NCBI RefSeq assembly: GCF_000455445.1
Contig: NZ_HG417093.1
Location: 54,643 to 118,642 of the forward strand
DNA length: 64,000 nt
Direction of reading: 5' to 3'
Source of the DNA: Hoylesella timonensis 4401737 = DSM 22865 = JCM 15640
Lineage (GTDB): Bacteria > Bacteroidota > Bacteroidia > Bacteroidales > Bacteroidaceae
The notes beneath the pieces were generated by a model. The model did not search any database, was not told the origin of the DNA, and saw only the letters and a list, made by a program, of their open reading frames with translations. Positions 1 to 64,000 of this stretch are shown piece by piece. The position numbers were made by a program, and so were the translations under genes. Numbering within the stretch: position 1 is the first letter of the stretch; each line of letters opens with the position of its first letter.

Positions 1-61
1 GACAGTTTTTTATATGTAATCAAATGGCTCCTCATAATTTTTGGTAAGAGTGTTAGACGTA

Positions 62-449
62 TTTGTCCTATTATTTTACCAAAAAACGGTCATCCAAAAT
101 CTTCAAAATAGAAAAATTTAATAGGCAAACGCACAACAAAAATGGGCTGATTTTCACAAAATAAACGCCTTTTCAAGCTGAATCATTGATTTTACGCTCT
201 TGGAAACACGCTTTAGAGGTGTTATTCACATGTAATAACCGCATTAAAGCATGCAAATTGCAGGCTTATCTCAATGCTTCAATCGCAAAAGAGCGGTAAA
301 AATAGAAAAGAAAAGAGATGAGTTTGTTGTAACGTACATAATAACAATGAATTATAAACATTGCTCATAACTCGCGTATTTGCGATCAACTTTGAAGTTG
401 GTTGCAAATACGCGAGTTATGAGAGGCACTTTGTAAAGATAATTCAGCA
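62..449 (-). repeat. Dispersed ~389-bp element, copy 1 (reverse orientation)
   Basis: The reverse complement of this segment matches 24771-25160 and 34936-35324 over its whole length by eye. Read in element orientation it begins TGCTGAATTATC at 449, carries a 60-nt hairpin at 364-423 (arms CTCATAACTCGCGTATTTGC and complement), continues through the GCATGCTTTAATGC and AAAATCAGCCCA blocks, and ends with the GACCGTTTTTTGGTAAAATA...GGAC block at about 62-105. No credible protein is encoded. It has no transposase and no obvious target duplication, so a MITE-like or structured-RNA element is an inference. Confidence 0.85.
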
Positions 450-626
450 TTAATAAGCCTTCTCTGAAACGTGTCCCTTATTTTTATATGTGGCGTTTTT
501 TCGTTGCTTCAACCTATTGGGTAAATTAGTATTAACGAAGATGTAATATACGAAGTAGTCTGTTAAGATTATCAAAAAATAGGTATTAAATGGTGACAAC
601 ACGTCATGGTAGACATTTTTTTTGTT
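450..626. other. Intergenic DNA between repeat copy 1 and the first gene
   Basis: AT-rich sequence with no supportable reading frame and no match to the repeat element. It leads into the promoter of the small exported protein gene. Confidence 0.5.
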
Positions 627-634
627 TACTTTTG
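627..634 (+). promoter_or_regulatory. -7 box TACTTTTG of the small His/Cys protein gene
   Basis: TACTTTTG matches the Bacteroidota -7 consensus TAnnTTTG and lies 33 bases before the ATG at 668. A matching -33 TTTG at the usual spacing is not evident, so the call rests on the -7 box and its position. Confidence 0.5.
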
Positions 635-667
635 CTTTTTAGATAACATAGGCTCTTGTGAGTGCGG

Positions 668-994
668 ATGATAACAAGTAAATTCAAACGAATATTGATG
701 GCGTGGATGATGGTGCTGACCTTCATCTTAGCTCTCTTTGTCAAAGACTTTCATGCGCACAGTGTAACTGTTCAGCACTTAGACCAAACAGAGCAACACC
801 AAACTACTGTACAGGCGTATTGCTACATTTGTAACTTTGATCTGTGCAAGATGGATATGCCCAAACTCTTTGTTTGGCAGCCTGTGTTGCTTGTTAAGCA
901 TGTTTTTCAACCTCTTTTTGCGGAACAAATCGTTTATCGTGAGCCGCTTACGGTAAACGCAAATTCGCCCCCTTTTTTAATTCATAATTCATAA
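668..994 (+). CDS. Small exported His/Cys-rich protein, possibly metal-binding
   Basis: I do not recognise a named family. The 108-residue product starts at ATG 668; a GTG at 662 is an in-frame alternative. It has a basic N-terminus and a hydrophobic stretch (roughly residues 8-23) that looks like a signal peptide or single membrane anchor. This is followed by a His-rich segment (HAHSVTVQHLDQTEQHQ) and a Cys cluster, CYICNFDLC. His and Cys together suggest binding of a transition metal in the periplasm. The gene lies 225 bp upstream of a TonB-dependent receptor on the same strand, and the next gene is a His-rich lipoprotein, so the three may form a metal or metallophore uptake locus. The metal is unknown. 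The tail runs straight into simple AATTCAT repeats after the stop. Confidence 0.6.
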   Translation: MITSKFKRILMAWMMVLTFILALFVKDFHAHSVTVQHLDQTEQHQTTVQAYCYICNFDLCKMDMPKLFVWQPVLLVKHVFQPLFAEQIVYREPLTVNANSPPFLIHNS

Positions 995-1009
995 TTTATA
1001 ATTCATACT
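978..1009. repeat. Short AATTCAT/AATTTAT simple repeat
   Basis: Four near-identical heptamers (AATTCATAATTCATAATTTATAATTCAT pattern, broken here for length) span the stop codon of the preceding gene. It looks like a simple-sequence expansion; no function is evident. Confidence 0.6.
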
Positions 1010-1080
1010 TCAGATGAGAGAGCATTCTTTCGTCTGTAGAATGATGATATTCATACCCCTATTTTATTAAAAAAGATTAC

Positions 1081-1123
1081 GAGCCGAACGCAATCAGGCT
1101 TGCCTGAAATTGCTAAGGCGAAG
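1081..1123 (+). repeat. Short dispersed element, copy A (GCCGAA..GCAATCA..CTTG)
   Basis: This stretch shares the order GAGCCGAA, GCAATCA, CTTG, TGAA, TTG and AGGCG-AG with the reverse complement of 12788-12837. A partial third unit follows at about 1159-1193 (AATCATGATTGAATGGCTGAGGCGAAGCC pattern). Here it lies between the small metal-binding candidate and the TonB receptor. The function is unknown. Confidence 0.6.
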
Positions 1124-1158
1124 TATCTTTTATGCAAAAATAGTGCAAGTTGAAGGCT

Positions 1159-1176
1159 ATTCAATCATGATTGAAT
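1159..1176. promoter_or_regulatory. Perfect 18-bp palindrome upstream of the TonB receptor
   Basis: ATTCAATCATGATTGAAT is a perfect inverted repeat ending 43 bases before the receptor start. Its size and position fit an operator for a dimeric regulator such as a Fur-superfamily protein, but it does not match a canonical Fur or Zur box that I can name. It also overlaps a decayed copy of the short dispersed element, so it may be part of that repeat instead. Confidence 0.3.
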
Positions 1177-1219
1177 GGCTGAGGCGAAGCCTATTGAATG
1201 AAAAGGAGAAATTATACAA

Positions 1220-3340
1220 ATGAATAAAAAGGAAAATTTATGGCTTATCATCCTATTGTCGTGTATGGTGATGAGCAATAGTACGTTGGTGAGTGCGCAG
1301 GATATAGAACACATACCTCGCCAACATCTAAAAGATACCATTACTTTGGGCGAGGTAGTGGTGAAGAGTAAGCGACAAATTGTTACGCCCAATAGTATCA
1401 GTACCACGCTTACTCACGAAGACATTGCTCGTGCGGCGGGTAAGTCTTTGGCGTCGATGTTAGAGAACGTCAGTGGGGTGAGTATGCTTCAGACGGGTTC
1501 CAACGTTGCCAAACCCGTGATACACGGCATGTATGGCAACCGAATATTGGTAGTGAGTAGGGGAGCAAGGCTTACTGGTCAGCAGTGGGGTATCGACCAC
1601 GCACCCGAAATAGATAAGAATGCTTATAATGACGTGGTGGTAGTGAAAGGCTCTGAGTCGGTAAGATATGGTGCGGAAGCATTGGGTGGTATCATTTTGA
1701 TGAATGCCAAACCCTTGCCGTATGGCTCGAAAGGTGTTCAAGCCGATGTGATGAGCTACTATGGAAGCAACGGACGGCAGATAGGAGCGGTAGGACAAAT
1801 GCAGGGAACGCTGCCTTTTAATCGCCAAATAGCGTGGAGCTTGCAAGGCACTTTTGAACACTCGGGCGACCGAAGTACGGCGGCTTATCTGCTTAACAAC
1901 ACGGGCATGCGGCAACGCAACGCTGCTTTTTCGTTGGGATACCAGCATGACCAGTGGCGCGTAGAAACGGGGTACAGCTTGTTTTGGCAGAAAATGGGAG
2001 TGATGCGTAGTGCGCAAATGGGTAACGAACAGCTGTTGCAAGAGCGCATCAGGATAGGGCAACCGGTAGAGTTTACGCCTTTTACGTATCAAATAGATTA
2101 TCCCTTTCAGCGTGTGGCGCACCATTCGGCTTTCTTTAATGTTTATTATCGTCCGTCATCTTCCATGAAATGGAGTTGGGAAACCACCTATCAGGCAGAT
2201 GACAGACGTGAAAACAGAATCAGGAGAATGAACCACTCGGACATACCTTCTGTTAGTTTACGTCTGCAGTCATTGCAAAGTCAGTTGCACGGTAGCAGGC
2301 TGTTCAATCGCTGGAAAGCCGAGTGGGGAGTTCAAGGTATGCTCATGAAGAACAGTAATGAGCGCGGTACGGGCGTTGTACCAGTAATACCCAACTATAC
2401 AGAAACAACGTTTGGCACTTATGCCATCGCTAAGTATTTGGGCGATATCTGGGGGACAGAGGCTGGTGTGCGTTATGACAATCAGCTCACTCGTGCCGAT
2501 GGATACGATTGGACAGGTCATCGATATGGAGGCAACAGGCATTTTGAGAACGTTACTTTCACGTTAGGTGGTCATCAGCATTTAGGAAATCTGTTGACAT
2601 TGGCGACCAATTTTGGCTTGGCATGGCGTGCACCGCATGTCTACGAACTGTACAGCAATGGCAATGAACTAAGTTCTGGCACGTTTGTGAAAGGCGATTC
2701 TACGTTGCGTTCAGAGCAAAGTTACAAGTGGGTTACGTCGTTATGTTATCATGATTCTTGGGTACATGCTCGTATAGATGCGTATTTACAGTGGATCAAT
2801 CATTACATTTACGATTATCCTACACGGCAAAACGTGGTAGTAGTATCGGGAGCGTATCCTGTGTTTCAGTATGTTCAGACCAACGCCTTGTTTCGTGGGG
2901 TGGATGTGGACGTGCATCTTTATCCGCTACAGACGCTCGATTACAGGGTTTATGGTTCATGGATATGGGCAAACGAACAACGAACAAAGGCATATTTGCC
3001 GTACATTCCGTCGTTTAAGTTCACGCAACAGCTCACTTGGACACCCGCTTTTCGTGTCGCATGGCAGCCTTCTGTGGGCATTGAACATCGCTATGTGGCT
3101 AAGCAACGCAGGTTTAATGTGGCTACCGATCTAACAGACGATACTCCTGCGGCATACCATTTGGTGGGCTTTAACTGTGGTGTTACCTGGAAAATGCCTC
3201 ATCATCAACAACTATCCTTGTTGTTTGAAGGAACCAATGTGTTGAATCAATTATATAAGGAATACACCAATCGGAGTCGTTATTACGCCCATGACCTTGG
3301 GAGGGACATTCGTTGCACCCTTCGTTGGAAGTTGAATTGA
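1220..3340 (+). CDS. TonB-dependent outer-membrane receptor, probable metal or metallophore uptake
   Basis: The 706-residue product has a signal peptide (about 1-26, ending VSA), a short TonB-box-like segment and then a plug domain (about 50-155). The plug contains SLASMLENVSGV and HGMYGNRILV, features of the small ZnuD/CirA-like receptors rather than of SusC, since there is no carboxypeptidase-like N-terminal domain. The remainder is a beta-barrel rich in alternating aromatic residues. ATG 1220 follows AAGGAG by 11 bases, an unusually good ribosome site for this genome. The next gene, 141 bp downstream, is a His-rich lipoprotein probably co-transcribed with it. A role in zinc, copper or haem uptake is inferred from the neighbours; the ligand cannot be read from the sequence. 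Confidence 0.88.
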   Translation: MNKKENLWLIILLSCMVMSNSTLVSAQDIEHIPRQHLKDTITLGEVVVKSKRQIVTPNSISTTLTHEDIARAAGKSLASMLENVSGVSMLQTGSNVAKPVIHGMYGNRILVVSRGARLTGQQWGIDHAPEIDKNAYNDVVVVKGSESVRYGAEALGGIILMNAKPLPYGSKGVQADVMSYYGSNGRQIGAVGQMQGTLPFNRQIAWSLQGTFEHSGDRSTAAYLLNNTGMRQRNAAFSLGYQHDQWRVETGYSLFWQKMGVMRSAQMGNEQLLQERIRIGQPVEFTPFTYQIDYPFQRVAHHSAFFNVYYRPSSSMKWSWETTYQADDRRENRIRRMNHSDIPSVSLRLQSLQSQLHGSRLFNRWKAEWGVQGMLMKNSNERGTGVVPVIPNYTETTFGTYAIAKYLGDIWGTEAGVRYDNQLTRADGYDWTGHRYGGNRHFENVTFTLGGHQHLGNLLTLATNFGLAWRAPHVYELYSNGNELSSGTFVKGDSTLRSEQSYKWVTSLCYHDSWVHARIDAYLQWINHYIYDYPTRQNVVVVSGAYPVFQYVQTNALFRGVDVDVHLYPLQTLDYRVYGSWIWANEQRTKAYLPYIPSFKFTQQLTWTPAFRVAWQPSVGIEHRYVAKQRRFNVATDLTDDTPAAYHLVGFNCGVTWKMPHHQQLSLLFEGTNVLNQLYKEYTNRSRYYAHDLGRDIRCTLRWKLN

Positions 3341-3343
3341 GAT

Positions 3344-3412
3344 AGTTGACGAGTTCACAAGTTGGTAGTTGACGAGTAGACAAGTGAACAAGTTGACCAG
3401 TTAATAGTTAAT
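3344..3412. repeat. AGTTGAC/GAGTT/ACAAGTTG repeat tract
   Basis: A run of imperfect decamer-like units (AGTTGACGAGTTCACAAGTT and variants) begins four bases after the receptor stop. The same word family makes up the 84-bp tandem repeat at 20665-20940. It is non-coding and of unknown function. Confidence 0.7.
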
Positions 3413-3481
3413 GGGTTCATCAATAACGATAACCGTATTCATCATTTTATAAAAAACAAACATTATTAAAATAAAAAAACA

Positions 3482-5128
3482 ATGAGAACAAAGACCATAT
3501 TTTCAACCGTTTTCGCATACCTCTGTATGTTGTTGGTATTCGTAGTAGCATCGTGTAAACCCGAAGAGGCAGTGGATGAAACAAAAAACAAGTTGCACGA
3601 AGACCCGGTGAAGGCCGTGTTTACCTTGCAAGAGGGGTCCATCAAGGGTAACAAATCGTTTAACCAGCAGTTGGTGTTGGCAGATTTTACCCCATCAACA
3701 ACGCCGGCACAACAAATCGTTTGGGAAATAACACCCAAAGAGGGGTGGCATGTTAGCAGTGCACTCAAGCACTTTCAAGTGAAGAGCATCAAGGAGAATC
3801 CAACCATGGTGTACCACCTATCCATTGAATATTATAATAGTAAGGGGCAGAAAATCAATCATCAGTTCTTCGATTTGGGACAAGATAAGATACACCAGCA
3901 TTTCTTTTCGCTGTACAAAACCACGACGGTGCTGGGCAAGACAGGCAAAGCTCGCGTGACAGATAAGAGCCAACTTCCCTACGATTATTGTTATGTGGAC
4001 CAATACAATGGGGTAGACATGGGGGCTACCAACCCTGTTGGGTTTGATGGGTTGTTGCAGATTGTGCATCCAAGTGAAGCGTTCAACCTGTCAGTTGACT
4101 TGCTCCATGCGGCTCAGAGCAAATATGATAAGGACAATCGGTTGTCACCTTTCTATCTTCCTGCAGCGATTCTCACCTCTACCGGTCAGTGGGATATTAC
4201 GGTGTCGCTGCCCTTTGACGTCGACGGACAGGTGGCTCAAGGGGATGCGAAACCCCTCGATGCGTCGCTGTTTCAACCCAAAACGGTGGAAATAGAGGTG
4301 TATGAAGGGCATTTGCATGGCGAAAAGACGTTCCATCAAAACGGATATTCAAAGAATAACCAATGCCTGGGCAAGTCGTATAGGTTGAAATATACGTTGG
4401 AAAACAATCAATGGGTGGCAGACAAGTCAAATCCCGCGTCGGTTAATGTGATGGGAAATGCTGATAAATTTGTGCGATATGCTTTCTCTTTGCGCTATTT
4501 CAACGACAAGCATGAGGATATAACGGGGCAGATAGTAAATGGAGGAGAGGACCAACACTATCAGCATTTCTTCACCGTGAGCAACGTGAAACCGTCGTAT
4601 GGTGGAGTAGAAGAGAAGTCGGATGGCAACCATCCCGATTTCTTCCAATACACTTACTGCGACACAAAGCCTTGGGATAAGACCGTACACTTTGACAATG
4701 CTGCGTTCTTGGACGACAACAACCCGATAGGTATAAAAGGTTTTTTTACTTTTTTGCGTAGCCGTAAGCAATTCACACTTAACATTCGACTCATGCGGGC
4801 GCACCAATCAAAAGGGGTAGGGGGCAAGCCTTCTCCTTTTTATGCGCCCTCTTCACAGCAGGAAGCAAAGGAGACATGGATGCCAGCTATACAGATTCCC
4901 GTCAACGTGTATATGGACTGGAATGAAAAAGGCTTGGACCTTGCGGTTTGGGAGAATCCAAAATTGGTGGAGAGTACCCTGCTGAAAGACCTTTCCGAGC
5001 ATGATCAAAGGACAGTACTGTCGCTCATGAAGGCTTTTGGTATCAAGGATATCAAAACTGCTTTGGCAGAGTTTTATTGGAATATGGCTGATGTTCCCGT
5101 TCACGACGGTAAAGGTTTCTGGTTTTGA
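3482..5128 (+). CDS. Duplicated His-rich surface lipoprotein
   Basis: The 548-residue product has a lipobox (VVAS-C, Cys25), so it should be a lipoprotein, probably on the outer membrane. Two copies of one domain follow, at about residues 40-255 and 272-480. Each contains, in order, an EG-x-x-x-G-x-K-(S/T)F start, a QHFF motif preceded by His residues (HQHFF, YQHFF), a Y-x-YC stretch, a NP(V/I)G-x-(K/D)G block and an H-x-Q-(S)K...SPFY-P end. Conservation of His and Cys in both halves suggests a metal site in each. It follows the TonB receptor on the same strand, so it may be the surface ligand-capture partner. The family name is not known to me. Confidence 0.72.
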   Translation: MRTKTIFSTVFAYLCMLLVFVVASCKPEEAVDETKNKLHEDPVKAVFTLQEGSIKGNKSFNQQLVLADFTPSTTPAQQIVWEITPKEGWHVSSALKHFQVKSIKENPTMVYHLSIEYYNSKGQKINHQFFDLGQDKIHQHFFSLYKTTTVLGKTGKARVTDKSQLPYDYCYVDQYNGVDMGATNPVGFDGLLQIVHPSEAFNLSVDLLHAAQSKYDKDNRLSPFYLPAAILTSTGQWDITVSLPFDVDGQVAQGDAKPLDASLFQPKTVEIEVYEGHLHGEKTFHQNGYSKNNQCLGKSYRLKYTLENNQWVADKSNPASVNVMGNADKFVRYAFSLRYFNDKHEDITGQIVNGGEDQHYQHFFTVSNVKPSYGGVEEKSDGNHPDFFQYTYCDTKPWDKTVHFDNAAFLDDNNPIGIKGFFTFLRSRKQFTLNIRLMRAHQSKGVGGKPSPFYAPSSQQEAKETWMPAIQIPVNVYMDWNEKGLDLAVWENPKLVESTLLKDLSEHDQRTVLSLMKAFGIKDIKTALAEFYWNMADVPVHDGKGFWF

Positions 5129-5250
5129 ACAATGGTAACTGAAGCCAATCTCATTCGTTGTTGAACAAATACTGATGATTGTTTTTGTCTGCAAACTACC
5201 TTTTTTAATGAAAGAGCCGTGGTTACAGATAAATAAATCGTATCATTTAT

Positions 5251-5281
5251 TTTGTAAGTTCTTATATTTCATGTACCTTTG
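5251..5281 (+). promoter_or_regulatory. Promoter of the AspT-like transporter gene
   Basis: TTTG (5251-5254), 19 bases, then TACCTTTG (5274-5281): a textbook Bacteroidota sigma-ABfr promoter. It lies about 75 bases before the GTG start at 5356. Confidence 0.8.
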
Positions 5282-5355
5282 CTCTTATTAAATAAACTGT
5301 TATTTTAATAGATACGATACCTATATAATAGATTGTATCACAATATTTTATCGTT

Positions 5356-7017
5356 GTGGATTGGATAAACGGTCTTTTTACTATTCATTCATCAGTACAA
5401 ACGGTAGTCATTGTCTCTTTGATTATTGCAGCGGGTACGGCATTGAGCAAATTCAAGTTTAAGGGTATTTCGTTGGGCGTTTCATTTGTATTCTTTGTCG
5501 GTATTATTGCTGGAAATATTGGATTATCTGTCGATACTGTAGCTCTTGACTATATAGAGACGTTCGGATTAGTACTCTTCGTTTATACTTTAGGGCTGTA
5601 TGTGGGACCAAACTTCTTCGGTGCCTTTCGACATGAGGGTACTACCTTTAACTTGTGGGGCTTGGGAGTTATCTTTCTTGGAACGCTCATGGCGGTTGCA
5701 TTATGTCCGCTGACCGGCATTTCTCTATCCAATATGGTGGGATTGCTTTGTGGTGCCACGACTAATACGCCTGCTTTAGGTGCTGCCCAACAGGCTTTAG
5801 GACATTTAGGACATCCATCGGATAGCATTGCATTGGCTACGGCAGTGACTTATCCATTAGGTGTCGTGGGCGTCATCTTGGCTATTTTGCTGATGCGTAA
5901 ATTGTTTGTGAAGCCCAATGACTTAGAACCAAAGCTACCCATTGATGAAGATCACACGTTTGTGTGTCAGTTTTTAATCATCAATCCTGCTATTGAAGGG
6001 AAGACGATAGGACAATTGGCAATCAGTACACCACTCAAATTCATCGTTTCTCGTTTATGGCGACAAGGCGAAGTCATCGTTCCTATGGTAAGCACTGAAT
6101 TACATACGGGGGATAGCCTGTTGGTGGTCACCACTCCTGCGGCTGTCTCTGGCTTAGAAATCTTGTTTGGAAAAAGGGTTGAGCGCGATTGGAATCAAGA
6201 CCAGATAGATTGGAATTATATCGATTCTAATGTCGAATCACGGGTTATTGTTTTAACTCGTCCTGTACTCAATGGCAAGCGATTGGGTAGAATTCATCTT
6301 CGAGAGACCTATGGAGTGAATGTTAGTCGTGTCATTCGTGGTGATGTAAAATTGTTGGCTACGAACGATTTGCGTCTGCAATATGGTGACCGACTCACTG
6401 TTGTGGGCGAACCAAAGGCAGTAGAGAATGCAGAACGGTTTTTGGGAAACTCGGTAAAAACCCTCAACGAGCCTAATGTCGGCAGCATCTTCTTTGGTAT
6501 GGTCTTAGGTCTGATGTTAGGAAGCATTCCTATTTCATTGCCAGGCATGGATTCCCCCATTCGATTAGGAATAGCGGGAGGTCCCATTATCATGGGTATT
6601 TTGGTAGGTGCATTGGGACCGCACATGCATTTTATTTCCTATACCACACGTTCGGCATCCCTTATGTTGCGACGCATGGGACTTGCAATGTATTTGGCTT
6701 GTTTAGGTTTGGATGCGGGAAAGAATTTTCTCGACACGGTTATTCGACCAGAAGGCTTGTTGTGGGTTGGTGTGGGCTTCGTCCTCACGCTGGTACCTGT
6801 GCTTATCATCGGCTTGTTCGCACTGCGTTCAAAGAAGTTCGATTACGGCACTATTTGCGGTATTCTCTGTGGGGCGATGGCGAACCCCATGGCTTTGGCT
6901 TATGCGAATGATACGATTGATGGCGATACTCCCAGTATTAGTTATGCCACGGTTTATCCCATTGGGATGTTCATTCGTGTCATCATTGCACAAGTTTTAA
7001 TCATGTTTTTTGTCTGA
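5356..7017 (+). CDS. AspT/YidE/YbjL-family putative transporter with two RCK_C (TrkA-C) domains
   Basis: The 553-residue membrane protein has the family layout: an N-terminal membrane half (about 1-180), two soluble TrkA-C (RCK_C) domains (about 200-370, each with a GxxIG/RLGxI start and a GDxLxVVG end) and a second membrane half (about 375-553). The two membrane halves share internal similarity, as in the AspT duplication domain (GLxxGAxTNTPAL and CGxMANPMAL regions). Relatives include aspartate:alanine exchangers and anion transporters of unknown substrate. The start is GTG at 5356, 74 bases after a good promoter. The next gene follows within a few bases, so the two probably form an operon. 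The substrate is not determined. Confidence 0.85.
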   Translation: MDWINGLFTIHSSVQTVVIVSLIIAAGTALSKFKFKGISLGVSFVFFVGIIAGNIGLSVDTVALDYIETFGLVLFVYTLGLYVGPNFFGAFRHEGTTFNLWGLGVIFLGTLMAVALCPLTGISLSNMVGLLCGATTNTPALGAAQQALGHLGHPSDSIALATAVTYPLGVVGVILAILLMRKLFVKPNDLEPKLPIDEDHTFVCQFLIINPAIEGKTIGQLAISTPLKFIVSRLWRQGEVIVPMVSTELHTGDSLLVVTTPAAVSGLEILFGKRVERDWNQDQIDWNYIDSNVESRVIVLTRPVLNGKRLGRIHLRETYGVNVSRVIRGDVKLLATNDLRLQYGDRLTVVGEPKAVENAERFLGNSVKTLNEPNVGSIFFGMVLGLMLGSIPISLPGMDSPIRLGIAGGPIIMGILVGALGPHMHFISYTTRSASLMLRRMGLAMYLACLGLDAGKNFLDTVIRPEGLLWVGVGFVLTLVPVLIIGLFALRSKKFDYGTICGILCGAMANPMALAYANDTIDGDTPSISYATVYPIGMFIRVIIAQVLIMFFV

Positions 7018-7024
7018 CACCGAT

Positions 7025-8890
7025 ATGCGCACACGTTTTAAGTATTTGTTTTTGACCTATTTCTTGTTTGTACTTTTATTTTTGGTACAAAAACCTGTTT
7101 TCATGCTATATCATTGGCTCCTGTTTAAAGAAATGACATGGCGCGATTGGTGGCAGGTTTCTTGGCATGGGTTGATGCAAGATTTATCCGTGTCTGCTGC
7201 TCTTACGCTGGTACCTGCTATCCTTTTACTCATCACCATTTGGGCACGAAACCGGATATGGCGCCGTTTGGCAAAGTTTTATTTTGTCTTCATCTCTTTA
7301 CTCATCGCAGTGGTCTATATCACGGATTTGGCTTTCTTTCGTTCTGTAGGCGGACATTTGGGTGCTTCTCAATGGTTGACTTTCCTTCACTCGCCTCAAT
7401 CGATGTTCTCCGACATGAATGCATGGGCAATTTTAGGCGGTGGCGTGGGCATTGTTCTCATGGCTATTTTTGTCTATGCTTTGTTTTATCCCATGCTACG
7501 GAACGACCGATTTGAGAAAAAACTGTTACCACTCAACAAACCTTTTTTCACTCTTCTTTTTGTGTTGCTGATAGGTGTTTTAATTCTTCCCGTCCGACAA
7601 TTGGCATCTCATGATTCCTTGACAACAAATCGGCAGGATGATTTTCAAAACCACCCACAACTGTATCAAGCCTCTCTTAATCCTTTGCATTGTATGTTTG
7701 GCTCTACACCAACCATTGCTCCGTGCGAAAAACAGCCAAGCAGCATTCCATCTTACCACTTCATGGATGCAGACGAGGCGAATAAGTTGGCACAAAGAAT
7801 GCTTGACCCTGATGTGATTCATCAAGAATACCATGCGCCCAAGTTTTGGATCTTAAATACTGCACGTCCGAATATCTTACTGTTGGTGTTAAATGGTGTA
7901 GATTCTCAGTTCATGAGTTCGTTGGGTGGAATGCAAGACGTAATGCCACAGTTAGATCAACTGTCTTCCGAGGGCATGCTGTTCCGAAAGTTTTATGCCA
8001 GTGGAACGACATCTAACGAAGGTATCTCTGCCTTGCTTACCAGCACACCTGCAATAGCTGTGAGTCATGATGAAGGCGGACAACACGCTCCTTCGTTGGT
8101 TCGTGAACTGCACAAGCAAGGATATACCTCTGCCTTCCTTGATGGAGGAGCAGCGAATATACAGCAAAAGGAAGCGTATTTAAGTGCCCTTGGTTTTCAA
8201 TCTGTCACCACTAAGGCACAGTTTGACAAGCAACAATGTGCGAAAAAGGGTGGAGTTTACGACCAGCATCTGTTCCGTTATTTCCTTGACAACCTACGAC
8301 AGGACAAAGGTGTAAAGCCTTGGTTGAAGGTGATACAAACCGCTCATTTGGATGAGTCGGCTGTCATTCCGTCCCAACGCTTAACCAACAAGAAGCTCAA
8401 TCGTTATGCTTACACGGATAGTTGTGTAGGACAATTTATTACCGAGCTCAAGCAATTGCCTCAGTGGAAGAAGATGTTGGTTGTCATTACATCTTCTCAT
8501 GTGGGTGGCAACCCAACAGAGAGCAATCCTCTGTCCATACATCGCTATCATATACCTTTATTATTCCTCGGGGGTGCGCTCAAAGGTCCCGGAAACATAT
8601 ATATCTGCGGTTCACAAACCGATTTGGTTGCCACCTTATGTGGTCAGTTGGGATTATCGCATCAGATGTTCCAATACAGTAAAGACATGTTCAATCCTAA
8701 CTCACCTCATTTTGCATTCTTCACGGCGCCTCATACGTTAGGCTTATTGGATGAAGCGAATCTGGTGACGTATGATATCAACCGTAAGTGGGTGGCCGTC
8801 AGTCAAGGAAACGCAAAGGCGGCTCATCTCAAGGCAGCTCAAGCTTATTTGCAGCATATCTGCGCTACTTTCTTCCCGCAAAACAAGTAA
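7025..8890 (+). CDS. LtaS-like alkaline-phosphatase-superfamily membrane protein, probably inactive
   Basis: The 621-residue product (ATG 7025; a TTG at 7010 would overlap the upstream gene) has about five N-terminal membrane helices (to about residue 195) and an extracytoplasmic sulfatase-like domain. That is the layout of lipoteichoic-acid-synthase-like phosphoglycerol or phosphoethanolamine transferases. The family's active-site Thr is recognisable (GTTSNEG, Thr329). However, the Glu metal ligand of the VES-type motif is replaced (LLVLNGVD, Asn290) and the Asp-His motif reads SSH (Ser491-His492). The intact paralogue at 42814-44808 keeps Glu297 and Asp518-His519. This protein may therefore have lost metal-dependent catalysis and kept a structural or binding role. 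It is probably co-transcribed with the transporter upstream. Confidence 0.75.
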   Translation: MRTRFKYLFLTYFLFVLLFLVQKPVFMLYHWLLFKEMTWRDWWQVSWHGLMQDLSVSAALTLVPAILLLITIWARNRIWRRLAKFYFVFISLLIAVVYITDLAFFRSVGGHLGASQWLTFLHSPQSMFSDMNAWAILGGGVGIVLMAIFVYALFYPMLRNDRFEKKLLPLNKPFFTLLFVLLIGVLILPVRQLASHDSLTTNRQDDFQNHPQLYQASLNPLHCMFGSTPTIAPCEKQPSSIPSYHFMDADEANKLAQRMLDPDVIHQEYHAPKFWILNTARPNILLLVLNGVDSQFMSSLGGMQDVMPQLDQLSSEGMLFRKFYASGTTSNEGISALLTSTPAIAVSHDEGGQHAPSLVRELHKQGYTSAFLDGGAANIQQKEAYLSALGFQSVTTKAQFDKQQCAKKGGVYDQHLFRYFLDNLRQDKGVKPWLKVIQTAHLDESAVIPSQRLTNKKLNRYAYTDSCVGQFITELKQLPQWKKMLVVITSSHVGGNPTESNPLSIHRYHIPLLFLGGALKGPGNIYICGSQTDLVATLCGQLGLSHQMFQYSKDMFNPNSPHFAFFTAPHTLGLLDEANLVTYDINRKWVAVSQGNAKAAHLKAAQAYLQHICATFFPQNK

Positions 8891-8947
8891 TCGTTGCCCT
8901 CTCTGTGGCTTTTCATTTCTTTTGTACGTTGTTCAAATAAAAGCGAT

Positions 8948-8985
8948 GTGCCTTCATTCTTATATCGCATAGAGTATGAAGGCAC
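8948..8985 (+). terminator. Hairpin after the LtaS-like gene
   Basis: GTGCCTTCAT and ATGAAGGCAC form a perfect 10-bp stem with an 18-nt loop, 58 bases after the stop codon. There is no strong T-run. The 3' arm is shared with the repeat at 8978-9046, so it could be part of that element rather than a terminator. Confidence 0.4.
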
Positions 8986-9046
8986 GCTATTTGCGCCATC
9001 TACGTCATTTGCGAGCGCATTTTTTAGAAAAATAATGCATGCGAAC
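8978..9046 (-). repeat. 69-bp imperfect repeat, left copy flanking korAB
   Basis: Aligned without gaps to the reverse complement of 12281-12349, with identical blocks AAGGCAC, CGTCATTTGCGAGCGCAT and GCATGCGA. The pair encloses korAB in inverted orientation. No reading frame is supportable here. Confidence 0.65.
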
Positions 9047-9164
9047 CTATTTTTGAAGAGAAGCAATTTATGCGAGAAATTGTACATGTAAATTCCGCAA
9101 ATAGCGCAGATTTTCATGGTTGTGCGCACGAATTATAATCATTAACTGGAGAGAGTAGCAACGA

Positions 9165-9223
9165 AAAACAGACTGTTTTGTGAGGCAAAATAGTTTATTT
9201 TGTCTTCCAAAACAGTCTGTTTT
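9165..9223. terminator. Long hairpin downstream of korB
   Basis: AAAACAGACTGTTTTG pairs perfectly with CAAAACAGTCTGTTTT over 16 bp, and the inner part continues as a near-perfect stem around a short loop. It sits about 40 bases beyond the korB stop (minus strand) and carries T-rich flanks on both strands, so it can terminate korAB and possibly read-through from the left. Confidence 0.75.
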
Positions 9224-9262
9224 CTTCATTTATCTCTTTGCGATAGCGCAAAAAGGCGGATG

Positions 9263-10270
9263 TTATTTCACTTCCCAGATATCATTTGTTTCCAACAGTT
9301 CGGTAAAGTTGTGATAAGCTTTCTTTTCCTTTACCTCTTCTATCTGTTTGTTCACCATATCATCATAGGTAGGTGCTTCCACGTCACGAATCACGCCCAA
9401 GGCAACAGGGAAGCCATGTTCGTTGTCCATCATGGCTAACTTTGCGTGCAGCGTGCTATCCTCTTCGTGCGCATTATGTACCAAAATGTCCTTTTCGGTA
9501 ATGCCATTTTCGCCTAATTTTACCACCTTCAGTCCGAATCCCTCTTGCATGAGTCCGTATTCATTGTTCTCACCGAAGAGCAAAGGTTTGCCATGTTCTA
9601 CGTAGATAGCATTCTGTTTCCTGCCGTCGCGAGTGTAAATCGGGTCGTAAGCACCGTTGTTAAAGATGACACAGTTTTGCAGTATCTCGCACAGTGCAGC
9701 CCCCTTGTGGTGATAGGCAGCTTGTAAAACGGCTATCACACTTGGACCATCGTTGGCTACAGCACGAGCAAAGAAGCGTCCACGTGCGCCAAAACAAAGC
9801 TCGGCAGGCTGGAACGGATCTTCTACCGTACCGTAAGGAGACGATTTAGAGACAAAGCCACGAGGCGATGTAGGCGAATATTGTCCTTTTGTGAGACCAT
9901 AGATGCGGTTGTTTAACAACACCATGTTGATATTGATGTTACGGCGCAAGGCATGGATAAAGTGGTTGCCGCCAATGGCAAGACCGTCACCGTCACCACT
10001 AATCTGCCAGATGGTTAAGTCTGGATTTACTACCTTTGCTCCCGATGCTATCGATGCCGCCCTACCATGAATGGTTTGCATGGCATACGTATTCATATAA
10101 TAAGGTAGACGACTGGAGCAGCCAATACCCGATATTACGGCGATTTCATGAGGTGGAACACCAATTTCCGCCATTGCCTTGTGTAAGTTGGCTAAAAAGA
10201 AATGGTCGCCACAACCAGGACACCAGCGAGGTTGTCCTATTTTATATTGATTTGCTGTAAACGCTGTCAT
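9263..10270 (-). CDS. korB: 2-oxoacid:ferredoxin oxidoreductase, beta subunit
   Basis: The 335-residue product is the thiamine-diphosphate-binding beta subunit of a 2-oxoglutarate (or related 2-oxoacid):ferredoxin oxidoreductase. This enzyme converts a 2-oxoacid and CoA to acyl-CoA with reduction of ferredoxin in the cytoplasm. Visible features are the N-terminal RWCPGCGDH cysteine motif, GIGCSSR and the ThDP/Mg motif with GDGDGLAIGGNH followed by the LLNNRIYGLTKGQ segment. It overlaps korA by four bases (10267-10270), which indicates translational coupling. 2-oxoglutarate is the likeliest substrate because the gamma-alpha fusion plus short beta architecture is typical of KorAB; a branched-chain 2-oxoacid enzyme is the alternative. 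Confidence 0.9.
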   Translation of the reverse strand: MTAFTANQYKIGQPRWCPGCGDHFFLANLHKAMAEIGVPPHEIAVISGIGCSSRLPYYMNTYAMQTIHGRAASIASGAKVVNPDLTIWQISGDGDGLAIGGNHFIHALRRNININMVLLNNRIYGLTKGQYSPTSPRGFVSKSSPYGTVEDPFQPAELCFGARGRFFARAVANDGPSVIAVLQAAYHHKGAALCEILQNCVIFNNGAYDPIYTRDGRKQNAIYVEHGKPLLFGENNEYGLMQEGFGLKVVKLGENGITEKDILVHNAHEEDSTLHAKLAMMDNEHGFPVALGVIRDVEAPTYDDMVNKQIEEVKEKKAYHNFTELLETNDIWEVK

Positions 10271-12120
10271 GCTTTTCCCTCCAAAATTTGTTCAAATGCG
10301 TTGATGAGTTCAGCCACTACGAAGGGCTGACCCTTTACTTGGTTAAATTGATAAGGCACAAAACCGTCTATCTTGGTACGTAGATAGCTGGCAAACTGTC
10401 CCATGTTCTGTTCTGCCACTACTACCTTTGGGTAGCGTTTCAGTACTTCTTCGGTGTTGGCAGGCAGAGGATTGATAAATTCAAAATGTGCCAAAGCCAC
10501 CTTCTTGCCACTTTTCACCAGTTCTTCAACGGCAGTGTATAGATGTCCAAAGGTACCACCAAAGCCCACAACCAATAAATCGGCATCGTCTGCCTCGCCC
10601 AATACTTTCAGGTCGGGCACTGGGATGCGAGCCACTTTTTCGGCTCTGTTGTTCACCATCTGCTGGTGGTTAGAGGGATTATTGGAGATTTGTCCTGTTT
10701 CCGAGTCCTTTTCCAATCCACCTATAATGTGTTCGTAACCCTCCATTCCAGGAGTAGCCCAGTAGCGAACCAAAGTTTCTGGGTCGCGTTGATAAGGGGT
10801 ATAGTTTCCTTTTTGCTCGGGGGTGACACGGTGAGGAGTGATTGCAGGCAGCTTATCCATTTGTGGGATAGGCCATGCCGATGAGCCATTGGCAATATAA
10901 GCATCGCTCAAAACCACCACGGGTGTGACGTGTTCCAATGCTATCTTACAAGCCATATAGGCTGCATCGAAGCAGTTGGTGGGACTCGTTGGGGTGATAA
11001 CCGGCATTGGTGATTCACCGTTGCGACCATAAAGCACTTGCAGCAGGTCGGTTTGTTCGGTCTTTGTAGGGAGTCCTGTAGAGGGACCACCACGCTGAAC
11101 ATCAATAATTACCAATGGAAGTTCGTCCATCACAGCCAAGTTCATGCCTTCTGATTTCAGACAGATACCGGGACCAGAGGTAGACGTAACGCCCAATGCT
11201 CCTGCAAACGAGGCTCCGATGGATGTTGCACAACCCGAGATTTCGTCCTCGCACTGCATCGTGATGACGCCCATCGACTTGTGTTTAGCCAATTCGTGCA
11301 ATATGTCGGATGCAGGTGTAATAGGATAAGAACCCAAAAAGAGTTTCACACCTGCCTTCTCTGTGGCAGCCATAAGACCGTAAGCGGTAGCTTTATTTCC
11401 CGTAATGTCCATATAGCGGCCTGGCACTTTGTTACGAGTCTCAATACGATAGGTGTTGGGCACACTCGCATGGGTATTGGCTCCGTAGTCATATCCTGCT
11501 CTTACCACTTTGATGTTGGCTTCTAAGACAGCCGGTTTCTTGTGGAATTTCTGCTGTAAAAAGTTGTTCACGAGTTGCAAGTCGCGGTCGAACAACCAGC
11601 ATACCATACCCAATGCAAACATGTTTCGGCACTTGAGAATCGACTTGTTGTCCATGCCCGAATCCTTTAAGCATGCTTTTACCAGCGTTGTCAAAGGGCA
11701 TGCTATCACGCTGTCTGCATCAATACCCAATTCTTTTAAGTAGTCGGGTGTTGCAAACTTTGCCTTTTGTAAGTCAAAAGGCTTAAAGTTGTCCGTATCA
11801 ATAATATACGTTGCTGTTGGTTTGGCAAATTGTCGTTGTGTTTTCAGGGCAGCGGCATTCATGGCAACTAATACATCACACTTGTCTCCAGGGGTGTGAA
11901 CGTTCTCTCCTACATTGACTTGGTAACCACTCACACCAGTTAACGAACCTTGCGGAGCTCTAATGTCTGCAGGATAATCGGGGAATGTGGAGATTTGATT
12001 GCCCACTGTTGCCGATACTGTAGAGAAGATGTTACCTGCCAGTTGCATTCCGTCACCGGAGTCACCGGAAAAGCGGACTACTACATTTTCGAGTTCTTTC
12101 ACTCGTAAACCTTCTTCCAT
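10267..12120 (-). CDS. korA: 2-oxoacid:ferredoxin oxidoreductase, fused gamma-alpha subunit
   Basis: The 617-residue product joins the gamma domain (N-terminal about 190 residues, VRFSGDSGDGMQ motif) to the alpha domain, which has GSYPITPASDILHEL, TSTSGPGICL and VDVQRGGPSTGLPTKTEQ signatures. It forms the catalytic heterodimer with KorB and supplies low-potential electrons to ferredoxin. The start is taken at ATG 12120 (MEEGLRVKEL); an upstream in-frame start at 12180 would add 20 residues not usual for the family. The gene begins the korAB operon. Both genes lie between the arms of an imperfect inverted repeat at 8978-9046 and 12281-12349. Confidence 0.9.
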   Translation of the reverse strand: MEEGLRVKELENVVVRFSGDSGDGMQLAGNIFSTVSATVGNQISTFPDYPADIRAPQGSLTGVSGYQVNVGENVHTPGDKCDVLVAMNAAALKTQRQFAKPTATYIIDTDNFKPFDLQKAKFATPDYLKELGIDADSVIACPLTTLVKACLKDSGMDNKSILKCRNMFALGMVCWLFDRDLQLVNNFLQQKFHKKPAVLEANIKVVRAGYDYGANTHASVPNTYRIETRNKVPGRYMDITGNKATAYGLMAATEKAGVKLFLGSYPITPASDILHELAKHKSMGVITMQCEDEISGCATSIGASFAGALGVTSTSGPGICLKSEGMNLAVMDELPLVIIDVQRGGPSTGLPTKTEQTDLLQVLYGRNGESPMPVITPTSPTNCFDAAYMACKIALEHVTPVVVLSDAYIANGSSAWPIPQMDKLPAITPHRVTPEQKGNYTPYQRDPETLVRYWATPGMEGYEHIIGGLEKDSETGQISNNPSNHQQMVNNRAEKVARIPVPDLKVLGEADDADLLVVGFGGTFGHLYTAVEELVKSGKKVALAHFEFINPLPANTEEVLKRYPKVVVAEQNMGQFASYLRTKIDGFVPYQFNQVKGQPFVVAELINAFEQILEGKA

Positions 12121-12280
12121 AATGTTTTTTTCGTTTAGATTTAGTTCTTGCAAAGGTGGCAAATTATATTGATACTGCAAAATGATTAGCGGTTTTTTTG
12201 TATTTATTTGTTGTCTTTGCTGTTAGTTTGTTCAAAGTTCAATGTATTTTTGTGTTTTTTGTCTTTGCTGCTTTACATTT

Positions 12281-12349
12281 TCTCGCATGCGTTTTTTCTT
12301 TGTAAGATGCGCTCGCAAATGACGCAGATTTCGAAAATATTGTGCCTTT
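12281..12349 (+). repeat. 69-bp imperfect repeat, right copy flanking korAB
   Basis: Partner of 8978-9046 in inverted orientation; by hand count about 53 of 67 aligned positions agree. It is followed by a small GTGCC-TTT-GGCAC hairpin at 12342-12354, comparable to the GTGCC/GGCAC hairpin at the left copy. Confidence 0.65.
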
Positions 12350-12373
12350 GGCACGCTTGGGTGACATTCCATG

Positions 12374-12481
12374 ACAATGTACAACAGTTGATGTTTCGAG
12401 CAAAGACGGGGCGAAGACCGCAAGATAACACTTCAAGACATTGTACATCAGTAAACGGTTTCGAGCAAAGACGGGGCGAAG
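12374..12481. repeat. Direct repeat with 24-bp identical core
   Basis: The 24-bp core (GTTTCGAGCAAAGACGGGGC followed by GAAG) occurs at 12393-12416 and 12458-12481, 65 bases apart. The preceding 19-20 bases (GACA-TGTAC-CAGT) are also similar, so the region is a two-copy tandem duplication. No gene is present. Confidence 0.7.
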
Positions 12482-12787
12482 CCCCAAACGGAATATAGCC
12501 CATGGTAACACCATGGGTAAGCGGTAATTAACTAATTGGCGCGCTGTAAGCGCAAAAGGAGCCAGTGATGTGCTCTTTCTCTCCTCTTCCTTTTGCTCTT
12601 TCAGAGCGCAAAATAGAGGGTCAACTGTACCCAGAGCGTTGCTCTGGGCTATACACTTGTTGGGCTTTCAGCCCGTCTTTGCTGCATACAAACCCTTTAG
12701 GCTGGTTCTATAAATTATCACCGCATATAGTCATTAAAATTTTATGAAATACGTTTTGTTATCTTTTGGCTTCTTTTTATATAAAAC
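12482..12787. other. Intergenic DNA with GC-rich short hairpin motifs
   Basis: No supportable gene. The stretch contains short self-complementary words such as CCATGG-TAA-CACCATGG, GAGCGTTGCTC and GGGCTTTCAGCCC, a pattern that often marks decayed intergenic repeats in Bacteroidota. A remnant repeat array is the likeliest reading. Confidence 0.4.
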
Positions 12788-12837
12788 AGGCTGCGCCTCA
12801 ACAATTCAAACAAGTTTGATTGCATTCGGCTTGCTCC
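12788..12837 (-). repeat. Short dispersed element, copy B (reverse)
   Basis: The reverse complement (GAGCAAGCCGAATGCAATCA, then AACTTGTTTGAATTG and TTGAGGCGCAGCC) parallels 1081-1123. The centre forms an imperfect palindrome (CAATTCAAACAAGTTTGATTG). The neighbouring GTGTAGCTCGCTACAC at about 12872-12887 is a perfect palindrome and may belong to the same element. Confidence 0.6.
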
Positions 12838-13042
12838 GTTTTTGGTTCAAAATGTAAGATTGTTCGGTCGTGTAGCTCGCTACACTCCTTCACGCTCTTT
12901 CATTTTGACCTCAAAAATAAGCTCAAAATCTAACAAAGCTAATTTATAGAACCAGTCTTTATAGAACCAGCCTTTAGTTATTTTTGTGTCTTTCGTTGTT
13001 CACCCAATCTACAAGGTGATGGTGTGAAAAGGCGAGAAAACA
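12838..13042. other. Intergenic DNA downstream of the AraC gene
   Basis: AT-rich sequence with a near-duplicate phrase (ATAGAACCAG-CTTTA at about 12947 and 12962). No gene or clear terminator was found. Confidence 0.4.
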
Positions 13043-13885
13043 CTATTGCTCTCGCAACTGCGAGGGATTCATGCCACAGCGTGTTTTACAAAAAGAGCGC
13101 ATGCTTTGCACCGATGCAAACTTCAGTTCATCCGCCACCTCTTGTTCTGTGCGAGCGGTATTGCGCATCAGATTTCTCAAATCGTTCATGCGAGTTTTCG
13201 ATAACCATGCTTGTGGGGTCTCCTTAAACACCTTGCGAAAGTGTCGGACAAACGAGGGGTAGCTCATGTTGAGTCTTGCTGCCATTTCTTTCACAGGGAG
13301 ATAATCGCCCGCCAACTTCATCACGTCGTTGTAGAAATGCGCATTCGGATCGTAGATAGGAGCAATAAAGGGCAGCAAATCCTCCGAACGGTAATAAGCT
13401 TGCAGTACCGCAGCTAACTCCTGTTGTTTCATGGCATGCACATTACAGCACATCAATCCGTCGGTGATGTAGCCCGTCATTTGTCGCATAATGGCTTGTA
13501 TCTCGGGTATCATGGGCAACACCTTGCCTTGTTCGCCTTTGTCTTCAATTCGGTTCAGCAACAAGTCCGAATTGACAATGCGGTGACAAAAATCCAGTCC
13601 GTCGCCCTGCACGTAGAGTCGCATGCATACACTATCTTCCATGGCAGTGATGTACGACTCCTTTCCGAAAACAGCAGTCACCATTTCACCAGCTTTGACA
13701 ACTGTTTCGATGCCCTTTTTGAACCAAAGTTTTATTTTACCACTTATGACGAATATCATCAAGGGTACGGGCAAGATGTCTTCTACACGTTCACCTCGAA
13801 TGCCAGTGAACAAGGCAAAACCCATGGCCTTTGACCCTATGTAGTTGGGACATTGGCGGTGTTTATTCAGATTATAAAATTTCAT
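13043..13885 (-). CDS. AraC-family transcriptional regulator
   Basis: The 280-residue product has an N-terminal cupin-like sensory half (about 15-125) and a C-terminal double helix-turn-helix domain (about 190-280). The domain has the usual MAARLNMSYPSFVRHFRKVF first HTH and an ELKFASVQSMRSFCK second HTH. It is a cytoplasmic DNA-binding regulator; the ligand is unknown. It is transcribed away from the peptide and adhesin genes at 14382-20582, so it is a candidate regulator of them, but this is only positional. A weak -7 box (TATCTTTA on the minus strand, 13937-13944) precedes the start. Confidence 0.85.
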   Translation of the reverse strand: MKFYNLNKHRQCPNYIGSKAMGFALFTGIRGERVEDILPVPLMIFVISGKIKLWFKKGIETVVKAGEMVTAVFGKESYITAMEDSVCMRLYVQGDGLDFCHRIVNSDLLLNRIEDKGEQGKVLPMIPEIQAIMRQMTGYITDGLMCCNVHAMKQQELAAVLQAYYRSEDLLPFIAPIYDPNAHFYNDVMKLAGDYLPVKEMAARLNMSYPSFVRHFRKVFKETPQAWLSKTRMNDLRNLMRNTARTEQEVADELKFASVQSMRSFCKTRCGMNPSQLREQ

Positions 13886-13944
13886 ACGCCAAATGTTTTA
13901 AGCCTTTAGCCTGTAGCAGAACAGCTTTAATTTTTGTAAAGATA

Positions 13945-14381
13945 GAGAAATTAAGATGTATATAAGATAAATATCCATAAGTTTTAACATTGAAACCTCA
14001 TCGTTAATTTATATTAACATTTCGGGAGGGGCAAGATAGACATATTTGTCGTTTTGATATTTTTTCGTGCGTTTACGCCATTTGTAATGATTACTTTTGT
14101 ATTGTTCAAAATACGAACTTTTTGCATCTATTTAGGTGATGAGGCGCTGTTGCCATTCCACCTTATTATATATATAGCTCACAAACCATAGAAATGGGAA
14201 CAGCCTGAGCGCTATATGCAAAATAGGATGACGGTAATGCTGAATTAACAACCCGATGTACGACAGATACTTGGGTGAATGTTCGGCTACAGACCTTTGT
14301 AAAAAGAGAAGAATGTGCCAGCTATAGCTGGTAACAAGACATAGAAAACTTATTTATTTATAAAAACAAAAAAATTAAAAC
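13945..14381. other. Intergenic DNA between divergent araC-type and peptide/adhesin genes
   Basis: About 440 bases without a supportable gene. It holds a -7 box TACTTTTG at 14092-14099 on the plus strand, which would give a long (about 280-base) leader before the peptide gene. An A-rich stretch immediately precedes ATG 14382. Confidence 0.45.
14092..14099 (+). promoter_or_regulatory. Candidate -7 box TACTTTTG of the peptide-adhesin operon
   Basis: Matches TAnnTTTG; the -33 region is poor (TTTA at 14072-14075, spacing 16). If used, the mRNA has an unusually long 5' leader. Confidence 0.4.
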
Positions 14382-14546
14382 ATGGCAAAAAAAACGTATG
14401 TAAGTCCCGGAATCATGCTACTGGCTGCCGATCCAGGTACAACCGATGTACCGTTCAGCCAATTTGACCCTGACAAACCAAAAGGCAACAATGCAAAAGA
14501 AACGGAGTTTGACGATGAAGAGTTCGACACAGGCTGGGAATACTAA
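14382..14546 (+). CDS. 54-residue acidic-tailed peptide upstream of the adhesin
   Basis: ATG 14382 to TAA 14546 encodes 54 residues beginning MAKKTYVSPGIMLLAADPGT and ending in an acidic, aromatic tail (EFDDEEFDTGWEY). The start is preceded by an A-rich leader, the usual translation signal in Bacteroidota, and the frame ends 48 bases before the adhesin start. The opening Lys-rich, Tyr-x-x-Pro pattern resembles short uncharacterised peptides that I believe are common in Prevotella next to secreted proteins. There is no signal peptide or Cys. The function is unknown; a chaperone-like, regulatory or modified peptide is speculation. It is missed by gene callers with a 60-residue cut-off. Confidence 0.65.
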   Translation: MAKKTYVSPGIMLLAADPGTTDVPFSQFDPDKPKGNNAKETEFDDEEFDTGWEY

Positions 14547-14594
14547 ACCCCATGTCGGCGATCGTAAGTAAACAGACGTATAGTAAATTAGAAA

Positions 14595-17500
14595 ATGAAA
14601 AAAAATAACAACAACATGAAACATTTATTACCAGCAAGGTATATGCTGACGATGCTGCTCGCGTGCTTCATGGCACTCGGAGCACAAGCACAGACCACGG
14701 TGCCACCGTTGGAGTATTACGTGTCTGCCAAGGCAGGCAATGATAAGCGTAACGGTACTTCATGGAATGATGCCTTCCAGACGCTTCGTCAAGCGCTCGC
14801 AATGGCAGACAAGAGTACAAACCTCAATGTCAATATTTATATTGCAGAAGGACAGTATGATGTGGGAGAACCCGTGAGCTACAAATCGGGTTTCTACTTT
14901 CTCACCAAGGCGGGACAGACCCTCACCATCAAAGGAGGTTTCCCCACTCCGGGAGCGCGTACACTGCCCACGGACAAATGTAGCAACAACCCCAAGGAGT
15001 ACACCACAGAGCTGATATGCAGCAAGAATATACAGACATCCGTGTTCCTTACGCAGGCAGCAAACCAGACGCTTACATTAAGTGGACTGACTTTCAATTC
15101 CAAGCGTTTTAATGGTAATGATAATTATGGGGCTTTGATAACCTTGGATGAAGGGAGTAAAGAAAATGTGCATTTCAAGATGAGCGACTGCGTCATCAAT
15201 TACTATAAGTCAGCTGGTGCTGGGGCCATATTTGTGAGAAATGCCCACAACAACCCCAAGGTTGAACTTGAACGTATAGAGGTGCTGCAAGGAGAGCGTA
15301 TAGGTTTGTTCGGAGGAGGTTTCCTCGCTTTTGAAGAAATTGCCAAACATGTTAATACGCAGATAGATGTCAGCTACGTCACATTCCATGACATGCGTCA
15401 TATTGGTTCAACGGCGATGTGTTGTCTCATTGGTGCTATAAATTCAGGTACTAAGGCAGAGAACCCCAACTCGTACGTCAGGATAGACCACATGCAGGTG
15501 AATCGTTGTGATGCTCTTTCAGGAACGGGTCAAAAGCCTACGATGTTGTTCAACGGGTTTGAAAAAGTAGAAGTTACCAACTCGGTGTTCCACAACTCAA
15601 GAGCTGGTAACGGTGGTATCATGCAGGTTGGTGGTTTTGTGAACTTCCTTTCAGAAAACAACCAATACTACAATAACTTCGGTGGTGATATTGGTGGTGC
15701 TATCAGTATTATCACCGGCAATAGCCAAATTAATACAAACACACCACGTAAAGCTGTATTCCGCAACGATGAGTATCATGGCAATAGCACTGGCGCCTCA
15801 TTGGCGAAAGGCGATGGTGGTGCTGTTCATATTAGCTCTAAGAATGAAACAAACAGACCGCTTTCTGTATTAGTGGAGAATTGTAATTTTGCAAACAACT
15901 TTACAACAGCTCTCGAAGGTGGTGCCATGTTCATAGACGTAGACGGTAAGGTGGAGATTAAGAACTCTCGATTCTGTAATAACACTGCCAATAAGGATGC
16001 TTCCAGTGGTACGGGTTCCGGTGGTGCCATTCGTTTTGGAGGTGCCAACCCGCTCATCATCGATGGCTGTTATTTTAGCAACAATGCTACTAAAAAAGGT
16101 GGTGGTGCCTTTGAAATTGACATCGCCAACATGCCATTTGAGGTAAAGAATACTGTCTTTGTAGGCAACACTTGTAAAGATGGAGCCGAAAGTGGTGGTG
16201 TTATTTACCCGTCAGGTGGCGCAGTTTCCCTCCCAAGTGGTCATGGTTCGTTTACGAATTGTAAATTCATTGGAAACACCAGTAACTCTTACGGAGGTGG
16301 AGTCAGTATCAGAAATAACACTTTCGTGACAGACAAGCCGATTACCTTTGACAACTGTGAGTTTGATGGCAATAAATCCAACAATGGTGGAGCCATTGGG
16401 CAGATAAATAATGGTCATGAGGTCATCGTAACCAACTGTGTGTTCAAAAATAACCTTGCCTATGGACTTGAGAAATCAGGTAATGGCGGTGGTGCCATCT
16501 GCATGCTGGTCAACTGTAAGGGTACCATATTGAGAAACAATACGTTTACGGACAATTCCGCGACTGGCAATGGTGGTGTAGTTTTTTACAAGAGCGGAGG
16601 TTTAGAAACGGAGAATAACCGCTACTATAACAACAAGGCATACACAGGTGGTGCTATTTTCTTGTCCAATCCGGATAATCTTATATCGTCGGGTGATACC
16701 TTTTATGGTAACACGGCTAAACATACCAAAACGAAAGGAAATGGCAATGGTGGTGCTGTTTACATAGATATAGAACAGCTTAAGACCGTGAAATTTACAA
16801 ATAGTGTTTTTGTAAACAATGTGGCTTACCAGTATTCTACAAGTCTTTCTCGTGGAGGCGCACGTAACGGTGGTGGCGGTGCCATTTATTTCACTTGTGG
16901 TGCAGGTATAAATGCATCTACTCCTCTTATTGATGTCATGGATGGTTGTACATTCTATGGAAACAAGTGTTACAACGACAGTAAGATTTTGACTTCTACT
17001 GAAACAGGTGCAGACTTGTGTGCTAATCTCACGGAAGTTGCTTGCCACATATTTCAGGTGAAGAACACCAAGCTTCAATGTAATAAATCTATTTACGAAA
17101 CACTTACAAAGCTTTATAAAATTTCCCCAACAGGTACTTATGTAGACTTGGGTGGTAATTCATATAATGCCAGCAACCCTAATATCCCCGCAGAGGCTGC
17201 GCCCATTGGTGGACAAGGCTACACCAAGCCAACGTCTGCCGAGATGGGTGAACATGGCGAGGGAATGAAGACGGATTGTAAGGAGATTAACGAGCGTGAC
17301 GAAATTGACGTAACAATGCCGCATGCCGACATTATCACCAGCAAGAAAGCACCAAAGACTTTTGCTACTTATTGTGCCGATGACAAAGAAAACTATTGGG
17401 CTATGTTCCAAAGCAAGGGTGGCGAAGGACCATTCAAGTTTACCTATGATGTTTGGAAGCAGAAAGGTCGTAACCTCAAGAAAATAGTAACTGGAAAGGT

Positions 17501-20500
17501 GATAAAGACATCTGATAAGAAGTTCAAGAGACCAGACAGAGTCATTGAGATACTTGATGATGAAGGAAAAGTAGTAAAGAAAACGATTGCCGGTACATGG
17601 GAATATCCTGACAGCATCATCGTTAGAGGCAACGACCTTTTCCCATCTTCCGAAATAGAGGAAGGCTATCTCTATACCATTATCGTGCGCCAACTCACCG
17701 ATCATGCTGACGAAGTGTTTAAGTATGACTGTTATGAATATGATAAGCAGCGCGAGTTTGCACAAAACACCGGTGCACAGATATTCTTCAAAGAATGTGC
17801 TGTGGCTCCTGGCGACCTCGACTGGGACGATGACGGTATCAAGAACGATGTGGAGTGTACAGACATCGCTGAAACCAACCTCACGCTGAAGGACAACACG
17901 CTCACGCCTACAGGCAACAAGTGGGTGCGTTATCTTGGCAATGTAAAGACACAGGGATTGTTTGCTCAAATGGTAAACGACAATAACTATCTCAACAGCA
18001 AACCAACAGGCGGTAAGGTGCTTACGCTGTTGCCATCAGTACTTGGTGCAACATCGGCAACTTCCGATCCCTTCACGGCAGATATCTCTGACAAGTTCGG
18101 TTATGAAAAGAATTCCGGTGCCGTTACGGTGACTATCAGCAATTATGCTATCGTGAACGACCGCTTCATGACCATGAACAGCAACGACAAGACCATCACC
18201 ACTTGGGAGATTGGTGGAACGATGCATCCATACGTGCTGATGCAGAGCACGCCTGCGTCTACGTTCCATAAGAATAACCAGTTTGCCATCAATATTCTGA
18301 CAAACTCTGATGCTTATTCACAAACAGCGTTGTACACACCTCAGAATGACAGACGCTATACGGTTATAGAAAATGACGGAACGAGAAAGGTTATCTTTAA
18401 CAATGACGATGCTGACCTTACTAACTATGTTGGACTATCGTATCTGAACACTGATCCCGGCAAGAAGTACTTTGCCTTTACGCAAAGTCCAGACCAGAGT
18501 GGACAGGTGAACACCTTGGTAACCATCATGCTGCCTTGCGATGATGACATGGACGGTATTCCTAACTACTTTGACCTTGATAGCGATGGCGACGGCTGTC
18601 CTGATGCAATAGAGGGTGATGGCGACATCACTGAGGACATGGTTGAAGGCGGTATCATCAAGGGTAAAGTAGATAAAGACGGTATTCCTGTGGCTGCCAA
18701 TGGCGGTCAGGGAGCTGGTTCTGCTTACGACCCAGACGAGAATGCCTGCGGCAACAACTATTGGATTGGTGGCGTGGACAACGACTTCAATAACAAGAAC
18801 AACTGGACCAACGATGTTCCTAAGGACGGGCAAAGCATCATCTTTGCCAATAACCAGAAAGACATCAAGGGTGAGAAGAAGGTGGCAGAGCGCGACCTGT
18901 ACTTGCCTGCTGGTAAGTTTATCTCTGCAAACAAGTTGGTGAACAACGCTCCTAACGAGAAGTTTGAGGAAGGTGCCACTACCAAGACCGTTGGTCACCC
19001 AGCTGTGGTTGTTCCCGCTGACGGTGGTTTGACCGTGAAGAGCGTGGAGGGCTTTACCAAAGACGGTGACAAGGACAAGCTTGTGATGAAGACATCAACC
19101 GACGGTAAGAAGGTGGGTACGTTCATCTTGAACAATGATAATTCATGCAACACTACTGTATTTGCCACTGTTGAGTTCAAGCCATTGGGTAAGTATGTAC
19201 AACGTCGTACTGCTACGGATGACAAGGATGAGACCTCGCCAGACTACAACAAAACGGTATGGAATGAGTTTGACTGGCAGTATATAGGATTGCCTGTTAA
19301 ACAGACCACGAAGCAGACACGCTCTAAGGATCTTTATATCCGTGCTTACAGTGAGAAGCTGAATGATCCCGATCACTATTACCGCAAGTGGACAGACGTT
19401 CCTAAGGGTAGCGAGATGAAGGCATTCGTAGGCTATGAGGTGGCTCCTATAACCGATGCAGGTAAGGGTGTTCACAAGATTCAAGGCCAGCTGAACCTCT
19501 GTAATCAGGAAATCACGTTGACACGACAAGCAGCTGTTGTTAAAGCTTCTAAGGCAGAAGGGGATGACAATGCCAAGCGTTACGGATTGGGTTACAACAT
19601 CGTGGGTAACTCGTTCATGGCTGGTGTGGACATCAAGAACATCACGTTAGCATCGGGTGAAGATGGTGTTAAGATGGACAACACTGTTTACATCTACACC
19701 ACAGGTAGCTGGGATGACTGGAAGAACCAGAATGGACAGTCTGTAAAGGAAAAGGGTGGCTATGAGGCTGTGAACATTGGCAAAGCTGGTGAGGGTGGTA
19801 TTACCCGTACACTGGCACCTATGCAAGGCTTCATGGTGAAGTACAACAACCCTGTGTACAGTACGAAGACAGGTACACTCACCATTCCTTACACAGGATT
19901 GCAGTCTAAGTCCGAGCCGTTGCGCGCCAAGTCATTTGTTATGGATGGTGACTTTAACCGCGGTAGTGTCATGGTAACAATGGATAATGGTAAGGTGGTT
20001 GATAAGTTCTGGACATACCAAGAAGAGGACGCTACACCAGCCTACGACTCTCAATTGGAGGGTGAGAAGCTGAACATGGGCGAACCTTCTGTATTTGCCA
20101 CAACCACTGACGGTAAGAATGTACAGATTTCCAGTTTGCCTTCGTTGATAGGAAGCAAGTTTAGCGTTGAAACCGCTAAGGGTGACACCTACAACATGGA
20201 GCTGAACGCATGGAGCCTGAACTATCAGAACTTGAAGTTGGTTGACTTGAAGACTAAAAATGTGATTCCGTTCAACAACGGTAAGGCACGTTACTTCTTC
20301 ACGGCTACGGTAGACGGTATCGAACATGATCGCTTTATGTTCGCCGACACTCCAGAGACTGACTTTGAGAAAGTGATGGGTGCTGTGACAGGTATTGACA
20401 ATGTTTCTATTACCCTGACCAAGGGCGAGGCAGAACTCTTCAACCTCTCTGGTGCTAAGATAGGTACCTTCAGCTTGCCTCTCGATGCGAAGAAGCTGAA

Positions 20501-20582
20501 AGGACAAGTTCCTTCAGGTGTTTATCTCATCAAGGCTACCGACGGCACGAATGTGCAGACCTCAAAGATTGTCATTGAGTAA
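14595..20582 (+). CDS. Giant secreted beta-helix surface protein with Pmp-like repeats and type IX-like sorting domain
   Basis: The 1995-residue product has a signal peptide (about 1-33, ending AQA). A right-handed beta-helix follows (about 40-870), made of repeated GGA(I/V/M)/GGGA and FxxN(N/T) units, similar to chlamydial polymorphic membrane protein repeats. Next come Ig-like or linker domains and two Asp-rich calcium-binding thrombospondin-3-like stretches: [12 protein letters not shown] at about 1072 and [18 protein letters not shown] at about 1325. The final about 65 residues form a beta-sandwich sorting domain of the Por/type IX A class ([16 protein letters not shown] ... [10 protein letters not shown] ... 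KIVIE). It should be exported and attached to the cell surface, acting as an adhesin or glycan-binding protein. It is preceded by the 54-residue peptide gene, probably in one transcript. No catalytic motif was seen. Confidence 0.85.
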
Positions 20583-20610
20583 GCTCAATTGAACAAACAT
20601 ATATTACTTT

Positions 20611-20645
20611 GCTCCCGCAGACTTCACATGAAGTTCTGCGGGAGC
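20611..20645 (+). terminator. Terminator of the adhesin gene
   Basis: GCTCCCGCAGA pairs with TCTGCGGGAGC (11 bp, 13-nt loop) 29 bases after the stop codon, followed by a T/G-rich stretch (AGTGTTTGTG). Confidence 0.7.
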
Positions 20646-20664
20646 AGTGTTTGTGTAAGTTTGT

Positions 20665-20942
20665 GAGTTGATGAGTTTTTAAGTTTTTAAGTTTTTAAGT
20701 TTTTAGTTGACGAGTTGACAAGTTGACGAGTTCACGAGTTGATAGCTTAAGTTTTTGAGTTGATGAGTTTTTAAGTTTATAAGTTTTTAGTTTACGAGTT
20801 GACAAGTTGACGAGTTCACGAGTTGATAGCTTAAGTTTTTGAGTTGATGAGTTTTTAAGTTTATAAGTTTTTAGTTTACGAGTTGACAAGGTTACAAGTT
20901 CACAAGTTGACAAGTTGATGAGTTTTTAAGTTTTTAAGTTGA
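20665..20942. repeat. 84-bp tandem repeat of AGTTGAC/AAGTTTTT words
   Basis: Full units run 20711-20794 and 20795-20878; a partial unit precedes and another follows from 20879. Each unit contains CGAGTTGACAAGTTGACGAG, TTCACGAGTTGATAGCTTAA and runs of AAGTTTTT or AAGTTTATAAG. The two full units are almost identical, which implies recent duplication. The minus-strand frame across it is a by-product of the 84 = 3 x 28 period, not a gene. Confidence 0.85.
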
Positions 20943-21012
20943 CAGTTCAAATCTTAATGTTCAATATTCAAAGCGCAATGTTGTTCATTTCACATTATTT
21001 CATATCTCTGTA

Positions 21013-21043
21013 TTGGTGAATTCCTTAATTATCGTTATCTTTG
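21013..21043 (+). promoter_or_regulatory. Enolase promoter
   Basis: TTG (21013-21015) at -33, 20 bases, then TATCTTTG (21036-21043). It lies 45 bases before the eno ATG. Confidence 0.75.
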
Positions 21044-21081
21044 CAATGAATTCAGAGATATTATTCATTCAAAATAAATAA

Positions 21082-22395
<1,314 letters not shown>

Positions 22396-22422
22396 ATTTG
22401 ATAGATTACTTATTTATATAAG

Positions 22423-22459
22423 AAGGGTGCATCATAAAAACGAATTATGATGCACCCTT
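22423..22459 (+). terminator. eno terminator
   Basis: AAGGGTGCATCATA pairs perfectly with TATGATGCACCCTT (14 bp, 9-nt loop), followed by TTTACG, 27 bases after the stop. Confidence 0.85.
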
Positions 22460-22594
22460 TTACGATGATGTCTGCATTATCTGCTTGATAACTTCTCTCA
22501 TGAATTGCCCTCTATCATGTTTTCTCGCAGATATCTTTCTTTTGGTTAGCTTTGATCATTTGTTCCGTTCATCATATGCGTACGCAACAAAAGA

Positions 22595-22628
22595 AACGAG
22601 AGATACTTAAAAAGCAGTATCTCTCGTT
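22595..22628 (-). terminator. Rubrerythrin terminator
   Basis: AACGAGAGATACT and AGTATCTCTCGTT form a perfect 13-bp stem with an 8-nt loop, 25 bases beyond the rubrerythrin stop on the minus strand. The minus-strand 3' flank is T-rich. Confidence 0.8.
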
Positions 22629-22652
22629 GACGTTTGTCTTATGTCTGTCGAC

Positions 22653-23306
22653 TTACAGATTGTCTGGTTCAATCTGGAAGTAGCTCTGTGGATGGTCACA
22701 AACTGGACATACCTCAGGAGCTTTCTTACCGACAACGATGTGTCCACAGTTGCGGCACTGCCATACGCAGCTACCATCGCGTGAGAAGACAATCTTATCT
22801 TCGATGTTCTTCAACATCTTGCGATAACGCTCTTCGTGGTGCTTCTCAACGGCAGCAACAGCACGGAACTTCACTGCAATCTCTGGGAAGCCCTCTTCGT
22901 CTGCTACCTTCGCCATGTTCGCATACATGTCTGTCCACTCATAGTTTTCACCGTCGGCAGCTTCTTTGATGTTATCTGTTGTGGTAGGGATATCACCACC
23001 GTGCAAGAACTTGAACCATATTTTGGCATGTTCTTTCTCGTTGTGTGCCGTTTCCTCAAAGATAGCAGCCAATTGCTCATAGCCTTCTTTCTTTGCCTTA
23101 GATGCAAAGTAGAGGTACTTGGTGTGAGCTTGACTCTCGCCTGCAAATGCAGCCATGAGATTCTCTTCGGTCTTTGTTCCCTTTATTGCTTTCGGGTCAA
23201 AAGCTTTAAACTTTCCTGCTTTAGCGTGACATACTGGGCACTCTTTTGGTGCTTCTTTTCCTTCGTGGATATAACCACAGACGGTACAAATAAATTTCTT
23301 CTTCAT
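22653..23306 (-). CDS. Rubrerythrin with rubredoxin domains at both ends
   Basis: The 217-residue product has an N-terminal rubredoxin-like knuckle (Cys7-x2-Cys10-Gly-Tyr, Cys23-x2-Cys26). A ferritin-like diiron four-helix domain follows (about 38-170), with E-x(6)-Y, EExxH-N-EKEH and E-x2-H-EER ligand motifs. A C-terminal rubredoxin (Cys184-x2-Cys187-Gly, Cys200-x2-Cys203) completes it. Such proteins reduce hydrogen peroxide in the cytoplasm of anaerobes. Classical rubrerythrin carries only the C-terminal rubredoxin and reverse rubrerythrin only the N-terminal one; this has both. ATG 23306 is chosen because the promoter at 23408-23439 lies inside the longer open frame and [12 protein letters not shown] is the family start. 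It is probably monocistronic. Confidence 0.9.
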
Positions 23307-23407
23307 AATGTTTTTGTATAATGGTAAACGTTTTTGTATTTTATGCGTCTCTACGCTTGTGTTCCTATTTTTCGGTGTTGATAACGTTAGCAGGAAGCAC
23401 TTCACCA

Positions 23408-23439
23408 CAAAGATACTATTTTTATCCTTGCATTGCAAC
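23408..23439 (-). promoter_or_regulatory. Rubrerythrin promoter
   Basis: On the minus strand, -7 box TATCTTTG (23415-23408) with a G/T-rich -33 region (GTTG, 23439-23436) at 20-base spacing. It leaves a leader of about 95 bases before ATG 23306. Confidence 0.6.
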
Positions 23440-23518
23440 AAAAATTGTATTTATTTCATTACTTCTTTTTCTAAATCTTCATCATATCGTTTTATTGCGA
23501 CGGTCGTCCTCGCCTTGT

Positions 23519-24493
23519 TTATCCGTTCAATTCTTCGATTGGCGTGGGGTTTACGTCTACTGCAGTTGGTTCAATGCCCTTGTGGTGGTTTGTCTTTTTG
23601 CGTTTCACTTTGAACCGGTCGAAGCCCTCCCCATAAACACCAATGACGGCACTCTGAGATACAAATGCTGCGGGGTCGATTTCGTTGATGAGATAAAATA
23701 TCTTGTTTGATTCTGACTTCTTTGCCAATACAAACAGCATTTTCATGTTTTTACCAGAAAAGAATCCTTGTGCATTGATGACCGTACACCCACGGTGTGG
23801 ATTTTCATTGATTTGTCGACCTATCTCTTCATATTTGTCAGAGATAATAAAGAACTGTACCGACCTGCGCATACTGTTCACCACTTGGTCTACACAAAAC
23901 GAGGTGATGAACAACACAACATATCCGTAAATCACTTTCTCCCAATCGTGTAATGCCAAGAAACTGGAAGAGATAATCACTACATCACAAAGTAAAATAA
24001 CGCGTCCCAATGAGATGTCACGATATTTGTTCACGATGGCAGCCACAATATCTGTTCCTCCAGTACTACCATTGGCTGATAATCCTAAGCCTACTCCCGA
24101 TCCGCAGAATACGGCGCCGATGACACTTGCCATAAAAGGTTGGTCGCTCAATAAGGAGACGTCTTTCATATACGTTTGCACCAGTGAAGTAAGGGCTGTC
24201 AAGATAATGATGCCATAAATCGTTTTGATACAGAAACGCAGTCCCAATATGCGTAAAGCAAAAATAATAAGGATGGCATTCACAGCAAAATAACTATACT
24301 GTACTGGTATTCCTAATCCCCAGTATAATACTGAAGAAATACCCGGTACGCCACCTGTTGCAATGTCATTAGGTAACAAGAAAATTGTCCACCCGATACA
24401 GTAAAACATCATCGCGATGGTGATGAATACGTAATCTTTTAGCTCATTTGCGCTAAAAGGATTCTTTAAACCCGTTTTTTTCATGTCTGTCAT
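23519..24493 (-). CDS. YitT-family membrane protein (YitT + DUF2179)
   Basis: The 324-residue product has about six membrane helices in its first 220 residues, including the GGVPGISSVL and GSTGGTDIVAAIVNKY motifs of YitT/DUF161 proteins. A cytoplasmic DUF2179 domain follows (about 225-295; HRGCTVINAQGFFSGK). The role is not established for the family; some members have been linked to transport or stress resistance. It has its own strong promoter. Length and architecture are normal. The tail beyond about 300 is basic and low-complexity. Confidence 0.88.
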   Translation of the reverse strand: MTDMKKTGLKNPFSANELKDYVFITIAMMFYCIGWTIFLLPNDIATGGVPGISSVLYWGLGIPVQYSYFAVNAILIIFALRILGLRFCIKTIYGIIILTALTSLVQTYMKDVSLLSDQPFMASVIGAVFCGSGVGLGLSANGSTGGTDIVAAIVNKYRDISLGRVILLCDVVIISSSFLALHDWEKVIYGYVVLFITSFCVDQVVNSMRRSVQFFIISDKYEEIGRQINENPHRGCTVINAQGFFSGKNMKMLFVLAKKSESNKIFYLINEIDPAAFVSQSAVIGVYGEGFDRFKVKRKKTNHHKGIEPTAVDVNPTPIEELNG

Positions 24494-24580
24494 TGATCAT
24501 TGATTTGTTTTTGCAAAACTTCGTTCTCCGTTTTTCTCAACTTCCTTATAGGGGGTTGTCTTTGATGAGTCTTTGCTTTG

Positions 24581-24611
24581 CAAAGATAGATGAAGAAAAC
24601 CTATTATCAAA
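24581..24611 (-). promoter_or_regulatory. yitT-family gene promoter
   Basis: Minus strand: TTTG (24611-24608), 19 bases, TATCTTTG (24588-24581). Exact consensus at both boxes, about 88 bases before ATG 24493. Confidence 0.8.
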
Positions 24612-24770
24612 ATATTTGTGATTGTAAATTTTGAATAGTTTTACATGCTTTCTTCTGCACCTCGTTTTGAGGTACCAATCTTTCATTGAAGAGCGAGATT
24701 TTTATAATAAAAACCACCAACCCTGCCGCATTTGTAAAATTGGTGATGTGCTGCATGAGAGGGTAATTAA

Positions 24771-25160
24771 TGCTGAATTTTCTTTACAAAGTGCCTCTCA
24801 TAACTCGCGTGAAATCATCCAACGGCAAAGTTGGTCGCAAATACGCGAGTTATGAGCGATGTTCGTAATTTGTTGTTATTGAGATGGTTACGCTTTATAG
24901 TCCTCTTTTCATCCCCATTTTTACCGTTTTTTTGCGACTAAAGCATTGAGATAAGCCTGCTATTTGCATGCTTTAATGCCGTTGAAGCATGTGAATAACA
25001 CCTCTAATACATGTTTCCAAGAGCGTAAACTCAACGTTTTAGCTTCAATCAACGTTTTATTTGTTAAAATCAGCCCATTTTTGCATGTCGTCTGCCTATT
25101 AATTTTTTCTATTTCGCAGATTTTAGATGACCGTTTTTTGGTAAAATAACAGGACAAAAA
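24771..25160 (+). repeat. Dispersed ~389-bp element, copy 2
   Basis: Full-length copy running from TGCTGAATTTTC to AACAGGACAAAAA. The hairpin at 24797-24856 keeps the outer stem (CTCATAACTCGCGT with its complement) but has a changed centre: CCAAC/GTTGG replaces CAACTT/AAGTTG, so pairing is kept although bases differ. The AAGCATTGAGATAAGCCTGC, CCAAGAGCGTAAACTCAA, AAAATCAGCCCATTTTTGCA and TAGATGACCGTTTTTTGGTA blocks match copies 1 and 3. It lies between the divergently transcribed yitT-family and rluA-like genes. Confidence 0.88.
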
Positions 25161-25523
25161 CATGATTTCGAGAGTGCTATCGTTAGTCCTTAACTTCATC
25201 CCTTATGACACGGTGAAATTGTAGTCGAGTGTCCCAATATCCTCTTACAAGCTATATTTTCGTCTCTTTGGTGTTTGTTCGTTGTTCAATAGCCATCTAC
25301 CATGCCCGAAGTAAGCAATGCGATTCGTTGGATGCGATAAATTTATAGTGGGAGCCAAAGAACAAAGATTTTTTCATATTTAAGTCCCTTTCTCAACTGA
25401 AAGAGCCGTGCGGTGAACCCTAAAATAAAGCATGAATGCGGTGGTATCTCGTATAAAGTCCGTACTTTTGTAGCGGGTTAGAAAATTTCAGCCTTTACTT
25501 TGAGGTTGGTTTGCTTCACAGTC
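25161..25523. other. Intergenic DNA before the RluA-like gene
   Basis: About 360 bases with no supportable gene. No consensus promoter was located with confidence; TACTTTTG at 25463-25470 (GTCCGTACTTTTGTAG) is a plausible -7 box. Confidence 0.5.
25463..25470 (+). promoter_or_regulatory. -7 box TACTTTTG of the RluA-like gene
   Basis: Matches TAnnTTTG and lies about 53 bases before ATG 25524. A -33 partner was not clear. Confidence 0.5.
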
Positions 25524-27248
25524 ATGGCTTTTGAACGACCTCCTTTTATGCACACTTCCATGATTCAACGTGAAAATTCCGTAGACAAAGGTTTTGAAGC
25601 TCATTGCTTTCATCCACTTAGCACCGATGTGGAGCGTCCCCAGCAATTGAATAATCCCTTCAATTATCGTCCGCATCCGCTCGCTCTTTTGGCGGCAGAG
25701 CAGTTGCAGCGGTATGTGGCATCGCAACCAGCATGGCAGGAAGAGATTGCATTAGGAAAGATGTTTGGCGTTTTGGTAGTGGAAGATGCCCAACATTCAT
25801 TGGGCTATTTAGCTGCTTACTCGGGGCAAATCGGTGGGCGTAGCAACTGGCATGGATTTGTGCCTGCGGTGTTTGACTATCTTGAGCCACAGGGATATTT
25901 TAAGAAACAAGAGGCTTTCATTACTCAAATCAATGTAAGGGTAAAGTGTTTAGAGGTTGATGAGGACTACCAAACGTTGAAAACGAAGTTAAAAGAATAT
26001 GACCAAAAGGCAGCTGCCCAACTGACATTGTTTCAAGAAGAGATGAAAGTCGCCAAAAAAAGGCGTGACCAACAGCGTAGAGAACTAACTCTGAGTGTAG
26101 AGCAACAAGCTGCCCTTATCAAGGAGAGTCAGTTTATGAAAGCCGAATATAAGCGACTCAAGGAACGGTTGCGCATAGAACGGATACCACTTCTGCAATT
26201 ATTAGCCGAACACGAGCAACAAATGGAAGATGCAAAAGCATTACGCCGAACCTTATCGGACGACTTACAACGCTGGCTTTTCTCACATTTCGTCATGTTG
26301 AATGCGAAGGGAGAGCAACGTAACCTCCTTACCATCTTTGCCCAAACAGCGCAAGGTGTGCCGCCAGCAGGTGCAGGGGAGTGTTGTGCGCCCAAGCTTT
26401 TGCAGTATGCTTATCTACACCGTTTGAAGCCTGTCTGCATTGCTGAGTTTTGGTGGGGCGCTTCTCCCAAGACCTCTGTACGTCATCATGGGCAGTTTTA
26501 CCCTGCTTGTCGTGGCAAGTGCCTGCCCATTCTTTCTTTTATGTTGCAAGGTTTGAAAGTGGATGCAGAGCAGTCTGTCGAAGAGCAACACAGTCAACTT
26601 CATGTCGTTTATGAAGACGATGCCCTCATTGTTGTGGACAAACCAGCAGGTATTCTTTCTGTCCCGGGACGTTCTCAGCGCCCTTCTGTCTACTCCATTT
26701 TGCGAAGTCAGATGCCCTCGTCGGTTGAGTTGTTTTCCGTCCACCGCCTCGATATGGCTACATCGGGTTTGCTGATATTGGCAAAAAACAGTGTGGTTTA
26801 CCGTCATCTGCAACGCCAATTCAGGACACATCATATACAAAAGGAATATATTGCCATCTTGGAAGGAGCGTTATCTCAGCGGAAGGGCGTTGTTACGCTG
26901 CCCCTTCGTCCTGACCCCTTTGACCGTCCGCGGCAGGTAGTCGATTGGGAGCATGGCAAAAAGGCTGTGACTTCCTATCGTGTGTTAGGTGTACGACACG
27001 GTAAAACTTGGGTAGTTTTGTTCCCCGAGACAGGCAGGACGCACCAGTTACGCATGCATTGTGCGCATGCAGAAGGGCTCAACTGTCCTATCTTGGGCGA
27101 CCCACTCTATGGTCATCATGCCAATCGGCTTTACCTGCATGCCACTTCTATTACCTTTGAGCATCCCATTTCGGGACAACTCCTCACGCTACATGCCCAA
27201 CCACCCACTGACTTTCAAGATGTTTTTATGGGGAGAAAGCATAGATGA
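25524..27248 (+). CDS. RluA-family pseudouridine synthase with long N-terminal coiled-coil region
   Basis: The 574-residue product carries a C-terminal RluA-type pseudouridine synthase domain (about 355-570). It has the catalytic motif HRLDMATSGLL (Asp at about 409) and the later GRTHQLRMHCAH and GDPLYG signatures. It should isomerise uridine to pseudouridine in rRNA or tRNA. The N-terminal half is unusual: a globular segment (about 20-135; NPFNYRPHPLALLAAEQLQ) and then about 100 charged residues likely to form a coiled coil (about 145-250). This extended form is known in Bacteroidota and some gammaproteobacteria. ATG 25524 is taken rather than TTG 25500 because the latter is not needed for the conserved region. 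Confidence 0.87.
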   Translation: MAFERPPFMHTSMIQRENSVDKGFEAHCFHPLSTDVERPQQLNNPFNYRPHPLALLAAEQLQRYVASQPAWQEEIALGKMFGVLVVEDAQHSLGYLAAYSGQIGGRSNWHGFVPAVFDYLEPQGYFKKQEAFITQINVRVKCLEVDEDYQTLKTKLKEYDQKAAAQLTLFQEEMKVAKKRRDQQRRELTLSVEQQAALIKESQFMKAEYKRLKERLRIERIPLLQLLAEHEQQMEDAKALRRTLSDDLQRWLFSHFVMLNAKGEQRNLLTIFAQTAQGVPPAGAGECCAPKLLQYAYLHRLKPVCIAEFWWGASPKTSVRHHGQFYPACRGKCLPILSFMLQGLKVDAEQSVEEQHSQLHVVYEDDALIVVDKPAGILSVPGRSQRPSVYSILRSQMPSSVELFSVHRLDMATSGLLILAKNSVVYRHLQRQFRTHHIQKEYIAILEGALSQRKGVVTLPLRPDPFDRPRQVVDWEHGKKAVTSYRVLGVRHGKTWVVLFPETGRTHQLRMHCAHAEGLNCPILGDPLYGHHANRLYLHATSITFEHPISGQLLTLHAQPPTDFQDVFMGRKHR

Positions 27249-27308
27249 TTTTCTGGGTTGATAGGATTTGCGGTGATACCTACGGGGTTGCGATTGCTTC
27301 AATACAAC

Positions 27309-27347
27309 AACAGAGGGGTTGCGATACGAGCCGCAAACCCCTCTGTT
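27309..27347. terminator. Convergent terminator between rluA-like gene and glnN
   Basis: AACAGAGGGGTT pairs with AACCCCTCTGTT (12 bp) around a loop that extends the stem through GCG/CGC. T-rich on the right and A-rich on the left, so it can serve both converging genes. Confidence 0.75.
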
Positions 27348-27379
27348 TCCTTTCTTATTATAATAAGGTATATGTCTTT

Positions 27380-29569
27380 TTATCTAATAAATAGCAATTC
27401 ACGATATTTAGGCAGTGTCCACAACTCATCGCTAACGATGAGTTCGAGTTTGTCAATTTGATAACGTATCTCTTCCATCTTTGGTGCAACGGTATCGTGA
27501 TAGGCAATCGCTTTGTCGCGTTCAGAGGTTATTTTGTTGGCTATCTTACGCGCATTTATCAGTTCTTCCACACCTGTCTCAATGCGTTGTGTACGCTCGG
27601 CAATCTCTTTAATAATCTTTTTGTTACGGCAAGTGAGCTTTTCTGCTTCAGTTCGATCGAATATGTTGAACATGTGGCTCACATTCTCCGCAATTTGACT
27701 TTGGTAATGCGTGGCAACAGGGATGATGTGATTCATCGTGAGGTCGCCCATCACACGTGCCTCAATTTGAATTTTCTTGGTGTACATCTCCCATTTTACT
27801 TCATTGCGTGCCACCAACTCATTGCGTGCCATGACCCCAGTGCTTTCAAACATCTCGATACTCTCTTCGTCTAAGTATCTGTCAAACACGATAGGACAGC
27901 TGTTTTCACAGTCTAATCCACGGCGTTTGGCTTCCTCTACCCATTCGTCGCTATAGCCGTTGCCATCGAAGTGAATAGGTTTGCAGGTTTTTATATCTTT
28001 GCGCAGAACGTCAATGATAGCCGATGTTTTGTCTTCGCCCTTTGCGATGAGTTCATCAACGCGTTGCTTAAAGTCATTAAGTGCCTCTGCCATGGCAGTA
28101 TTTAGCACAATCAACGCACAAGCACAGTTGGCTTCTGAACCGACAGCACGAAACTCAAAGCGATTTCCTGTAAATGCAAAAGGACTGGTACGGTTGCGGT
28201 CGGTATTGTCAAGGAATAGTTCTGGAATCTCTGGAATATCGAGCATCATCCCCTGTTTACCATTTAAGGTAAAGAGATCGTCTTTATCGGCTATCTCAAT
28301 GTGATGTAATAAATCAGAGAGTTGCTTTCCCAAAAAGGAGGAAATGATAGCAGGTGGAGCTTCATTGGCACCCAGTCGATGCGCATTGGTGGCACTCATG
28401 ATCGAGGCTTTGAGCAATCCGTTATGCCGATATACACACATCAACGTTTCTACCAAGAACACCACGAAGCGTAAATTGTCCTCGGCGGTTTTACCCGGGG
28501 CATGGAGGAGCACGCCAGTATCTGTGCTCAAGCTCCAGTTGTTGTGCTTTCCACTACCATTGATGCCAGCAAATGGCTTCTCGTGTAGCAGTACACGGAA
28601 CCCGTGTTTGCGTGCTACTCGCTTCATGAGCGACATCAATAACATGTTGTGGTCGTTCGCCAAGTTACATTCTTCAAAGATAGGTGCCAACTCAAATTGG
28701 TTAGGAGCCACCTCGTTATGACGCGTCTTGCAGGGTATCCCCAATTCGAGAGCACGAATCTCCAAGTCTTTCATGTAGGCTTGCACACGTTCTGGAATCG
28801 TTCCCAAATAGTGATCATCCATTTGTTGGTTCTTTGCAGCATCGTGTCCCATAAGGGTTCTCCCTGTTAGCATCAAGTCGGGACGAGCATGATATAAATC
28901 TTCATCCACCAAGAAATATTCTTGTTCCCAGCCCAAGTTGGTGTGTACCTTTTTTATCTGCGTGTCAAAATACTGACACACCGCAGTTGCAGCTACGTCG
29001 ACAGCATGCAACGAACGCAATAGGGGAGCTTTGTAGTCTAACGCTTCGCCTGTGTAAGAAATGAAAATGGTAGGAATACACAGGGTGTCATCAACGATGA
29101 AGACAGGTGATGTAGGATCCCATGCCGAGTAGCCTCGTGCCTCAAAGGTATTGCGAATGCCACCATTCGGGAAAGAAGAGGAATCTGCTTCTTGTTGTAT
29201 CAATAGTTTGCCACTAAACTCTTCTATCATTCCTCCCTTACCGTCGAACTCTACAAAGGCATCATGTTTCTCGGCGGTGCCTTCAGTGAGAGGTTGAAAC
29301 CAGTGTGTATAATGTGTAACCCCGTTTTCTTGTGCCCACTGTTTCATGCCTGTTGCCACTGCATCGGCGATGGCTCTATTGAAGTGAGCCCCATTATCAA
29401 TCACATCAGATAGTTGTTGGAATACATTTTCTGGCAGATATTTTTGCATTTTTGCGCGATTAAAGACATATTTGCCAAAATATGCAGACGGTCGCTCTTT
29501 CGATGTTACTATTTTTAAGGGCGCTTTTTTCGATGCTTCTGCAACAACGTGAAATCTGAAATTATCCAT
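27380..29569 (-). CDS. glnN: Glutamine synthetase type III
   Basis: The 729-residue product is a GSIII, a large hexameric/dodecameric family common in Bacteroidota that makes glutamine from glutamate, ammonia and ATP in the cytoplasm. Visible elements are the N-terminal RPSAYFGKYVF block, WDPTSPVFIVDDTLCIPTIF, the catalytic GINGSGKHNNWSL and NEVAPNQFELAPIF motifs and the FTGNRFEFRAVGSEAN stretch. The length is that of the family when translation begins at ATG 29569 (MDNFRFHVVA). The longer frame from 29638 would start beside the -7 box at 29650-29657 and is unlikely. It is monocistronic. Confidence 0.95.
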   Translation of the reverse strand: MDNFRFHVVAEASKKAPLKIVTSKERPSAYFGKYVFNRAKMQKYLPENVFQQLSDVIDNGAHFNRAIADAVATGMKQWAQENGVTHYTHWFQPLTEGTAEKHDAFVEFDGKGGMIEEFSGKLLIQQEADSSSFPNGGIRNTFEARGYSAWDPTSPVFIVDDTLCIPTIFISYTGEALDYKAPLLRSLHAVDVAATAVCQYFDTQIKKVHTNLGWEQEYFLVDEDLYHARPDLMLTGRTLMGHDAAKNQQMDDHYLGTIPERVQAYMKDLEIRALELGIPCKTRHNEVAPNQFELAPIFEECNLANDHNMLLMSLMKRVARKHGFRVLLHEKPFAGINGSGKHNNWSLSTDTGVLLHAPGKTAEDNLRFVVFLVETLMCVYRHNGLLKASIMSATNAHRLGANEAPPAIISSFLGKQLSDLLHHIEIADKDDLFTLNGKQGMMLDIPEIPELFLDNTDRNRTSPFAFTGNRFEFRAVGSEANCACALIVLNTAMAEALNDFKQRVDELIAKGEDKTSAIIDVLRKDIKTCKPIHFDGNGYSDEWVEEAKRRGLDCENSCPIVFDRYLDEESIEMFESTGVMARNELVARNEVKWEMYTKKIQIEARVMGDLTMNHIIPVATHYQSQIAENVSHMFNIFDRTEAEKLTCRNKKIIKEIAERTQRIETGVEELINARKIANKITSERDKAIAYHDTVAPKMEEIRYQIDKLELIVSDELWTLPKYRELLFIR

Positions 29570-29649
29570 TTTTATACTATTTGTGGTGTAAATCTTTAGA
29601 ACTCCATCTTGAAAAGATACCGCTAATGGTACAAACAAGTTAGCTGTTG

Positions 29650-29657
29650 CAAAATTA
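29650..29657 (-). promoter_or_regulatory. glnN -7 box
   Basis: Minus-strand TAATTTTG matches TAnnTTTG. It places transcription start just before 29640 and so supports ATG 29569. The -33 box is weak. Confidence 0.55.
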
Positions 29658-29732
29658 CAAAAAAACTGAAAGTCGTGACAGTGTGTGCCCTTCTTTTTTT
29701 AATCGATAGTTTGATGCGTCCACTCTCAACGG

Positions 29733-31304
29733 TTAATGCTTTGGTGTAAATCCTTTTTCTCGCTCTGTCTGTAAGATGCGAGCCAGTTTGTCAGTTACGT
29801 CAGGGTGGTTGGTAGCCACGTTCTCTCGCTCATATAGTTCTTTGCTCATGTCGAAGAGTTGTGCGGTTGGGCTGTTGCCCGTCTCTATTTTGGGTCCCCA
29901 AGTAATCATCGGCTTTCCATTGCTCGGCTCTATGTATTTCCATTTTGCTGTTCGCACCGACAGTACATGTGCGCTTGACTGCTCAATGACATACGGTCTT
30001 CCTGTCTTGTCCGTACCTAACAGCGCGGATAATCCATTTTGGCTGTCGGGTGCACTGCCTTTGGGAAGGCGCGCTTGTAGCAGGTTGGCGAGGGTTGCCA
30101 TCAGATCTATTTGGCTTACTAAAGCCTGCGATTCTTGTTTGGCATTTACCTTGGCAGGCCAACTCACGATGAACGGCACGGCTGTTCCTCCCTCAAAGGC
30201 GCTGTATTTGTAGCCACGAAAGGGACCGGATGGACGGTGTCCACCCAATTTCTCTTCAGCTTGGTCTTGGTAACCGTCATCTATCACAGGACCGTTGTCG
30301 CTGGTTAGGATGATAAGAGTGTTTTCCCGCAGCCCCAACTCATCGAGAACTTGCATGATTTTTCCTACAGACCAGTCGAATTGCACAATGGCATCGCCTC
30401 GCAATCCCATAGGACTTTTGCCCCTAAAGCGTTGGTGTGGAAATCTTGGCACATGTACATCGTTGGTTGCAAAGTACATGAAGAACGGTTTGTTGCAGTT
30501 TTCGCGTATGAAATTTACCGCATGTGCTGTGATGGAGTCTGCTATGTTTTCGTCTTTCCACAACGCTTTTCCACCCCCTTTCATATATCCAATGCGTCCA
30601 ATTCCGTTTACAATTGCCATGTTGTGACCATGACTGGGCTTGAGATTGTACATCAGTTCGGGGTTTGTCTGACCCGTCGGTTCGCCTGGGAAAGGCTTTT
30701 TGTAGCTCACCTCAATAGGTGCTGAAGGATCGTAGTTAGCCACTTTCCCGTTTTCGATGAATACGCAAGGAACACGATCACTGGTGGCTGCCATGATATA
30801 ATGATAGTCAAAGCCCAAGTCTCCCAATGATTGAGCTAATGGAGCGTTCCAATCTTGTTCCGCAGTCTGGTCGCCAAGTCCCAGGTGCCACTTGCCAATA
30901 GCACTGGTAACGTAGCTTTTGCTCTTGAATATGTCTGCCAAAGTGAACTGCCCTGGACGGATAATCATAGCCGCATTGCCAGCTGCCACGTCGGTGTCTG
31001 TGCGTCTCCAAGCATACTGACCTGTGAGAAGTGAGTAGCGCGATGGCGTACTGGTGGCTGCTACGGCATGTGCATTGGTGAACCTGATTCCGCTTTGCGC
31101 AAGGCTGTCCACATGAGGTGTACTCACTCGCTGTGCACCATAGCACTGCAAGTCGCCGTATCCCAAGTCGTCTGCTACGATAACAATGACGTTGGGTGAT
31201 GAAGTTGTTTGGCTTGTTTGTGCGCAGACAACGCTCGAAACGGCTGGTGTAACGATGATGGCAGCCATCATTCTTGGATGAATTATGAGGGATGTTTTGT
31301 CCAT
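29733..31304 (-). CDS. Secreted arylsulfatase-like enzyme, Ser-type
   Basis: The 523-residue product has a signal peptide (about 1-28) and a family S1-type sulfatase domain. It shows the metal-binding Asp45-Asp46 (VADDLGYGD), the activation motif S85-TPSR (Ser to formylglycine, then GQYAWR) and later GKWHLGLG and TSDNGPVIDDGY motifs. It hydrolyses sulfate esters, probably on host or dietary glycans, in the periplasm or outside. The Ser-type site requires an anaerobic sulfatase-maturating radical SAM enzyme, which is not encoded in this window. No glycoside hydrolase or susCD is adjacent, so the substrate cannot be inferred. Confidence 0.9.
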   Translation of the reverse strand: MDKTSLIIHPRMMAAIIVTPAVSSVVCAQTSQTTSSPNVIVIVADDLGYGDLQCYGAQRVSTPHVDSLAQSGIRFTNAHAVAATSTPSRYSLLTGQYAWRRTDTDVAAGNAAMIIRPGQFTLADIFKSKSYVTSAIGKWHLGLGDQTAEQDWNAPLAQSLGDLGFDYHYIMAATSDRVPCVFIENGKVANYDPSAPIEVSYKKPFPGEPTGQTNPELMYNLKPSHGHNMAIVNGIGRIGYMKGGGKALWKDENIADSITAHAVNFIRENCNKPFFMYFATNDVHVPRFPHQRFRGKSPMGLRGDAIVQFDWSVGKIMQVLDELGLRENTLIILTSDNGPVIDDGYQDQAEEKLGGHRPSGPFRGYKYSAFEGGTAVPFIVSWPAKVNAKQESQALVSQIDLMATLANLLQARLPKGSAPDSQNGLSALLGTDKTGRPYVIEQSSAHVLSVRTAKWKYIEPSNGKPMITWGPKIETGNSPTAQLFDMSKELYERENVATNHPDVTDKLARILQTEREKGFTPKH

Positions 31305-31341
31305 GGTGTGTATTTTGTACGGTCTGCAAATGATAGTAACG

Positions 31342-31380
31342 AAAAAAGGGGCTTATCACATCGTTGGATGGATAAGCCCC
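31342..31380 (-). terminator. pckA terminator
   Basis: GGGGCTTATC/GATAAGCCCC (10-bp stem, 13-nt loop) followed on the minus strand by TTTTTTCG, 31 bases beyond the pckA stop. Confidence 0.85.
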
Positions 31381-31410
31381 AGCTTTAATCGCTATGATGC
31401 GAAAAATGTA

Positions 31411-33024
31411 TTACAACTGAGGACCAGCAGCTACAAGAGCCTTACCAGCTTCGTTTGTAGTGTACTTGTCGAAGTTCTTGATGAAGCGTTGAGCCAAGTC
31501 TTTTGCTTTCTCGTCCCACTGTGATGCGTCACTGTAAGTATCGCGAGGATCGAGGATTTCGGTAGCAACACCTTCCAACTTGGTAGGAACTACGAAGTTG
31601 AAGTAAGGCATTGTCTTGGTAGGAGCCTCATCAATAGAGTGATTCAAGATAGCATCAATGATACCACGAGTGTCACGGATAGAGATACGTTTGCCCGTAC
31701 CGTTCCAACCTGTGTTTACTAAGTAAGCCTTCGCACCATTCTTCTTCATCTTCTTCACCAACTCTTCAGCATATTTTGTTGGGTGCAATTCAAGGAATGC
31801 CTGACCGAAACAAGCTGAGAATGTAGGAGTAGGCTCTGTAATACCACGCTCTGTACCTGCCAATTTAGCAGTGAAACCAGAGAGGAAGTAGTACTTGGTT
31901 TGCTCCTCGTTCAAGATAGATACTGGAGGTAATACGCCGAATGCGTCTGCAGACAAGAAGATTACTTGCTTAGCAGCAGGACCAGCAGAGATAGGCTTTA
32001 CGATATTCTTGATGTGGTAGATAGGATAAGATACACGAGTGTTCTCTGTGCGGCTCTTATCTGTAAAGTCAATCTTACCGTTTTCGTTTACAATTACGTT
32101 CTCCAAGAGAGCGTCACGCTTGATAGCATTGTAGATATCAGGTTCTGACTCTTTGTCAAGGTTGATAACCTTAGCATAGCAACCACCTTCGAAATTGAAA
32201 ATACCTTTATCGTCCCATCCGTGTTCATCATCACCAATCAACAAACGTTTTGGGTCGGTAGACAAGGTTGTCTTACCTGTTCCTGATAATCCGAAGAAGA
32301 TAGCGGTGTTCTCACCGTTCATGTCAGTGTTAGCAGAGCAGTGCATTGAAGCAATGCCCTTCAGTGGCAAGTAGTAGTTCATCATTGAGAACATACCCTT
32401 CTTCATTTCACCTCCATACCATGTGTTCAAGATAACCTGCTCTTTGGTTGTAACGTTGAAAGCAACGCAAGTTTCAGAATTTAATCCCAGTTCTTTGTAG
32501 TTCTCTACCTTAGCCTTAGAAGCATTGTAAACAATGAAGTCAGGTTCTTGGTCGAGTTCTTCTTGATTAACAGGACGGATGAACATGTTGGTCACGAAGT
32601 GAGCCTGCCATGCTACCTCAACGATGAAGCGAATCTTCATACGTGTGTCTTTGTTAGCACCGCAGAAACCATCTACTACGAACAAACGCTTGTTAGAAAG
32701 TTCTTTCTTAGCCAACTCATTAACGACCTTCCAAGTAGATTCTGTCATCTTGTGGTTGTCGTTCTTATATTCGTCAGTAGTCCACCAAACGGTGTCGTGA
32801 GAATTAGCGTCGTCAACAATGAACTTGTCCTTAGGTGAACGACCCGTGTAAATACCTGTTTGTACACAAACTGCACCCAGTTCTGTCTCCTGACCTTTCT
32901 CAAAGCCCTCAAGGCCTTCTTTGGTCTCTTCTTCGAACAACAATTCGTAAGAAGGATTGTAAACTACCTCTGTTGTACCTGTAATTCCGTACTTTTCGAG
33001 TACTGATTTATCAAACTTTGCCAT
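31411..33024 (-). CDS. pckA: Phosphoenolpyruvate carboxykinase (ATP)
   Basis: The 537-residue product is full length for the ATP-dependent enzyme and shows [11 protein letters not shown], the [12 protein letters not shown]-loop (about 245), DDEHGWDD and the substrate-binding [20 protein letters not shown] segment. It interconverts oxaloacetate and PEP in the cytoplasm. In succinate-forming Bacteroidota it usually works in the carboxylating direction, conserving ATP on the way from PEP to succinate. It has an exact-consensus promoter (33087-33117) and a terminator, so it is probably monocistronic and highly expressed. Confidence 0.97.
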
Positions 33025-33086
33025 TATATAAAAATGTATTTAAGTGTGAATAATTATTCTTGAACAATGAATTTCTAATTCGACTA

Positions 33087-33117
33087 CAAAGTTACAGAAA
33101 ATATATCCGTCGACAAA
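33087..33117 (-). promoter_or_regulatory. pckA promoter
   Basis: Minus strand: TTTG (33117-33114), 19 bases, TAACTTTG (33094-33087), about 62 bases before the start codon. Confidence 0.85.
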
Positions 33118-33207
33118 TTTTAGGTTATAAAAAATATATATATCGTTTCTGTTTTAGGTTAAAGAATTGAAAAAAGAAAGCATTGTTTTGATATTTGCAA
33201 TTTTCAC

Positions 33208-33239
33208 TTTGCAAAAACAAATGGAAATGGCTACTTTTG
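33208..33239 (+). promoter_or_regulatory. upp promoter
   Basis: TTTG (33208-33211), 20 bases, TACTTTTG (33232-33239), 29 bases before ATG 33269. Supports ATG over the TTG at 33260. Confidence 0.8.
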
Positions 33240-33268
33240 CAGGATGAAAACATAACACATTGAAAACA

Positions 33269-33928
33269 ATGAAGATTATCAACTTTAGTGAGTCGAACTC
33301 AATTATGAACCAGTATTTAATGGAAATAAGAGATGTTGACTACCAGAAAAACCGTTTGTTGTTTCGTAATAATATTCAGCGAATAGGTGAATTGGAAGCC
33401 TATGAGATATCCAAGACTCTTGATTATGAGAAGAAGGATGTCACTACTCCTTTGGGAGTTGCACAGGTGAATATTCCTGCCGACGAGGTTGTATTGGCTA
33501 CGATCTTTCGCGCAGGCCTTCCGTTCCATAACGGTTTTCTAAATATCTTCGACCATGCGGGCAATGCTTTCGTGTCTGCTTATCGTCAATATATTGACAA
33601 AGAGCAACATGAGGTGGGTGTGCATGTGGAATATTTGGCTACACCGAGTATTGAAGGTAAAACCCTTATCATTGCCGATCCTATGTTGGCTACGGGGGCT
33701 TCCATGGAGTTGGGTTATCAAGCTTTCCTCACAAAGGGAACGCCTAAGCGCATCCATGTAGCTTGCGTCATTGCGACACCAGAGGGTATCGACCACATCA
33801 AGAAAACTTTTCCCACGGAAGAAACTACTATCTGGTGTGGAGCAATCGACCCAGGTCTTAACGAACACAAGTATATTGTGCCCGGTTTTGGCGACGCTGG
33901 TGACCTTTGTTATGGAAATAAGCTGTAA
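33269..33928 (+). CDS. upp: Uracil phosphoribosyltransferase
   Basis: The 219-residue product makes UMP from uracil and PRPP in pyrimidine salvage. It shows ATIFRAGLPFHNGF (substrate loop), the PRPP-binding ADPMLATGAS (about 135-145) and a C-terminal uracil-binding end, IVPGFGDAGDLCYG. Length and order are typical. It is transcribed divergently from pckA and convergent with the HAD phosphatase gene. Confidence 0.93.
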   Translation: MKIINFSESNSIMNQYLMEIRDVDYQKNRLLFRNNIQRIGELEAYEISKTLDYEKKDVTTPLGVAQVNIPADEVVLATIFRAGLPFHNGFLNIFDHAGNAFVSAYRQYIDKEQHEVGVHVEYLATPSIEGKTLIIADPMLATGASMELGYQAFLTKGTPKRIHVACVIATPEGIDHIKKTFPTEETTIWCGAIDPGLNEHKYIVPGFGDAGDLCYGNKL

Positions 33929-33984
33929 CAACAGTCGTTAGCTCACTGACATAGGGTTTTAATTGATTATTTTTCCTGTTGAAG

Positions 33985-34038
33985 CAGCATACGTACTCAC
34001 TTGCTTTTGAAGAGATGTTTTTGTGAGAATGTATGCTG
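33985..34038. terminator. Convergent hairpin between upp and the HAD gene
   Basis: CAGCATAC pairs with GTATGCTG, and an inner CTCAC pairs with GTGAG across a 3-nt internal loop. It sits between convergent genes. Confidence 0.45.
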
Positions 34039-34064
34039 TTAGGTGGTTTTATTTTTTGTTTTTG

Positions 34065-34715
34065 CTACCTTTTTACAATCTTCAGTAGTTCCTTGAAATC
34101 GTCAATAATAAAGTCGGTGTGCAGTGACGTCATTTGCTCACGCGTGCCATTGCCGTACGTAACACCGCAAGTAAATACATTGGCGTTTTGTCCCATTTGG
34201 ATGTCATACACCGTATCTCCAACCACCATTGCCTCTTGCGGTTGAATGTTTAGATGTGTTAGGGTCATTAAGACGGACTCAGGATGAGGCTTCGCATTCG
34301 AAACATCATTGGCGCTCACTACAAAGGGAATGATGTCTTTCAATTCAAAGGTGTCTATAAAGTTAAGAAGAGAGTGCTTGGAGCGACTACTGGCAATGGT
34401 AATAACGTATCCTAAGCGGTGCAATTCTCGCAAAGTTTCAAGTACATTTGGGAAAAGTGGTACCGCACCGGGAACGTTGTTTTCATGAAACACCTTGTCA
34501 TACGTTGCAACACATTGCTCACCCATTTCGTCTGTCATAGGGATTAAGTCGGTAAAAGTCTGTTTTAAGGGCAGTCCAATCATCTTGGCGCATTGCTCTC
34601 GGGTGCGTGGTTCTAAGTGAAGTTGCTCAATAACTTCTAACATGGTGTTGGTAATCAGTGTCTTGGTGTCCGCCAAAGTACCGTCAAAATCAAGAATAAT
34701 AGCTTTTAAGTGCAT
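34065..34715 (-). CDS. HAD-superfamily hydrolase, phosphoglycolate-phosphatase-like
   Basis: The 216-residue product has the HAD motifs: I, LDFDGTLADT (Asp9, Asp11); II, the ASSRSKHSL region; III, NAKPHPES; and IV, VVGDTVYDIQMG. It has an alpha-helical C1 cap between motifs I and II, as in phosphoglycolate phosphatase and beta-phosphoglucomutase. The substrate is undefined. ATG 34715 is chosen because it begins at motif I spacing and because a -7 box (TATCTTTG, minus, 34739-34746) lies inside the longer frame. Confidence 0.87.
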   Translation of the reverse strand: MHLKAIILDFDGTLADTKTLITNTMLEVIEQLHLEPRTREQCAKMIGLPLKQTFTDLIPMTDEMGEQCVATYDKVFHENNVPGAVPLFPNVLETLRELHRLGYVITIASSRSKHSLLNFIDTFELKDIIPFVVSANDVSNAKPHPESVLMTLTHLNIQPQEAMVVGDTVYDIQMGQNANVFTCGVTYGNGTREQMTSLHTDFIIDDFKELLKIVKR

Positions 34716-34738
34716 GTTTGTTTTGTTAAATGGAAGCA

Positions 34739-34746
34739 CAAAGATA
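34739..34746 (-). promoter_or_regulatory. HAD gene -7 box
   Basis: Minus-strand TATCTTTG 24 bases before ATG 34715; the -33 box is not clear. Confidence 0.5.
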
Positions 34747-34935
34747 ATCAAAATACGGCTATCTTCAGGCGAGTAATTGATAAAAATGGAAAAACAAATG
34801 GGAAGGGTAAGAGTTGTTACGCTACTTTTTCGTGTACACAATTCTTACATTGAAGACTCATATTTTTATAGCGAAAAGGCTCTTATCAGATAGCGCATAT
34901 AAAATTGTTGGTGCGCAGTTTCAGCGACTCCTCTA

Positions 34936-35324
34936 TGCTGAATTATCTTTACAAAGTGCCTCTCATAACTCGCGTATTTGCGAACAACTTTGAAGTTGGT
35001 CGCAAATACGCGAGTTATGAGCAATGTTTGTAATTTGTTGTTATTGAGAGTGTTATGTTTATAATATCGTTTTTCATTCATAAATTTACCACTTTTTGGT
35101 GGCTGAAGCATTGAGATAAGCCTGCAAGTTGCATGCTTTAATGCGGTTATTACATGTAGATAACACCTCTAAAGCGTGTTTCCAAGAGCGTAAACTCAAT
35201 GTTTCAGCCTGAAAAGGCGTTTATTTTGTGAAAATCAGCCCATTTTTGTAGGGTGTTTGCCTATTGATTTTTTCTATTTTGAAGATTTTAGATGACCGTT
35301 TTTTGGTAAAATAACAGGACAAAA
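34936..35324 (+). repeat. Dispersed ~389-bp element, copy 3 (best hairpin)
   Basis: Runs from TGCTGAATTATC to ATAACAGGACAAAA. The hairpin at 34962-35021 has 22-bp perfectly complementary arms (CTCATAACTCGCGTATTTGC-GA and complement) and an inner CAACTT/AAGTTG stem, so almost the whole 60 nt can fold. Downstream blocks match copies 1 and 2. It lies between the divergently transcribed HAD and GH3-like genes. The origin may be a MITE-like element or a mobile structured RNA; no transposase is linked. Confidence 0.9.
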
Positions 35325-35561
35325 GCAACGCATTTCTATCTCTAAAAATGATAAAATTGAAGTGTCATGCTTGTTACAAGAAGAAAAGCAAAAGAAGCGC
35401 ATGAGGTAAGCCGTGCAATGCGTTTCTTTCCTAAAGGCTGTTGTTGAAACAAAACGAAAAACTGGTTTTTCATCATCAGCCACCTATTTATAATAGAAAG
35501 AACTCCGTGTGCCATGTGTCTTAAAATACGTGAATTGTGCGTTTGTTACAAAAGATTAGGT
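35325..35561. other. Intergenic DNA before the GH3-like gene
   Basis: No supportable gene. It leads into the -7 box at 35562. Confidence 0.4.
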
Positions 35562-35569
35562 TATTTTTG
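35562..35569 (+). promoter_or_regulatory. -7 box of the GH3-Ig-DUF3108 group
   Basis: TATTTTTG matches TAnnTTTG, 32 bases before ATG 35602; a TTTG at 35542-35545 has a short spacing of 16. Confidence 0.5.
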
Positions 35570-35601
35570 CATATTAAACTGATAAACTGCACGATAATAA
35601 A

Positions 35602-37137
35602 ATGGGGCTAACAAGTATAGCAAGCCAATTCTTTCTGTCGCGTCAAAAAGAGATTGAACGATGCGCCAGACACACTGAATCAATGCAACAGCAGGTACTG
35701 ATGAACCTGTTGGAGCAGGCTAAAGATACAGAGTATGGGCGTAGCCATCTCTTTGGGAGTATAAAGTCGTATGAGGAATATGTAAAAAATGTGCCTGTCT
35801 GTACTTATGAAGAGCTGAAAAGTGACATTGACCGCATGCGGCATGGGGAAGAAAATGTGTTGTGGCCCGGTCAAGTGAAGTGGTTTGCCAAATCGTCAGG
35901 TACAACTAATGATAAGAGCAAATTCATACCCGTGTCTAACGAGGCTCTTCATCACATCCATTATCAAGGAGGAAAAGACACGGTGGCACTCTATCTCCTT
36001 AATCGTCCTGACAGTCGGATTTTCGACGGAAAAGCTTTGATATTAGGAGGAAGCCACTCTCCAAATTATAATGTACACAACTCTTTAGTGGGAGACCTTA
36101 GTGCAATCCTGATAGAAAATATCAATCCTCTTGTTAATGTGATGCGTGTGCCGAAGAAGTCTACGGCACTTTTGCAAGATTTTGAAGTAAAACGAGATCG
36201 TATTGCAAAGGAAACATTACATAAAAATGTAACGAATATCTCAGGAGTTCCCTCTTGGATGCTGTCTGTATTGGTGAGAGTGATGGAATTAAGTGGCAAG
36301 ACGCATTTGGAAGAGGTATGGCCTCACCTTGAAGTTTTCTTCCATGGAGGCATCCCTTTCACGCCTTATCGTCCGCAATATGAGCAACTCATCACCTCTC
36401 CGCAGATGTGTTACATGGAAACCTATAATGCCAGCGAAGGATTCTTTGGCATACAAAGCGACTTAGATGATTCTTCCATGCTCTTAATGCCGGATTATGA
36501 TGTGTTCTATGAATTCATTCCGATGGATGAATTTGGAGTGAAGGAAGCCCCCACAGTAGTACCATTGGAGGGCGTTGAGCTGGATAAAAACTACGCCATG
36601 CTCATCTCTACATCTTCTGGATTGTGGCGTTATATGATTGGTGATACTGTGAAGTTTACTTCAAAAAATCCCTATAAATTCATTATTACTGGTCGTACAA
36701 AGTACTTCATCAATGCCTTTGGTGAGGAATTGATTATGGACAATGCAGAAAAAGGGTTGGCTTATGCGTGTGAGCAAACGGGTGCAGAGATTTCAGAATA
36801 CACCGCAGCACCCGTATATATGGACAGTAATGCCAAATGTAGACACCAATGGTTGATTGAGTTTGTCAAAAAACCAAAAAGTTTACAACAATTTGCGTCT
36901 ATCTTAGACAAGCGTTTGCAGGAATTAAATAGTGACTACGAAGCCAAACGTTTTCACAATGTCACACTGCAACATTTGGATATCATCATGGCACGTACCA
37001 ATTTGTTTAATGATTGGCTGAAAATGAAAGGGAAAATGGGTGGACAGCACAAGGTTCCACGTTTGTCTAATAGTAGAAAGATTATTGAGGAATTGCTCGA
37101 ACTCAATACCTCTGAACAAAATCTTGTTAAGGGATAA
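35602..37137 (+). CDS. GH3-like acyl-adenylating protein
   Basis: The 511-residue product belongs to the GH3 branch of adenylate-forming enzymes, best known from plant auxin and jasmonate amino-acid conjugation. It shows the ATP motif SSGTTNDKSKFIPVS (about 98), YNASEGFFG (about 275) and MIGDTVKF with the following TGRTKYFINAFGEEL (about 345-380). The bacterial homologues are found in Bacteroidota; substrates are unproven, and acyl activation for amidation or thioester formation is the family expectation. It is the first gene of a co-oriented set with an Ig-like lipoprotein (16 bp downstream) and a DUF3108 protein. Confidence 0.87.
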   Translation: MGLTSIASQFFLSRQKEIERCARHTESMQQQVLMNLLEQAKDTEYGRSHLFGSIKSYEEYVKNVPVCTYEELKSDIDRMRHGEENVLWPGQVKWFAKSSGTTNDKSKFIPVSNEALHHIHYQGGKDTVALYLLNRPDSRIFDGKALILGGSHSPNYNVHNSLVGDLSAILIENINPLVNVMRVPKKSTALLQDFEVKRDRIAKETLHKNVTNISGVPSWMLSVLVRVMELSGKTHLEEVWPHLEVFFHGGIPFTPYRPQYEQLITSPQMCYMETYNASEGFFGIQSDLDDSSMLLMPDYDVFYEFIPMDEFGVKEAPTVVPLEGVELDKNYAMLISTSSGLWRYMIGDTVKFTSKNPYKFIITGRTKYFINAFGEELIMDNAEKGLAYACEQTGAEISEYTAAPVYMDSNAKCRHQWLIEFVKKPKSLQQFASILDKRLQELNSDYEAKRFHNVTLQHLDIIMARTNLFNDWLKMKGKMGGQHKVPRLSNSRKIIEELLELNTSEQNLVKG

Positions 37138-37153
37138 TTCTCATTTATATTGA

Positions 37154-39205
37154 ATGAAAATGCGTCATTTGTACTTTTTCAATTACCTAAAGTCACTTCA
37201 TTGCAATGCAGGCAAAGTGCTCTCGCTTAGCGCAGCATGGTATGTTCTCCTTTTGTGGCTTTCCTCTTCCCTGATGATGTCTTGTGCTCGCATGGGAAGT
37301 CCCGATGGAGGATGGTACGACGAGACTCCTCCAAAAGTGGTCAGTACGTCACCTAAGGAGGGTTCTGTACATGTCACGGATAAGAAAATATACATACAGT
37401 TTGACGAATTTATTAAGATTGACAATCCCACAGAGAAGGTTGTCATCTCTCCTCCACAGATAGAAGCACCAGAAATCAAGTCGCAAGGAAAGCGAATCGT
37501 GGTGGAACTGAAAGATTCTTTGAAGCCAGACCTCACTTATACGGTCGATTTTAGCGATGCAATCTCGGATAACAACGAGGGCAATCCTTTGGGAAATTAT
37601 ACTTATAGTTTTTCAACAGGTTCAAAGATTGATACCATGGAGGTAAGTGGTTATGTGCTGGAAGCCGAAAACTTAGAACCCATTAAGGGAATCTTGGTGG
37701 GTCTTTATGCCAATCATAGCGACTCTATCTTCCGACATAAGCCCATGTTGCGCGTGTCTCGAACCGATAGTCGTGGCAAATTCACCATTCGTGGCATTGC
37801 TCCAGGCACTTATCGTATTTACGCTTTGCAGGATGTAGATGGAAATTACTTTTATAATCAGAAAAGTGAGAAGTTGGCTTTCACGCATGACCTGATTACT
37901 CCAAGTTCTAAACCTGATATTCGACAAGATACGATTTGGGCAGATTCGCTCCATATCAAGAATATTCTGCAAGTGAATTATACGCATTTCTTACCAGATG
38001 ATATTACGTTGAGGGCTTTCACCGAGATACAGACAAATCGTTATCTCATTAAGACGGAGCGTAAAGAGCCTAACTTCTTCTCGCTGTTTTTTAGCTATGG
38101 CAGTGACCAACTCCCGCAAATAAAAGGTCTTAACTTTAATGATAAGGACGCTTTCATCATGGAGTCGACTCCTCGAGGCGACACCTTGACGTATTGGTTG
38201 CGTGACACAACGCTCATTCATCAAGACACATTAGAGGTTCAGTTAAGCTATCAAGCCACCGATTCTGTGGGACATCTGCATCAACAAGTGGATACTGTTT
38301 CGTTATTGTCTAAGATTCCGTATGCAAAGCGATTAAAATTGGAACAGAAAAAGATAGACGAGTGGACAAAAAAACAAGAAAAAGCTAAAAAAAGAGGCGA
38401 GCCTTACGACTCTATTATGCCAAAAGAAAACTTGGATGTACAAGTTACCGCTGGCTCGGCAATGACGGCTGATAAGAATGTAAGCTTTCATTTTGAAACT
38501 CCTTTGGCAAAGATTGACACGTCCAAGATACATCTTTATGCCAAACATGACACGCTTTGGTACGTCTCTCCGTATGAATTTGAGCAACAACGAGATACTA
38601 CTGTGAAGGCTCTCAATAAGGCTTATTTAGAACATACGCGCGACTATGTCTTGCGAGGTGAGTGGCGTCCAGGGATAGAGTATAGTCTTGAACTTGATAG
38701 TGCCGCCTTTATTGATATCTATGGAGTGGCATCAACGAAGAAGAAACAAGGCTTTTCTGTTCAATCGAATGATGAGTTAAGCACCATTCTATTAACCATT
38801 GCGGGCGCAAAGCAAGCACCTATGGTGGTTCAGTTGCTTGACACTTCGGATAAACCAGTGAAGCAGGTGCCTGTAGTCAATGGTGAAGCACGATTCTTCT
38901 ATGTTAAACCGGGCGATTATTATGCGCGTTTGTTTGTAGACACGAATGGAAATGGTCGCTGGGACACGGGGAATTACGATGAGAATAGGCAGCCCGAAGA
39001 AGTTTATTATTATCCAAAGAAGATTACATGTCGTGCAAAATGGGACTTTAATGAAACTTGGAATCTCACCCAGACGCCTCTGTATCAGCAAAAACCTGCA
39101 CAAATCACCAAACAAAAGGGAGAGCAGCAACGCAAAATTCAGAATAGAAATGCCAAGCGTGCCCTCGACTTAGGTAAAAAATATGTGCCAGGTATGTTGA
39201 AATAA
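37154..39205 (+). CDS. Ig-like (SbsA/Big_5) domain lipoprotein
   Basis: The 683-residue product has an N-terminal hydrophobic segment ending in a lipobox (LMMS-Cys44), so it is probably a lipoprotein. A Big_5/SbsA-type Ig-like domain follows (about 55-155; PPKVVSTSPKEG start, NPLGNYTYSFSTGS end). Next is a prealbumin-like fold (about 160-225; VSGYVLEAENLEPIKGILVG), then less recognisable beta-rich domains and a Lys-rich C-terminus. Family role is unknown; it is envelope-associated. The gene sits between the GH3-like gene and the DUF3108 gene, an arrangement that suggests a shared envelope function. It is normal in length for Bacteroidota homologues that I recall. Confidence 0.75.
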   Translation: MKMRHLYFFNYLKSLHCNAGKVLSLSAAWYVLLLWLSSSLMMSCARMGSPDGGWYDETPPKVVSTSPKEGSVHVTDKKIYIQFDEFIKIDNPTEKVVISPPQIEAPEIKSQGKRIVVELKDSLKPDLTYTVDFSDAISDNNEGNPLGNYTYSFSTGSKIDTMEVSGYVLEAENLEPIKGILVGLYANHSDSIFRHKPMLRVSRTDSRGKFTIRGIAPGTYRIYALQDVDGNYFYNQKSEKLAFTHDLITPSSKPDIRQDTIWADSLHIKNILQVNYTHFLPDDITLRAFTEIQTNRYLIKTERKEPNFFSLFFSYGSDQLPQIKGLNFNDKDAFIMESTPRGDTLTYWLRDTTLIHQDTLEVQLSYQATDSVGHLHQQVDTVSLLSKIPYAKRLKLEQKKIDEWTKKQEKAKKRGEPYDSIMPKENLDVQVTAGSAMTADKNVSFHFETPLAKIDTSKIHLYAKHDTLWYVSPYEFEQQRDTTVKALNKAYLEHTRDYVLRGEWRPGIEYSLELDSAAFIDIYGVASTKKKQGFSVQSNDELSTILLTIAGAKQAPMVVQLLDTSDKPVKQVPVVNGEARFFYVKPGDYYARLFVDTNGNGRWDTGNYDENRQPEEVYYYPKKITCRAKWDFNETWNLTQTPLYQQKPAQITKQKGEQQRKIQNRNAKRALDLGKKYVPGMLK

Positions 39206-39285
39206 TACCACGAAGTGTTATTCTGATGAAGAATCACGATGTTGCAAATACATCGTATTGGTACAAAAATAAGGAACAAACGAAT

Positions 39286-40077
39286 ATGAAATTATTGAAA
39301 AAAATCACTTTATTATTACTATTATTGGTCTCATCGGTCGCTGTACAAGCACAGTGTGATATGAAGAACACGGCTTTTACTTCTGGTGAGCTTCTTACCT
39401 ACAATCTTTTTTTTAATTGGAAATTCGTATGGGTGAAGGTGGGAAATGCTTCCATGTCCGTGGTACGTTCCAACTATAAAGGACAGCCAAGTTATCGCGC
39501 TTCATTAATTACCAGAGGAAATCGTAAGGCGGATCATCTCTTTGTATTGCGTGATACGTTACAAGCTTATACCTCGCTTAACTTGGCACCGCAGTACTAT
39601 CGCAAAGCAGCACAAGAAGGTTCACGTTATTATATAGACGAAGTTTTTTATACTTATCCCAATAAGAAAGTCTATGTCAAGCAACATCAGATAACCAGTA
39701 GTGGTGAGCATCTATGGAGGCAGGGCTACAAGAACGAATGTGTGTTCGATATGTTGAATATCTTTTTACGTGCAAGGTCGTTCGATGTGTCCAAGTGGAA
39801 GAAAGGCTACGCTTATCGCTTTACGATGGTTGACGGTGAAAAGTCGATGCCTGCCATGTTGAAATATCATGGGAAAACCCACGTCAAGGCGGATGATGGG
39901 AAAAAATATCGTTGTTTACAATTGTCATATATGGAAAAAGAAGACAAGTCGTATAAGAAGATTGTCGACTTTTTCGTTACCGATGACACCAATCATATCC
40001 CCGTACGGTTAGACATGTTCTTGCGCTTTGGCTCGGCAAAGGCTTTCTTAGTGGGGAAGAGAGGCGTAAAAAACTAA
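39286..40077 (+). CDS. DUF3108 periplasmic protein
   Basis: The 263-residue product has a signal peptide (MKLLKKITLLLLLL to VQA, about 1-23) followed by a DUF3108 domain: TSGELLTYNLFFNWKFVWVK start, YYIDEVFYTYP and the KYRCLQLSYMEKE/FFVTDDTNHIPVRLD end. The domain is beta-rich and is thought to be periplasmic or outer-membrane linked; function is unknown. ATG 39286 gives a clean signal peptide; the longer frame from 39226 would place 20 hydrophilic residues before it. It is third in the GH3-Ig-DUF3108 group. Confidence 0.82.
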   Translation: MKLLKKITLLLLLLVSSVAVQAQCDMKNTAFTSGELLTYNLFFNWKFVWVKVGNASMSVVRSNYKGQPSYRASLITRGNRKADHLFVLRDTLQAYTSLNLAPQYYRKAAQEGSRYYIDEVFYTYPNKKVYVKQHQITSSGEHLWRQGYKNECVFDMLNIFLRARSFDVSKWKKGYAYRFTMVDGEKSMPAMLKYHGKTHVKADDGKKYRCLQLSYMEKEDKSYKKIVDFFVTDDTNHIPVRLDMFLRFGSAKAFLVGKRGVKN

Positions 40078-40211
40078 CTGCGAAATACGAGAGATGAACT
40101 TTCAGGTCAAAAGACAAGTTTCCTTCTTTGATCTCTTTCGTCGTTCATCTTCTCTTTATTTGCAGTGATTTTATTGGTAGCTTTTGCCGAAAAGTTCCTT
40201 TTTTTATTTGC

Positions 40212-40676
40212 TTATATAAAGTAATATAAAAAGGTGGCAATTCCCTCTACGGCAGGTTTTCGCTGTCCTTCGATTTCTATTTTGAAGTTGATTTCTGTTT
40301 TGCAAATGCCACGAAGGTTGCTAATGGCATGCAACTTGGCGGTCATTCTTACACGACTACCAGTAAGAACTGGTTGTCCAAAGCGCATTTTATCCATGCC
40401 ATAGTTGACCAACATCTTGATGTTGTTCACCTCAATGATTTGTTCCCAAAGGTGTGGCAATAGAGACAAGGTAAGATAACCGTGCGCAATAGTGCTCTTG
40501 TAGGGGCTTTCTACTTGTGCACGCGCTTCGTCTACGTGAATCCATTGATGGTCTAAAGTAGCGTCTGCAAATAGATTGATGCGATCTTGTGTTACTTCCA
40601 ACCATTCGGATGCACCTAAGTCTTTGCCTAAGTAACTGGCAAAATCTTCGTAAGAATTGATGATTACTTTTTCCAT
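40212..40676 (-). CDS. MaoC-like hydratase (NodN type)
   Basis: The 154-residue single hot-dog-fold protein has the hydratase 2 motif with Asp42 and His47 (FADATLDHQWIHVD), a PYKSTIAHGYLTLSLLP segment and a single-domain length typical of (R)-specific enoyl-CoA hydratases and NodN. It probably hydrates trans-2-enoyl-CoA or a related thioester in the cytoplasm. It is transcribed away from msbA with its own consensus promoter, convergent to the DUF3108 gene. The nearby GH3-like acyl-activating enzyme may act in the same fatty-acid-related process, but this is inference. Confidence 0.85.
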   Translation of the reverse strand: MEKVIINSYEDFASYLGKDLGASEWLEVTQDRINLFADATLDHQWIHVDEARAQVESPYKSTIAHGYLTLSLLPHLWEQIIEVNNIKMLVNYGMDKMRFGQPVLTGSRVRMTAKLHAISNLRGICKTEINFKIEIEGQRKPAVEGIATFLYYFI

Positions 40677-40768
40677 ATACTGCTCATTTGTTGTGAATAC
40701 GTCGCTGTGAAACGAACCGTTATACGGGGATTGTTCCCTTTAGCATCGTATTTGATGGTTTCATGATA

Positions 40769-40800
40769 CAAAGGTAGCAAAAGCAATTTAATTAGACAAA
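40769..40800 (-). promoter_or_regulatory. maoC-like gene promoter
   Basis: Minus strand: TTTG (40800-40797), 20 bases, TACCTTTG (40776-40769). Leader about 85 bases. Confidence 0.8.
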
Positions 40801-40867
40801 TCGCACAAACAATGGTTGTACGCACGCAACCATAAACTGCTTGTTAACCAAAAATATAACGTTAAAG

Positions 40868-40898
40868 TTGTCGTTTTTCAATAAATGGCTTACCTTTG
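40868..40898 (+). promoter_or_regulatory. msbA-like gene promoter
   Basis: TTG (40868-40870), 20 bases, TACCTTTG (40891-40898), 53 bases before ATG 40951. It overlaps the longer frame from 40885, which is therefore not the real start. Confidence 0.65.
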
Positions 40899-40950
40899 CA
40901 TGATACCGCAGAGATTATTTATTTCTCACAGCATTAGTTTTAGCAATTTC

Positions 40951-42783
40951 ATGAAAGAGTTTATACAAGTTTTTAGGCGCTTCGTGCCACCCTACAAACG
41001 TTATTTATGGGCGTCCGTCTTATTCAATGTCTTGTCAGCAGTATTGAATATATTTTCTTTTGCGGCGCTCATTCCCATTCTTAACATTCTGTTTAAGGTG
41101 AATCAAGTGCAGGTAACCACACTCATGCCTTGGCCTGAAGCCATTAAAGATTTACCCCGTATGTTAGCTAATAATGCCAATTATTACGTGCAGGTGATGA
41201 TTGATACCTATGGTTCTACGACCACCTTGCTGCTGATAGGTTTGTTTTTGGCTTTCATGACCTTTCTAAAGACGGCAGCTTACTTTCTGTCTTCTGCCAC
41301 TATCATGCCGATTCGTACAGGTGTGGTACGTGATATCCGCAATCAGTTGTACCGCAAGATTACCAGTTTGTCGCTGGGATTCTTCTCAGAAGAGCGCAAA
41401 GGTGACATCCTTGCACGTATGAGTGGTGATGTACAGGAGGTGGAAAACTCTATCATGGCTTCGATAGACATGCTCTTCAAGAATCCTATCCTCATCATTG
41501 CCTATTTCGCAACCTTACTTATAATCTCTTGGGAGCTCACATTGTTTACCATTGTGTTTGTTCCTATCTTTGGATGGTTAATGGGGATTGTTGGTCGTAA
41601 ACTTAAACAAAATAGCATCAAGGCACAAAGTCTCTGGAGTGACACCATGAGTCAGGTCGAGGAAACGTTGGGAGGACTGCGCATCATCAAAGCCTTTTGT
41701 GCCGAGGAAAAGATGAATAAGCGGTTTGATAAGATCAACAGTGATTATCGCAATCATATACTTCGAGTCAATGTGCGGCAACAAATGGCGCATCCCATGA
41801 GCGAGTTCTTAGGTACAGTGATGATTGTCATCGTGCTATGGTTTGGTGGTACCTTAGTACTCAACCAACAAACGCTCAGTGGTCCTACGTTTATTTACTA
41901 CTTGGTGATGCTGTATAGTATCATCAATCCTTTGAAAGAGCTATCAAAAGCCAGTTACAGCATCATGAAAGGCTTGGCTTCGATGGAGCGAGTAGACAAG
42001 ATATTAAATGCGAAAGTCACCATACAAGATTCTCCACATCCTGTTCCTATCAAGGAATTCAAGCATCAAATCGAGTTCCGTGATGTATCTTTTAGGTATG
42101 GAGAGCAATGGGTGTTGCGACATATTAACTTGGTGATACCCAAAGGAAAGACGGTAGCATTGGTGGGACAGAGTGGAAGTGGAAAGTCTACTTTGGTGGA
42201 TTTGATACCACGCTACTATGATGTACAAGAGGGCGAGGTGTTGATTGACGGTATCAATGTTCGTGATTTGGGTATTCACGACCTGCGACAACTCATCGGG
42301 AATGTGAACCAAGAGGCGATTCTATTTAACGATTCGTTTTATAACAACATCTCTTTTGGCGTCGACCATGCCACGCAAGCAGAGGTAGAGCAAGCAGCTC
42401 GTATTGCCAATGCTTATGACTTCATTATGGAGTCAGAAGATGGATTTGATACCTGCATTGGAGATCGAGGCGGAAGGTTGAGTGGTGGGCAGCGTCAGCG
42501 TGTGTCCATCGCCCGCGCTATCTTGAAGAATCCACCTATCTTGATACTCGACGAGGCTACCAGTGCGCTTGATACTGAGAGCGAACGCATGGTGCAAGAT
42601 GCGCTGGAGAAGCTCATGAGCACACGCACAACGGTGGCAATAGCACACAGACTGTCTACTATCAAGCATGCCAATGAAATATGTGTGCTACACGAAGGAC
42701 GCATTGTAGAGCGTGGTACGCATGAAGAACTCATGAGTAAGGATGGCTATTACAAGAAACTGCACGATATGCAGGAACGATGA
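40951..42783 (+). CDS. MsbA-like ABC exporter
   Basis: The 610-residue half-transporter joins a six-helix membrane domain (about 1-325) to an ATPase domain. The latter has Walker A at about 406-414 (GQSGSGKST), the signature LSGGQRQR at about 510, and Walker B (ILILDEATSALD). Homodimers of this type flip lipid A core or other lipids across the inner membrane. Its place at the head of a glycolipid region, 30 bp before an LtaS-like phosphotransferase gene, supports a lipid or LOS substrate. A multidrug exporter is the alternative. ATG 40951 (MKEFIQVFRRFV) is chosen because the promoter lies upstream of it. Confidence 0.87.
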   Translation: MKEFIQVFRRFVPPYKRYLWASVLFNVLSAVLNIFSFAALIPILNILFKVNQVQVTTLMPWPEAIKDLPRMLANNANYYVQVMIDTYGSTTTLLLIGLFLAFMTFLKTAAYFLSSATIMPIRTGVVRDIRNQLYRKITSLSLGFFSEERKGDILARMSGDVQEVENSIMASIDMLFKNPILIIAYFATLLIISWELTLFTIVFVPIFGWLMGIVGRKLKQNSIKAQSLWSDTMSQVEETLGGLRIIKAFCAEEKMNKRFDKINSDYRNHILRVNVRQQMAHPMSEFLGTVMIVIVLWFGGTLVLNQQTLSGPTFIYYLVMLYSIINPLKELSKASYSIMKGLASMERVDKILNAKVTIQDSPHPVPIKEFKHQIEFRDVSFRYGEQWVLRHINLVIPKGKTVALVGQSGSGKSTLVDLIPRYYDVQEGEVLIDGINVRDLGIHDLRQLIGNVNQEAILFNDSFYNNISFGVDHATQAEVEQAARIANAYDFIMESEDGFDTCIGDRGGRLSGGQRQRVSIARAILKNPPILILDEATSALDTESERMVQDALEKLMSTRTTVAIAHRLSTIKHANEICVLHEGRIVERGTHEELMSKDGYYKKLHDMQER

Positions 42784-42813
42784 TATAATGAAAAACGAAA
42801 GCTAAAGAGCGAA

Positions 42814-44808
42814 ATGGAAAAGATGAAATATAGCGTTGAATCGTCTAAAAGCAAAGGAGCTAAACAGTACTTGGCACCATTTGTGTCATTAGTGGTGAAT
42901 ATTTTTATGGCGTTTGTGGTGTATCTCATTGCCCGGGTGGCATTCCTTTTAGAGAATTTCAGTTATTTCTCTGAAGGTTTATCCATCTCCCAAGTGGGCG
43001 AATGGTTTTGGGGTGGCTATATTTTCGACCGTTCTGCCATCACTTACACCAACTCCTTGTACATCGTCATGATGCTCTTCCCTTTGTGGATCAAAGAACG
43101 TCGAGGCTATCATCTATTGTGCAAATGGGTCTTTGTGGTCGTCAATACGCTTACTTTGGTCATCAATCTATGCGATGCTGTGTATTTTCCGTACACCTTG
43201 CGTCGTACTACTACGAGCGTATTTCGTGAGTTCAGCAACGAGAACAACTTGCTGGATGTGTTCTGGGGCGAGCTATGGGGACATTGGTACTTATTATTGC
43301 TCGCCATTGCAGTGGTATGGTTGATGTGGAAACTCTATCTCATGCCACGCACCCACCACACCTATTATGCCACGCTGGGCAGTCGCATCGGCTTCGGAGT
43401 GGTGCAGTTGCTTTTGTTGCTCGCCATTACACCGCTTGCCATAGGTGCATGCAGAGGTGGACTTGAGTCGGGGATTCGCCCCATAACCGTGAACAATGCC
43501 AACCAATATGTCAACAGACCCACCGAATGTGCCATTGTTCTCAACACACCCTTTGCGCTTATCCGCACCATTGGAAAAGACGTATTCGAGGTGCCACCTT
43601 ACTTTGAAAACCTCGAAGCTGCCGAACGAGTGTTCTCACCCATTCATCGTCCTGTCTCTACCCATCCGTTCCAAAAGAAGAATGTGGTGGTACTCATTGT
43701 CGAGAGCTTTGGAAGAGAGTACATTGGTGCCCTGAACAAGGATTTAGAAAATGGCAACTATAAGGGATATACACCCCATGTGGACAAACTCATTCAACAG
43801 AGTGCCACCTACCAGTATTCTTACTGTAACGGTCGTAAGAGTATCGACGGAATGCCATCTGTGCTTTGTGGCATTCCAATGTTCAAAGAACCCTTCGTGT
43901 TGTCGCCTGCTTCGATGAACAATTACACCAGTATGGCAGGACTTTTGGGCAAAGAAGGCTATCACACTGCTTTCTTCCATGGGGCTAATCGTGGTAGCAT
44001 GGGATTTATGGCGTTTGCTAACAAAGTAGGATTCCAGCAATACTTTGGGCGACAAGACTATGCTGCCGACAAACGATTTGGCGGAGATGCCGACTTTGAT
44101 GGACACTGGGGCATTTGGGACGAACCGTTCTTACAGTATTGGGCAACGAAGATTGGCGAGCTAAAAGAGCCTTTCATGACGGCTTGCTTTACTGTGACAA
44201 GCCACACTCCTTATGTCATTCCCGAGAAATATAAAAAGGTATATCCAGAAGAGGGCATTGTGATACACAAATGTATTCGCTATACCGACATGGCTATCGG
44301 TAAGTTTTTCGAAACCGCAAAGAAGCAACCTTGGTACAAGAATACGATTTTTGTGCTGACCAGCGACCATACCAACTTGAGCGATCATCAGCAATATCAG
44401 ACCGATATTGGCGGTTTTTGCTCACCTATCGTCATCTTCGACCCCTCGGGCGAGGTAAAGTCTGGCATTTATCCAGGTATTGCGCAGCAAATAGACATCT
44501 TGCCAACAGTGCTCAGCATATTGGGCTACAACAAGCCTTTCCTCTCTTTTGGCTGCGATCTCATGACAACCCCCATGAAAGAGACGTATGCTGTGAACTA
44601 TCTCAACGGTATTTATCAGTATTGTAAATATGGCTACGTGCTGCAATTTGATGGACAACACACCAAAGCCATCTATCGATTAGACGACAAGCTCATGCAG
44701 CACAACCTCTTGGGAAAGGTGAAAGAGCAAGCACAGATGGAGCATGAGCTAAAAGCTATCATTTGGCAATATATGTACAGAATGGTACACGACAAGCTGA
44801 TGCCATAG
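42814..44808 (+). CDS. LtaS-like phosphotransferase (alkaline phosphatase superfamily), intact active site
   Basis: The 664-residue product has about five N-terminal membrane helices (to about 225) and an extracytoplasmic phosphotransferase domain. The metal ligand Glu297 (NVVVLIVES), the putative nucleophile Ser343 (NGRKSIDGMPS, in place of the Thr of LtaS) and Asp518-His519 (TSDHTN) are all present. Such proteins transfer phosphoglycerol or phosphoethanolamine groups onto glycolipids or glycans. It follows the msbA-like gene by 30 bp and is probably in its operon, so modification of the exported lipid is plausible. Its paralogue at 7025-8890 lacks the key ligands. Confidence 0.82.
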   Translation: MEKMKYSVESSKSKGAKQYLAPFVSLVVNIFMAFVVYLIARVAFLLENFSYFSEGLSISQVGEWFWGGYIFDRSAITYTNSLYIVMMLFPLWIKERRGYHLLCKWVFVVVNTLTLVINLCDAVYFPYTLRRTTTSVFREFSNENNLLDVFWGELWGHWYLLLLAIAVVWLMWKLYLMPRTHHTYYATLGSRIGFGVVQLLLLLAITPLAIGACRGGLESGIRPITVNNANQYVNRPTECAIVLNTPFALIRTIGKDVFEVPPYFENLEAAERVFSPIHRPVSTHPFQKKNVVVLIVESFGREYIGALNKDLENGNYKGYTPHVDKLIQQSATYQYSYCNGRKSIDGMPSVLCGIPMFKEPFVLSPASMNNYTSMAGLLGKEGYHTAFFHGANRGSMGFMAFANKVGFQQYFGRQDYAADKRFGGDADFDGHWGIWDEPFLQYWATKIGELKEPFMTACFTVTSHTPYVIPEKYKKVYPEEGIVIHKCIRYTDMAIGKFFETAKKQPWYKNTIFVLTSDHTNLSDHQQYQTDIGGFCSPIVIFDPSGEVKSGIYPGIAQQIDILPTVLSILGYNKPFLSFGCDLMTTPMKETYAVNYLNGIYQYCKYGYVLQFDGQHTKAIYRLDDKLMQHNLLGKVKEQAQMEHELKAIIWQYMYRMVHDKLMP

Positions 44809-44978
44809 TTTTGCACCAGTGATTTGTGATTTGATGTGTACGAACTCTTTGCATGGAGTCGTGCGACGATGAAGAATTGAGTTTTTTTTGACGTTTTGCA
44901 TGGTGATTGAAGCCGCAAAAAACACCCTGTAAAACTGTCAAAAAACTTAACAAAAGGCTTTCCATAACTTCAATATTT

Positions 44979-45327
44979 TCACGCAGATGATAAGTTGCTC
45001 GCAAATATCGCAGTATTTGAAGAGTTTTGTAAGTGTCAGAATATGAGTTACTTATCTTGAAAAGTGCAGATAATGTTGCCTTTCTTTCCTTTGTTTTAGT
45101 TGCTAAAGCAATGCTTTAAGGGCGTTAAGTCATGTTGATAAGCCCTTTATCCCATGTTTACAGCACTCCAAAAGTATTACTTTAAGGGCATTCACCCATT
45201 GCTTTAACAAAATCAGCGCATATTTCGAGCTGTTTTAGCTGCATTTTTGAACCAAAATGGGGTGTATCTTCGTCTATTTTGAAGATTTTTCCTGACCGTT
45301 TTTTGGTATTTTTTTAGGACAAAAAAG
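44979..45327 (+). repeat. Dispersed element, decayed copy 4
   Basis: A degenerate hairpin region (CGCAGAT...GCTCGCAAATATCGCAG) is followed by GCTTTAAGGGC, AAAATCAGCGCATATTT and the well-kept end block TTGAAGATTTTTCCTGACCG followed by TTTTTTGGTA and AGGACAAAAA. It abuts the 3' end of the glycosyltransferase gene at 45333. The end block is far better conserved than the rest. Confidence 0.65.
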
Positions 45328-45332
45328 AGCAT

Positions 45333-46481
45333 TTATTCCATGCACTTTTTGTATAAATTGATGAGCTGTCGAGTTACGTTTTCGGTGTCAAATCGTTGCA
45401 CATATGCCTTGGCTCGAGCTATGCGACCCTTCCTTTCCGTATCGTTTAGCAAAGTTAGCAATGCTTCTCGCATGGCTTGGACGTCATCGGGATGAACATA
45501 TAAGCAGTCTGCTCCTCCAGCTTCTTCGAGACACGACCCTGTACAAGCCACGACAGGTAGTCCACTGTGTATAGCCTCAATGATAGGAATGCCGAAACCT
45601 TCGTAGCGAGAAGGATAGACAAAGCACTCAGCCAGTTGATAGATAGCGGGCAAATCGGCAAAGGGAACATGGTGCAACAGGGTGATGCGACTTTGCAGAT
45701 GGTGTTGTGTAATGTAATTTTTCACCTTCTCTGTGTAGGGTGTAGTCTTGCCCACCACCACCAAATGAATATCGGTAGGCATGTCCTTGAGTGCCTTTAC
45801 TGCCAGCAGTACGTTCTTGCGCTCTTCAATACTGCCTACGTTGAGGATGAAACGAGTGGGCAAATGGTACTTCTCCCGAACTTCTTGCAGTTGTCTTTCG
45901 GTACAAGGGTGTTTGAAAACCTCGTCACAGTCTTGATAGATGACCGTAATCTTGTCGGGCGAAACGTGTCCATATTTCACGATGTCTCGCTTGGTACACT
46001 CGCTAATGGCAATAATATGTGTGGCTTCGCAACAGGTCATGCGAAACTTATAACGATAAATCAGCACATCCCACCAATGATAATATTTTGGAAAGCGTAG
46101 GAAAATAAGGTCGTGGATGGTCACGATACCCTTCACTCCCGATGCCTTGATGCCACGTGGCAGTTCGTTGGAAAGCCCATGATAGAGGTCGATGTGGTCG
46201 CGCTTCAGGTCATTAACGATGCCTGTAAACCGCCACCAAGTTTGCGACAGTGGATGTTTTTTGCCCGTGGGGTAAACATAGCGCACGCATGGTTGCGCAG
46301 GAATTTGGTTGCGCAACTCTTCGTTTCCTTCGTTGGGCGCATACAGACGGATGTCCAAGTCAAGGTCTTGGGCGTGAAGAAGGTTTTTTACCAAGGTTCT
46401 ACTGTAGTTACCCAATCCTGTTTTGTTGCGTACAATTCGTTTGGCATCAAAGCCTATGTGTAGTAATTTCGAGTGGTTCAT
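45333..46481 (-). CDS. GT4-type glycosyltransferase
   Basis: The 382-residue product has the GT-B fold of family 4. Visible features are an N-terminal LHIGFDAKRIVRNKTGLGNY acceptor/donor loop, HGLSNELPRG, ITIHDL-type and LNVGSIEERKNVLL segments, and the C-terminal EGFGIPIIEAIHSGLPVV motif with E-x7-E. It transfers a sugar from a nucleotide donor in the cytoplasm, probably to LOS or a capsule precursor. ATG 46481 (MNHSKLLHIGF) is chosen because the -7 box at 46500-46507 lies at the start of the longer frame. It is divergent from the LpxL-like gene. Confidence 0.86.
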   Translation of the reverse strand: MNHSKLLHIGFDAKRIVRNKTGLGNYSRTLVKNLLHAQDLDLDIRLYAPNEGNEELRNQIPAQPCVRYVYPTGKKHPLSQTWWRFTGIVNDLKRDHIDLYHGLSNELPRGIKASGVKGIVTIHDLIFLRFPKYYHWWDVLIYRYKFRMTCCEATHIIAISECTKRDIVKYGHVSPDKITVIYQDCDEVFKHPCTERQLQEVREKYHLPTRFILNVGSIEERKNVLLAVKALKDMPTDIHLVVVGKTTPYTEKVKNYITQHHLQSRITLLHHVPFADLPAIYQLAECFVYPSRYEGFGIPIIEAIHSGLPVVACTGSCLEEAGGADCLYVHPDDVQAMREALLTLLNDTERKGRIARAKAYVQRFDTENVTRQLINLYKKCME

Positions 46482-46499
46482 GACAAGCTGTTTGAACTT

Positions 46500-46507
46500 C
46501 AAAGATA
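46500..46507 (-). promoter_or_regulatory. -7 box of the GT4 gene
   Basis: Minus-strand TATCTTTG 19 bases before ATG 46481. It also overlaps the first candidate start of the divergent acyltransferase gene. Confidence 0.5.
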
Positions 46508-46595
46508 GATGAAAATAGCCAATGAAACAACTAAACGAAACAAAAACTTGGAGGAAAGGGGTGAAATGCGTATATTTGTCACCAAATATCTTTGC

Positions 46596-47567
46596 ATGAA
46601 TCTACTTTACAGGTTAGGCTTTGGCATCTCCTATCTGCTGTCCATGCTACCGTTGAGGGTGCTTTATGTGGCATCTGATATTATTTATCTCATACTCTAT
46701 CGTTTGATGCATTATAGGTATGAGGTGGTACATCGTAATGTCATGGCATCGTTTCCACATTCTTCAGCGGCGGAACAAGAGGCTATGATACGAGGATTTT
46801 ATCATTGGTTGTGTGATTACTTTGTGGAGACGCTCAAGATGATGTCAATGAGTAAGCGGCAAATGCAGCGAAGAATGCAATTTATCGGTACGGAGGAAGT
46901 CAACAAAGTGATAGCAAAAGGGCAGTCTGCGGCTATCTATTTGGGGCATTATGGTCAGTGGGAATGGATCACCTCACTCCCTTTTTGGGTTTCTAATGAA
47001 GCACAATGTGCCCAGATATACCATCCCTTAGAGAATAAATGTTTTGACAAAATGGTGAAGCACATGCGTGAAAAGCGAGGAGCCGTGTGCATCTCGATGT
47101 CAGAATCGTTGAGAAAAGTGGTGGAATATCGACAGAAAAATATTCCGCTCGTCTTGGGATATATCTCCGATCAGGTGCCTTTCTGGAACAACATACACCA
47201 TTGGGTTGACTTCATGCATCAAGATACGCCCGTGCTGACAGGTACGGAGCGCATGATAAAACGATTGGGACAAGCCGTATTTTATGCCGATGTGCGACGT
47301 GTACGGCGTGGATACTATACCTGTGAGTTTAAGTTAATCACCACAACACCGCAGACATGGGCTGATTTCCAGCTAACCGACCGCTATTTTGAATGTTTGC
47401 AAGCCAGTATAGAGCATGACTCAGACCTCTATTTATGGAGTCATAATCGTTGGAAGCGAACCAGAGAAGAGTTCAACTTACGGTACGATGCGCAGACAGG
47501 GAGGGTGGATTTGCGTGATTTAGAAACGATTATGTCTGAAAAAAGAGAGAAAGGATCAAAACCATGA
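46596..47567 (+). CDS. Lipid A acyltransferase (LpxL/HtrB-like)
   Basis: The 323-residue product begins at ATG 46596 (MNLLYRLGFGISYLLSMLPL), which gives the membrane anchor usual for the family. In-frame starts at 46509 and 46566 would add up to 29 hydrophilic residues. A TATCTTTG immediately before 46596 leaves the start uncertain, with MLPLRV at 46644 as another option. The HxxxxE-type acyl-transfer motif (YLGHYGQWEW), the R-x4-D/E-type region (GYISDQVPFW) and WSHNRWKR are present. It transfers a fatty acyl chain to lipid A at the inner membrane. It overlaps the fucosyltransferase gene by four bases (ATGA). Confidence 0.85.
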   Translation: MNLLYRLGFGISYLLSMLPLRVLYVASDIIYLILYRLMHYRYEVVHRNVMASFPHSSAAEQEAMIRGFYHWLCDYFVETLKMMSMSKRQMQRRMQFIGTEEVNKVIAKGQSAAIYLGHYGQWEWITSLPFWVSNEAQCAQIYHPLENKCFDKMVKHMREKRGAVCISMSESLRKVVEYRQKNIPLVLGYISDQVPFWNNIHHWVDFMHQDTPVLTGTERMIKRLGQAVFYADVRRVRRGYYTCEFKLITTTPQTWADFQLTDRYFECLQASIEHDSDLYLWSHNRWKRTREEFNLRYDAQTGRVDLRDLETIMSEKREKGSKP

Positions 47568-48358
47568 TATTGATAAAAGGTTACGGGCAGATGTGCAATA
47601 ACATTCTGCAATATGCGCATTTGTATGCTTTCGGGCGTGAGCATGGGGTAAAAGTCATATCCATGCGTTTCTCGTATAAATATCGTTATTTTGCAATTTG
47701 CAAGAAGTGGTATCACCGTCCGATGACTTATCTGCTGGCAAAGCTGCTGATACGGCTGCGTTTGGTAGACTGTATCATGGGCGATAACACTCCCGAGATA
47801 GACCGCAAGTTTGCACAAGTCCCTCTCATTGCGTGTGGCGGCTGGGGTTGTAGGTATGACGAATTGTTTCGGAAGTATCGGTCGGAGATAGCACAACTAT
47901 TCTGTATCAAGCCTGCCATTCAGCAGAAAGTGAACAACTGGATGCAAAAACATCCAAAAGCCGATATCAACTTGGGTGTCCATATACGTCGAGGTGACTA
48001 TAAAACGTGGCAGGGAGGGAAGTATTTCTTTGGAGATGAGGTATATGTACGACTTATCCAAGAATTTCAAGCATTACATCCCCAACAGAAAATCAATGTG
48101 TTTATCTGTACCAACGATGCACGGTTGGATATCAACAGGTATCGCAAGGCTTGTCCGAATGTGTATCTTTCAAAAGGTTCTGGTATCGAAGATTTGCAGT
48201 TGCTTAGCCAGTGCGATTATCTCATGGGCGTAAAGAGCACCTTCTCTCTGTGGGCATCGTTCTATCGAAACATCCCCCTATATTGGATTATGGATGAAAA
48301 TAAAAAGCTGGAAAACAATGACTTCGTGCATTTTGAAGATGTATATATGAGCGTGTGA
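47564..48358 (+). CDS. GT11 alpha-1,2-fucosyltransferase-like protein
   Basis: The 264-residue product shows the glycosyltransferase family 11 signature HIRRGDY (140-146), the GQMCNNILQYAHLYA N-terminus (a G-x-x-x-N-x-x-x-Q-Y variant) and a C-terminal GVKSTFSLWASF motif. It would transfer L-fucose from GDP-fucose in the cytoplasm to a surface glycan, giving an H-antigen-like structure. It is translationally coupled to the acyltransferase gene (4-bp overlap). No GDP-fucose synthesis genes (gmd, fcl or fkp) are in the window. GT11 members with other acceptors exist, so the linkage is inferred. Confidence 0.82.
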   Translation: MILIKGYGQMCNNILQYAHLYAFGREHGVKVISMRFSYKYRYFAICKKWYHRPMTYLLAKLLIRLRLVDCIMGDNTPEIDRKFAQVPLIACGGWGCRYDELFRKYRSEIAQLFCIKPAIQQKVNNWMQKHPKADINLGVHIRRGDYKTWQGGKYFFGDEVYVRLIQEFQALHPQQKINVFICTNDARLDINRYRKACPNVYLSKGSGIEDLQLLSQCDYLMGVKSTFSLWASFYRNIPLYWIMDENKKLENNDFVHFEDVYMSV

Positions 48359-48403
48359 AGCCTTCATGAAAGATGTTTTATCAATAACTTTGTGAACAAC
48401 AAC

Positions 48404-49210
48404 ATGGAAACAACCAAACCCAAAGTATCTCTCCTTGTTTCTACCTATAATTGGAAGGAAGCATTGAACCTATGTGTGCGCAGCATTTTTGCCCAAACCG
48501 TGCTGCCAGATGAAATCATTATAGCCGATGATGGGTCAGGAGAAGATACGCGGGCAGTGATAGAACAGCTGCAAAAGGAAAGTAGTGTGCCTGTGATACA
48601 CGTGTGGCATGAAGACAAAGGGTTTCGGCGAACAGAAATCATGAACAAAGCCATTGTGGCTGCTTCGGGCGACTATTTGTTGCAAGTGGATGGTGATGTT
48701 ATTCTGTCGCCTTACTTTGTGAGCGATCACTTAGAGGTCTGCCAACCCAATTGCTTCGTGTGTGGCTCTCGAGTGAAGCTTGGAATAGTGTTGACTTGGC
48801 GGCTCTTGTCTCATCAGAAGTTTGAGTTGAGTCCTTGGAAGTTGCCTTTCAGTTTTGTTCTTAATAGTTTTCGGTCAAGACGCTTGCGCGCCTTTTTAGC
48901 AGATAGGTATGCACGCAAGATAGACCACTTGCGAGGATGCAACATGGCTTTTTGGCGTTCAGACCTGTTCAAGGTAAATGGTTATAACGAAGACCTGTTG
49001 CAATGGGGACATGAAGACAGCGAGTTGGCTTTCCGATTGCATTATGCTGGTGTGCACAAGCGAGCCTTGAAAATGGGTGGTAATGTGTATCATCTCTATC
49101 ATCCAGAGGCATCTAAGAGCAATGAAGGGCGGCATTTGGCAGAGTTGGAGCGTGTGCAGCGAGAACGACTGACATGGTGTAAGAATGGTTTGGACAAGTA
49201 TGAAATATAA
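48404..49210 (+). CDS. GT2-type glycosyltransferase
   Basis: The 268-residue GT-A protein opens VSLLVSTYNW and shows the DDGSGEDTR nucleotide-binding and QVDGDVI metal-binding (D-x-D) motifs. A C-terminal galactosyltransferase-like end carries NEDLLQWGHEDSELAFRL. It acts in the cytoplasm on a surface glycan precursor. A GTG at 48392 precedes ATG 48404; the ATG is preferred. It is co-oriented with the fucosyltransferase gene upstream (45 bp) and the GT4 gene downstream, which it nearly abuts. Confidence 0.85.
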   Translation: METTKPKVSLLVSTYNWKEALNLCVRSIFAQTVLPDEIIIADDGSGEDTRAVIEQLQKESSVPVIHVWHEDKGFRRTEIMNKAIVAASGDYLLQVDGDVILSPYFVSDHLEVCQPNCFVCGSRVKLGIVLTWRLLSHQKFELSPWKLPFSFVLNSFRSRRLRAFLADRYARKIDHLRGCNMAFWRSDLFKVNGYNEDLLQWGHEDSELAFRLHYAGVHKRALKMGGNVYHLYHPEASKSNEGRHLAELERVQRERLTWCKNGLDKYEI

Positions 49211-49214
49211 AAAG

Positions 49215-50384
49215 ATGAAGAAAAAGAAAATACTTTTTGTAATTAGTTATTTCTTAGATGGTGGAGTAGAAACCGTATTGATAGAATATCTTAGAAATTT
49301 ATTAAAGACAAAAGCTTATGATTTAACGTTAGCAATAGCTTATAAGATAGATGAGGTAGAAGTATATCACAACAGAATACCCAAAGAAGTGAAAGTGGTA
49401 TATTTGGTAACTAATCCCATTTTGCTAAAATACAAGTGCCGTAAACCCGCTAATAAGATAATTAAACTAACGGATGAGATTTTCATCAATCCCATTAGGC
49501 GTTATGTGCAATCACGCAATTTACATAAATTGGTAAAAAAAGCAGATGCTGTTGTTGATTTTATTAGTTCACAAGGTAGTTTTTTAAGAAAAGAAAAAAC
49601 CAATAAAATTGTTTTCATACATAGTGCGATAGAAGAAAATTACAAGCGCGATCCAAAGGAAGGAGAAAAACAAAAGCGAAAAATACCCACTTACAATCAC
49701 ATTGTAACTATTTCTAAAGCCATGTATCAAGAGGCTTGTAGATTTTATCCTGAGGTGAAAGACCGTATTTGTATGATTTATAATTCGGTAGATACAGACG
49801 AGTTGCAACGAGCTTCAGAAGAGTTGATTGCAGATGAGCGTATGGAAAAACCTTATATTTTGAGCATTTCACGCTTAGAGGAATATCCAAAAGACTTCTC
49901 TACCTTAATTGCTGCTTACGCACTTTTGCGAAAATATTACGGACACACAGAAGAATTGTATATAATAGGAAAAGGTCCGTCTTTACAGCAACTTCAACAA
50001 AAAACAATAGAGTGTGGTGTTCAAGACCATGTACATTTCTTAGGTTTTATGTCGAATCCCTACCCCTATATAAAACGGTGTGAGATATTTGTGCATAGCT
50101 CTCAGTACGAAGGATTACCAACAGTTATGATAGAAGCGCTGTTGTTGGATAAAATGATAGTAGCCACCGATTGTCCAACTGGTCCTCGAGAAATCTTAAA
50201 TGGTGGTAAAGCGGGTATTCTAACCCCTGTTGGCGATATAGAAGCATTAGCCAAAGCTATGCATGAAGCATTGACAGATAAAAAAATGCAGCAGCAGTTT
50301 GCTGAAGGAAGAGCAGCACACAAACGCTTATTTACATTCGAAGCAAACAGAGAGGCTTTTTGCAAACTCTTGGAAAGTAAGTAA
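49215..50384 (+). CDS. GT4-type glycosyltransferase, AT-rich
   Basis: The 389-residue GT-B protein starts MKKKKILFVISYFLDGGVET and has the family-4 donor half (ILSISRLEEYPKDFSTLI; SSQYEGLPTVMIEALLLDK). Starts at 49185 and 49200 would overlap the previous gene; 49215 is preferred because it begins directly at the first beta strand. The gene is visibly more AT-rich than the ones upstream, with many AAA/ATA/TTA codons, which suggests separate acquisition. The function is sugar transfer in the cytoplasm; the donor and acceptor are unknown. Confidence 0.84.
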   Translation: MKKKKILFVISYFLDGGVETVLIEYLRNLLKTKAYDLTLAIAYKIDEVEVYHNRIPKEVKVVYLVTNPILLKYKCRKPANKIIKLTDEIFINPIRRYVQSRNLHKLVKKADAVVDFISSQGSFLRKEKTNKIVFIHSAIEENYKRDPKEGEKQKRKIPTYNHIVTISKAMYQEACRFYPEVKDRICMIYNSVDTDELQRASEELIADERMEKPYILSISRLEEYPKDFSTLIAAYALLRKYYGHTEELYIIGKGPSLQQLQQKTIECGVQDHVHFLGFMSNPYPYIKRCEIFVHSSQYEGLPTVMIEALLLDKMIVATDCPTGPREILNGGKAGILTPVGDIEALAKAMHEALTDKKMQQQFAEGRAAHKRLFTFEANREAFCKLLESK

Positions 50385-50395
50385 CTGCAGGGCTG

Positions 50396-51175
50396 TTATG
50401 ACTTGTTTTTTCGCCCTTCTATCAATTTGGCAACGACCGCAAATTGATAGAACGCATCCCATACAGCATGGATAAAACCGGGCGCACCATCACAAAAACC
50501 ACCCTTGAGAATGTAACTTTTGAAAAATCTGAATGCAGGACGTGTTAACAAACTGCCTGCTCCATAATTCTTCTGACGACGACGTGGCACCTCGTAGTCG
50601 GAATAAGTGTCTGTCTTCTTGAATAAGGTAGCAATGCTGTCGTTTGCCAAATGCTCTATCGCCAAAGCGTGGTTGCGCTTGGGAATATAAGAGATAGTAC
50701 CGTTTATCTGCGGTACTGCATGGATGACCGCAGGCCAATGAGCCACCTCTTTGCGAAAGAAGCGGAGGATATAGTCAGGATAATGGGCATGCAAGAACTG
50801 TCCCATGAAATAATTTTTGCGTGGAATATATAAGCCGTCTGCACAATTTGGGGTAGCAATGTGGCGATAAAGGTACGCTCTTAACTGCTCGCTAATCAGT
50901 TCGTCGGCATCTACAACCAGAATCCAAGGGTGAGTTGCGTGGTCAATAGCAAATTGTCGAGCTGGTTCTACAATGTTGTAATTGCCTTTTGGAAAGATAA
51001 TAACCCTGCAACCCATTGACTTCGCTATCGTTATTGTATCGTCAGTGCTCTCCATGTCGCACACAATAATCTCGTCAAAGTGCTTCACAGAGTCTACTAC
51101 TTGTGCCAAATGTTTCTCGGCATTATAGGTGTTGATGACAACAGAAATTTTCTTTTCCAAATTAGTGTGGCTCAT
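50396..51175 (-). CDS. GT2-type glycosyltransferase, WaaE/KdtX-like
   Basis: The 259-residue product opens KKISVVINTYNAEKHL and has VCDMESTDDT and LVVDADELI (D-x-D) motifs, matching the WaaE/KdtX beta-1,4-glucosyltransferase-like group of LPS core enzymes. A basic C-terminal region (KGGFCDGAPGFIHAVWDAFY) is typical. It probably adds a core sugar to LOS at the inner membrane face. Its minus-strand start lies just 4 bases from the EptA-like gene stop, so the two may be co-transcribed. Confidence 0.85.
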   Translation of the reverse strand: MSHTNLEKKISVVINTYNAEKHLAQVVDSVKHFDEIIVCDMESTDDTITIAKSMGCRVIIFPKGNYNIVEPARQFAIDHATHPWILVVDADELISEQLRAYLYRHIATPNCADGLYIPRKNYFMGQFLHAHYPDYILRFFRKEVAHWPAVIHAVPQINGTISYIPKRNHALAIEHLANDSIATLFKKTDTYSDYEVPRRRQKNYGAGSLLTRPAFRFFKSYILKGGFCDGAPGFIHAVWDAFYQFAVVAKLIEGRKNKS

Positions 51176-51179
51176 AAAT

Positions 51180-52886
51180 CTACTTTATAGGATAAAGTCT
51201 TCCTGCACAAATACGTTTTCTCTTATAGTTAAATTGTTTGTTAAAAATGCTAAGTGAAGGACGATATTCTTTGGTTTGTATCTCCATAAGATCAAGAATG
51301 CTATGTATCATATCATCTGTCATGAATGGATGGTGTGCCGATAGACGAATTCTATTTGTGATATATGGATAGTTTTTCTGGAAAGTTTTAGACATATACA
51401 CCAACATGGGGATTTCTACTTTGTGATTATTGATATCAATGTCACCGTGTCCAGCTATTTTTTTGTTGATTTCCATCACATCTTCACCGTGGTCAGAGGT
51501 GTAGATAATCAATGCGTTTTTGTCTTTAAAACGGTTGATAATAGCGTTGACGATACTATCATTGTAGCGCACAGCGGTATCGTAAGTTGCTTTTGTTTCT
51601 TTTATTTTGTTATTCTCGCCTTGTTCTACATTTGTACTAAAAGCCTTAAATGTTTTTGGGTAGCGGTTTTCGTATTCCACGTGTGTACCAATAAGGTGTA
51701 GTACAATAAATCTTTTGGGCTTTTTTTGCTTTAAAGTTTGGTCTAATAAAGGTAGCAAATGTTCATCGTAAGGCTTTTCAAATTCACTTTTTGAATCTCT
51801 AATGCACACAAAAGAATTTGATTTACATCGCTCTGCGTAGAATCTTCCATTATTACCGTATATGCCTGAAGACTCTTGATTTGATAACCAGGTGGTATAA
51901 TAACTTGCTTGATTTAAAATACTAAATAGGTCGGTATATTCATACCATTTCCCTTTTGCGCCTTGCCTGTAAAATGTAAATAATTTTTCCAGAACCCCCA
52001 TTGTGTGTCCATTTGGACTGATAACATCGGTAAATTTGACTAAATCGCCAGTCTTTTCAAGGCTACTTAAATAAGGTGTTGTCTTAAGATGGTATCCGTA
52101 TATCCCCATATGATTTCTTGTAGTAGATTCTCCTAATATATAGACAACATACGGTATAGTACTATTGTTCTTTAATAGCTTAGGGTGTGTGTTCCCTTTT
52201 TGTTTCATTTGCTTTAATTCTTGCATGTCATTTATAGCGTCACGTGTAAGAAAAACAGTGGAAACGACAGAGCAGCATTGGTGTAATAGCTTGTCTCGTG
52301 TGGCAGTATTTTGTCTTATTATATCTTTTACAAGGTTGACTACTGTAAAAAATGATGCAAAAGAAAGCCATGCTGATGCGAATAAAATAGCTGAACGCTT
52401 ATATTGTAATTTTAGTAATAATAGGCTATATGCCGATAAAACAAAGATGACTGCACAAATGCTTCCATACAACCGTGAATTTAATACGTTGGCTTGCAGG
52501 TATTCTAATGCCTCATTATGATTAGTAGCTAAAAGGATTTCGAAAATTGCACTATCAGGCAAGCAGCGATAATAATATAGGAAATACAAAGAAAGAAATA
52601 GTAATAAAACCGATAATAGTTCAATGATGCTTTTAGTTAAACGCATAACTCTTTGATATGGAATAAGTGATATTATGAGAGTTAAGCAAATAATGGCAAA
52701 GCACATATATAAAAAATGATGTACGCCACGACCAAACGATGACATATTAAATAGGTATGGAATATTGATAAACAACATAAACGTGATGAAGCGAAAATGT
52801 TGTTGTATGAAATTTACGATCCCATTCCATATTTTTTTACTTCTACTTGTGTCTTGTGGTTGCATGAATTGATTTTCTGCTTGCAT
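51180..52886 (-). CDS. EptA/CptA-like phosphoethanolamine transferase
   Basis: The 568-residue product has about five N-terminal membrane helices (to about 190) and a periplasmic alkaline-phosphatase-fold domain. The latter contains the GESTTRNHMGIYGY metal-site segment, HTMGVLEKL with the putative nucleophilic Thr, and the YTSDHGEDV and GHGDIDINNHKVEIP metal motifs. It would transfer phosphoethanolamine from phosphatidylethanolamine to lipid A or core sugars; in other species such modification raises polymyxin resistance. The DNA is AT-rich compared with the region. It probably heads an operon with the WaaE/KdtX-like gene. Confidence 0.88.
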   Translation of the reverse strand: MQAENQFMQPQDTSRSKKIWNGIVNFIQQHFRFITFMLFINIPYLFNMSSFGRGVHHFLYMCFAIICLTLIISLIPYQRVMRLTKSIIELLSVLLLFLSLYFLYYYRCLPDSAIFEILLATNHNEALEYLQANVLNSRLYGSICAVIFVLSAYSLLLLKLQYKRSAILFASAWLSFASFFTVVNLVKDIIRQNTATRDKLLHQCCSVVSTVFLTRDAINDMQELKQMKQKGNTHPKLLKNNSTIPYVVYILGESTTRNHMGIYGYHLKTTPYLSSLEKTGDLVKFTDVISPNGHTMGVLEKLFTFYRQGAKGKWYEYTDLFSILNQASYYTTWLSNQESSGIYGNNGRFYAERCKSNSFVCIRDSKSEFEKPYDEHLLPLLDQTLKQKKPKRFIVLHLIGTHVEYENRYPKTFKAFSTNVEQGENNKIKETKATYDTAVRYNDSIVNAIINRFKDKNALIIYTSDHGEDVMEINKKIAGHGDIDINNHKVEIPMLVYMSKTFQKNYPYITNRIRLSAHHPFMTDDMIHSILDLMEIQTKEYRPSLSIFNKQFNYKRKRICAGRLYPIK

Positions 52887-52911
52887 AATGTGAATATGAT
52901 GTATCTATTTG

Positions 52912-52919
52912 CAAAGATA
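52912..52919 (-). promoter_or_regulatory. eptA-like gene -7 box
   Basis: Minus-strand TATCTTTG 26 bases before the start codon; the -33 box is weak. Confidence 0.5.
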
Positions 52920-52962
52920 TGTTTTTTTAGTAATATCATATAAAACTATTATATATTTTTTT

Positions 52963-52970
52963 TACTTTTG
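52963..52970 (+). promoter_or_regulatory. -7 box of the GT87 gene
   Basis: TACTTTTG within a T-rich tract, 29 bases before ATG 52999; the -33 box is weak. Confidence 0.5.
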
Positions 52971-52998
52971 CAGCAATTATAAGTTATAATAATTAAGC

Positions 52999-54204
52999 AT
53001 GAAGAACTCAATCCAATGCAAATGCAGGGCATTCTTAGCCAAACCTTTCTTTCACGATAAGCGAACACTGTTGTGGCTATGGACACTTTTGCCCATTATC
53101 GCCACTGTTTTCAAGTTGCATCGCAACAATAATTATCTGATATTCCGTGGCGTTTTTTGGCATACTGTGAACCAAACATCGCTGTATGGGGCGTACCCCA
53201 ACGAATATTTTGATGTAAATCATTATGGACCTTTGTTCGCTTTGGTTGTTGCTCCCTTTGCTGTAATGCCCGTATGGTTAGGCATGTTGTTTTGGAATGT
53301 AGCACTCTCGCTCTGCTTGTATGTTGCCATTAGTAGGTCGCAACTGAAGTACAAACAGCAAATCTTTATTTATTGGTTTTGTGCAGAGACGTTGCTAACG
53401 TCCTTGTTCATGCAGCAATTCAACATTGGCATTGCTGCTATTATCATTGCTTCGTACTTCTTGATAGAGCGAGAGCGTGACTTTTGGGCAGCATTCCTCA
53501 TCGTGTTAGGAACGTTTGTCAAGCTATATGGGGTGGTAGGACTGGCTTTTTTCTTCTTCTCCAAGCACAAAGGGCGGTTCGTTTTGTCGTTGTTATTGTG
53601 GGCTGTTGTGCTGTTCGTTGCGCCTATGCTGATAAGCAATGCCGACTATGTGATAGGGCAATATCACGAATGGTATGTCACCTTGTTGGAAAAGAATGGA
53701 GAAAATCTCCAATCTATTGCCCAAAATATCTCTTTGTTGGGCATGGTTCGCCGCATTACAGGCAATCTTTTATATTCCGATTTGTGGCTCATCGCTCCTG
53801 CGTTGGTATTGTTTTTCATCCCTTACTTTCGCTTTTCGCAATACAGAAATGCGATGTTTCGCCAAACCTATCTTGCATCGGTGTTGCTGTTCGTCGTGCT
53901 TTTCAGCACAGGCAGTGAGAGTAGTTCGTACATTATAGCCATTAGTGGGGCTTGTATATGGTATCTGTCTGCTCCGTGGCAACGCAATCGTTGGGATGTA
54001 GTCTTCATGGTGTTGGTGTTAATGATATCAGGATTTGGCTCGTCCGATCTCTATCCTCGTTGTATACGGCACGACTTGATACAAGTGTATTCGTTGAAAG
54101 CCCTACCATGCACCTTGGTTTGGCTGAAACTATGTTATGAAATGATGTTCAAGAATTATGATTCCGCTGATGTAGATACACAAAGTGAAGCATCAAAAAG
54201 TTGA
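52999..54204 (+). CDS. GT87-like (DUF2029) polyprenyl-sugar-dependent glycosyltransferase
   Basis: The 401-residue protein has about ten membrane helices and an early acidic loop (YPNEYFDVNHYGPLF, about 65-80) that resembles the GT-C catalytic Asp loop of DUF2029/GT87 mannosyltransferases. These use polyprenyl-phosphate sugars on the outer side of the inner membrane. The neighbouring GtrB-like gene could supply such a lipid-linked sugar, and GtrA could flip it. The 3' end overlaps the converging gtrA-like gene by 56 bases. The donor sugar is unknown. Confidence 0.8.
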   Translation: MKNSIQCKCRAFLAKPFFHDKRTLLWLWTLLPIIATVFKLHRNNNYLIFRGVFWHTVNQTSLYGAYPNEYFDVNHYGPLFALVVAPFAVMPVWLGMLFWNVALSLCLYVAISRSQLKYKQQIFIYWFCAETLLTSLFMQQFNIGIAAIIIASYFLIERERDFWAAFLIVLGTFVKLYGVVGLAFFFFSKHKGRFVLSLLLWAVVLFVAPMLISNADYVIGQYHEWYVTLLEKNGENLQSIAQNISLLGMVRRITGNLLYSDLWLIAPALVLFFIPYFRFSQYRNAMFRQTYLASVLLFVVLFSTGSESSSYIIAISGACIWYLSAPWQRNRWDVVFMVLVLMISGFGSSDLYPRCIRHDLIQVYSLKALPCTLVWLKLCYEMMFKNYDSADVDTQSEASKS

Positions 54205-54586
54205 TAGGAACAGCCACAACCATCACCAATATGGGCGAAAGCCATTTGCTCACGTCCAACCAAAGAAAGATATTCAGCAAGCCAATCTCCATAAGATAGT
54301 TGACAATATGACTCCCCACAAAGCCCGCTGCATTAGACTTTGTGGGCTTTTTGTGGAAGGTAAAATAAGTAGTGAGTACATAGTTGCACACCAATCCCAC
54401 CCCATAGCCTGCCGTGTAGGAAACATTCGCATTGGTAAACATCAAGAAAAGGCAATAAATGCCATAATGAATCAGTGAACAGAGCGTACCTACCAACCCA
54501 AAACGAACGATGCGTCCCGCATCTTTTCGCAGCTTGGGGTGTCTTTCTCCGTATGCTTTGAAGCTATTCTTCATCCGCTCCAACAA
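54149..54586 (-). CDS. GtrA-family membrane protein
   Basis: The 145-residue protein has four membrane helices. It carries the GtrA signatures RFGLVGTLCSLIHYGIYCL, GYGVGLVCNYVLTTYFTF and a C-terminal VPINFLMLHFVYLH. Family members are proposed to flip polyprenyl-linked sugars or to assist GtrB. It overlaps the gtrB-like gene by 23 bases upstream, which argues for co-translation, and overlaps the converging GT87 gene by 56 bases at its 3' end. The set GT87, GtrA and GtrB fits a glycan side-chain modification system. Confidence 0.88.
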   Translation of the reverse strand: MLERMKNSFKAYGERHPKLRKDAGRIVRFGLVGTLCSLIHYGIYCLFLMFTNANVSYTAGYGVGLVCNYVLTTYFTFHKKPTKSNAAGFVGSHIVNYLMEIGLLNIFLWLDVSKWLSPILVMVVAVPINFLMLHFVYLHQRNHNS

Positions 54587-55520
54587 TTTTGGTCACATGG
54601 TATAGTGGTCTGTTTTTTACTTCGGTATAAATTTTTCCGATATAAACGCCCACAATACCTATTGACAGCAAGATGAATCCTCCTACGAGCCAAATGCTCA
54701 TCATGATTGATGCCCAGCCCGGATAGGCTGTTCCTACGACTAATGCATGAATGACATAGATGCCAATGCCGATGCTTAGAAAGATGAAAAGCAAACCAGC
54801 ATACAGTATGAAATATATGGGATGTACGGTAAACGAGGTGATGCCATCGAGTGCCAAACTTAGCATTTTGCGCAGTGTGTATTTGGATTTACCTGCCTGT
54901 CGCTCGCTGATGGGGTCATCGACACATGCCGATGGCAGTCCCAGCATAGGTATCAGTCCGCGCAAATACAAATTGCGTTCCTGATAAGTGGATAGGATAT
55001 CAAGTGCAAGGCGGCTCATCAAGCGGAAATCTGCATGATTGAACACGCTTTTCACGCCCAGTTTGTCCTGCAATCGGTAGAAGGCGGTAGCACTCAGTCG
55101 TTTCAATAGTGGGTCTGCCTGCCGTGAAGTCTTCACGCCATACACCACCTCACAGTTATTGTGAGTGTACTCGTGAATCATTAGTGGAATGGCATTCAGG
55201 TCGTCTTGCAAGTCGGCATCAATCGTAACGACCGCATCTGCCCATGTTCGAGCCGTCATCATGCCTGCCATCATGGCGTTTTGATGTCCCACGTTGCTTG
55301 CCAGGTTGATGCCTCTCACAAACTTGTTGGTTTGTTGCAACTTGCAAATAAGCTCCCAAGTACGGTCTTTGCTGCCGTCGTTGACAAATACCATCATGCT
55401 ATCTGCACTGATGTGTCCCTGTTGTATGAGGTCGTTAAAAAGGGTTGTCAATCGAGCTACCGAGTTTTCCAGCACCTCTTCTTCGTTATAGCAGGGGGAT
55501 ATGGTGGCTAATCTCATCAT
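54564..55520 (-). CDS. GtrB/DPM1-like polyprenyl-phosphate glycosyltransferase
   Basis: The 318-residue product has a GT2 domain with SPCYNEEEVLENSV, VFVNDGSKDRTW and IDADLQDDLN motifs, followed by two C-terminal membrane helices (about 230-300). That is the layout of GtrB, ArnC and DPM1, which make lipid-linked glucose, mannose or L-Ara4FN from a nucleotide sugar. It is the middle gene of deacetylase-gtrB-gtrA on the minus strand, overlapping the deacetylase by 4 bases and gtrA by 23. The deacetylase partner recalls the ArnC-ArnD pairing, but no ArnT-like gene is identified and the sugar is unknown. Confidence 0.88.
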   Translation of the reverse strand: MMRLATISPCYNEEEVLENSVARLTTLFNDLIQQGHISADSMMVFVNDGSKDRTWELICKLQQTNKFVRGINLASNVGHQNAMMAGMMTARTWADAVVTIDADLQDDLNAIPLMIHEYTHNNCEVVYGVKTSRQADPLLKRLSATAFYRLQDKLGVKSVFNHADFRLMSRLALDILSTYQERNLYLRGLIPMLGLPSACVDDPISERQAGKSKYTLRKMLSLALDGITSFTVHPIYFILYAGLLFIFLSIGIGIYVIHALVVGTAYPGWASIMMSIWLVGGFILLSIGIVGVYIGKIYTEVKNRPLYHVTKIVGADEE

Positions 55521-56302
55521 GCTTTGTTCAATTTACTTTTTGCAAATTCGGTAAAGGTAACAAACGCTTCCTCTTCTTTTTTCAGCATCTTGATGAGGTT
55601 GCTCAATCGTTGAACCATTTTGTCGCCACTATTTTTGCGGATGATATACGGCATCTTGTATTCACGGTGTGCGTTGAGGTCGTAGAATTCCCATGGATGA
55701 AAGTAGGTTACAAAATAGCCATCGTGTCCAAGTACTCGTCTTGTCATCCAGTGATAGAGTTGCTGTGGTAAGAGATGTAACGACAGCCAAAACAGCGGAA
55801 AGCGTACCCAAGGCGTTACCGATGCTGGTATTTGCATCACTTCTCCGCGCATAAACCATGTGCGAGGCGTTGTGAGGTGCATGTATCTGCCAGGAATAAA
55901 GGCAGGATTTAGGGAAGAGTTGTACAGATAGCCCGCCTTTTCAATGTCCTTGTCTGACACGGGAAACATCCTTGGTTGTCGATAACCATGCACCTGTGTA
56001 CCTGCCACGCTTTCTACGATGCGTTTGGATTCAAACACGTCTGTAGGCTTAGGTTGCCAATGATCCACACCATGACAAGCCACCTCGTGCCCCTCTTGCA
56101 TAATGCGCCTAATGGTTTGAGGCGACTGTTCGGCAAAGTTTGCCGTACAAAAGAAGGTAGCGTGTACTCCATTTTGTTGTAAGCAGTCTAATATCTTGTT
56201 CGTGCCTTCAACAGAAATACGCATCCCTTCTTCTAACGAGATGTTCACGCCGTGTTCTTTGGGTACATCAAATTCTTCGGTGTCGAAACTCAATAATATC
56301 AT
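55517..56302 (-). CDS. Polysaccharide deacetylase family protein
   Basis: The 261-residue NodB-fold protein shows the metal Asp motif SFDTEEFD (5-12), the HGVDH motif (His77, His81) and RQPRMF (108-113). It removes an N- or O-acyl group from a sugar or lipid-linked sugar, probably in the cytoplasm or at the membrane; no signal peptide is seen. Relatives include ArnD and PdaA-like enzymes. It opens the operon with gtrB (4-bp overlap) and gtrA, so a role in making a lipid-linked sugar is plausible. Confidence 0.87.
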   Translation of the reverse strand: MILLSFDTEEFDVPKEHGVNISLEEGMRISVEGTNKILDCLQQNGVHATFFCTANFAEQSPQTIRRIMQEGHEVACHGVDHWQPKPTDVFESKRIVESVAGTQVHGYRQPRMFPVSDKDIEKAGYLYNSSLNPAFIPGRYMHLTTPRTWFMRGEVMQIPASVTPWVRFPLFWLSLHLLPQQLYHWMTRRVLGHDGYFVTYFHPWEFYDLNAHREYKMPYIIRKNSGDKMVQRLSNLIKMLKKEEEAFVTFTEFAKSKLNKA

Positions 56303-56328
56303 GACATTGCCTTTTCGTATAGTATTTG

Positions 56329-56336
56329 CAAAAGTA
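56329..56336 (-). promoter_or_regulatory. -7 box of the deacetylase-gtrB-gtrA operon
   Basis: Minus-strand TACTTTTG 27 bases before the deacetylase start; the nearest TTTG upstream (56360-56363) has a long 23-base spacing. Confidence 0.5.
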
Positions 56337-56380
56337 ACAAATTATTTATTTCTTTTGCGCAAACCGTCTGGTTATTTGTC

Positions 56381-58372
56381 TTAAAATCTCCAACGCAGTT
56401 GCATTTCCAAGTCGGTCTGTGTGTTGCCGCTGATTTCTTGATACCCTGTGCCCATCTTCTGACGATCCAAATAATGTGTAGCTCCTATCTTGACAGCCAC
56501 CATTAGCTGTTCGTTGAGGTTGAAGCGTGTGTTGAAAGCTCCACGAATGCCCTTGCCAGCAAACATAGGGAATGCAAAGGTGTAGAGCATGCCACGTTCG
56601 TAAGTGTACAAACGGCTGTTGTAATCATCGGTGTGGAAATAAGCCAGTGCGGCAAAAGCCTGTAACCGTTTGAACTTTCCGCCCACATTTTCTGTCACCA
56701 TGTATCCCGTGCTGTGTTTTGCACCTTGATAATACACCCCGTCAATCTGTGTTTTTGTAAACCATGCACTGTGGGTGAACATGGCAGCGAGACGTGCTCG
56801 GTGCGTGTAGGTATTGAGGAGAGCCGACTTGTCTGCGGTGTCTTTCTGTTTCATCTTGTATCGGTAGCGCACCTGCAAGTTCCATTGTCTGTGTTGATAA
56901 GTGGCAAGTGTCATCACATCCCAAGCATGACTCGACTGTGATGCTTGATACCGAGCCCATGGGAAATAGGCAAAATCAACGTAAGTTATCATTGATAAAT
57001 GGCGAAAAGGCTGCCAATTGGTGCCGAGAAAGATGCCACTTTCGTTTTGACAATGCCCACCTTCGCTAAAACTTCGCCCCAAAAGAGCGTAATATCGGTA
57101 GGAATAAAATCGCTGAATGGCTATCACCGACCAATTGGGTAGGCATTGGTAACTAATGCTGTTAATGGTTGCGAGTGCTTTGTGGTTGCCTGTTGCGGTT
57201 TCTCCCTGTATGGAAAGTCGCCTGCTAATGTATCCATAGTCGATGCTGGCGTTCCAAAATGATTTGCCTTGAGGGGCATATTGCCGATAAGTTTGTTTAA
57301 TATTGGGCTGCAACTCCTTGTCCAAAGTCGTTGAAAATGCGGTTGCTCCGACATGAAAGCCATGACTGAAATACTGCAAATGTCCTCCTGCTACAAACTC
57401 AGAAGTGTTGTGTTTGCGGCTCATCTCTCGCATTGTGCGATGATAGCCCGAGGTGACAATGGTGGCTATGGTGGTACTGTCTTTGTTCAGTGTACCGTCT
57501 ATGTATCGATAGGACGCAAAACCTGTAAGGTCAAGTCCATTCGCTACCTGCACCGTAGCAGCGACTCCTTGCAGATAATTGGCTTCCGAACGTGACGAGT
57601 GCGCACGTATAGTATTGTACTGGTTGCCCAATGATGCCAAGGTAGTGAGCTTCCCGAGCATGAAGTCACGATTCATAGCCACACCAAGTCCAAATTTAGC
57701 ACGGTATCTCCCTATGACCAACGACTTTATCTTGCCTAACTTATTAGCCTGCGCATAGAAAGAATAGTAGTCGTAACCCCATTTGTTGCGCCCTGCAAAC
57801 CATGGTTCGCCCGCATCTTGCGAGGCAACGAAGCCCATTTTGCCATACCGTCCATACGACAGCTGGTAGCGCAACCAGTGTTTGTATGGGTAACCAAGGT
57901 AGCCATTGTCATCTCCTTTGCGTCTATAAAAAGGAATCTTGCCCGTTGCAATCAATTCATTGCGCCCATATTGCAAGAGGTCTTTCATCGAAGGAAAGGC
58001 AGAAGTGGGGGAAGGGTTAATGGTGACGAAATAGGAAAGCAGCTTTCTCCGAGTCAAGTCCAATGATTCAATCATCGCCAATTCACCAACACTCCGCAGT
58101 GGGGCGTATTGGTCTATATATTCCACGAGTTCCTCAATTTGCTGTTTGGTCAAGAATGGCAGCTGTGCCAAGTCCTCTCGAGTGGCGTGATTCAAGTCAA
58201 TGGGATGTGCAGCTTGCTCACTCAACATCTCGTACATCTCTTCCAAGTCACCCGATTCAATACCTTCTACATCGCTAAGTTGCTCTAAATAAGTTTGCCA
58301 AGATGGAATATCTTGGGCGTAAACCCATGTACAGCAAAACAAAAACAAGCCAAAGAGTAATTTCTTTTTCAT
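56381..58372 (-). CDS. Helix-hairpin-helix outer-membrane protein
   Basis: The 663-residue product has a signal peptide (about 1-20, ending YAQ) and a helix-hairpin-helix/ComEA-like region (about 50-115; PIDLNHATREDLAQLPFLT and similar second copy). A long beta-rich part with alternating aromatic and polar residues follows and ends in RWRF, as expected for an outer-membrane barrel. The combination of HhH and barrel is a known Bacteroidota family without a firm function; DNA uptake or glycan binding has been guessed from the HhH alone. It has its own strong promoter. Confidence 0.8.
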   Translation of the reverse strand: MKKKLLFGLFLFCCTWVYAQDIPSWQTYLEQLSDVEGIESGDLEEMYEMLSEQAAHPIDLNHATREDLAQLPFLTKQQIEELVEYIDQYAPLRSVGELAMIESLDLTRRKLLSYFVTINPSPTSAFPSMKDLLQYGRNELIATGKIPFYRRKGDDNGYLGYPYKHWLRYQLSYGRYGKMGFVASQDAGEPWFAGRNKWGYDYYSFYAQANKLGKIKSLVIGRYRAKFGLGVAMNRDFMLGKLTTLASLGNQYNTIRAHSSRSEANYLQGVAATVQVANGLDLTGFASYRYIDGTLNKDSTTIATIVTSGYHRTMREMSRKHNTSEFVAGGHLQYFSHGFHVGATAFSTTLDKELQPNIKQTYRQYAPQGKSFWNASIDYGYISRRLSIQGETATGNHKALATINSISYQCLPNWSVIAIQRFYSYRYYALLGRSFSEGGHCQNESGIFLGTNWQPFRHLSMITYVDFAYFPWARYQASQSSHAWDVMTLATYQHRQWNLQVRYRYKMKQKDTADKSALLNTYTHRARLAAMFTHSAWFTKTQIDGVYYQGAKHSTGYMVTENVGGKFKRLQAFAALAYFHTDDYNSRLYTYERGMLYTFAFPMFAGKGIRGAFNTRFNLNEQLMVAVKIGATHYLDRQKMGTGYQEISGNTQTDLEMQLRWRF

Positions 58373-58400
58373 GGTTGAAGGCTGTTTTCCAATAGTTCAA

Positions 58401-58432
58401 CAAAAATAATGTGAAAAACTTAATAACGCAAA
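58401..58432 (-). promoter_or_regulatory. Promoter of the HhH protein gene
   Basis: Minus strand: TTTG (58432-58429), 20 bases, TATTTTTG (58408-58401), 29 bases before the start. Confidence 0.75.
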
Positions 58433-58470
58433 TAAAAATAAAATTATTTCTTGCAGTCCGAAATTATCAT

Positions 58471-58478
58471 TACATTTG
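58471..58478 (+). promoter_or_regulatory. -7 box of the DUF4294 gene
   Basis: TACATTTG ends 9 bases before ATG 58488, which would give a very short leader. This makes ATG 58488 preferable to TTG 58476 and suggests near-leaderless initiation. Confidence 0.5.
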
Positions 58479-58487
58479 CTGTGCTTT

Positions 58488-59138
58488 ATGAATAGAAACA
58501 TTACGGTTATATTGATAGTCATGTTGTTGGCAGCTTTGCAAGCACATGCACAGAATCCACTTCCGAGTACGCCCCTTCACCCCGAAGAGCGCGAGGTAGA
58601 TATGGACAGCCCAACTTTTGAACCGATGGTCAAGGTAGGAAAAGTGCTCCGTGGGCGTGACTCTATTCAGTACATGGAGTTTAATAACATCTATGTGTAT
58701 CCGCAACCAGTGTTCAAGAGTGCGCAGCAACGCATGGCATATAACAGATTGGTGCGCAATATCAAGAAGGTGTTGCCCATTGCCAAAGAAGTAAATCGCA
58801 TCATTATCGAGACAGGTGACTACCTTCAGACATTGCCCAACAAGAAGGCAAGAGACGAACATATGAAGCGAGTGGAACAGGGTATCAAGGAGCAGTACAC
58901 GCCACGCATGAAAAAACTCAGTTACCAACAAGGCAAACTGCTCATCAAGTTGGTGTATCGTGAGTGTGACTCGTCTTCTTATCAGCTGATACAAGCGTTT
59001 ATGGGACCTATTCGCGCAGGCTTTTGGCAGGCTTTTGCCTGGGCTTTCGGAGCAAGTCTTACCAAGAAATACGATGCCGAGGGGGTAGATCGTCTCACCG
59101 AACGCATTGTGTTGCAAGTGGAGGCAGGGCAACTATAA
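58488..59138 (+). CDS. DUF4294 exported protein
   Basis: The 216-residue product has a signal peptide (about 1-22, ending AHAQ). A DUF4294 domain follows (about 55-195), rich in Tyr, Arg and Lys, with NNIYVYPQPVFKSAQQRMAY, a central basic helix region and the KLSYQQGKLLIKLVYRECDS end. The family is restricted to Bacteroidota as far as I know and has no defined function. It is divergent from the HhH outer-membrane protein gene with which it shares a 115-bp promoter region. Confidence 0.82.
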   Translation: MNRNITVILIVMLLAALQAHAQNPLPSTPLHPEEREVDMDSPTFEPMVKVGKVLRGRDSIQYMEFNNIYVYPQPVFKSAQQRMAYNRLVRNIKKVLPIAKEVNRIIIETGDYLQTLPNKKARDEHMKRVEQGIKEQYTPRMKKLSYQQGKLLIKLVYRECDSSSYQLIQAFMGPIRAGFWQAFAWAFGASLTKKYDAEGVDRLTERIVLQVEAGQL

Positions 59139-59294
59139 TGTTCATTTTTGGCTCTAAAGATGTGAGAAAAACGAGGGCGATTATCAACTTGTATCAGATT
59201 TTTGTGAAGAACGCAGTGCTTTATTGTCCATTTTTCTCACGACATTCCATCCTTCTACGCTTTCTGTTTGTACGATATTTTTGCTTTCTCTGAA
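59139..59294. other. Intergenic DNA before repeat copy 5
   Basis: No supportable gene or clear terminator. Confidence 0.4.
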
Positions 59295-59580
59295 TGCTGA
59301 AATATCTTTACACGACCCCTCTCATATTCCTCGTATTTTTCACCAACTTATAGATTGCTTGCAAATACGCGAGTTATGGCGAAGTTTCTATCTTGTTGAT
59401 ACACAGCAAAGTATGAAAAATAGGTGCGAATGTGCGCTGGAAAAGTAATGAGATAACGCCACAAAAGTAATGGGATAAGGTGCTTATTCGCATGGGTTTG
59501 TGCCCTTAACTCTTTATGATAGGAGCGTTATTTGCATGCTTTAAGCCCGTGAAGCCATATTTTTGCTGTTTATAAGGCTT
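59295..59580 (+). repeat. Dispersed element, decayed copy 5
   Basis: Begins TGCTGAAATATCTTTACA as in copy 3, then CTCTCATA...CTCGTATTT and a right arm CGCAAATACGCGAGTTATG-like (GCAAATACGCGAGTTATGGC). The left hairpin arm is degraded. The TTGCATGCTTTAA-GCC block is still visible near 59531; the end block is missing or unrecognisable. Confidence 0.65.
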
Positions 59581-59827
59581 ATAACTTGACAAAAAACCAT
59601 CTATTCTTTTCTATTTTAGCACTTTTGGAGACCCCCAAAAAGTGTCAGAAATGTTGACAAAAAGCGGAAAAAGTGTGTTGTCAACACATAAGAAAGATGG
59701 GCAAATACTTATAAGAAAATGCTTTTAATTTTGGGCATGTAATTTACAGAGGTGCTGGTATTATGACAAAAAAGCCCTTGTAGATGTTAATATTTGTTTC
59801 TTAACTTAAAATGGAAAAGAAAACACT
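59581..59827. other. Intergenic DNA before the lipocalin-like gene
   Basis: AT-rich, no supportable gene. GTGTTGTCAACACA at about 59676-59689 is a short palindrome-like stretch. Confidence 0.4.
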
Positions 59828-59835
59828 TACTTTTG
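59828..59835 (+). promoter_or_regulatory. -7 box of the lipocalin-like gene
   Basis: TACTTTTG 30 bases before ATG 59866; no TTTG at the proper -33 spacing. Confidence 0.5.
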
Positions 59836-59865
59836 CAAACTGTATAAATCATAAAAAATATTACA

Positions 59866-60456
59866 ATGAACAAAATGAACATTTTGAAGTATTTTTCACT
59901 ATCCTTGTTTTTAGCGGCAGCTATTGTCTTCACGGGATGTAGTAAGAGTGACGACAGTAATGATAAGGTAGAGCTGTCCGACTACGCAAAAAACATTGTT
60001 GGTACATGGGAAATGGAAGGCTTGACTTTCTCTCTTGCTGACAAGCAAACGTCTATGAATTTTAACGTAGAGGTAAAATTTAATGCCATAAGTGGATCTA
60101 AAATTTTCGTGAACGGTCAGGAATTTGATGAAAAGATGCTAAAGGGGCTTGGTTTCAAACTTTCTGCAGACGATTTTCCCGTTGAAAGGCTACAGTTTGA
60201 TAAAGACCACAAAGTGATATCTTATGAATATGATGGTGGTTGGAAGGCAAACGATGAAAAATCTACATACGATATCAAGAATGGTGTGCTTACCATAACA
60301 TCGTCAGAACCCACATCCTTGAAAATACACTCCATGGAGCAAAACTCTTGCATATTTGACGCATCTGTACTTTTAGAGGGTATGATGAAAGATTATAAAT
60401 TGACAGAAAAGTTTGATGTAAAATCAGCACAACTCAAAATAAAGAGAATAAGCTGA
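59866..60456 (+). CDS. Lipocalin-like lipoprotein
   Basis: The 196-residue product has a signal sequence with a lipobox (VFTG-Cys, Cys25) and a Ser/Asp-rich linker. The domain beginning NIVGTWEMEGLTF is consistent with small lipocalin-like (DUF4923-type) Bacteroidota lipoproteins. It is probably outer-membrane or periplasmic and of unknown ligand. It is monocistronic, with a -7 box upstream and a terminator directly after. Confidence 0.7.
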   Translation: MNKMNILKYFSLSLFLAAAIVFTGCSKSDDSNDKVELSDYAKNIVGTWEMEGLTFSLADKQTSMNFNVEVKFNAISGSKIFVNGQEFDEKMLKGLGFKLSADDFPVERLQFDKDHKVISYEYDGGWKANDEKSTYDIKNGVLTITSSEPTSLKIHSMEQNSCIFDASVLLEGMMKDYKLTEKFDVKSAQLKIKRIS

Positions 60457-60484
60457 TAGCATCCCTATCCCTTGCTTGTACAGG

Positions 60485-60524
60485 ATAGTCTTTTTCCAGT
60501 TATGAATACTTGGAAAAAGACTAT
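60485..60524 (+). terminator. Terminator of the lipocalin-like gene
   Basis: ATAGTCTTTTTCCA pairs perfectly with TGGAAAAAGACTAT (14 bp, 12-nt loop), followed by TTTTTATTTT. Confidence 0.85.
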
Positions 60525-60781
60525 TTTTATTTTAGAAAGATAGGATGGTTTTTAGTAAGCCGTGCTTACCAGTTTTGGCTTCTCCTTGGCTTTTGTATCC
60601 CTATATCTATACTTTGCTTAAGTGGTTGGCTGCATCTATTCTTCCATCTATCTCAAACTTGGCTCTATGATTGTTATTTGTATGGGTATAATCATTCACC
60701 GTGGGCATTTTCACTATAGCAGGTGAGACTACAAATAAATACCTATAATAGAAACAAGGACTATTGAAAGCAACAACACAA
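60525..60781. other. Intergenic DNA between lipocalin-like and susD genes
   Basis: No supportable gene; a 69-codon frame starting inside the terminator is not credible. Confidence 0.5.
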
Positions 60782-60822
60782 AGGATAAGCCCATTATCGA
60801 ATTTCTCTAATGAGCTTATCCT
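60782..60822 (-). terminator. susD terminator
   Basis: AGGATAAGC/GCTTATCCT (9-bp stem) about 34 bases beyond the susD stop on the minus strand, with a short T-rich flank. Confidence 0.6.
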
Positions 60823-60855
60823 ATTTAAGAAGTTTGTTGCATTTATATGTTTCGA

Positions 60856-62589
60856 TTATTTCAGCACTACACCACTATTGTCCGTAGGGTTTTGGGTCAG
60901 TGTACCAGGATATGCGTTAATCGCCTTTTGTGGTATGTAATAGATTACTCTGTAGTCAGTAGCGGGAATGTCTTCCTGCTGTCGATGTGGTCCAGGGTAA
61001 TGGCGCGTCAAGGATTTTCCGTTTCTGAACACGTCATAGCTGCGTTCGGCTTGGAACGCCAGTTCTAACTGCCGCTCTTTGTCTATTCTCATGCCTGCAT
61101 TCGAAGCGTCAAGCGATGGATATCCTGCATTAGGTATGGAACGTTCTCTTATGGTGTTAAGGTCAATGCGTGCTTTTTCGTATTCCCCTAACTTCGCATA
61201 AGCCTCAGCCCGATTCAAGTATATTTCGCCCAAACGACTGATGATAGGTGAGTGAAGGTGTGAATCTTCACCCTCACGCGAACATTTCACGATGTAGAAT
61301 TGAGGGTAGGCACGATTTAGATGGATGTAATAATCTATCATACCAGCATATTCTTTTTCGTGATACACAATCTTATACGTTCCTTGTTGCTCGTCTATTG
61401 GCTTCAGGTTATAAGTGATTATTCCCTCCTTTTCAGTCTTTTCAATACATTTTACATTTTTTCCATCACGCTGAATATTAAACTGCGCATAGTTGCGATC
61501 TCCTTTCTCGTTTTGATAAATAAACCGAAAGACCTCTGTCTTCTCCTTCCCGTAGGTAGGTTCAATGAAGGCAGCGCGTGCATCTATGATGCGATAGTGG
61601 TCAGGACGCCAGTCATTTCGACCTGTTTCGTTGAGCAAGTCAATATATTTGGCACTGGCATACATTTCACCCCAACCCATTCCACCTATGTTGGCGTACA
61701 TTCCACCGATGCCATAATAGTGGTCGTAGCCAGAGAACTCTGATGCAACACGCTTAACTACAAAGATAGACTCCTTGTTACTTTCTGGTACAAAGGTGTT
61801 ATATTTCATAAAATCACTGCGTGACAGCAGTTGGTACTTCTTTGAGTTGATAACCTTATCAGCGTATTCTACCGCCAACTTGGCATACTCTCTGTTTGGG
61901 TTTTCATAGGTACCGCTCATATAAAGATAAACTCTCGACAGTAACGCTTGTGCTGCTTCCTTTGACGCATAGGCAGGACCTTTGTCGATAGTCATTAGCT
62001 TTTCGGCTTGTTTCAGGTCATTGATTGCTTGTTCATAGGTAGCCTTTACAGTGGCACGGTTGTCAAGATGCAGGTTTTCTAATACGTCATCGGGTGTACC
62101 GTTGACGATGGGAACGCCCAAATTCTTGTCGGGTGCTTGATAATAAGGCCTACCGTATGCGCGACAAAGATAGAAGTACATCATCCCTCGCACGAAATAA
62201 CATTCTCCTAACTGGTTGTCTATTTCTTTTCCTTGTCCTTCTTTTACCATCTTAAGGATATTCGAAGCCTGTGCTATGGCTTTGTATCCCTGATCCCAGA
62301 AGCTTTGCAAGCGGTAGTTGTTGGGAGTTCTCGAGAAGGAAATAAACTCAAAGAAAGCATCCGTAGAAGAACCACGTATCATCATGTTGTCGCCTGCATA
62401 TTCGCCACACCTGTGCATGGGGTCTGACCACGACTTGAGTTGTGCGTACATGCCTGTTACTAAGGCGTCGAGATTTTCACTCGGATTTTCTTCTACTTGT
62501 TTAGACTGCATCTGTGTTGCAGGCAACCTTTCGAGGTCGCAAGCTGTCAGTGAAATGGCTGCCAGCCATATAATCCATATTTTTTTCAT
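60856..62589 (-). CDS. RagB/SusD-family glycan-binding lipoprotein
   Basis: The 577-residue product has a lipobox (ISLTA-Cys17) followed by DLERLPATQ, the typical SusD start. An N-terminal TPR-like half contains LGECYFVRGMMYFYLCRAYG, and the C-terminal SusD domain shows GEIYLNRAEAYAKLGEY and RQLELAFQAERSYDVFRNGK. SusD caps the SusC barrel on the outer face and binds the glycan or peptide before import. It is 15 bp downstream of susC on the same strand. The substrate cannot be inferred because no enzymes lie next to it in this window. Confidence 0.93.
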   Translation of the reverse strand: MKKIWIIWLAAISLTACDLERLPATQMQSKQVEENPSENLDALVTGMYAQLKSWSDPMHRCGEYAGDNMMIRGSSTDAFFEFISFSRTPNNYRLQSFWDQGYKAIAQASNILKMVKEGQGKEIDNQLGECYFVRGMMYFYLCRAYGRPYYQAPDKNLGVPIVNGTPDDVLENLHLDNRATVKATYEQAINDLKQAEKLMTIDKGPAYASKEAAQALLSRVYLYMSGTYENPNREYAKLAVEYADKVINSKKYQLLSRSDFMKYNTFVPESNKESIFVVKRVASEFSGYDHYYGIGGMYANIGGMGWGEMYASAKYIDLLNETGRNDWRPDHYRIIDARAAFIEPTYGKEKTEVFRFIYQNEKGDRNYAQFNIQRDGKNVKCIEKTEKEGIITYNLKPIDEQQGTYKIVYHEKEYAGMIDYYIHLNRAYPQFYIVKCSREGEDSHLHSPIISRLGEIYLNRAEAYAKLGEYEKARIDLNTIRERSIPNAGYPSLDASNAGMRIDKERQLELAFQAERSYDVFRNGKSLTRHYPGPHRQQEDIPATDYRVIYYIPQKAINAYPGTLTQNPTDNSGVVLK

Positions 62590-62604
62590 TGTAGATAAGT
62601 GTCT

Positions 62605-64000
62605 TTAGAATGTTAGATTAAGTCCCAGCATAAATTTCCGTACCATGGGATATACATAGGTTCCTCCAGTATTCATCACGCTCAATATACCCTTGTCGTT
62701 AGTTCCTGCAGGTAATTCAGGATCTACTCCAGAATAATTGGTAATGGTAAATAGGTTTTCTCCCGTTAGTGATATACGCATATTCTTAATGCCAAAGCGG
62801 TTCAGGTCAACATTATAACCTAATGTGAGTGAGCGTAACTTTAAGTAGTCGCTGCTCTCAAGATATCGAGATGAAGCTTGGTTACCCTTGTCTTGGTTGT
62901 TGTACAAGGCTCTTGGATGCGTAGCTTCATCGTTGGGCTTTTGCCAACGTGTCCATCCGCTTTGTAATTTCATCTGATTGCGGTCGCCTGCGTATGCTCC
63001 ATCCGAGTCGAATTCTTGTCGATAGTAGCTGTATATCTGTCCTCCAATGGAATAACCAAAGTTGGCATGCAAATCAAAGTTCTTATAAGAAAGGGCTGTT
63101 GAGATGCTTCCGAATAAGTCAGGCGAAGCTTTACCACATTTGAAATCTGAAGCCTTGGCATAGTTCGATGTGGTTACCTTATTGCCATTTTTGTCTGTAG
63201 TGTACCACATGGGGCGTCCATCTTCCTTGTTAACGCCTGCCCACTCTTTCATATAATATGTATCAACGGGTTCACCAATTTCCAAAATACGTTGTGCTGT
63301 ACCAGCAATGGTCGTTCCATCGCTAATCAAAACAGGCTTTACAATGTAGTTACCGTTATTATCCAACTGTTTGTAAAGGTCACGCAATTCGTTGGCGTTG
63401 TGTGTAAGGTTCAAGTCAACAGCCCATGTAAGATCTTTGGTTCTGATGATATCACCGCCTAAGGTCAGCTCTACTCCAGTATTGCGCATCTTGCCTATAT
63501 TTTTCCAAATGCTGGTCACGCCAGTCAATCCAGTGACAGGTACCTTGTAGAGAATGTTGCTGGTATTCTTGACATATCCGTCTAACGTCAGGCGAATGCG
63601 GTTTTTGAAAAGCGACAAGTCTACACCAATGCCTGAAGTGAATGTCTTCTCCCATGTGAGGTTGGGGTTTCCTATTTGACTAATAAGTGCACCAGGCATA
63701 CTATCGTAGTTTACACCTACCGAGTAAAGCGAATAAGAGGGATACAACTCAATAGGAACGTTACCAACAGAACCGTAAGATGCACGCAGTTTTAGCAAGT
63801 CCACACATTCTAATGTAAACCATTTTTCGCGGTTAATACTCCATGCTCCGCTGACGGAGAAGAAGTTACCATAGCGATTGTTGATACCGAAATTAGATCT
63901 ACCATCACGACGCAGTGAAAGTTCTGCAAACAGCTTGTCATCGTATGAATACTTCCATTGTGTGAACAAAGACTGCTTTGCCCATGCTGAAGGTGCACCC
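62605..64000 (-). CDS. SusC/RagA-family TonB-linked outer-membrane protein, C-terminal part
   Basis: The frame is open to the right window edge, so only the C-terminal about 465 residues are visible. They carry the typical SusC barrel: LFAELSLRRDGRSNFG, LKLRASYGSVGNVPI, TWEKTFTSGIGVDLSLFKNR, DLNLTHNANELRDLY and the ending YVYPMVRKFMLGLNLTF. The plug and carboxypeptidase-like domain lie beyond 64000. It forms the outer-membrane import barrel with SusD encoded downstream. Regulation and substrate would be upstream, outside the window. Confidence 0.92.
   Translation of the reverse strand, partial: GAPSAWAKQSLFTQWKYSYDDKLFAELSLRRDGRSNFGINNRYGNFFSVSGAWSINREKWFTLECVDLLKLRASYGSVGNVPIELYPSYSLYSVGVNYDSMPGALISQIGNPNLTWEKTFTSGIGVDLSLFKNRIRLTLDGYVKNTSNILYKVPVTGLTGVTSIWKNIGKMRNTGVELTLGGDIIRTKDLTWAVDLNLTHNANELRDLYKQLDNNGNYIVKPVLISDGTTIAGTAQRILEIGEPVDTYYMKEWAGVNKEDGRPMWYTTDKNGNKVTTSNYAKASDFKCGKASPDLFGSISTALSYKNFDLHANFGYSIGGQIYSYYRQEFDSDGAYAGDRNQMKLQSGWTRWQKPNDEATHPRALYNNQDKGNQASSRYLESSDYLKLRSLTLGYNVDLNRFGIKNMRISLTGENLFTITNYSGVDPELPAGTNDKGILSVMNTGGTYVYPMVRKFMLGLNLTF

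Follow-up and report, generated by a model that had tools for sequence, protein, structure and literature searches.

The window analysed here, a stretch of 64,000 nucleotides, carries a non-coding unit of 389 bp at positions 34936-35324 of the plus strand. Two further full copies of this unit lie at 24771-25159 (plus strand, again 389 bp) and at 61-449 (minus strand, with the start at 61 or 62), and two decayed copies were found at 44946-45331 and 59291-59594, both on the plus strand, where they matched the family profile with E values of 3e-22 and 4e-17, respectively. Genes adjoining copies in the window encode a TonB plug domain protein (1220-3340), a pseudouridine synthase (25500-27248) and a GH3-family protein (35602-37137). 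The first-pass annotation had recognised five copies and assumed that they share one unit. All five proved to be real, and the alignment of the three long copies held over the whole unit, the two decayed ones aligning in part. The long copies scored E values of 1e-139 to 2e-146 against the profile, in the building of which these three were included, and the copy at 61-449 was additionally supported by its end pattern. However, the family is not limited to five members: it is spread over the genome, with about 79 detected copies and fainter ones besides.

Copy number and anatomy of the 389-bp unit

In the window's own genome (G000; 3.22 Mb in 25 contigs), patterns for the 3' and 5' ends of the unit matched 70 and 69 times, respectively (at most three mismatches), whereas the reversed control gave 0 matches for both, which rules out chance. 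A DNA search of the genome returned 133 candidates, and the best 40 of these were nearly all exactly 389 bp long and 79-88% identical to the focal copy. When the stretches around the pattern sites were searched with the profile, 67 copies exceeded 300 bits, and interrupted and weak copies were found in addition; the count of 79 takes in decayed copies and two that were added by hand. When 20 gap midpoints were searched, 9 yielded further decayed copies (E < 0.05), the reversed control yielding 0. Since copies decay, both at these midpoints and at the two loci in the window, single copies are dispensable. Pairwise identity among 53 copies averaged 80%, and the identity to the nearest neighbour ranged from 74 to 92%.

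Several copies are interrupted. Two of them, at C5:10515 (L068) and C6:50829 (L052), are cut at the same core position (~210) and adjoin an ORF of 353 aa that by eye is relaxase- or mobilisation-like, the pair being 92% identical; the repeat may here serve a mobilisable element as its integration site. The copy at C7:197365-200486 (L044) is split by ~2.6 kb containing a 390-aa ORF, transposase-like by eye, and an assembly gap. N-runs split several other copies of this genome, and a number of contigs of the sister species (G045) end inside copies.

The near-constant length had been taken as the sign of a discrete unit, and this was confirmed: 65 of the 67 full copies align with the focal copy without a gap in columns 1-389, and the remaining two have one inserted base each. 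In a profile of 489 columns, length differed in 14 of the 67 copies, with just 2 of these changes falling in the core. Within the family profile of this genome, near-invariant blocks alternate with variable spacers of constant length, and conservation fades outside the named unit, over ~100 bp on its upstream and ~35 bp on its downstream side. The upstream weakly conserved zone (34836-34935, core -100 to -1) rises in information from ~0.1 to 0.9 bit towards the core. The core opens with the 5' leader TGCTGAATTWTCTTTACAAAGTGCCT (34936-34961, core 1-26), which is near-invariant across the family, and continues with a 60-bp palindromic block (34962-35021, core 27-86), whose right arm AAATACGCGAGTTATGAG served for the pattern search of the genus. 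The motif GTTTGTAATTTGTTGTTATTGAGAGTGTTAT follows at 35026-35056 (core 91-121) and appears by eye to be related to TTTNGTAATNNNTGATNNTNAGNNNGTTA of other species. The interior (35099-35265, core ~164-330) consists of degenerate 22-bp units that were recognised by autocorrelation, their borders being set by eye. The 3' tail TTTTTTCTATTTTGAAGATTTT..GTTTTTTGGTAAAAT..GGACAAAA (35269-35324, core 334-389) closes the unit, and the conservation profile places a weakly conserved zone downstream of it at 35325-35360. All these features are on the plus strand.

Coding capacity and RNA structure

The element is non-coding. It lies between genes and holds no protein, as had been proposed: no conserved open frame was present in any of the six frames of 53 copies, and variability had no 3-base periodicity, so a protein-coding role was rejected. 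The 60-nt hairpin noted earlier is near-perfect in the focal copy. Many of the 67 copies, however, lack pairing at several of its positions; columns 33 and 80, for example, read A-T in 43 copies and A-A in 24. The suggestion of a structured RNA was not supported. No helices emerged among the 70 best covarying column pairs, which were ranked without a formal null, and the RNAalifold consensus was weak, at -7.5 kcal/mol on the plus and -2.7 kcal/mol on the minus strand, compared with means of about -88 and -85 kcal/mol for 20 single copies. A comparison with Rfam yielded 0 matches at the gathering threshold within the window.

Inheritance, divergence and gene conversion

A flanking protein is 99% identical in the sister species and 85% identical in two other genomes, G207 and G062. 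Among 37 stretches sampled from the sister species (36 from the best matches and one taken by gene), 34 matched the stretch around a copy in the window's own genome over at least 571 bp at an identity of at least 88%. The remaining three comprise a partial ortholog (L341), a stretch at a contig end (L333) and one that matches only within the element (L349). The elements at the sampled loci are vertically inherited, and with 34 of 37 copies at matching loci, the first-pass idea of a mobile unit is not supported for the present.

Usable long ortholog alignments were obtained for 21 of the 37 stretches and 16 entered the column analysis; those left out lay at contig ends, were broken by gaps, had no single long match or were not ungapped over the full length. 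In the 21 alignments, 815 of 8169 core bases differed (10.0%), with 2 indels. The 100-bp flanks were 10.0 and 11.4% divergent and had 14 indels per 3986 bases (6 per 2043 aligned bases in the upstream zone, which thus tolerates them, and 8 per 1943 within 100 bp downstream), and divergence beyond 200 bp, where mostly genes lie, was 3.4-3.9%. The core therefore changes at the rate of its flanks but hardly ever in length, which is under constraint. Columns that are conserved among paralogs were 1.0% divergent between orthologs and variable ones 22.6% in the 16 pairs, although this contrast is partly circular.

The differences between orthologs were clustered beyond what column variability predicts (110.6 versus a null maximum of 62.0 for 16 pairs and 40 null sets), and in 9 of the 16 pairs clustering exceeded all 40 null sets. 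Exact runs common to other copies explained 98 differences, the null maximum being 54 (15 null sets). Columns 208-259 of L326, for instance, are identical to those of L338, yet they differ at 13 positions from the ortholog of L326. This clustering and the exact matches to other copies establish that short-tract gene conversion takes place between copies. Of 57 strongly diverged segments, 93% were closer to a paralog than to the ortholog, but this figure proves little because the identity to the best paralog was no higher there (0.896) than in undiverged segments (0.918). G207 and G062 each carry an element at the orthologous position of one locus; it is strongly diverged, and its net change in length is 0 bases over 337 profile columns in G207 and +2 bases over 374 in G062.

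The ends of the copies likewise lend no support to a unit that is mobile at present. In a search of 53 copies for target-site duplications (lengths 4-9, offsets -110 to 2 and 386 to 439), no class clearly exceeded 5 shuffled pairings, the best excess being 2 copies versus 1-2 in the shuffled pairs at 8-9 bp. The consensus ends contain just two T/A-rich inverted matches of 10 in 12 positions (-93/398 and -54/372), which were counted without a null, and the outer borders of the element are not sharp. One locus is without the element in G062 and G207, yet the adjoining sequence differs too. A MITE was rejected for the lack of target duplications standing out from shuffles and of convincing inverted ends. 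Plasmid or phage origin was also rejected, as blastn found no match in either collection, in which records near the own genome may be absent.

Relatives in other genomes

Of 398 genus genomes, 122 contain the right arm of the palindrome with at most one mismatch and 276 gave no match; single matches mean little because the reversed control pattern occurred in 11 genomes. High counts were obtained for the window's own genome (59), the sister species (46), G016 (36), G267 (34) and G075 (23). The named matches listed were mainly rumen Prevotella MAGs, together with Prevotella sp. khp7, P. illustrans, Hallella colorans and Leyella lascolaii, and a few of them bear names outside the group. Judged by eye among the matches listed, G016, G091 and their relatives have the leader, the palindrome arm and the tail in common, and their interiors are unrelated. 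The distance from TTACAAA in the leader to AAATACGCGAG in the arm is 54-55 in anchored copies of G000, G045, G016 and G091. The arm-to-tail distance is 269 in most anchored copies of G000 and G045 and in one copy of G062, 279-283 in 8 of 10 distances of G016, 282 in two copies of G091 and 292 in two other contigs, the remaining contigs giving 163-281.

Conservation of position in the distant G016 was set aside as too weak: an element lay on the same side of 5 of 8 flanking-gene orthologs, the background being 0.20, but this background is too lenient, two of the five share one element and orientation agrees in 2 of 5. Long C-rich repeat arrays of the CCTCCCC...CCCTCCCAAGGAGGGG type adjoin elements at L035 and L040 of G016 and represent a second repeat family. 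A repeat resembling PINSR, which is compared below, occurs in G100, G017 and G353 (e.g., L362:1086-1271). It consists of ~four 22-bp units, most of which bear AAAA and TTTT tracts ~10 bp apart, and first-look candidates numbered 285, 329 and 152, respectively, of which the best 40 were scored in each genome. Some PINSR-like copies give weak profile matches (E 0.09-1) in the register of the motif GTTTGTAATTTGTTGTTATTGAGAGTGTTAT.

Spacing along chromosomes

Copies keep apart in two species. The smallest of 66 gaps in the window's own genome, counted with pieces within 3.6 kb merged as one copy, was 8.1 kb; none was below 8 kb, compared with 7.4 expected (P 0.0004). Gaps of 8-16 kb numbered 29 versus 11.4, an excess owed in part to long zones without copies in the null. 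Such zones also make the gaps irregular over whole contigs (CV 0.97 versus 0.86 for random), the regularity being found inside the element-bearing spans. One of these zones, C4:217000-300903, extends to the contig end and encodes four integrases, type I restriction genes and a topoisomerase among 9 picked ORFs. It probably consists of integrated mobile elements, and copies therefore lie outside mobile-looking DNA. By eye, the zone also holds YD-repeat-like proteins.

A contiguous survey of ~437 kb of the same genome gave 23 copies (E ≤ 0.05; reversed control 0) and 21 gaps, with a mean of 16.0 kb, a minimum of 8.6 kb and a CV of 0.39. The spans were self-chosen, the C4 part continuing the window and the C1 part being known as copy-rich. 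Among 20000 random sets placed within the element-bearing spans, 41 attained the CV and 120 the minimum, and either span alone gave P values of 0.02-0.09. When the C4 part was compared with random intergenic gaps, P was 0.067 for the CV and 0.002 for the minimum, this null being partly circular because most long gaps hold an element. In G016, 43 copies were found in 381 kb (reversed control 0), with a mean gap of 8.8 kb, a minimum of 4.9 kb and a CV of 0.35; random sets reached this CV in 0 of 20000 cases and the minimum in 23 of 20000. A quantisation of gaps at 12 kb was only suggestive (P 0.02-0.12) and is not claimed.

Periodicity of the interior and helical phasing

Autocorrelation of core positions 150-330 in the window's own genome peaked at 44 bp (z 3.9) and 22 bp (z 3.3), the 95% shuffle maximum being 3.1, so that its 22-bp signal just barely exceeds shuffles. 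The same period was found in G016 (z 12.5, n 9), G118 (z 9.5, n 4), G091 (z 6.3, n 4) and the PINSR-like repeat of G100 (z 8.1, n 10), where 95% shuffle levels across families were 3.0-3.3. The interior of G267 has a period of 21 bp (z 5.9, n 10), and no significant period was detected in G075 (z 2.8). The interiors are species-specific, and all but that of G075 have a period of 22 or 21 bp.

A/T dinucleotide steps in the core are phased with a period of 10.75 bp (band 10-11.5 bp). All 67 copies exceeded the 95th percentile of 298 element-free window tiles (median 3.84 versus 1.91), and column-permuted copies had a median of at most 2.82 in 100 sets. The 95th percentile of tiles was also exceeded by 6 of 9 copies of G016, 2 of 4 of G091, 7 of 10 of G267 and 3 of 10 PINSR-like copies, but by 0 of 10 of G075, though their median was raised, and 0 of 5 of G118; the comparison is rough, since the tiles for G118, G091, G267 and G075 were taken from G016, and related copies are not independent. 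Phased A/T steps are a property of curved or wrapped DNA, and such DNA would be the reason why the core tolerates substitutions but not indels.

Discussion

On the best reading, the element is not a gene, an RNA or an active transposon. We tentatively favour the view, to which we give a little less than an even chance, that this vertically inherited DNA with its helical phasing serves as the platform on which a nucleoprotein complex assembles and helps to organise the chromosome. In its favour are the gap-free alignment of nearly all full copies, the scarcity of indels in a core that otherwise diverges like its flanks, the low divergence of columns conserved among paralogs, the A/T phasing, the recurring 22- or 21-bp period, the distances that copies keep and the nearly unchanged length of the diverged elements in G207 and G062. 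The platform would have a fixed 5' module, which includes the palindrome, and a fixed 3' tail; between them would lie about seven degenerate 22-bp units, each spanning two helical turns. One DNA-binding protein or several might assemble on one face of its helix, candidates being a gyrase- or HU-like wrapping protein or a dyad binder that coevolves with the species. If assembly takes place on one face, point changes would be tolerated, whereas insertions would break the phase. Complexes formed between genes every ~8-16 kb could then anchor supercoils or domains of the chromosome. Several observations stand against the platform: the PINSR-like family of G100 is irregularly spaced, the copies of G118 are unphased, the 22-bp signal of the window's own genome is marginal, gaps over whole contigs are irregular, each span alone and the intergenic comparison of the C4 CV give only modest P values, copies decay, and 276 of the 398 genus genomes gave no match to the palindrome arm. 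In addition, transposition with target immunity would likewise produce a minimum distance between copies.

Target immunity is known from Mu, Tn3 and Tn7, and the best rival to the platform is an old transposon-like family that spread under such immunity and is now fixed, slowly decaying and mixed by gene conversion. The minimum distance and the parking-like gaps are what such a history would leave behind, as are the many decayed copies, the presence of all orientations to genes and the related families in other species. Nevertheless, we regard it as unlikely, given that target duplications were not above shuffled pairs, inverted ends were unconvincing and the 37 sampled copies of the sister species included no clear new insertion when they were compared with the window's own genome in that direction. 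An indel-free conserved interior is unexpected for dead copies, and immunity accounts for a minimum distance but neither for the phase nor for a protected interior. The repeat could also be functionless, with its constant length merely a by-product of gene conversion, which is indeed strong here in both the clustering and the differences explained by other copies. However, conversion handles new indels and substitutions alike unless it is biased, and the conserved columns are 22-fold less divergent than the variable ones, a contrast that is partly circular. As spacing and phasing would remain unexplained as well, we hold this to be very improbable.

Two further explanations concern transcription. 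Copies are intergenic, and according to rough ORF calls in which split copies were counted twice, 34 of 76 contexts with a gene on either side have these genes in divergent or convergent orientation, which is compatible with a bidirectional promoter or another transcription-boundary element tuning its neighbours. A precedent is the promoter activity of BrickBuilt, segments of which drove lacZ in E. coli according to the part of the source that was available (PMC4596501). Against this, neighbour orientation has no clear bias in the same rough calls (21/21/20/14), the neighbours in the window are ordinary genes of differing families, and neither 36 phased helical turns nor the mutual distance of copies would be needed, which makes such an element quite improbable. 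A promoter of one particular gene family was rejected, since the neighbours differ and their orientation has no clear bias. The high conservation and the potential hairpin of the focal copy would agree with a multicopy non-coding RNA, structured or unstructured, but covarying pairs that form no helix, the weak consensus fold on both strands and the lack of a gathering-threshold match to Rfam in the window render a structured one doubtful, and an RNA of either kind seems to us very unlikely.

Returning to the phased platform, a bolder form of it, which we consider somewhat unlikely, is that Prevotella chromosomes possess a built-in ruler, in which phased, length-constrained elements every 8-16 kb anchor topological domains by way of a protein that changes its binding specificity from one species to the next. 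Such turnover of binding specificity would keep the 22-bp phase while the sequence changes, and in bacteria it would parallel the fast evolution of satellite or centromere arrays. It is an open question how the borders of bacterial supercoil domains are set and whether they have fixed sites. If the ruler exists, the question of fixed border sites would become directly testable, because the sites are named, copies can be removed or extended by a few bases, and many species offer natural variants of the elements. PINSR and similar repeats would then gain a candidate role.

Comparison with known repeats

The BIME/REP sequences of enterobacteria are dispersed intergenic palindromic mosaics, some of which bind gyrase and IHF. 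In its general way of working, the 389-bp element would resemble them; it differs in being longer and of fixed length, and its copies keep apart. A literature search, outside of which most subscription papers lay, found no report of the 389-bp family, its spacing or its phased interior, and the available part of one paper (PMC5771137) contains nothing closer than BrickBuilt and PINSR. We therefore call the element a dispersed intergenic repeat with properties that we have not found described.

As far as the accessible part of its description goes (PMC4596501), the BrickBuilt MITE of Porphyromonas gingivalis has 19 copies with a variable number of bricks and short terminal inverted repeats that are IS5-family-like. 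It resembles the 389-bp element in having tandem units, each about two helical turns long (23 bp in BrickBuilt), between a leader and a tail, and in being intergenic and restricted to a species. The 389-bp element differs from what is given there (PMC4596501) in having no convincing inverted ends, a constant length and ~80 copies.

The nearest published relative is PINSR, a 188-bp repeat of Prevotella intermedia and P. nigrescens that was described in 2015, without a function in the portion of the report at hand (PMC4755523). From its place downstream of tnaA and its abundance, we infer that the PINSR-like repeat of G100 is PINSR itself. This repeat, presumed to be PINSR, is shorter than the 389-bp element, and the best match of the 389-bp profile to it was not significant (E 0.03). 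It also differs in not being regularly spaced (39 copies in 381 kb, CV 0.74, P 0.25), a result for which the reversed control was not clean, with 23 matches, probably since the units are palindromic. At the same time, the G100 repeat has an interior with a 22-bp period and short motifs in common with the 389-bp element, and PINSR, like that element, is a high-copy, intergenic and non-coding repeat.
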